Virus record (IMG/VR): IMGVR_UViG_3300022200_001730
Coordinates: 1 to 22,031 of that record
Strand: one strand, 5' to 3'
From: a virus
Length of the DNA: 22,031 nt
Within the stretch, counting starts at the first letter, position 1, and the number at the start of each line of letters is the position of its first letter. The notes below the pieces were generated by a model. The model searched no databases. It saw only the letters and a list, made by a program, of their open reading frames with translations, and was not told the origin of the DNA. Below are positions 1 through 22,031 of this stretch, piece after piece. Position numbers and translations under genes: made by a program.

Positions 1-98
1 ATAAAAGAATCTCTCTCCTTGTAGGTTATTACCGCATTCCCATCACCAAATGTAAATGCGTGAGTGCTGCCATCTGCGAATTCATATTGTTGTTTCAT
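1..98 (-). CDS. Partial small hypothetical protein (N-terminus only)
   Basis: An open frame runs from ATG at 98 off the left edge; 32 residues are visible, beginning MKQQYEFADGSTHAFTFGDG. Its ATG overlaps the TGA of the upstream gene (ATGA), the coupling used by several gene pairs in this arm, and the leader contains TTTAACACCAAAG, a variant of the recurrent start motif. The visible part has alternating hydrophobic and polar residues suggesting beta strands. I do not recognise the family and the C-terminus is outside the window. Confidence 0.6.
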   Translation of the reverse strand, partial: MKQQYEFADGSTHAFTFGDGNAVITYKERDSF

Positions 99-379
99 TT
101 CTCTTTGGTGTTAAAGGTTAATAATGCATCATACAACTCCTTAGTAATTTCTTCAGGCGTCCATCCGTCATAGTTTTCAATAGCCCAAAAGTATGCGCCA
201 TCATTCTCCATAACTGATAGACCACCATAATAATTGCCTACTTCTCCAATTTCAGTTTGGTTACCATTCCAAATTTTGGTTATAGCATCTTTTGCTTCTC
301 CAATTTCTTCTATGGTTGGGCGTTTTCCATCTGCCCACAATCCTTTATAGTGATTGATTAGTTCTTTTAAATTTCTCAT
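95..379 (-). CDS. Hypothetical early protein, 94 aa
   Basis: I do not recognise this acidic, probably mixed alpha/beta protein. The N-terminal ~35 residues look helical and the middle (YYGGLSVMENDGAYFWAIENYDGW) is aromatic and Gly rich. The start at 379 is supported by TTTAACACAAAAGAG a few bases upstream, the same leader motif seen before other minus-strand genes. It overlaps the next gene by ATGA, so the pair is probably translationally coupled. Function unknown. Confidence 0.75.
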   Translation of the reverse strand: MRNLKELINHYKGLWADGKRPTIEEIGEAKDAITKIWNGNQTEIGEVGNYYGGLSVMENDGAYFWAIENYDGWTPEEITKELYDALLTFNTKEK

Positions 380-417
380 CTCTCTTTTGTGTTAAATCCC
401 ATCATTAGGGGGTTATT

Positions 418-466
418 TTACACTTTGTGGTGTTTTTATCTTACACTTTGTCACACTGCGGTGTAA
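418..466. repeat. Direct and inverted repeat cluster between small early genes
   Basis: TTACACTTTGT occurs at 418-428 and again at 441-451. The second copy also starts an inverted repeat, TTACAC at 441-446 with GTGTAA at 461-466. The cluster lies in the short gap between two minus-strand genes (380-471). It could be a protein-binding site or an RNA hairpin; no consensus promoter element overlaps it. Confidence 0.5.
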
Positions 467-471
467 GGTCT

Positions 472-654
472 CTATTTACAATCTGGATAGGTGCAGTTGT
501 TGTTTAGTCTGCAACTCTCCCCTTCTCTTTTGATGTGCTTACACTTTTCTATTTTCTCAAGTGTGTCCTTCAGTATCGCATTCCAAGTAAATTTGTCCTT
601 GTCAGTGTTCCAAAGTTTCTCATACATCTCCAGTAGTATCTCTCTTTGTGTCAT
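472..654 (-). CDS. Small hypothetical protein with Cys-rich C-terminus, 60 aa
   Basis: Residues 1-40 are strongly helical and charged. The C-terminus carries four cysteines (C38, C48, C54, C59) in a pattern that could bind a metal ion, roughly C-x9-C-x5-C-x4-C. No family recognised. It lies in the minus-strand early run, 42 bases after the 50-residue gene upstream. An A-rich stretch (ACAAAAAGAAAC) precedes the ATG. Confidence 0.6.
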   Translation of the reverse strand: MTQREILLEMYEKLWNTDKDKFTWNAILKDTLEKIEKCKHIKREGESCRLNNNCTYPDCK

Positions 655-696
655 AATTTTAGTTTCTTTTTGTGACGAGGTGTACCATTTTGGTAC

Positions 697-849
697 TCAT
701 CTTGGGTCTATGTCCTCTTCGGTTACACGAATGATAATCTTATCCTTGCCTCTGCGTTGCAGTATGGTACGCAGTTTACGTGCTTGCTCGATGGTGTTGT
801 AAGTGCCGTATGTAACCCCCTTACAAATAACTTTGAATAACTTTTTCAT
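697..849 (-). CDS. Small basic hypothetical protein, 50 aa
   Basis: Reading the minus strand from ATG at 849 gives MKKLFKVICKGVTYGTYNTI followed by a basic helix (EQARKLRTILQRRGKDK) and a beta strand, stopping at TGA 697-699. The ATG overlaps the TGA of the DnaA-like gene upstream (ATGA), strongly implying coupled translation. The beta-beta-helix-beta layout resembles very small phage DNA-interacting proteins, but no function is claimed. Confidence 0.65.
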   Translation of the reverse strand: MKKLFKVICKGVTYGTYNTIEQARKLRTILQRRGKDKIIIRVTEEDIDPR

Positions 850-1454
850 AGCAGGTTTTTTACTCGTTTTAATTCTTCTTGTAATGATTTGTTTCTCTCG
901 TATAACTCGGAGTTCTGCTTCTTGATAAAATCATAATGCTTGAGTTGAGCCTTTATCTTATTAATCTCCTCCAAGTGCTCTACCTTCATCTTTCGCATAC
1001 GTCCAACGATCTTCATATTCTTTGACCTTAGAGCCAACAGCTCCTCAGAAACTGATTCGAATACATCTATCTGCTTTGGAGAAAGTCCGCTATCGGAGAC
1101 GATAGATATTATATCCGATTCGATTTGATTATACAGGTAATGATACTCGGAATCAAACCTGTAGTTCATCTCGTGATTTTTCTTTGCGTGTAGCACCGTG
1201 GCGTGGTCTCTATCGATAATACTTGCTAGAGTCTTGAGGGTAAGCGAAGCGTACTTCTCACAAGCAACACAAAAAGCGTGTCGATGTATCACAAACTCCC
1301 TGTTTCTTGTGTCTCCAACTCCGTTTACACGGCAGTGTTCTTTCCAATATTCTTTTAGCACTTGATACAGCGTAGCCTTCATTATATTACGCTCGGCTGA
1401 TTCAGTTGAATTGATACTATTCTTGCTCTTTCTTCGAATCGGTCTCTTCTTCAT
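846..1454 (-). CDS. DnaA domain-IV-like DNA-binding protein with C-terminal coiled coil
   Basis: The 202-residue protein carries the helix-turn-helix signature of the DnaA C-terminal domain: residues ~58-95 include LKTLASIIDRDHATVLHAKK, where RDHATVLHA matches the DnaA signature (DHTTVxxA). There is no AAA+ ATPase domain and no Walker motif, so this is not an initiator by itself. Residues ~133-202 form a long charged helix, probably a coiled coil. The start at 1454 is favoured over Met25 (1382) because TTTAACCAAAACAAAA lies directly upstream, although it overlaps the previous gene by 38 bases. DnaA domain IV binds DnaA boxes in bacteria. Here it may bind a phage origin or host ori sites (inference). 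A second such protein lies at 3239-3622. Confidence 0.75.
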   Translation of the reverse strand: MKKRPIRRKSKNSINSTESAERNIMKATLYQVLKEYWKEHCRVNGVGDTRNREFVIHRHAFCVACEKYASLTLKTLASIIDRDHATVLHAKKNHEMNYRFDSEYHYLYNQIESDIISIVSDSGLSPKQIDVFESVSEELLALRSKNMKIVGRMRKMKVEHLEEINKIKAQLKHYDFIKKQNSELYERNKSLQEELKRVKNLL

Positions 1455-1734
1455 TTTTGTTTTGGTTAAAGTTGTGTAGGTCTTCGAGCGACATTGAAAC
1501 TATCTCATCAACGCCTCTTTGTATTTGCATCATAAGAAACTCATCGGTCATTCCAATCTGCTTGATATGTGGAGCAATAAACCTCTCCAACTTTACCTCT
1601 AGATTGTTCATCAATTGCTTGATGTCTCTTTTGTATACAGCAGTTCCCTTGAGTTCATCCATCTGCTCAAGTGTTGACTGCATAAGCAGTATTAGTTTAA
1701 CTGCCTTCCTGAATCTGATTATATCTTCTTCCAT
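1417..1734 (-). CDS. Hypothetical helical early protein, 105 aa
   Basis: Largely alpha-helical protein with an acidic and basic tail (NEEETDSKKEQE). It begins MEEDIIRFRKAVKLILLMQS and contains amphipathic helices through about residue 90. It overlaps its neighbours on both sides by 38 bases, typical of tightly packed phage early genes. No catalytic motif or recognised family. Confidence 0.7.
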   Translation of the reverse strand: MEEDIIRFRKAVKLILLMQSTLEQMDELKGTAVYKRDIKQLMNNLEVKLERFIAPHIKQIGMTDEFLMMQIQRGVDEIVSMSLEDLHNFNQNKNEEETDSKKEQE

Positions 1735-1882
1735 TGTATTTTATTAACTCCACTACATTCCACCAATAGTCACGTAAAGGGCCAATTGGCGCCATAACTA
1801 AGCACTGAGTGGCGTGTATTATGCCATCTCTTTCTCCATAGACACTTAGAATGTCTTCGGCTTTTCTATGAGCACTAATCAT
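1697..1882 (-). CDS. Small early protein of the 'KAexIl..YG..YW..V' type, 61 aa
   Basis: The sequence HRKAEDILSVYGERDGIIHA followed later by DYWWNVVELIKY resembles a widespread type of very short phage or prophage protein: a KAxxI helix, a YG turn, then YWxxVxxxI. The function of that group is unknown to me. It overlaps the upstream gene by 8 bases and the downstream gene by 38. The assignment to this group rests on pattern memory rather than a search. Confidence 0.6.
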   Translation of the reverse strand: MISAHRKAEDILSVYGERDGIIHATQCLVMAPIGPLRDYWWNVVELIKYNGRRYNQIQEGS

Positions 1883-2081
1883 CTAACGAGTCTTTTATCA
1901 ATCGACCAATCTTATCCTCATCTAAGTGCAGTATGCGTCTTAGTTTTTGACGCTCAGATACCTTAGCCTTCTCGTATTCAGTCTTGGAGCAATCGATTCC
2001 TAGGTTTTGGAAAAGTTTTGCGTTCTGCTCGAGTACGCAGTCGATAATCTTCTTGTGATTCTTGTTGTCGTGGTAAGCCAT
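1875..2081 (-). CDS. Hypothetical early protein, 68 aa
   Basis: Short charged helical protein with two cysteines (C15, C26) and an acidic C-terminus (IKDSLDD). The leader is AT-rich without a Shine-Dalgarno sequence. It sits two bases after the previous stop and overlaps the next gene by 8 bases, so it is in the same operon. No family recognised. Confidence 0.65.
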   Translation of the reverse strand: MAYHDNKNHKKIIDCVLEQNAKLFQNLGIDCSKTEYEKAKVSERQKLRRILHLDEDKIGRLIKDSLDD

Positions 2082-2083
2082 AA

Positions 2084-2272
2084 TTAAAACTTTAATAATC
2101 TTTTTCTTCTTTCGTATTTCTTAAGCAGTGAGCCGAGGCTGTTGAGTCGCTTTGTAATGTCTTTGTCGATGGTGTTAGATGATACTACTATGTTTACTAT
2201 CTCATATCTAACATCTCTTAGGTACGATTCTACATACCTAATGTGCTTTCTTTTTCTAATTAGTGTGTCCAT
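2084..2272 (-). CDS. Small basic hypothetical protein, 62 aa
   Basis: Very basic helical protein rich in Lys and Arg at both ends (IRKRKHIRYVE... and LLKKYERRKRLLKF). It could bind nucleic acid, but that is inferred from charge alone. It overlaps the upstream gene by 17 bases; GGAACCACAA precedes the ATG, resembling the recurrent AACCAAA start motif. Confidence 0.65.
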   Translation of the reverse strand: MDTLIRKRKHIRYVESYLRDVRYEIVNIVVSSNTIDKDITKRLNSLGSLLKKYERRKRLLKF

Positions 2273-2507
2273 TTGTGGTTCCTATTTGCTTCTTACTGTT
2301 GATTTTTAGTATTACAATCTGCTTTGCGGATTTATATCCTTTAGCGTAGTACAATCCATTCAGTCTCGACATTGTTTTCTTGTCGTATCTTGATATGTCG
2401 CTTGGCGTTTCGTATGTGGTCACACACCAAGTGTCATCCTTTACAAGAGATTTGCCTTTCTTGTAGGCTACCTCTATTTCCATATAATAGATTGGCTTAT
2501 GACTCAT
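2256..2507 (-). CDS. Hypothetical early protein, 83 aa
   Basis: Basic protein with an apparent beta strand start (PIYYMEIEVAYKKGKS), a central polar segment and a C-terminal beta strand (KQIVILKI). It overlaps its upstream neighbour by 11 bases and its downstream neighbour by 17. I do not recognise it; no catalytic motifs are visible. Confidence 0.65.
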   Translation of the reverse strand: MSHKPIYYMEIEVAYKKGKSLVKDDTWCVTTYETPSDISRYDKKTMSRLNGLYYAKGYKSAKQIVILKINSKKQIGTTNGHTN

Positions 2508-2826
2508 ACCGCCATTTTGTTATGATTCTGCCTGTAACATCATTGAGTTCTGCCTCAGCAGATTGAATGTTGTTAGCCATTATAACGTTGTCGTTGTTTT
2601 TTTGCGGGAAGTAAAGGACAGAATAATCCTCATCTCCAACATAGTCTGTTGTTACCTTGTTGGTTATTGGATTGTACTTTGCTTGGTAGCATCGAACCTT
2701 TTTGTGTGCGCCATCTTGTGCGACAAAGGTGATTAGGTTTTCGTTTAGGGATACTACATCTCGCTTGAAGTCGAGTTTCATCTTAAGGAATGTAGCCCCT
2801 GCGATTAGATTGTTAAACTTGCTCAT
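2497..2826 (-). CDS. Hypothetical early protein, 109 aa
   Basis: Probably a beta-rich small domain (strands around ITFVAQDG, KKVRCYQAKY, VTTDYVGD, SVLYFP). The start at 2826 is supported by TTATAACCAAAAACAACTAC immediately upstream, one of the clearest copies of the recurrent start motif. It is the first gene after a minus-strand terminator (2846-2876), so its expression may depend on read-through; no TAnnTTTG element is seen in the gap. Function unknown. Confidence 0.7.
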   Translation of the reverse strand: MSKFNNLIAGATFLKMKLDFKRDVVSLNENLITFVAQDGAHKKVRCYQAKYNPITNKVTTDYVGDEDYSVLYFPQKNNDNVIMANNIQSAEAELNDVTGRIITKWRYES

Positions 2827-2845
2827 TGTAGTTGTTTTTGGTTAT

Positions 2846-2876
2846 AAAAAAAGGGGAATGGGAAACCCCACTCCCC
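2846..2876 (-). terminator. Rho-independent terminator after the SSB-like gene
   Basis: On the minus strand GGGGAGTGGG pairs with CCCATTCCCC (10 bp with one G-U) around a four-base GTTT loop, followed by seven T (2852-2846). It lies 24 bases after the SSB-like stop codon. This ends or attenuates the recombination operon before the run of small early genes. Confidence 0.85.
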
Positions 2877-2899
2877 TCTCAAGTAGTCTAATTATTCAA

Positions 2900-3220
2900 T
2901 TAGAACGGGAGGTCATTGTTTTCTGCAAACGCTTGGCTTGGTTGCGCTGTTGTTTGCTGTTGCGTTCCTTTCGCTTTGTAAGCGTTCATGTCAGCAATTG
3001 CCTTCTCGGAGCGAGGATTGTAGATTGTAGCAACGGATTTACCACTCTTAGCAACCAACATAGTAATGTAAACGTTGCCTTTTGCTGTCTTGTATTTCTC
3101 TAAGTCAGCCAAGTGGTTTTCTTTTAGCGTTAATCTCCAAGAACGGATAGTTCCATCCTCATTTAGTTTCGGGTCATCGGCAAATCCGATGAAGTCTGAG
3201 TCGTACTTTGTTTCACTCAC
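2900..3220 (-). CDS. ssb: SSB-like single-stranded DNA-binding protein with DLPF tip
   Basis: The 106-residue protein has a beta-rich body (residues ~8-75), then a low-complexity Gln/Thr/Ala linker (GTQQQTTAQPSQAF) and the C-terminal tip AENNDLPF. An acidic, Pro-Phe-ending tip is the signature by which bacterial and phage SSBs recruit partner proteins. The body is shorter than a standard bacterial SSB OB-fold and I do not see its usual motifs, so the OB-fold is inferred from architecture and context. It uses a GTG start at 3220. It lies in a run with ERF and exonuclease genes, fitting a recombination role, and is followed by a strong terminator. Confidence 0.75.
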   Translation of the reverse strand: MSETKYDSDFIGFADDPKLNEDGTIRSWRLTLKENHLADLEKYKTAKGNVYITMLVAKSGKSVATIYNPRSEKAIADMNAYKAKGTQQQTTAQPSQAFAENNDLPF

Positions 3221-3238
3221 GGTTTCTCTGTATTAAAA

Positions 3239-3622
3239 TTAAACGATTTCTCTATGTAACTCTGAACGAAGATAATTATTCTCACGCACTAATGCAAAAA
3301 TAAATTCCTTTGCTTTGTTTGTATCCGAAAATACATCGTTGTCAACCTTGCCCACAAGGTCTTCTACAACCTCAGTAGCAGTGTTATACAAATCTATGTA
3401 GTCCAAGTTCCGCATATTCCTGTCGTGCTTTCGCTTGGCGTATAGTATTGTTGTGTGATCTTTTCCAAATTTGTTACCGATAGCAGTCATACTTGACAGG
3501 GTGCACAGCGACACCATAATAGCCTGTCTCGCCATAGTTGATTGGTGGTCACGAGCGCTATCGTTTCTCTCGATTCCTACCCTCTCGTAGTAATCACTGA
3601 TTAAGTCATCTAAGTAGTTCAT
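3239..3622 (-). CDS. Second DnaA domain-IV-like DNA-binding protein, 127 aa
   Basis: Residues ~30-66 contain a helix-turn-helix ending in KFGKDHTTILYAKRKH, which matches the DnaA domain IV signature (DHTTVxxAxxK) more closely than the copy at 846-1454. There is no AAA+ domain. A longer frame opens at 3676, but ATG 3622 overlaps the exonuclease TGA exactly as ATGA, the coupling used elsewhere, so 3622 is preferred. The C-terminal half is helical. Expected to bind double-stranded DNA; whether it recognises DnaA boxes is unknown. Located between exonuclease and SSB, so a replication or origin role is plausible. Confidence 0.75.
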   Translation of the reverse strand: MNYLDDLISDYYERVGIERNDSARDHQSTMARQAIMVSLCTLSSMTAIGNKFGKDHTTILYAKRKHDRNMRNLDYIDLYNTATEVVEDLVGKVDNDVFSDTNKAKEFIFALVRENNYLRSELHREIV

Positions 3623-4458
3623 ATTTCTGAATAAATTGCAAATGTGTTTGTATCCTTCTCGGGAGAGTTCAGCCATTTTCTAATGTTCTCAACAGCAGAC
3701 CAAAACTTATACTCTCCTCTACTTATAGTAGATTTTGAAGCCTTGTAAACCGCACAAGTATAGGGAACGGATTTAGTCTGCGCTACCCAATAGAAGTTGT
3801 CACAAGCCTCAACGTGTGTGTAGATGTATGCCTGAATATCATAGTCGTACTTGCCTACATCGTAACGGAAGCCAAATAGTTCTCGTGTTGTCTTTGAATC
3901 CGATATGAATCCATCTCCTCTTACATCAAGGAATCCACGAACAGGTATGTCTTCTATCCAATCATTGATTTCATACTGAGCGTTACCTGTCAGGTATCTG
4001 CGTACAGGTGTCATAGTTCCTGTCTCCATATCAAAGACCTCTGATTCATCCAAGCGAACAATCATAGCCTCTGCCTGGTTCATCCACTCTTCAATTACGA
4101 TATCCTTTCCATTAGCGTGCTCGACCTCGCTTTGATACCACTCATCGTACTCTTCTTTCCAAACCTTTGATGCTCGAGGACTTTTGTACTTTTCGGAATA
4201 CTTGCTGTCAAGTTCTGCTTTTTTGTTGTCATCGTACAAGACATAAAACTTATCAGTCAGTGTCTCGGGTTCTAACAACAGCGTATCATAAAGAGAACCG
4301 AAGTATAGTGCATCGGATTCCTTCTTAAGCAGTCCTCTCATGTAGAGTTCGAATAGTTTCATATCTTGATTACGAGAACCATCCGCTGCATACTTGAGCG
4401 CAGAGTAAGAGAGATATCCCTTACCTGTGCGCTCCATTAGTTTTTGTGCGAAATCCAT
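3619..4458 (-). CDS. PD-(D/E)XK exonuclease, RecE-like
   Basis: The 279-residue protein has a PD-(D/E)XK nuclease core. The segment VRGFLDVRGDGFISDSKTT (about residues 174-192) supplies the first Asp and the D-x-K catalytic pair, and YDIQAYIYTHV (about 208-218) matches the following Q-x-x-x-Y helix of RecE/Cas4-type nucleases. The N-terminal ~90 residues are typical of phage relatives (YLSYSALKYA, SDALYFGSLYDTLLLEP). It would resect double-stranded DNA to give single strands for ERF, whose gene abuts it (TAATG at 4458). It overlaps the following DnaA-like gene by ATGA. Exact polarity and substrate cannot be told from sequence. Confidence 0.85.
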   Translation of the reverse strand: MDFAQKLMERTGKGYLSYSALKYAADGSRNQDMKLFELYMRGLLKKESDALYFGSLYDTLLLEPETLTDKFYVLYDDNKKAELDSKYSEKYKSPRASKVWKEEYDEWYQSEVEHANGKDIVIEEWMNQAEAMIVRLDESEVFDMETGTMTPVRRYLTGNAQYEINDWIEDIPVRGFLDVRGDGFISDSKTTRELFGFRYDVGKYDYDIQAYIYTHVEACDNFYWVAQTKSVPYTCAVYKASKSTISRGEYKFWSAVENIRKWLNSPEKDTNTFAIYSEI

Positions 4459-5036
4459 TAACCTACGAATTTAGCCAACGCTGTCTTTTGACCCGCTGAT
4501 GCTTTGTCTCCGTACTTTGTTAGAATCTGCTTGTATGCAAGTTCTTTTGCTGATTTTGTTTTAGCACCCTTGATGTACTCAATAGCCTTTGCGAACCAAT
4601 CTGAATCATCTGCTTGTGTTGTAGGTGTAGTATTTGATTTGCCGTGAGTATTGGTAGCATCAGCATCTTTGGTGTCATCGATTAAGAACATACCATTCAT
4701 TGCGTACTTACGAGCGTAAGAAGATGATGAGCCAAAAGACTGAGCGATGTCCATACCTTTTCGGTTTACATCGATACCCGCTTGTGCTGACGCAGAAACC
4801 TTATCCTCGCCATTGCTTACAACAACAGTAGAGTTGATGAAAGTGATTCCGCCTACTTCCATTACCTCATCAGTAATGTGCATAGATAACTTGTGTTTAG
4901 TCAGTAATGGTTTTACTGCTTCAAGAATATCCTCAGCAGAGCGATAGTTGTAGTTACCAAACTTATTACGCTGATTCTTAGGTGCTTTGAGTTCTGCTTG
5001 TACTTGTAGTAGAGCAGATGTTAATGTTTTACTCAT
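4458..5036 (-). CDS. erf: ERF family single-strand annealing recombinase
   Basis: The 192-residue protein carries the ERF core: NKFGNYNYRSAEDILEAVKP near residue 24, a beta-rich middle, and KGMDIAQSFGSSSSYARKYA followed by LIDDTKDAD near 93-127. ERF proteins bind single strands and anneal homologous DNA, here probably with the neighbouring exonuclease and the SSB-like protein. The C-terminal ~55 residues, after a Thr/Gln-rich linker, form a small helical domain. It has its own promoter at about 5060-5067 with a 16-bp palindrome in the spacer, suggesting repressor control. Confidence 0.9.
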   Translation of the reverse strand: MSKTLTSALLQVQAELKAPKNQRNKFGNYNYRSAEDILEAVKPLLTKHKLSMHITDEVMEVGGITFINSTVVVSNGEDKVSASAQAGIDVNRKGMDIAQSFGSSSSYARKYAMNGMFLIDDTKDADATNTHGKSNTTPTTQADDSDWFAKAIEYIKGAKTKSAKELAYKQILTKYGDKASAGQKTALAKFVG

Positions 5037-5059
5037 TGTATTGAATTTAATTTGTTATA

Positions 5060-5090
5060 CAAATATACAGGTTTAACGTTAAACCCGCTA
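5060..5090 (-). promoter_or_regulatory. Promoter of the ERF operon with palindromic operator in its spacer
   Basis: On the minus strand TATATTTG (5067-5060) matches the Bacteroidota -7 element TAnnTTTG, with start of transcription expected near 5055. The perfect 16-bp palindrome GGTTTAACGTTAAACC spans 5070-5085, between the -7 box and the expected -33 position (TTTAG near 5092-5088). A dimeric regulator bound there would block polymerase. No regulator gene is adjacent on this side; the winged-helix protein at 12937-13371 is one candidate (inference). Confidence 0.7.
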
Positions 5091-5240
5091 AAGATTAGAG
5101 AGAAAGTTGAACAAACTACTCAGTCCTATTAGTAAGAACATGAAGAACAACACGAACGAGCCGTGTGATGCTAAGTAGAATGAAAACGATAAAGAGAAGA
5201 GCGATGTAAACGCTCTAAGGAAGTTGTTTTGATTACGCAT
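5088..5240 (-). CDS. Small two-helix membrane protein, 50 aa
   Basis: From ATG 5240 the frame encodes a 50-residue protein starting MRNQNNFLRAFTSLFSLSFS, with two hydrophobic helices (about residues 7-24 and 28-48) separated by ASHGS. It ends at TAG 5088-5090, just upstream of the ERF promoter. CTAACAAAGG upstream resembles the recurrent start motif. Small inner-membrane phage proteins may act in lysis, exclusion or anchoring; nothing here decides between these. A similar two-helix protein lies at 6645-6815. Confidence 0.65.
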   Translation of the reverse strand: MRNQNNFLRAFTSLFSLSFSFYLASHGSFVLFFMFLLIGLSSLFNFLSNL

Positions 5241-5505
5241 AGTAGATACCTTTGTTAGATTCTGAGTGGGATGAGCTACTCAAGTTTACTCCCCCCTCCC
5301 CCAAGTGAGAAGTAATTGAGTAAGCAGATACCTCCGTTGAGTTCCTCGTTTGTATCGCCACCTAACGACTCAAGTTACCAAGCCGATTCCTATGGATAGG
5401 ATTATTGTTTGACTGATTATTACGCAGTCCACCGCTCCTCATCCACTATCAACAAATGTGATATAGTTGTTCGGAAGCCGTGAACCTTTTTGCAGTTGCA
5501 CAGGA
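5241..5505 (-). other. Untranslated leader or small-RNA region without a convincing gene
   Basis: About 260 bases between a consensus-like promoter (5506-5513) and the membrane-protein ORF have no good reading frame; the best is a 26-codon ATG frame. The minus strand is rich in short repeats (ACTTGAGT twice, GGTATCT twice) and a purine run with GGGGGAGGGGGGAG (plus-strand C-run at 5291-5304). It could be a structured leader or an independent small RNA. Confidence 0.4.
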
Positions 5506-5532
5506 CAAACATAGTGGAATAAAATTAAGAAC
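5506..5532 (-). promoter_or_regulatory. Bacteroidota-type promoter abutting a terminator
   Basis: TATGTTTG (5513-5506, minus strand) fits the -7 element. TTTG, made by the end of the terminator T-tract and the following G, lies 18 bases upstream as the -33 element. Transcription would start near 5501 and run into the 260-base leader before the small membrane protein. Confidence 0.6.
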
Positions 5533-5561
5533 AAAAAAAAAGGGGAACATTTCTGCTCCCC
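5533..5561 (-). terminator. Rho-independent terminator
   Basis: On the minus strand GGGGAGCA pairs with TGTTCCCC (8 bp, one G-U) around a GAAA tetraloop, followed by nine T (5541-5533). It lies 11 bases after the stop of the 5572-5910 gene. Its T-tract also supplies the -33 element of the next promoter. Confidence 0.85.
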
Positions 5562-5571
5562 AGATATCTAT

Positions 5572-5910
5572 CTATCTGTTTACCAGCGCTTCTCTATACT
5601 GGCGAACGAAGTCTTTTATGAATTCCTCGTTAGCCCTTCCAATAGACAGCACTGAAAACTGCTTAAACATATCTATAATCTCTGCCTCACTCCAACGGAA
5701 GTAGATCTTTTTCTTCTCCACCTTTGGTTCTTTCTCAATCTTGTGACCATCTATTTTTAGAGCAGTCACCTCGCTGTTCCAAGGAAGTAGTTTTCTTCCA
5801 AGTCGGTTTCTAAATTTCTCCACTGCCTCACGCTCAGTTGGTGCAGATTCGAATAGGATTTCATTTTTGTTACCCACAGGGTAAGTTAGCATAAACGTTT
5901 TCATTTGCAT
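5572..5910 (-). CDS. Hypothetical protein, 112 aa
   Basis: Mixed protein beginning MQMKTFMLTYPVGNKNEILF (Met3 at 5904 is an alternative start). A beta-strand N-terminus is followed by a helix (TEREAVEKFRNRLGRKL), a lysine-rich linker (KEPKVEKKK) and a C-terminal helical segment with WSEAEIIDMFKQF. TTAACCAAAAACAACT directly upstream supports the start. It ends one operon at the terminator 5533-5561. No family recognised. Confidence 0.7.
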   Translation of the reverse strand: MQMKTFMLTYPVGNKNEILFESAPTEREAVEKFRNRLGRKLLPWNSEVTALKIDGHKIEKEPKVEKKKIYFRWSEAEIIDMFKQFSVLSIGRANEEFIKDFVRQYREALVNR

Positions 5911-5922
5911 AGTTGTTTTTGG

Positions 5923-6348
5923 TTAATATTGCGTTTGAATTTGCTCATCGATGTAACTACTTGTGTAGCCTGTGTATGACTCTACATACTCTCCGTTGTT
6001 GTAGTGGATGTTGTCGGGAACGAAGTAAACCCAAGCATTGTAAGTTTTACCATCTACTACGACATCTATTTGCTCTCGCTTGTAGAATCTTGGATGCCCC
6101 TCAAGTAAGTCCAAGTTGTACATCTCGAAAGGATTGCAGTCGTATAGTTCTACGACCACATTGTTACCATCCTCGTGTTCCCCTTGAATCATGTAAGGTA
6201 TACCGCTGACGCATAGTCGGTACTTGTCTTTGGTTCTACCCTCTCCAATGAAAGTTGCGTTGGTTAGCAACCTGTGATTACCGAAGCCACGCTTCAGCGT
6301 ACCATAAACTGCGACTAACTGATTAGTCTCAAAGATTTGTTTTCTCAT
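5923..6348 (-). CDS. Gamma-glutamylcyclotransferase-like (AIG2/GGCT family) protein
   Basis: The 141-residue protein shows the GGCT-like fold signatures: VAVYGTLKRGFGNHRLL at residues ~12-28 (the YGTLK/R..G substrate loop), a beta-rich core, and LDLLEGHPRFYKRE at 79-92, where Glu83 occupies the place of the catalytic general acid/base Glu. Family members cleave gamma-glutamyl amides, releasing 5-oxoproline. Its start at 6348 overlaps the previous gene (ATGA) and follows TTAACCAAAGACAAAG. It is on the same strand as a class II glutamine amidotransferase (6890-7648) and a GS-fold amidoligase (8384-9895), which suggests a shared gamma-glutamyl or peptide pathway. Confidence 0.85.
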   Translation of the reverse strand: MRKQIFETNQLVAVYGTLKRGFGNHRLLTNATFIGEGRTKDKYRLCVSGIPYMIQGEHEDGNNVVVELYDCNPFEMYNLDLLEGHPRFYKREQIDVVVDGKTYNAWVYFVPDNIHYNNGEYVESYTGYTSSYIDEQIQTQY

Positions 6349-6500
6349 ATTACTTTGTCTTTGGTTAATTCTCTTACTACTGCCTCAATCTCCGCACCTT
6401 TCATACGGATGTATGAGTTATCCATCATATCTCCATAAGACAGCATATCCTCGCTTAGTTCGATTAGCCTGTCGTATAGTCGTTGTTCCCTCAATGTCAT
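6345..6500 (-). CDS. Small helical hypothetical protein, 51 aa
   Basis: ATG 6500 to TGA 6345-6347 encodes MTLREQRLYDRLIELSEDML and a further acidic helical segment with several Met. It starts inside the stop of the gene upstream (TAATG) and ends in ATGA with the GGCT-like gene, so it is embedded in a tightly coupled chain. The start motif for the GGCT gene lies within its last codons. Function unknown. Confidence 0.6.
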   Translation of the reverse strand: MTLREQRLYDRLIELSEDMLSYGDMMDNSYIRMKGAEIEAVVRELTKDKVI

Positions 6501-6652
6501 TACGCAAAGATTAATTTGTTTGTACTCAATTCAATTACCTCGGAATGTTCTCCTCGGTTAGCCCACTTTAGGGCAAGTTCCAAATCATAGAAGAAGTAGG
6601 TTTCATCCTTCATCTCCCCACCGTGATATATGTTTACTTGATAATTAGGCAT
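6500..6652 (-). CDS. Small hypothetical protein, 50 aa
   Basis: ATG 6652 to TAA 6500-6502 encodes MPNYQVNIYHGGEMKDETYF followed by FYDLELALKWANRGEHSEVI. The beta-beta-helix-beta arrangement and the DLELALKWA helix look like a genuine folded mini-protein. It overlaps the upstream membrane-protein gene by 8 bases and the downstream gene by one. No family recognised. Confidence 0.65.
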   Translation of the reverse strand: MPNYQVNIYHGGEMKDETYFFYDLELALKWANRGEHSEVIELSTNKLIFA

Positions 6653-6815
6653 TGTTGTCATCGTTTAGATTGAAGAATATGATTGCGGATACGAGACCTA
6701 TTACCATACCGAACAGGAATAACGGATGTTTCTCGTGACCGAATGATGATGCATTCATCAACAGGAAGAATAACGATATGATTCCTCCCGCATAGTTTTT
6801 TAGTTTTCTTGTCAT
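6645..6815 (-). CDS. Small two-helix membrane protein, 56 aa
   Basis: ATG 6815 to TAA 6645-6647 encodes a protein with a basic start (MTRKLKNYAGG), a first hydrophobic helix (about 9-24), a polar turn with His and Glu, and a second helix (LFLFGMVIGLVSAIIFF, about 32-48), ending LNDDNNA. The positive-inside rule places both termini in doubt; a hairpin in the inner membrane is likely. It heads the chain of sub-60-residue genes leading into the GGCT-like gene. Holin or exclusion roles are possible but unsupported. Confidence 0.65.
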   Translation of the reverse strand: MTRKLKNYAGGIISLFFLLMNASSFGHEKHPLFLFGMVIGLVSAIIFFNLNDDNNA

Positions 6816-6841
6816 TGTGAATTAGATTTTAGATTGATTAT

Positions 6842-6872
6842 GGGAAGCGCCACCATTACAGCAACGCCTCCC
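6842..6872 (-). other. Intergenic hairpin without T-tract
   Basis: On the minus strand GGGAGGCG pairs with CGCTTCCC (8 bp, one G-U) around a 15-base loop, in the 74-base gap after the amidotransferase gene. No run of T follows, so it is more likely an RNA-processing or stabilising hairpin than a terminator. Confidence 0.45.
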
Positions 6873-6889
6873 AACCTAACCAACCAATA

Positions 6890-7648
6890 TTAGTATTTGA
6901 CCCAAGTGTTGGACTCTAAGTCGAAGTGTTCCTCTTGACTATCTAAGTCTTTATCCCAATCATCGAACAGGTTTCTCGTAGGAGTAGCCTTCTTGTACGA
7001 ATCATTGTAATACTTGTACTTCTCAGCAGTTGTCTTGTGTGACGACAGCGAAGTCTTAGCAACCTTATTGTTACCTTGGTACACCCAAGAACGTACCTCC
7101 TTGTAAGAGTCGTTAGACATCCAATCTCCGTTAGCAGTCCAATGACCTAAGTGCTCGTTGAAGATTTCAAAGTTGCCCGATGAGTCAACAAACGCAAGTT
7201 TACTCTTACCAATGACAGCGTATATGAGTTGACGCAGACCGCTGTGCTTGAGCATAGCAGTTGAGTTGCCTTTGAATGTGCCGATGATTTGCGCCAAGTG
7301 GCGAGAATCGGACATTGTATCATCTCCAAGTGAACTGATGGTTCCGTTGTGACCCATAGCCATCTTGTCCTCACGAACATAGAATGGATGGATGTTAGCA
7401 TCGCTACGACCACCGCTTGATGAGATACGGAAGTGAAGAATCATTGGCTTGTCTACCATCTTGCGTACACTCTTGTACTCGCTGTAGAATTCCTCGAAGT
7501 CAGTAAACTTTTCGATGAACACGCATCTTTCGTTGTGCTCGTTAGTGAACGGATAAGCCATACCGCCTCCGTGTGAGTTGTTGTCCCAAGCATTCTTGAG
7601 TTGTTGCTTGGCGATTAAGTTTGTTTGATTTACGATTAGCAAACACAT
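6890..7648 (-). CDS. Class II glutamine amidotransferase (Ntn hydrolase) protein
   Basis: Starting at ATG 7648 the protein begins MCLLIVNQTN, so removal of Met exposes the N-terminal Cys nucleophile of class II amidotransferases. The family's later blocks are visible: NNSHGGGMAY (~28-37), HFRISSSGGRSDANIHPF (~71-88), equivalent to the H-x-R-x-x-x-x-G substrate-binding block, and GHNGTI (~98-103). A longer frame from 7720 would bury the Cys and is rejected. The C-terminal ~90 residues are polar and do not look like a synthase domain, so this is a stand-alone glutaminase module of 252 residues. It would hydrolyse glutamine, or a gamma-glutamyl amide, possibly supplying ammonia to the amidoligase (8384-9895). 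It has a consensus promoter. Confidence 0.85.
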   Translation of the reverse strand: MCLLIVNQTNLIAKQQLKNAWDNNSHGGGMAYPFTNEHNERCVFIEKFTDFEEFYSEYKSVRKMVDKPMILHFRISSSGGRSDANIHPFYVREDKMAMGHNGTISSLGDDTMSDSRHLAQIIGTFKGNSTAMLKHSGLRQLIYAVIGKSKLAFVDSSGNFEIFNEHLGHWTANGDWMSNDSYKEVRSWVYQGNNKVAKTSLSSHKTTAEKYKYYNDSYKKATPTRNLFDDWDKDLDSQEEHFDLESNTWVKY

Positions 7649-7706
7649 AGTTGGTTGGACTGCTGTTATATCCCATTGCAGACATCGGTGTTGGTTAAAC
7701 TTGGTG

Positions 7707-7738
7707 CAAATATACACCATTAAGATTGATTGTGCAAA
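7707..7738 (-). promoter_or_regulatory. Consensus Bacteroidota promoter for the amidotransferase gene
   Basis: On the minus strand TTTG (7738-7735) and TATATTTG (7714-7707) are separated by exactly 20 bases, the canonical -33/-7 arrangement. Expected transcription start is near 7702, giving a roughly 50-base leader that contains TTTAACCAACACC and CCAACCAACT before ATG 7648. Confidence 0.8.
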
Positions 7739-7773
7739 TTTTTTCCCAAAGTAAGTGGGTTACAATGTGGAAA

Positions 7774-7917
7774 TTACTTGTTTTCAAGGATGTATTTTCT
7801 TACTTGGTACTGCTCATCCTCGTTGCAGTCTTTCCAAGCCTTACCTGTAATTCTCTTTGAGTTGAATATCAGTCTTGATGTCCAAATCGGTTCGTTCATA
7901 ATTTCTTCTCTTGTCAT
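7774..7917 (-). CDS. Small hypothetical protein, 47 aa
   Basis: The frame is open to 7968, but ATG 7917 makes an exact ATGA overlap with the stop of the upstream gene, so MTREEIMNEPIWTSRLIFNS is the preferred N-terminus (ATG 7941 is an alternative). Basic and helical, containing KAWKDCNEDEQYQVRKYIL. No family recognised. It ends 36 bases before the amidotransferase promoter. Confidence 0.55.
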   Translation of the reverse strand: MTREEIMNEPIWTSRLIFNSKRITGKAWKDCNEDEQYQVRKYILENK

Positions 7918-8195
7918 TTCTCTTTCATTTTGATTAAACATAATTGAAGTAGTCGGATTCGATAACACAATCCGTGAAATATCTTTTCATCCTCATCGAT
8001 TTCGTGCTCCAATATTCCATGCATTTCGTACAGCCTATCGTTGTAAGAAGATGTTTCGGATACAGCAAATAAGAGCGCATCATCAGTGTAGTTTTTTTCC
8101 AAGGTGCTCAGTATAGTTTTGATCTCCTTGTAGTCGTGCTTACCATTCTTTTCCAAGTTGAATAGTTGCACTCGAAGTTGTTGAATTGAATCCAT
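7914..8195 (-). CDS. Helical hypothetical protein, 93 aa
   Basis: All-helical, charged protein beginning MDSIQQLRVQLFNLEKNGKH, with likely coiled-coil character in the first 35 residues and a basic C-terminus (LCLIKMKEK). The start at 8195 follows ATTAACCACAAACAAATTG, a clear copy of the start motif. It is the first gene after the terminator at 8255-8287. No TAnnTTTG promoter is visible in the gap. Function unknown. Confidence 0.7.
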   Translation of the reverse strand: MDSIQQLRVQLFNLEKNGKHDYKEIKTILSTLEKNYTDDALLFAVSETSSYNDRLYEMHGILEHEIDEDEKIFHGLCYRIRLLQLCLIKMKEK

Positions 8196-8254
8196 AGTAC
8201 AATTTGTTTGTGGTTAATGCCTTGTCGGTACTCGATTGTTGATAGTGGGCTGAG

Positions 8255-8287
8255 AAAAAATGAGCGCCCGAGAATCCCCGAGCGCCC
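8255..8287 (-). terminator. Rho-independent terminator after the amidoligase gene
   Basis: The minus strand reads GGGCGCTCGGG, GATT, CTCGGGCGCTC, then A and TTTTTT. The quasi-palindromic GGGCGCTC occurs twice, so the two copies pair with each other through G-C and G-U pairs to give an 11-bp stem with a four-base loop. It lies about 100 bases after the amidoligase stop. Confidence 0.8.
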
Positions 8288-8334
8288 ACAATCATTAACC
8301 CAAATATCCACCTACCGATGAATAAGTTAATAGG

Positions 8335-8374
8335 AGATGGTGTGGGAATCGAACCCACATTAACCATTCCATCC
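8335..8374 (-). other. tRNA-like T-arm with short acceptor-like stem
   Basis: On the minus strand a canonical T-arm, GTGGG-TTCGATT-CCCAC (8358-8342), is enclosed by GGATGG (8374-8369) and CCATCT (8340-8335), giving six more pairs. No D-arm, anticodon arm or CCA is visible, and no 5' acceptor partner for a full-length tRNA was found upstream. It begins within about 10 bases of the amidoligase stop. It may be a tRNA remnant, an attachment-site-like 3' fragment of a host tRNA, or an RNA-end structure. Confidence 0.45.
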
Positions 8375-8383
8375 TTAGCATCA

Positions 8384-9895
8384 TCACTGATTGACTGCGA
8401 TGCTTTGTACATTCCATACACGACTCGCACATCTGCGAACCTCTTGGAATTGATTGAACGCTGTGATGATTCTATCGCCCTTGTGTTTAACATCATCCGA
8501 TGTTCCACTGATATCGATAGAGCCATTCTCGTTCTCGTACATATGTCCGAAGGCAAGAACCAATGCGAACTTGTCACGAATGCGTTTGCTGTCGTACATC
8601 TTACGCATAACCTTGCGTAGTGGATGCTTGTCAGTAACGAGCGCATTGGCTACATCCTTGTAGGACTGAACCTCCCCGCTGTCAATCATATCAGCGATTA
8701 CCTGTAGAAGTTGAACTCTCCACCAAGCGCCCTCCATTGAAGGCACACCACTGAATATGCGAATCTCAACACCGAATGATTTCACATTGAATGCTCTGCG
8801 AGTGTTAGTGATTGAGCCTTTACTAACAGCGCCTCCGTAACCTGTATTCAATCGCCCGATGTACAGGCTGTAGAAGAACGGAACGAAGTGATGCAAGTGT
8901 GTGAGCAATTCACGACCACCCAAACCGGCTTTGCTGATGGTCATATGACCTCCACAGGCTGTGCGACAAGCATTGCCGTTGTCATCTAATTTCGCATCCA
9001 ACATCCATCTATGTTGTTGGAAGTTTTTGCGAACCAATGAGCCGTTGTGTAGTGGTAGGATTGGCGAGATGAACTCAACACCTCCATTGCCTAATGAACC
9101 ATCACGCTCTGCGCCCCATCCATCACACTTGCCTCCCAAGTATGATGCGTATGCTTTTGCATCGCTGTCTTGCTTCTCAGCCTCGATACCGAAATACCAT
9201 TTACCTGTCTCCATCGTAGCATCGAATGGCGCTCGGTAATTACCGCTTCCGTGGTAACCGAATATGTTGCTACCACCATTGTCGTTCACAGCGATGTCCC
9301 AAGCACGATAGTCGTTCAAGGTAACCAAGGCTGTAACACCACCGATGGTCAATCGTTCGAGCCTGTTGCCGTATGTCTCTGCTCCCTCGTACTTGAAGAA
9401 ATCGAATTCATCGCCCCATTGTACTGATGGTGCGTTGTTGCCTCGTTGAGCCATCCAATCGTTGAATGGTAGAACACCTCGAACATTTGAGCCGTTGATG
9501 ATTACCTTTCGTGCTGTGCGTACAGCGTACTCGGGTAACTGCTGTCCGTTGAAATCAACGAGGTGCTGTGTATCCGCAGGGAAGTAGAACACATTGCCCG
9601 ATGCATCGGTGTACTTCTTGCCGTTCTCGATGTTACCTCCGTTGATTAGTCTAACGTTGGTCACGTTTCCATTCTCATTGAATACGTAGATGCTTTGAGT
9701 ATTGCTACTCATATCTGCTTGAGCGATAAAGTCCCAAGCGATATCAACGCTGTTCCAATTGTCGTGAGTTACTCGAAATGATTTCGCTACTCGCATTGCT
9801 ACATTCGAGTGAATGTATCCGTTGTGGAATGAAGATAAACGAGCGTTTTCCTCATTGATTCTGCGCCCTGTTAGGACATTGATTACTTGTGGCAT
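8384..9895 (-). CDS. GS-fold amidoligase (COOH-NH2 ligase) with large N-terminal extension
   Basis: Starting at ATG 9895 (MPQVINVLTG) the protein is 503 residues. The C-terminal ~270 match the glutamine-synthetase-like amidoligase family in order: YFGIEAE (~234-240), GWGAERDGSL (~259-268), GVEFISPIL (~272-280), CGGHMTIS (~314-321) and FGVEIRIFSG (~374-383). These acidic and His residues correspond to the ATP- and metal-binding positions. The N-terminal ~225 residues are an additional beta-rich region I do not recognise. Family members form amide or peptide bonds between carboxylates and amines. An upstream ATG at 9922 is rejected because TTTAACCCAAAAAAATTA, the recurrent start motif, lies between the two. 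The gene is bounded by tRNA-like fragments on both sides and a terminator downstream. Confidence 0.85.
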   Translation of the reverse strand: MPQVINVLTGRRINEENARLSSFHNGYIHSNVAMRVAKSFRVTHDNWNSVDIAWDFIAQADMSSNTQSIYVFNENGNVTNVRLINGGNIENGKKYTDASGNVFYFPADTQHLVDFNGQQLPEYAVRTARKVIINGSNVRGVLPFNDWMAQRGNNAPSVQWGDEFDFFKYEGAETYGNRLERLTIGGVTALVTLNDYRAWDIAVNDNGGSNIFGYHGSGNYRAPFDATMETGKWYFGIEAEKQDSDAKAYASYLGGKCDGWGAERDGSLGNGGVEFISPILPLHNGSLVRKNFQQHRWMLDAKLDDNGNACRTACGGHMTISKAGLGGRELLTHLHHFVPFFYSLYIGRLNTGYGGAVSKGSITNTRRAFNVKSFGVEIRIFSGVPSMEGAWWRVQLLQVIADMIDSGEVQSYKDVANALVTDKHPLRKVMRKMYDSKRIRDKFALVLAFGHMYENENGSIDISGTSDDVKHKGDRIITAFNQFQEVRRCASRVWNVQSIAVNQ

Positions 9896-9924
9896 AATAG
9901 ATAATTTTTTTGGGTTAAACATTC

Positions 9925-9943
9925 TGACCTATGCCTTAGGTCA
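9925..9943 (-). promoter_or_regulatory. Leader hairpin upstream of the amidoligase
   Basis: TGACCTA and TAGGTCA form a perfect 7-bp stem with a five-base loop, ending 29 bases before the amidoligase ATG. It sits between the tRNA-like element (9947-10003) and the start motif, and could affect translation or RNA processing. Confidence 0.5.
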
Positions 9944-9946
9944 TTG

Positions 9947-10003
9947 CGCCCTACAGCAGAATCGAACTGCTGACCTCCCGTTTGAAGTAGACCACTTAGG
10001 GCA
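9947..10003 (-). other. tRNA-like element lacking a D-arm, 57 nt
   Basis: On the minus strand a 7-bp acceptor-like stem forms between TGCCCTA (10003-9997) and TAGGGCG (9953-9947; one terminal T-G). Inside it are a 5-bp hairpin, ACTTC-AAACGG-GAGGT (9988-9973), in the anticodon-arm position, and a canonical T-arm, AGCAG-TTCGATT-CTGCT (9971-9955). The D-arm is replaced by about 8 bases and there is no encoded CCA. Standard tRNAs are about 73 nt, so this is either a decayed tRNA, a D-armless tRNA mimic or a structured leader element of the amidoligase mRNA. Confidence 0.5.
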
Positions 10004-10021
10004 AACACTACAACAGCATTG

Positions 10022-10192
10022 CGCTCCCGATTAAGCAAGGTGTTACAGGACATTCCAAACGATTATTGCCGTAACACGACATCCTCCCTCGTTGATGAAT
10101 TAAGCGCCCGAGCACAAGACCCTGTTTGTACGCTCCCAATCTCCTCAAGATTCAATCATTGTGATACGGATTCCAAACGCTCCCGATTGAGC
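10022..10192. repeat. Repeated CGCTCCC / GCGCCC motifs in the divergent gap
   Basis: CGCTCCCGATT occurs at 10022-10032 and 10178-10188, with the variant CGCTCCCAATC at 10131-10141. The copy at 10178 forms a small hairpin, CGCTC-CCGATT-GAGCG. ATTCCAAACG is repeated at 10052-10061 and 10170-10179. GCGCCC recurs here and elsewhere in non-coding DNA. Could be iteron-like binding sites. Confidence 0.45.
10040..10077. repeat. Inverted repeat GTGTTAC...GTAACAC
   Basis: A perfect 7-bp inverted repeat, GTGTTAC (10040-10046) and GTAACAC (10071-10077), encloses 24 bases. It lies in the C-rich half of the divergent gap among other short repeats. Confidence 0.5.
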
Positions 10193-10342
10193 GCCCTAAC
10201 CATATGTTCGAAACAGCCTACAAGCATCCTCAATGCTCCGCTGTTGATTGTGTTTATACTGCCTAACAAAACCCAAAACTTAAGGTACTCTCGTTGATAT
10301 CCTATGGCTATCTCCTACCCTCTCTTAAGCCCCAAGATGCCT

Positions 10343-10358
10343 ACAGCGTGGTCGCTGT
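10343..10358. repeat. Perfect 6-bp hairpin ACAGCG-TGGT-CGCTGT
   Basis: A GC-rich hairpin with a four-base loop in non-coding DNA; no T-tract on either side, so it does not look like a terminator. Confidence 0.4.
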
Positions 10359-11244
10359 GACAAATGTCGCTTTGATGAATTCCTGTCTACTCTCACATCC
10401 CTAAACTCCCAACAACAATTTTACCCCTTTGACATTTGACCGAAGTCCTCACTGCTTACCTCCTAATGCCCCATAGGTACATTTGGTTTCTGCTGTGACT
10501 CCGCCTCCAAGTTTACATTGCTTAAAGTTGGTTGCTTAAGGTAGTTACCATATGACCACCTATTCGCAGTGTGCATCCGTATTTCAAGATGCTCGTGCTC
10601 CGACTCGTTTCCCTCCCTCACATTGATGCTCCGTTGCCGACATTGATTCGAGTGTTTAATGCCCACAAGTACGGCTGTCAGCGATGGCGCTGTGATGATG
10701 GTTGCGAGTGCAGATTTCAAATAACGTTTGTCCCTTTCGACATTGCAATGATACGGCAATATTTTGATTCCACAAGCGATGTGGAGAAAAAAAACACAAC
10801 AGATGTGAAATTGAGTATAAATACCTATGTGAGACTGGAACGCAATAAGTGGGTATATATAGCCTATGTGTAATGCCTGTTTAGGGTAGTGTATTGGATG
10901 ATTGATATGTGGATGGGGTATTGTACGACCTGTCCAATGAAGTGCGCCCACAATCCATTACATAGTATACAGGGAAACGATACGGATGCAGTACATAGGT
11001 AGTCCACTATCAACGCCTAGGTAGGTAGTGGCTGTGCATCGTAGTGGTGAAAGGTAGGAAGTGTGTAAGGCTGTGCGGAAACGCTGAAATGTGTGGGGCG
11101 GAACGCTCGATTGATAGGGGGTTGGGTTGCGGATTCCGTTTCGGTGTGTGCCTGCGTGCGTGATATATGTATTATAATCCCCACATTCTATATTTCTCAG
11201 CACTTTTAACATAACCTGTAAAACATATTCCTCAAAAAAGGGTA

Positions 11245-11275
11245 TTGACTTGGTGATAAATAAGTTGTAACTTTG
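11245..11275 (+). promoter_or_regulatory. Consensus promoter of the late/structural arm
   Basis: TTG (11245-11247) is followed after 20 bases by TAACTTTG (11268-11275), matching the Bacteroidota -33/-7 layout. Transcription should start near 11280. It is the first plus-strand signal after the divergent gap and probably drives the leading structural genes. Confidence 0.75.
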
Positions 11276-11289
11276 CTACGTAATCAACG

Positions 11290-11349
11290 ATGGTTTGCAG
11301 GCGTTTGAACGAGTATGAGATGAAAGCGGTTAAGCAGTCTGAACGTTAA
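11290..11349 (+). CDS. Possible 19-residue leader peptide
   Basis: The first ATG after the promoter opens a 19-codon frame, MVCRRLNEYEMKAVKQSER. Nothing but position supports it. It could be a leader peptide or simply untranslated RNA. Confidence 0.2.
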   Translation: MVCRRLNEYEMKAVKQSER

Positions 11350-11443
11350 ACCTGCTCGGATGTTATTCATCGAAAGTATAGTTGTAACGCATCCATCAAG
11401 ACGTTGTATTACGGAGCATTGTATCCCAAACCTAACCTGTCTT

Positions 11444-11605
11444 ATGCTAACCTGTATCATCATTTTAATTGCTATATTTGTAGTCATAAGTATCTTACCA
11501 TCAGGCACTTATACAGCTGACCCATTTGCGTGTGGTGCAGACGGTATGTGTATCTGTGATAAGGCAAAAGACTGCAAGAAGGTTGAAAGCAAAAAAGAAA
11601 AATAG
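11444..11605 (+). CDS. Small membrane-anchored Cys-containing protein, 53 aa
   Basis: From ATG 11444 the protein is a hydrophobic anchor (MLTCIIILIAIFVVISIL) followed by a polar tail with three spaced Cys (ACGADGMCICDKAKDC) and a Lys-rich end. An in-frame ATG at 11360 would add 28 residues of unlikely composition. It overlaps the next gene by 23 bases. Single-anchor phage proteins of this size can be lysis accessory or virion membrane proteins, but the role here is unknown. Confidence 0.5.
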   Translation: MLTCIIILIAIFVVISILPSGTYTADPFACGADGMCICDKAKDCKKVESKKEK

Positions 11606-12194
11606 GAAGTACGTTGTATACATTGACGGAGGTATAGTTCAATCTAAGCCAACCGAACCAAAGAAGACAACAGACTACGGATACTCTACTGCAATGAACC
11701 ACCTAATCAGTAAGAAGGGTGGAGAGGCTGCCGACTACGAGGAGCTGATGAACATCATTGCATTCCACGAGACTGGCTCTCAACAGCGAATGAAGCCTAA
11801 CGCTATCCAGTTGATCAAGAACGATAAAGATGAACTCGTGCCTCAAGGGGTAGGAAGAGGACTGTTTATGTTTGAAGCAGGAGAAGCAGCTGGTGGAATA
11901 ACAGCGGTCAACAGAACCTACAAGGAGTTCAAGGACAACAACCTAGAAGTACCAGACTGGTTAGATAATCTGTACAAGGAGAAGTCTCTTGATGCATCTA
12001 CACTGACACCAGAACAGCAGAGAGTATTGTTCATAGGAAACTACCTACAACACCCGAAGGCTAACCTCGGTGACTGGAGAGAAGGCAAGATATCCACTGA
12101 GGACTTCTGGGGTAAGTTCCACCATGCTGGGGCGAACACCAACTACGACTTGTTCAAGTCAGATATGAAACTATACCAAGAAAGCAAGAAGTAA
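11583..12194 (+). CDS. Lysozyme/transglycosylase-like protein with MKAKKK-type N-terminus
   Basis: A TTG start at 11583 is chosen because it gives (M)KAKKKNRKY, the same N-terminus as the next genes; the frame is open from 11526, but that ATG would add 19 unrelated residues. The 203-residue protein has IIAFHETGSQQRMKPNAIQ around residues 58-76 and GVGRGLFMFEAGEAAGG a little later, resembling phage lytic transglycosylase-like domains in which the Glu of HETG (E63) would be catalytic. The C-terminal half is helical (LTPEQQRVLFIGNYLQHP). As a late gene it may be a virion-associated murein hydrolase used during DNA entry. Fold assignment is from pattern resemblance. Confidence 0.55.
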   Translation: MKAKKKNRKYVVYIDGGIVQSKPTEPKKTTDYGYSTAMNHLISKKGGEAADYEELMNIIAFHETGSQQRMKPNAIQLIKNDKDELVPQGVGRGLFMFEAGEAAGGITAVNRTYKEFKDNNLEVPDWLDNLYKEKSLDASTLTPEQQRVLFIGNYLQHPKANLGDWREGKISTEDFWGKFHHAGANTNYDLFKSDMKLYQESKK

Positions 12195-12427
12195 TGAAAG
12201 CAAAGAAGAAATCATCAGCGCATTACTACCGCAAGAATAAGAAGTCTCGTGATAAGAAGAAGGCTTACGACAAGAAGTACCACTCAACAGCTGAGAGAAG
12301 AAAGTACCGTGCGTTCTTGGTAAAGAAGAACCGTGAGGCTGGAACATACGGCAACGGTGATGGTAAAGACTACGATCACGGAGAGCGTAAGTTTATGAGT
12401 GCAAAACGTAACAGAAGCAAGAAATAA
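12194..12427 (+). CDS. Very basic HNH-like small virion-type protein, 77 aa
   Basis: Begins MKAKKKSSAHYYRKNKKSRD and is about 45% Lys/Arg. The second half, containing GNGDGKDYDHGERKF and ending in NRSKK, resembles short phage proteins built on a degenerate HNH fold (GDGKxxDH...NRSKK pattern). The single DH pair and missing later His make nuclease activity doubtful. It overlaps both neighbours by one base (TAATG). The N-terminal tag is shared with the flanking genes. DNA-binding or packaging roles in the virion are possible (inference from charge and context). Confidence 0.65.
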   Translation: MKAKKKSSAHYYRKNKKSRDKKKAYDKKYHSTAERRKYRAFLVKKNREAGTYGNGDGKDYDHGERKFMSAKRNRSKK

Positions 12428-12795
12428 TGAAGGCTAAGAAGAAATACGAAGAAGGAGGAAAGCTTCCAAAAGGCAAAAAGCCAAGCAAACCTAACTACGG
12501 TAAGACAGAAACATTCCAAGACTACAAGTCTGCTGCCGCAGCATTTACTGACTACAACCCACAGAGCGATACAGTGTTTGTTGGAACTTCTATAGACCCA
12601 GGAGTTGCACAGAAAAAAGCTGGAATGGCTTCTTCTATATCTGCCTCAAAGGGAGCTTCTGAAGCAAACTACAACGACCAGAAGGTTTACAGAACCAAAA
12701 ACGAAGCTGGTCAAACAGTGTACGTACACCTAAAGAAGCACGACAAAAGGGAATACAAGAGGGGTGGAATGATTGCTAAAAGAAAAAAATGCTAA
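12427..12795 (+). CDS. Basic hypothetical structural-arm protein with MKAKKKYEEGG start, 122 aa
   Basis: Starts MKAKKKYEEGGKLPKGKKPS and ends YKRGGMIAKRKKC, so short basic Y-x-x-GG motifs stand at both ends. The middle has an Ala-rich helix (YKSAAAAFTDYNP) and a segment VYRTKNEAGQTVYVHLKKHD that reads like beta strands. No family recognised. It is joined by TAATG overlaps to genes on both sides, implying coupled translation of the tagged set. Confidence 0.7.
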   Translation: MKAKKKYEEGGKLPKGKKPSKPNYGKTETFQDYKSAAAAFTDYNPQSDTVFVGTSIDPGVAQKKAGMASSISASKGASEANYNDQKVYRTKNEAGQTVYVHLKKHDKREYKRGGMIAKRKKC

Positions 12796-12953
12796 TGAAA
12801 GCCTCTCGCAAAAAAGTAATGGTAGAAGCTCCTTCTGGGTATCACTGGATGCTCGAGAAGGGGCGCTACTACCTTATGCCCCACGAAGGTAAATTTGTAC
12901 CGCACGAGAACGCTTCTCTAAAAGCACCGTTCAAGGTTAAATCGGCACACTAA
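12795..12953 (+). CDS. Small hypothetical protein with MKASRKK start, 52 aa
   Basis: ATG 12795 overlaps the previous TAA and the frame ends at TAA 12951-12953. It begins MKASRKKVMVEAPSGYHWML and contains KGRYYLMPHEGKFVPHENAS. The aromatic/His-rich core and Lys-rich ends resemble its neighbours. It is the last member of the MKAKKK-like set and overlaps the 3' end of the convergent minus-strand regulator by 17 bases. Confidence 0.7.
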   Translation: MKASRKKVMVEAPSGYHWMLEKGRYYLMPHEGKFVPHENASLKAPFKVKSAH

Positions 12954-13371
12954 TCTGCTCCTCTCCTTCGAGCTTTCTGTAGAACTTCTGGACAAGCAGT
13001 CTGGCTTTCTGTGTTAAGGCATAGCGTACCCTGTAGTTAAACTTGCTTTCATAAAACATAGCTTCTTCGTATCCAGATGGAGACAGCTTATCGTAATACT
13101 TATATATGTAACCAGAGGTCTGTAGAGGATAGATAATCTTCTTTGCAGTCTGTGCCTTGCTGGTGAAGTAATCGTTGCTTATTCTATCGAGTGTAAAGAA
13201 CTCATAGTCGTATGCAAATATCATAAAGTTCATCTGAGACTCCGTAACATCATAGTTACCAGCTATATCTCGCTGGACTAGCCTAATGTATTTCAAGTAG
13301 CTTCGAGAGATTGTATCTGGGTTCTTCATTTTGAAGTCCCGAAACATACTCTTCTTAGAGTGCTTTGGCAT
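12937..13371 (-). CDS. Putative winged-helix (MarR-like) transcriptional regulator
   Basis: From ATG 13371 (MPKHSKKSMFRDF) the protein is 144 residues; an upstream in-frame ATG at 13449 would precede the promoter and is rejected. The order ESQMNFMIFAYDYEFFTLDRI, TSKAQTAKKIIYPLQTSGYI, and RYALTQKARLLVQKFY matches a MarR-type layout: helix, recognition helix, beta-wing, then a YxLTxKGRxLV-like helix (here YALTQKARLLV). It runs against the late genes and is convergent with the MKAKKK set. Its promoter overlaps that of the fibre gene at 13408, so it may control that switch or bind the palindrome at 5070-5085 (inference). Confidence 0.6.
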   Translation of the reverse strand: MPKHSKKSMFRDFKMKNPDTISRSYLKYIRLVQRDIAGNYDVTESQMNFMIFAYDYEFFTLDRISNDYFTSKAQTAKKIIYPLQTSGYIYKYYDKLSPSGYEEAMFYESKFNYRVRYALTQKARLLVQKFYRKLEGEEQISVPI

Positions 13372-13377
13372 TTTTAT

Positions 13378-13385
13378 TAAATTTG
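13378..13385 (+). promoter_or_regulatory. -7 element for the fibre gene
   Basis: TAAATTTG on the plus strand, start of transcription expected near 13390, about 18 bases before ATG 13408. The -33 element is weak. It points toward the opposing -7 element at 13395-13402. Confidence 0.5.
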
Positions 13386-13394
13386 CATAGAATA

Positions 13395-13402
13395 CAAATA
13401 TA
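13395..13402 (-). promoter_or_regulatory. -7 element for the winged-helix regulator
   Basis: TATATTTG on the minus strand, with TTTG 18 bases upstream as a -33 element inside the first codons of the fibre gene. Expected transcription start is near 13390, about 20 bases before ATG 13371. Confidence 0.6.
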
Positions 13403-13407
13403 CAGAA

Positions 13408-14634
13408 ATGGCTACTCTTACAAATACGAAAGTAAAAGACACATACCAAACGCTACTCAAACTAACATCTGGCTCAGTAGGAGGTGGATATACTGTGGTG
13501 CAAGACGGAGAGGCAAACGACTCTGGCTTATCGCTATCTACATCAAGAGTTGGTGTGTTGGCACTTACTTTTATTAATCAGCCACCAACTGGTTCTGGCT
13601 TAACAGCAGCTCTTTTCTCAGACCCAACAAGCGGTGATGTTTACAAACAAGAGTTAGCAGCATCTGCATTCACAAACACAAGCGTTGTTGCTGGAACTGG
13701 CATCTCTGTAACAGGAGGATTCCCAACATTTACTGTAACGAATACTGCTCCAGATCAAGTTGTTTCATTCACAGGTACTGATATAAGCATTGGTGGTGCG
13801 TATCCAAACTTCAATTTGGTAAATACAGCGCCTGACCAAGTAGTTAGCATCAGCGCTGGTTCAGACCTCAACGTCACTGGAACTTATCCATCGTTTACAT
13901 TGAATCACACCATCAATAGTTTTTCTATTGTGAGTGATGGAACACCTGCACAGCCTGTTAGTGCTGGAGCTGCAAACAGCTCTATAAATATTGTTGGCGG
14001 AACTGGAATTACTACAGCAGCAGACAACACAACAAAAACAATTACAATCATCAATGATTCCCCAGACCAGACAGTATCTATATCTGGCACAAACGGAATC
14101 GCTGTTACAGGAACATATCCATCATTCACAATTGATGGAAGCGCTGTTCAAGGAGGAGGCGTAAACGAAGAAATGTTTGTTGGTACTCCAGAGTCTCCAT
14201 ATGTTCTTGGACCTGGATCAACTCAAATTGTAGCTTTCTCACAGCCTAACAACTCTATAGAAACCAACTCATACCACTTTGGAACTGCTCCTGCTCAGTT
14301 AGACCTTGGTCCTGGGGGCGCATCTATTCAGAATGTTTCTGGACAGAAGCTTGTTGTGTATATAGACATGGCTTCTTACGTAGATGTTCAGTCTCCTAAT
14401 TCTGATATAACATATACCCTTGAAAGATTTGATGGTGCTGTTTGGAGTGCTGTAAAATCGGTAACGAGATACAAAGGCGCTTCTGGAGCTCAAGTTGATT
14501 CATTCTGGGGAATATTTAATCTAGACACGGGTGAGGCTCTTAGAGTTTCATTATCTTCGGTATCTGGTAGTATCATATTTACTCAGCAGAGCCAAATAAA
14601 ATTTGAAGTAAAAGAAACAGGTAATATCATTTAA
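13408..14634 (+). CDS. Repeat-containing fibre or head-decoration protein
   Basis: The 408-residue protein starts MATLTNTKVKDTYQTLLKLT, a start I associate with phage fibre and decoration proteins. Residues ~95-170 and ~211-245 hold four degenerate repeats of the form ...VTGTYPSFTxxN-xAPDQVVSxxG..., in which TYPSFT and PDQVVS recur. After a Gly-rich hinge (QGGGVNEE, ~248-255) the last ~150 residues form a beta-rich terminal domain (YTLERFDGAVWSAVKSV, QQSQIKFEVKE) that could be a jelly-roll head. No catalytic motif. A trimeric, host-contacting fibre is the likeliest role. It has its own promoter overlapping that of the regulator. Confidence 0.7.
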   Translation: MATLTNTKVKDTYQTLLKLTSGSVGGGYTVVQDGEANDSGLSLSTSRVGVLALTFINQPPTGSGLTAALFSDPTSGDVYKQELAASAFTNTSVVAGTGISVTGGFPTFTVTNTAPDQVVSFTGTDISIGGAYPNFNLVNTAPDQVVSISAGSDLNVTGTYPSFTLNHTINSFSIVSDGTPAQPVSAGAANSSINIVGGTGITTAADNTTKTITIINDSPDQTVSISGTNGIAVTGTYPSFTIDGSAVQGGGVNEEMFVGTPESPYVLGPGSTQIVAFSQPNNSIETNSYHFGTAPAQLDLGPGGASIQNVSGQKLVVYIDMASYVDVQSPNSDITYTLERFDGAVWSAVKSVTRYKGASGAQVDSFWGIFNLDTGEALRVSLSSVSGSIIFTQQSQIKFEVKETGNII

Positions 14635-14635
14635 T

Positions 14636-14974
14636 ATGAATGAAAGACAGAAAGAGTGCATTCTCGAGATACAAGACCTAATGCTTGCGATTAATGCAGT
14701 TGTAAAAAAGTACGAACTTGAGAATGAGTTCATAGCCTGTCTTGCTGTTGGATTTATAGATATGGAAAGCTCATACGTTGATGAAGACGGTGACGAGAGA
14801 GCTAATATGAATCTGCTTTCTACATTTTCTGTATCTGACGAAAACGAATTAGACGACCTCCTTTCTTACTGTGTAGAGGCATACGCATCACAAGTAGAAG
14901 AAGACTCAAAGCCTGATACCTCAAGCATTGATTACTGGCTAAACCTTGGCCGTAAGGACGGAGATATAAATTAA
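14636..14974 (+). CDS. Acidic hypothetical protein, 112 aa
   Basis: Very acidic helical protein beginning MNERQKECILEIQDLMLAIN, with an Asp/Glu-rich middle (YVDEDGDERANMN) and C-terminus (EEDSKPDTSS). It lies one base after the fibre stop and 5 bases before the next gene, within the late operon. Function unknown; strongly acidic small proteins in this position can act as scaffolding or assembly factors, but nothing specific supports it. Confidence 0.7.
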   Translation: MNERQKECILEIQDLMLAINAVVKKYELENEFIACLAVGFIDMESSYVDEDGDERANMNLLSTFSVSDENELDDLLSYCVEAYASQVEEDSKPDTSSIDYWLNLGRKDGDIN

Positions 14975-14979
14975 ATAAA

Positions 14980-15210
14980 ATGATTAGAAAAATTATTATC
15001 GGGCGTGATCCAAAGGACGCTATGGCGTACTATGTGGGTATGCGTGCTGGATCTGGAAAAGTAAGCGCAATCGTTGAAGACGAGGCGCATTTACATAGAT
15101 ACAATAAGAAACGGTATCTGATTTACATTGAGAACGAGGATGGGAATATGATTTGGAAAGCAGTGGATGATATGCCGTGCATTCTTGAGTATGACCTAAA
15201 CTTCGATTGA
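14980..15210 (+). CDS. Hypothetical protein, 76 aa
   Basis: Small alpha/beta protein beginning MIRKIIIGRDPKDAMAYYVG, with strands (KVSAIVED, KRYLIYIEN) and DGNMIWKAVDDMPCILEYDL. Codon context and 1-6 base spacing to neighbours support it. No family recognised with certainty. Confidence 0.7.
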   Translation: MIRKIIIGRDPKDAMAYYVGMRAGSGKVSAIVEDEAHLHRYNKKRYLIYIENEDGNMIWKAVDDMPCILEYDLNFD

Positions 15211-15211
15211 T

Positions 15212-15790
15212 ATGCAGCCATTACATCATTTTGTGGTCAAGCTTCCACAAAAGTTCAAGGATAAAATAAACGTTGGAGGAATAGAACTCGAGCTTGTAGC
15301 AAAGTTTAATGAGTTCCAACACAGGTTCAACTATGGTCATATAGTTGCAGCACCTACTGCATTTAAAGACGCTCCATACATTGGTCAAATACTATACTTC
15401 CACCACCATGTTGTGATGGAGCAAATCTATGACATCGGTGACGACTTATATCTTGTTAACTACGATCCAAACGGAGGATATGGAAACCATGCTATCGCAA
15501 TCGAAGACGAAGCTGGTGATATTACTATGCTTGGTGATTGGTGTTTCGTTTTACCCCCAGATGAGGAGGAAGAGACAACAACTGCTTCTGGCCTCATTCT
15601 TGAGCTCAAAAAAGAACCAAAACTGGAAGGCGAACTACTCGCCCTACCCAGAAGTGCAGAATGGTTTGGAGTGGGCGTTGGTGAGGTGGTGGGCTACCGA
15701 AAGAATTCGCAGTATGAAATGGAACTTCTTGACGGCACTAAGGTGTACCGTATGAGAGCAACTGAATTAATGTATGCCAAAGAAAAGTAA
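15212..15790 (+). CDS. Tandem GroES-like co-chaperonin, 192 aa
   Basis: The second half is clearly GroES-like: WCFVLPPDEEEETTTASGLI, GELLALP, VGVGEVVGYRKN and DGTKVYRMRATELMYAKE follow the GroES order (strand, mobile loop with TASGI/LIL, G-x-V-x-A, kvGdxV, ylvlre-x-dil-a). The first half shows the same plan: FVVKLPQKFKDKINVGGIEL, YGHIVAAP, IGQILYFHHH and GDDLYLV. So two GroES domains appear fused, at about 1-95 and 105-192. GroES caps GroEL; phage versions such as T4 gp31 replace host GroES for capsid folding. The TASGLIL segment is in the mobile-loop position that contacts GroEL. Two-domain GroES proteins are known from plant chloroplast Cpn20. Position just before the terminase fits a head-assembly role. 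Confidence 0.75.
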   Translation: MQPLHHFVVKLPQKFKDKINVGGIELELVAKFNEFQHRFNYGHIVAAPTAFKDAPYIGQILYFHHHVVMEQIYDIGDDLYLVNYDPNGGYGNHAIAIEDEAGDITMLGDWCFVLPPDEEEETTTASGLILELKKEPKLEGELLALPRSAEWFGVGVGEVVGYRKNSQYEMELLDGTKVYRMRATELMYAKEK

Positions 15791-16067
15791 ATTCAATACA
15801 GTAGAGGCATCAGAAAGACTTTTGTCTTCTATGGAGATAGCCATTAATAATATGATTGATGAAATCAGAAAGCCTGTTGATGGCGAGCTATCTGGTTCTC
15901 AGAGAAAAGCAGAACTACAGAGTATTAAACAAACAGCAACAGATGCAAAAGAACTCCTTATCGAATACCAGCGACTCGAGCAAATGGTCAGAGAACTTAA
16001 AGAAACAGGAGGTATTGAAGAAGAGCAAGACTACTCTGGAGGATTTGCGGAGAAGTTCTCCAAGTAG
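15774..16067 (+). CDS. Helical protein next to terminase; possible small terminase subunit, 97 aa
   Basis: Begins MPKKSKFNTVEASERLLSSM and is almost entirely helical (INNMIDEIRK; RKAELQSIKQTATDAKELLI; YQRLEQMVRELK) with a short Gly-rich acidic tail. It overlaps the GroES-like gene by 17 bases. Its place directly before the large terminase gene and its helical, basic N-terminus fit a small terminase subunit, but no DNA-binding motif is certain, so the call rests on context. Confidence 0.5.
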   Translation: MPKKSKFNTVEASERLLSSMEIAINNMIDEIRKPVDGELSGSQRKAELQSIKQTATDAKELLIEYQRLEQMVRELKETGGIEEEQDYSGGFAEKFSK

Positions 16068-16091
16068 TCAAGTCTTCCTGTACTGGGATTT

Positions 16092-16235
16092 TTAGTAACT
16101 TGCCCAGTAGTTTGCGTGGGAGTGAATGGCGCTTATATCACAGTTTTCGAAGACACATGATTGAGCCGCCACACTCTTGCTCGATGAACAAGAAGCAAGC
16201 CCCCACAAAGCAATAAGTAATAATAGCTTTTTCAT
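16092..16235 (-). CDS. Small lipoprotein antisense to the terminase leader, 47 aa
   Basis: On the minus strand ATG 16235 opens MKKLLLLIALWGLASCSSSK: a basic start, hydrophobic core and lipobox L-A-S-C (Cys16), a textbook signal peptidase II signal. The mature part is about 32 residues with two more Cys (SCVFENC) and ends HANYWASY. A -7-like TATATTTA (16264-16257) lies 22 bases upstream. It is the only gene in this gap (16068-16279) and opposes the late transcript. Phage lipoproteins are known as superinfection-exclusion or lysis (Rz1-type) factors; either is possible. Composition is not Pro-rich as in Rz1. Confidence 0.65.
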   Translation of the reverse strand: MKKLLLLIALWGLASCSSSKSVAAQSCVFENCDISAIHSHANYWASY

Positions 16236-16279
16236 AGGGCTTATGTTAATTTAATGTAAATATACAGAAATAAAATGAA

Positions 16280-18409
16280 ATGGCGGGTCTTAAGAAAATT
16301 GAGGGGTATGATGACTACGTTATCAACATATGTCCCAACGATACAGCTGGAGAGGTCATCACAATCGGTGATGTTGATATTCAGCTTCCCAAAGCTCCAA
16401 AAGACGAAGACATACTCAACTATGGAAGGGATGTATCTATGCAAATGTGGCAAAGACTTCCTGTGCCAAGAGAGTTGCAAAGGATTCGTTCTATGGATGA
16501 GTGGTTCGAGATGCCTTCGGACTTCAAAAAACGCTTCTCTACGTATATCGAACAGGAGTTTAAACGTAGGCGTGAGGGCGTTTGGTTTTTCAATAATGGC
16601 AGGCCTGTCTACATTACAGGGAGACACTATATGATGCTACAGTGGTCGAAGCTGGATATCGGCTACGGCTACTACTTAGAGTTTCAACGTAGGCTGTTTC
16701 TTCATTTCGCAGCCATAGAATCAGACCCAAGATCTATAGGGCAGAATTATGTAAAATGTAGACGTTCGGGATACACGAATATGTCTGCTGCAATACTTGT
16801 AGACGAAGGAACACAGGTAAAGGATAAACTGCTAGGTATACAGTCTAAGACAGGTAAGGATGCACAGGAGAATATCTTTATGAAAAAGGTAGTCCCAATG
16901 TTCAAGAGCTATCCGTTCTTTTTTAAGCCTATACAAGACGGTACAACCAACCCACGTATGGAACTTGCATTTCGTGAACCATCCAAGCGTATAACAAAGA
17001 GTAACAAAACATCCAACAAAGGAGAAGCTCTAAACACAGTAATAAACTGGAAAAACACCACAAATAACGCATACGATGGAGAAAAACTACATATGCTCTA
17101 CCTTGATGAGAGCGGTAAATGGGAAAAGCCTACTGACATCCGTGAAGCTTGGCGTATTGAACGTACTTGTCTTATTGTCGGACGTAAGATTGTTGGCAAG
17201 TGCCTTATGGGTTCGACTGTCAATCCTATGGATAAAGGCGGAAAGCAATATAAAGAGCTTTGGAGGGACTCAGACCCAAGAGAAAGAAACGCCAACGGAA
17301 GAACAAAGACTGGGCTTTATAGACTTTTTATACCAGCCTACGAAGCCTTGGAGGGGTTCTTTGACAAGTACGGAAATCCAATCATCGAAGACCCAGAAGA
17401 ACCAGTAGAAACCATTGATGGTGACTTTGTATCAATAGGTGCGAAGACATACTTGAAAAACGAAAGAGACGCACTAAAGAGTGACGCAAGAGAATTGAAC
17501 GAATTTATACGTCAGTTTCCGTTCACTGTAGATGAGGCAATGCGTGACTCGATAGAGGGATCTACATTTAACATCGGTAAGATATACGAGCAAGTGCAGT
17601 ACAACCAAGAGCTGTATCCAGACCCAGTTGTCCGTGGTAACTTTAGCTGGAAAGATGGCATTGCCGACAGTGAGGTCGTATTCAGTCCAAATGCACAAGG
17701 CAGGTGGAGAATTGCTTGGATGCCTAAGCCAGAAATCAGAAACAAGTACGTAATTAAGTACGGAAAGAAACACCCAGCAAACGACCATATAGGTGTAGGA
17801 GGCGTGGATAGTTATGATTTGGACTCTACCGTTGACAACAGAGGCTCAAAGGGAGCTTGTCATCTTTACAACAAGTTTAGCATGGCTGCCCCTGCCAATA
17901 TGTTTGTTGCCGAGTACGCATCGAGACCGCCTCTTGCAAAGATATTTTACGAAGACATTCTGATGGCAGCTGTATTCTACGGATACCCACTGCTTATAGA
18001 GAATAACAAGTACGGCATTGTAAGGCATTTTGAGGCACGTGGATACGAAGAATATGTAATGAAGCGTCCAGAGCATTTAAAGGCCCCTAATGCGGCTTCA
18101 AACGTCAAAACAAGGGGTATACCATCTAACTCGCAAGACGTAATTCAAGCTCATGCTCACGCTATTGAAGCATATGTTGAGGAACACGTTGGAATTAACA
18201 GCGAAACTGGAGAGATGGGCAAAATGTACTTCAACAGAACACTTGAAGATTGGATTGGATACAAAATAGATGACCGTACTAAGTTTGACCTTACTATTAG
18301 CTCTGGTTTAGCCCTACTTGCTGCTCAGAAATTAAAAGAAGAAAAAAAGCAATCAAATTTTGATGACAAGAAGTTTTTTAGACGCTTTACACAAGAGATA
18401 AGACGCTAA
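16280..18409 (+). CDS. terL: Terminase large subunit
   Basis: The 709-residue protein packages DNA into proheads. The ATPase part has KCRRSGYTN (159-167) in the Walker A position. Its Lys is at the first position rather than before the Ser/Thr, like the deviant KSARVGYSK of lambda gpA. LHMLYLDESG (270-279) is Walker B with catalytic Glu277, and GSTVN (311-315) is the coupling motif. The C-terminal RNase H-like nuclease shows GGVDSYDLD (Asp510), LLIENNKYG (Glu574) and KFDLTISSGLALLA (Asp670) in the expected order. Start ATG 16280 is preceded by another out-of-frame ATG at 16274. The gene follows a likely small-subunit gene and precedes the portal, the usual packaging order. Confidence 0.93.
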   Translation: MAGLKKIEGYDDYVINICPNDTAGEVITIGDVDIQLPKAPKDEDILNYGRDVSMQMWQRLPVPRELQRIRSMDEWFEMPSDFKKRFSTYIEQEFKRRREGVWFFNNGRPVYITGRHYMMLQWSKLDIGYGYYLEFQRRLFLHFAAIESDPRSIGQNYVKCRRSGYTNMSAAILVDEGTQVKDKLLGIQSKTGKDAQENIFMKKVVPMFKSYPFFFKPIQDGTTNPRMELAFREPSKRITKSNKTSNKGEALNTVINWKNTTNNAYDGEKLHMLYLDESGKWEKPTDIREAWRIERTCLIVGRKIVGKCLMGSTVNPMDKGGKQYKELWRDSDPRERNANGRTKTGLYRLFIPAYEALEGFFDKYGNPIIEDPEEPVETIDGDFVSIGAKTYLKNERDALKSDARELNEFIRQFPFTVDEAMRDSIEGSTFNIGKIYEQVQYNQELYPDPVVRGNFSWKDGIADSEVVFSPNAQGRWRIAWMPKPEIRNKYVIKYGKKHPANDHIGVGGVDSYDLDSTVDNRGSKGACHLYNKFSMAAPANMFVAEYASRPPLAKIFYEDILMAAVFYGYPLLIENNKYGIVRHFEARGYEEYVMKRPEHLKAPNAASNVKTRGIPSNSQDVIQAHAHAIEAYVEEHVGINSETGEMGKMYFNRTLEDWIGYKIDDRTKFDLTISSGLALLAAQKLKEEKKQSNFDDKKFFRRFTQEIRR

Positions 18410-18429
18410 TAGACAGGTGTTTATTTTCG

Positions 18430-18437
18430 TATATTTG
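18430..18437 (+). promoter_or_regulatory. -7 element upstream of the portal gene
   Basis: TATATTTG lies in the 54-base gap between terminase and portal, with transcription start expected near 18442 and a leader of about 22 bases. The -33 region is poor, so it may be weak or need an activator. Confidence 0.55.
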
Positions 18438-18463
18438 CAAGGAAGTATTTTGCGAAAGGCTAT

Positions 18464-20902
18464 ATGTACGATAATAAAAACGAACAGGGTAAGTATGGGA
18501 ACTTCCCAGACCCATTTGCACCTCACGGTCAAAAAACATCCAAAGCATACGGAATCAAGTACGCCAAAGCGATAGAAAAGCAGTGGGGTCACTCAGACGA
18601 TGAAAGGAGTTTATTTAGACGCAGGCTAAAGGATTTTGAAACTAACCGTGACTATGCAAATGGTACACAAGACACTTCAATATACAAGCAAATTCTAAAC
18701 TCTCTTGACCCGAATAGCGGTGACGGAACATTGTTAAATCTTGATTGGTCACCTGTTCCTATTATTCCCAAGTTTGTCAAGATTGTCGTAAACAACATAC
18801 TTTCCAAAAAGCCTTATCCAAACGTTGCGGCTATTGACCCTCTTTCTAAAACAGAGAAAGACGAGAAGAAAGCTAAAATGATGTTTAACGTTGAGAACAG
18901 AGAACTCATCGCAAAGATGAAAGAACAGGGTCTTAACGTAAAAACTGATGTAAAGGACATCCCAGAATCAAAAGAGGAAGCAGAGATATTTATTGACTCT
19001 AATATTAAAACTGATGCAGAGATCGCTGCACAGCTTGGAGCCAATTTGACCCTCGAGTGGAATGATTTTGACCAGCGTGTATACAGGAGAGCAGTAAATG
19101 ACTTGGTAACCTGTGGTATGGGCGTTGTAAAAAGAACAAACGACCCGAACTATGGAATTACTGAAGAATACGTTGACCCTGCTTACTTCTTCCATAGCTA
19201 CACAGAAGACCCAACATTCTCAGACCTCATCTATGCAGGTCATGTTAAGAAAATTAGCATCTCAGAACTTAAGCGTATCGCTGGCAATGACCTTACGGAA
19301 GAAGAGTTTGCTAAAATCGCACAGGGAGTTAAAAACAAATATCAAAACAGAGCGGATAAACTATCCTACAAATACTACGACCAAACGCTAGACAGAACAA
19401 CATACGGATACGATGAGTTTATCGTTGAGGTAATGGAGTTTGAGTTCATCTCTGTTGATGATATGTTCTTCGAGGAAAAAACATCTCGCCACGGAAATGT
19501 TGGTTTTTACTACAAAGGATTCGAATACCAAGCACCAAAGCAATCAGTGTTCGACAGAAAGCCTGTATCAATGAGAACAGCTACCGTTTACGGTGGTAAT
19601 TACATTGTAGGTACTGACTTTATGTTTGGATATGGAATAAAGAAAAACATTCCTAAAAACGTACACGATATAACAAGAGCACGACTTTCTTATTCTGTGG
19701 TTTCTACAAACCTACGCAGAATGATGCCTAAGTCACTTGTTTCTTCGGTAATCAGCTTTGCTGACCAATTACAGCTATCACACTTAAAACTACAACAGGC
19801 TATCGCTAAGGCTAAACCAGATGGTTTGATTGTAGATATCGAAGGTCTTGAAAACGTACAACTAGGAAAAGGAGGAGAACTACAACCATTAGATATACAA
19901 GACATCTATGAACAAACAGGTGTATTCTACTATCGTTCAAAGAATCCAGAAGGTGGATTCCAAAACCCTCCAGTTCGCTCTCTGGACAATAGCATTAGGA
20001 ACATCAATGAGCTTATTGCTATTTACAACCATAATCTCCGTCTTATCCGTGATACAACAGGTATTAACGAAGTAATGGATGGAACATCTCCAAAAGGAGA
20101 GCAATTAGTTGGAGTGCGTCAACAAGCAATGGCAGCTGGAAACAATGCTATCTATGACATCACTAACGCTGCACTATACTTGTACAGCAAGGTTTGTGAA
20201 GACATAGTAAAATGCTTGCAAGTAATCCCGCCAAAGTCCGTATTGTACAAAATGTACGAAAACGCAATTGGTAAATCAAGTATGTCTATACTGTCGTCAT
20301 TCTCTAATCTGCCTATGTACAATTTCGGCATCAAGATTCAGACGGAAATGGACGATACCGAAAGAGCTTACCTAGAGCAAAATATTCAAGTTGCGCTTTC
20401 TCAGAAAGAGCTAGACCTAGAAGATGCAATGGCTGTAAGACAGCTTAAAGATGTTGACCAAGCCGAAAGACTGCTTATAGTAAGACGCAAGAAACGCATG
20501 AAAATGATGCAGGAGATTGCTCAGCAGAATTCTCAAATGCAAGCTCAGATGAATCAAGCAACTGCACAAGCAGCGTCTCAAGGGAAAATGCAAGAGATTC
20601 AAATGCTGTCTCAGGGCAAAATTGCCGAGATTCAAGCAGACGCTCAAGCAAAAGCTCAGCTATTGCAACTTGAGTACAACCTAAAGATGGAAATCGAGAA
20701 ACTTAGAGCTATGTCTAGCCAAGCACAAAAGGCTGGAGATATGAACTTTAAGCAAAACATCGAAGACAAAAAAGAAAAAGCAAAAGACGAAAGGGTTAAA
20801 AAGCAAGCCGTTGAGCAATCAAAGTTGATTTCCCAGAGACAGGGAAAGCGAGAAGAGCTAGAGGATAGCGGTGATGACATCCTTGATATGTTAAATGCTT
20901 GA
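18464..20902 (+). CDS. Portal protein
   Basis: The 812-residue protein directly after terminase has the features of a portal (head-tail connector, dodecameric DNA channel). The N-terminal region (RRRLKDFETNRDYANGTQDT, SPVPIIPKFVKIVVNNILSK) matches the early portal segment. The central part has ARLSYSVVSTNLRRMMPKSL and NINELIAIYNHNLRLIRDTT leading to GINEVMDGTSPKGEQLVGVR, typical of P22/podovirus-type portals. From about residue 670 to 790 there is a long Gln/Ala/Lys-rich helix (barrel or coiled coil), ending DILDMLNA. No frameshift or missing part is evident. Size is large for the family but normal for portals with an extended C-terminal barrel. Confidence 0.88.
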   Translation: MYDNKNEQGKYGNFPDPFAPHGQKTSKAYGIKYAKAIEKQWGHSDDERSLFRRRLKDFETNRDYANGTQDTSIYKQILNSLDPNSGDGTLLNLDWSPVPIIPKFVKIVVNNILSKKPYPNVAAIDPLSKTEKDEKKAKMMFNVENRELIAKMKEQGLNVKTDVKDIPESKEEAEIFIDSNIKTDAEIAAQLGANLTLEWNDFDQRVYRRAVNDLVTCGMGVVKRTNDPNYGITEEYVDPAYFFHSYTEDPTFSDLIYAGHVKKISISELKRIAGNDLTEEEFAKIAQGVKNKYQNRADKLSYKYYDQTLDRTTYGYDEFIVEVMEFEFISVDDMFFEEKTSRHGNVGFYYKGFEYQAPKQSVFDRKPVSMRTATVYGGNYIVGTDFMFGYGIKKNIPKNVHDITRARLSYSVVSTNLRRMMPKSLVSSVISFADQLQLSHLKLQQAIAKAKPDGLIVDIEGLENVQLGKGGELQPLDIQDIYEQTGVFYYRSKNPEGGFQNPPVRSLDNSIRNINELIAIYNHNLRLIRDTTGINEVMDGTSPKGEQLVGVRQQAMAAGNNAIYDITNAALYLYSKVCEDIVKCLQVIPPKSVLYKMYENAIGKSSMSILSSFSNLPMYNFGIKIQTEMDDTERAYLEQNIQVALSQKELDLEDAMAVRQLKDVDQAERLLIVRRKKRMKMMQEIAQQNSQMQAQMNQATAQAASQGKMQEIQMLSQGKIAEIQADAQAKAQLLQLEYNLKMEIEKLRAMSSQAQKAGDMNFKQNIEDKKEKAKDERVKKQAVEQSKLISQRQGKREELEDSGDDILDMLNA

Positions 20903-20917
20903 TAACCAGTAAATTAG

Positions 20918-20925
20918 TACCTTTG
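20918..20925 (+). promoter_or_regulatory. -7 element immediately before ATG 20930
   Basis: TACCTTTG fits TAnnTTTG and ends 4 bases before the ATG, so a transcript from it would start at or next to the A of the start codon (leaderless). No good -33 element is seen. Confidence 0.45.
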
Positions 20926-20929
20926 CAAT

Positions 20930-21289
20930 ATGGCAACACAAATAAACTTAGACAATTCAACAAGAGTGGATATCACCTGTCGCAAGGGGGATACATTTAA
21001 GCTTGAATTGACGTTTACAGACGATACCAACACTGCTATAGATTTATCGTCATACACTTGGAAAATGGATGTTAAAGAAACCGACACATCTTCTTCTGAC
21101 GTTATATCTGATACAGATTTTGATTACACAGGAACATCCCAAGGTGTATTAACAATTACAGCAAGCTCAACAGTAATGTCTGGAATTGACGGAGGCATTT
21201 ATGTTTATGACCTTCAGTCAACTAATATGGGGACTGTAAGCACTTGGGTTTACGGAGTATTTAAAGTTAACGAAGACGTAAGTGAGTAA
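20930..21289 (+). CDS. Small beta-rich structural protein (baseplate/neck-type domain), 119 aa
   Basis: Begins MATQINLDNSTRVDITCRKG and continues DTFKLELTFTDDTNTAIDLS, then YTWKMDVKET. This R-G-D-T-F-x-L-x-x-x-F...AIDLSxYTxxM-x-V pattern is the immunoglobulin-like domain seen at the start of phage baseplate upper proteins (BppU-like) and many small virion proteins. The rest is beta-rich (IYVYDLQST, TWVYGVFKVNEDVSE). It overlaps the next gene by 8 bases. Likely a neck, collar or fibre-attachment protein. Confidence 0.65.
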   Translation: MATQINLDNSTRVDITCRKGDTFKLELTFTDDTNTAIDLSSYTWKMDVKETDTSSSDVISDTDFDYTGTSQGVLTITASSTVMSGIDGGIYVYDLQSTNMGTVSTWVYGVFKVNEDVSE

Positions 21290-21608
21290 TAACATCCAAA
21301 TAAAAACAGGAGAGAATGTAAGTGTAAGTTCATCTACATCTGCTCCAGTATCTGTAAAGGCGGTATCGAACTCAACGACTATTAGTGTCGCTGGGTTTAG
21401 TGCTGCATTAGTAGATAAAAACTATGTGCATCAGCAATCAAGCGCAAGTGCTACATGGACAATTACTCACAACTTAAACAAAAGACCATCTGTATCTGTG
21501 GTTGATTCCGCAGGTACTCAAATCATATGCGAGGTTCGCTATGACTCTGATAATCAGGTAACTCTGACGTTTGATGACTCAACAGCGGGGGAAGCGTATC
21601 TGAATTAG
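21282..21608 (+). CDS. Small tail/fibre-associated beta domain protein, 108 aa, GTG start
   Basis: GTG at 21282 starts MSNNIQIKTGENVSVSSSTS; the first ~40 residues are Ser/Thr/Val-rich. Residues ~45-108 form a compact module, YVHQQSSASATWTITHNLNK followed by RPSVSVVDSAGTQI, then CEVRYDSDNQVTLTFDD and GEAYLN. I recognise this as a module found in many phage fibre and tail proteins (W-x-I-x-H-N-L-x-K-x-P-S-V; final G-x-A-Y-L-N). It overlaps the previous gene by 8 bases, so translation is probably coupled. Confidence 0.7.
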   Translation: MSNNIQIKTGENVSVSSSTSAPVSVKAVSNSTTISVAGFSAALVDKNYVHQQSSASATWTITHNLNKRPSVSVVDSAGTQIICEVRYDSDNQVTLTFDDSTAGEAYLN

Positions 21609-21611
21609 TAT

Positions 21612-21619
21612 TAAATTTG
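21612..21619 (+). promoter_or_regulatory. -7 element for the last fibre gene
   Basis: TAAATTTG, 21 bases before ATG 21641, followed by the A-rich leader GCAAACAAAAAAATAG. No clear -33 element. Confidence 0.5.
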
Positions 21620-21640
21620 TAGCAAACAAAAAAATAGATC

Positions 21641-22031
21641 ATGGCATTAAAAATAGTATCGGGGTTAAGTGCAACCAGTATATCCCTAACGTCATTTCTG
21701 GATCTTGCTAAAAACGAGCTACGTAATGCACAGATTCAAAATTTATCAACCACGCAAATCAATTCAATTGTTGGCCCAGTACAAGGTCAGTTTGTATATG
21801 ATAGCACGTTAGACAAGCTAAAAGTCTACGATGGTGAAGCGTGGACACTAGTAGGTGCTGCTGCTGATGAAACTACTATCACTCTTTCAAGTAACACGCT
21901 TACCATCAAGGATGGTGGTGTTGGCGCAGCTAAACTTGCAACAAGTGCAGTTACAGAAGTAAAAATTGCTACTGGAGCTGTAACCAATACAAAGCTTGGT
22001 GCTGATGCAGTTACTGGTGCTAAAATCGCAG
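21641..22031 (+). CDS. Partial tail fibre protein (N-terminus)
   Basis: The frame from ATG 21641 runs off the right edge (130 residues visible). It begins MALKIVSGLSATSISLTSFL. Residues ~48-66 read GQFVYDSTLDKLKVYDGEAW, a motif common in fibre proteins. From about 95 onward there is a near-periodic repeat, KLATSAVTEVKIATGAVTNT and KLGADAVTGAKIA, with a spacing of about 10 residues, typical of trimeric beta-helical phage fibre shafts. It has its own -7 element. The receptor-binding end lies outside the window. Confidence 0.75.
   Translation, partial: MALKIVSGLSATSISLTSFLDLAKNELRNAQIQNLSTTQINSIVGPVQGQFVYDSTLDKLKVYDGEAWTLVGAAADETTITLSSNTLTIKDGGVGAAKLATSAVTEVKIATGAVTNTKLGADAVTGAKIA

Follow-up and report, generated by a model that had tools for sequence, protein, structure and literature searches.

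A divergent amidoligase and glutamine amidotransferase cassette beside a candidate large structured RNA in a phage of a probable Bacteroidota host

Since 2009, the year in which amidoligase pathways were reportedly predicted (Iyer 2009), the question of which substrate phage amidoligase cassettes act on has stayed open. The window analysed here, a 22,031-nucleotide stretch of viral DNA (a 22 kb part of a genome that is about 62 kb in relatives), carries on its minus strand the open reading frames (ORFs) of an amidoligase (the ligase), a class II glutamine amidotransferase-like protein (GATase) and a gamma-glutamyl cyclotransferase-like protein (GGCT), all at the coordinates given in a preliminary description (Table 1). 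Comparison across related loci narrows the biochemistry to an apparently inseparable ligase and glutaminase, with an optional cyclotransferase, in many cases fused to the glutaminase, that two-ligase loci lack. This core shows which proteins to purify together first.

Table 1. Features of the cassette region, in order of position in the window
Feature	Position	Strand	Remarks
Intrinsic-terminator-like hairpin	5542..5561	-	downstream of GGCT and a 112-aa ORF
GGCT, GGACT/AIG2-like gamma-glutamyl(amine) cyclotransferase	5923..6348	-	PF06094, phrog_2520, catalytic Glu83
51-aa ORF	6345..6500	-	overlaps GGCT start; conserved only in L002
GATase, class II glutamine amidotransferase-like Ntn domain	6890..7648	-	Cys2 nucleophile; from motifs and fold
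Bacteroidota-type promoter-like site, TTTG-N20-TATATTTG	7707..7738	-	precedes GATase; L002 has it at the same place (12684-12715)
93-aa ORF	7914..8195	-	between ligase and GATase; conservation limited to L002
Strong intrinsic terminator-like hairpin	8260..8289	-	after ligase; 13 bp, z -4.6, nearly identical in L002
tRNA-like acceptor/T-arm minihelix	8336..8373	-	10 nt past ligase stop codon; covariation with L002 in both stems
Amidoligase, GS-like fold	8384..9895	-	invariant GxExE, DGS, E274, CGGH, ExR; catalytic C-terminal domain ~residues 225-460
Ligase residues 1-220, variable	within 8384..9895	-	low-confidence predicted structure
Conserved non-coding stretch, ~870 nt	9943..10813	-	upstream of ligase; sense-strand RNA structure signal
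tRNA-like acceptor/T-arm element	9948..10002	-	just upstream of ligase; T-stem covaries in L002
TATAAT, putative promoter of RNA-ligase unit	11171..11176	-	inside conserved element

The GGCT matched PF06094 (E=3.8e-23; 82.8 bits against a cut-off of 22.8) and phrog_2520 (E=1.6e-26), and both VYGTLKxG and the catalytic glutamate (LEGHP) were invariant in its alignment (A5). Its nearest solved structures were GGACT/AIG2 proteins (3jub, 2kl2 and 1vkb; E ~1e-13). Profile score, YGTL motif and catalytic Glu together indicate membership of the GGACT/AIG2 family, within which the protein appears closest to GGACT, gamma-glutamylamine cyclotransferase. Single-sequence matches of the GATase were weak (PF13522, E=3e-4); Cys2, H72-F73-R74, H100-N101-G102 and S113-D114 were invariant in 11 relatives, and the HFR and HNG segments aligned with GlmS (1xff). 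Invariance of Cys2, R74, N101-G102 and D114 points to a class II GATase/Ntn domain, and the predicted model, which matched GFAT, GlmS, PurF and EgtC (GFAT 6r4e, E=3.5e-6) with GlmS/GFAT outscoring EgtC, suggests the corresponding Ntn fold.

No Pfam, PHROG or NCBIfam match was obtained for the ligase sequence alone, and its direct score against PF12224 (Amidoligase_2) did not reach the curated cut-off. Profile-profile comparison by hhalign with phage proteins that do match PF12224 (6/6 of the partner set, best 1.9e-8) gave a probability of 95.7% and E=1e-8, and G236, E238, E240, D265, S267, E274, G315, H317, E377 and R379 were invariant in 42 proteins. This retained acidic/His/Arg pattern argues for homology to Amidoligase_2, outside formal Pfam membership. 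By Foldseek, the modelled C-terminal domain matched gamma-glutamylmethylamide synthetase GmaS best (9qur; E=2.4e-4, prob 1.00), followed by glutamine synthetase, Dop and PafA, which is consistent with the glutamine-synthetase-like fold of GS-fold ATP-dependent ligases; TM values were low because residues 1-220 are unmodelled. Profile, motif and fold matches thus bear out the three assignments first proposed (GS-fold ligase, N-terminal-Cys glutaminase and GGCT-like protein), and Cys2, Glu83 and the GS-like acidic residues, the positions singled out there, all align with their families.

The ligase start at ATG 9895 is supported by L002, an incomplete contig of a related phage; another in-frame ATG lies at 9922. 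The ~225-residue N-terminal region had been called unusual, but relatives have ~58 to 426 residues before the domain. The region found in the window is shared only by L002, and a distinctive N-terminal domain was rejected, as this part is variable in all relatives and its predicted structure has pLDDT below 50.

Among viral loci with enough flank, ligase and GATase were linked in 65/65 ligase-seeded and 61/61 GATase-seeded cases, far beyond chance, and a chance neighbourhood was rejected on these counts. The two genes overlapped or lay within 20 nt of each other in 50 of 146 pairs. GATase was fused to GGCT in about 64 loci and was not fused to the ligase, and GGCT was absent from all seven loci with two ligases (7/7). 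By gene content, ligase and GATase appear to form an obligate core to which GGCT adds an optional third step. The co-occurrence and functional linkage anticipated in the preliminary description are thereby upheld. An A6 scan found no bacterial relatives of the ligase; a ligase-GATase pair adjoins Tra-like genes in a Chitinophaga chromosome.

Ligase and GATase lie 735 nt apart in the window, in a gap that contains a terminator-like hairpin as well as a promoter-like site, and the cassette genes there occupy at least two transcription units. The ligase sits in a separate unit adjoining a conserved, probably structured RNA, an arrangement missed before. Across the phage group, the element that holds the TATAAT is conserved where the early region starts. 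Because the promoter-like site ahead of GATase is of Bacteroidota type and a relative occurs in Chitinophaga, the phage host is probably a member of the Bacteroidota.

We read the locus, with some reserve, as an accessory early-region cassette of a phage with a probable Bacteroidota host, of the same kind as the podoviral 'peptidoglycan modification cassette'. In this scheme the GATase would use Cys2 to cleave glutamine or a gamma-glutamyl amide. The ligase would use ATP to activate the carboxylate of a substrate, in the manner of glutamine synthetase and gamma-glutamylmethylamide synthetase, and join it to the released ammonia or to another amine. By releasing gamma-glutamyl groups as 5-oxoproline, the GGCT may either edit the product or clear away by-products. 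On analogy and a published proposal only, the most probable substrate would be a peptidoglycan stem peptide carboxylate, whose modification may alter the host wall in infection. The catalytic residues, invariant in all three proteins, count for this reading, and together with the linkage they support the earlier idea of a phage gamma-glutamyl or amide modification pathway. Counting against it are the 735-nt gap with its intervening signals and the chromosomal pair in Chitinophaga, by which the role need not be phage-specific.

A distinctly less probable, though serious, alternative is a cycle of addition and removal, in which an amine receives gamma-glutamate from the ligase and loses it again through both the GATase-like Ntn hydrolase and the GGCT, the product being a small molecule or modified amine. 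Models for such a cycle are EgtA/EgtC in ergothioneine synthesis and BtrJ/BtrG in butirosin synthesis. Several results fit: among solved structures the ligase matches gamma-glutamylmethylamide synthetase best, the GGCT is nearest to an enzyme acting on gamma-glutamylamines, GATase has GGCT and not the ligase as its fusion partner, and EgtC is among the GATase fold matches. EgtC scores below GlmS/GFAT, however, and GATase is universal with the ligase whereas GGCT is not, a pattern that ammonia supply would explain no less well.

Protein tagging is quite unlikely. On this view host or virion proteins would receive a peptide or amino acid from the ligase, just as PafA attaches Pup, and the tags would be the small ORFs among the cassette genes, some of which (those below 60 residues) had been proposed as substrates or tags. 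PafA and Dop are indeed among the ligase fold matches, but such GS-fold matches are common to all amidoligases. The small ORFs show no sign of this role and were rejected as substrates or tags, since they are not conserved alongside the cassette; a relative of one of them lies in a phage locus that lacks the ligase.

The stretch upstream of the ligase was rejected as coding (no codon periodicity, frame-breaking indels). In a two-sequence comparison of the window with L002 it showed 19 compensatory pairs against about 7.5 expected, and only in this test was its structure significant, single-sequence folding energy being unremarkable (z -0.57). Window-wise column-shuffle z values of ~-3 were also seen in control regions, for which reason coding regions of this genome pair were included as further controls. 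Rfam searches of the whole window gave no match at E up to 1 and, at E up to 5, only chance-level matches far below gathering scores (beta_tmRNA, IS009 and others); known large RNA families (GOLLD, ROOL, OLE and others) were rejected on covariance models. The only copies recovered by DNA patterns and covariance models R1/R2 were those of the window and L002. A large structured RNA of a new kind is likely at this position, and if real would join a very short list of giant phage RNAs without known function (GOLLD, ROOL). Like these (PMC12286853), it would be a large structured phage RNA near tRNA-like elements, of a length similar to GOLLD, which often exceeds 800 nt; it differs in lacking an Rfam match and in being known from two phages only.

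A functional tie of this RNA to the ligase is much less certain than its existence. It is doubtful that one transcript, running from the ~870-nt RNA and its terminal tRNA-like element through the ligase ORF to another tRNA-like element and a terminator, forms a unit whose RNA elements matter for the cassette; they could be partners of the ligase, or RNase P/tRNA-like punctuation by which the RNA and the mRNA of the ligase are released. As punctuation, tRNA-like elements bracketing a gene would be unusual. ARAGORN found no canonical tRNAs in the window. Very improbable is that the ligase acts on or with these RNAs, for instance with an aminoacylated tRNA-like element as amine donor. In both the window and L002 the elements do directly adjoin the ligase ORF, one on each side, and about 20 related contigs carry a second hairpin/tRNA-like copy directly before the ligase. 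The hairpin motif is also present once in 20 contigs that have no detected ligase, however, and was rejected as specific to ligase-bearing phages; in phages, tRNAs and processing elements are often found close to early genes, and no RNA-binding domain was identified. That the three genes are unrelated metabolic neighbours is scarcely credible, since the two or more transcription units that would allow it are outweighed by the linkage counts and the GATase-GGCT fusions. An anti-phage defence system was rejected (no PADLOC match).

The window system is a divergent variant of a published one (the Iyer 2009 pathways and the podoviral cassette); that it had been published as a peptidoglycan modification cassette was missed in the preliminary description. 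The podoviral cassette, described in RIO-1, PSA-HP1, LUZ24, PaP3, tf, phiEco32 and others (PMC5498523, PMC11945000), likewise combines amidoligase, glutamine amidotransferase and gamma-glutamyl cyclotransferase in the early/replication region, and in those papers, too, the cell-wall role is a hypothesis. UFV-P2 is also counted among the published cassettes with the same enzymes. The window differs in that its ligase is too diverged for a Pfam match, its GATase and GGCT have a gene each, set apart by small ORFs, and its host is probably Bacteroidota. Neither the ATP-grasp protein nor the second COOH-NH2 ligase of larger cassettes was recognised in the scanned parts of the incomplete 22 kb window, or detected in L002. 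The module's range is extended to phages of probable Bacteroidota hosts and to the vicinity of conjugation-type genes.

The OM43 phages MEP401/402 (PMC10580990) share the amidoligase-GATase pair, the window GATase being 39% identical to MEP402 gp07; unlike the window ligase, gp06 of MEP402 gives a direct PF12224 match, as do its relatives. The ligase and GATase genes of MEP402 overlap, and GGCT occurs in only some relatives. In phage C75C1 and MW202828, with the amidoligase upstream, both domains of a GATase-GGCT fusion are homologous to the window proteins but form one polypeptide where the window has separate genes; the C75C1 ligase is short and has no BLASTP-detectable similarity to that of the window. 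MurT/GatD, unlike the window, has a Mur-ligase fold and another glutaminase class, and EgtC removes gamma-glutamate within a defined pathway. Both MurT/GatD (PMC3267633) and EgtA/EgtC resemble the window in pairing an ATP-dependent ligase with a glutaminase or Ntn gamma-glutamyl amidase.

All three genes that the preliminary description had placed on one strand of the window, encoding a gamma-glutamylcyclotransferase (GGCT), a class II glutamine amidotransferase-like protein (GATase) and an amidoligase (ligase), are present where it put them, and its family-level reading was correct, the finding being real by profile, residue and fold evidence. GGCT matched PF06094 (3.8e-23) and also phrog_2520, and its nearest solved structures are of the GGACT/AIG2 subgroup, whose substrates are gamma-glutamylamines. 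When searched as a single sequence, GATase gave only weak matches; its relatives retain Cys2, HFR, HNG and SD, with segments alignable to GlmS (1xff), and the fold matches of its AlphaFold model (pLDDT 75) were GFAT, GlmS, PurF and EgtC. The ligase on its own had no family match in Pfam, PHROG or NCBIfam; by profile-profile alignment, the ligase profile matched proteins that match Amidoligase_2 (95.7%, E=1e-8), and ten residues are invariant across 42 relatives. The model of its C-terminal domain matched gamma-glutamylmethylamide synthetase, glutamine synthetase, Dop and PafA, and viral fold matches of the ligase include annotated phage amidoligases, e.g. that of Pseudomonas phage tf. Two features thought to be special did not hold up: the ligase N-terminal region of about 225 residues has counterparts ranging from about 58 to 426 residues among relatives, and the small ORFs proposed as substrates or tags are not conserved with the cassette.

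A close relative contig, L002, is fully syntenic with the window (identity 77% for GGCT, 82% for GATase and 57% for the ligase). Linkage was surveyed by profile scans of viral contigs and HMM annotation, counting only loci with at least 2 kb of flank. The co-occurrence raised in the preliminary description was borne out for ligase and GATase, with a downstream GATase in 65/65 ligase loci and an upstream ligase in 61/61 GATase loci, many of these loci being near-duplicates and the counts not independent events. In about 64 loci, among them those of the public phages MW202828 and C75C1, GATase and GGCT are fused into a single protein; GGCT is a separate gene in some other records and was not found in several phages with ligase and GATase. 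In seven loci (L010-L014, L021 and L045) GATase is flanked by two ligases, and GGCT is absent from 7/7 of these, two of which lie in 61-kb records and some others in short fragments. The core of the cassette is accordingly ligase plus GATase. The public names of the fused proteins in MW202828 (UOF82491; L003 6001-7218) and C75C1 (L004 4001-4897) mention gamma-glutamyl cyclotransferase only; the N-terminal half of each is a class II GATase domain.

Within the window's terminase-defined group the cassette is accessory, a ligase being shown by only L216 and L218 (one same sequence) among 80 terminase relatives; several ligase-less relatives, e.g. L177, L185 and L248, extend well into the cassette region. 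Bacterial GATase relatives are few, and a ligase adjoins in 5/7. One of these five ligase-GATase pairs, on the chromosome of Chitinophaga eiseniae (L168 6775-8750), lies beside genes that we read as resembling those for conjugation (Tra) proteins.

In the reading that we favor, GATase would feed ammonia to the ligase. The residues fit both this and a gamma-glutamyl add-and-remove cycle resembling EgtA/EgtC, glutamine being a gamma-glutamyl amide in its own right. The GATase-GGCT fusion favors such a cycle, whereas the obligate pairing of ligase with GATase, often with overlapping genes (50/146 pairs overlap or sit ≤20 nt apart), favors ammonia supply over it. A cell-wall target for the cassette is a proposal from the literature (PMC5498523; PMC10580990, the latter citing Iyer 2009) and does not come from the present results.

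The viral record spans 22,031 bases, with an early region on the minus strand that encodes exonuclease VIII-like and Erf-like proteins, and with terminase, portal and GroES-like protein genes on the plus strand. The GroES-like co-chaperonin gene (15212-15790, +) lies upstream of the terminase. The TGGGGATAATATAT element, which is conserved across the window's phage group and includes TATAAT at 11176, is a candidate promoter or origin. In many relatives it stands at the divergent early/late gene junction, with the ligase present or absent. Given the terminator-like hairpin after the ligase and the promoter-like site before GATase (3 sites of this type in the window vs 0.8 expected), the ligase probably shares a transcript with its upstream region and not with GATase-GGCT.

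Features of the cassette region (window coordinates unless an L number, denoting a compared locus, is given)
Feature	Position	Strand	Remarks
GGCT	5923-6348	-	
GATase	6890-7648	-	
Ligase	8384-9895	-	
Conserved element TGGGGATAATATAT...	about 11180-11070	-	also in L013, L091, L022, L024, L177, L185, L216
Candidate structured RNA, about 870 nt	10813-9943; L002 9085-9950 (+)	-	81% identity to L002
Acceptor/T-arm tRNA-like element	10002-9948	-	before ligase ORF; compensatory changes in L002
tRNA-like minihelix	8373-8336	-	10 nt past ligase stop; compensatory changes in L002
Terminator-like hairpin	8289-8260	-	after ligase; nearly identical in L002
Bacteroidota-type promoter-like site TTTG-N20-TATATTTG	directly before GATase	-	same place in L002
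Terminator-like hairpin	5561-5542	-	after GGCT unit
Hairpin GTGGNGACCACAC + AACGGAC	L091 6107-6562, L016 6525-6900, L022 6185-6850 and relatives		then tRNA-like element in many cases

Between the group-conserved element and the ligase lies a stretch of about 870 nt that has no codon periodicity and in which indels between the window and L002 break frame. Two runs of sense-strand consensus folding gave -202 to -204 kcal/mol (z = -6.0 and -7.2), shuffled alignments reaching about -151 to -153, and the fold had 19 compensatory pairs vs about 7.5 expected, a structure signal drawn from two sequences only (window and L002). As a control, five coding regions shared by these two genomes ranged in z from 1.4 to -2.7, and most of their compensatory counts lay near their own nulls (largest excess in the ERF/exonuclease antisense, 15 vs 10.5). 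Single-sequence folding of the stretch gave no significant result, an Rfam search returned no significant match, and searches with DNA patterns and covariance models recovered only the window and L002, with no third copy. The stretch is a candidate new large structured RNA, seen in two phages.

In more distant ligase phages, a GNGACCA-loop hairpin with a tRNA-like element occurs in two copies upstream of the ligase, the second directly before it; compensatory change is seen to some extent in both acceptor and T-stem. When all viral contigs were scanned, the hairpin motif turned up in 54; a ligase was present in 20/20 of the judgeable contigs with two copies and in 2/22 of those with one (Fisher p 5e-10, which overstates the association, the contigs being related). 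Ligase-less contigs keep the hairpin, though in some of them no tRNA-like element comes after it. The tRNA-like elements could plausibly serve as transcript punctuation by RNase P.

Set beside known systems, this one is a diverged form of a phage cassette that is already known but biochemically uncharacterised. What looks new, and merits a study of its own, is the structured RNA next to the ligase together with the tRNA-like elements there.
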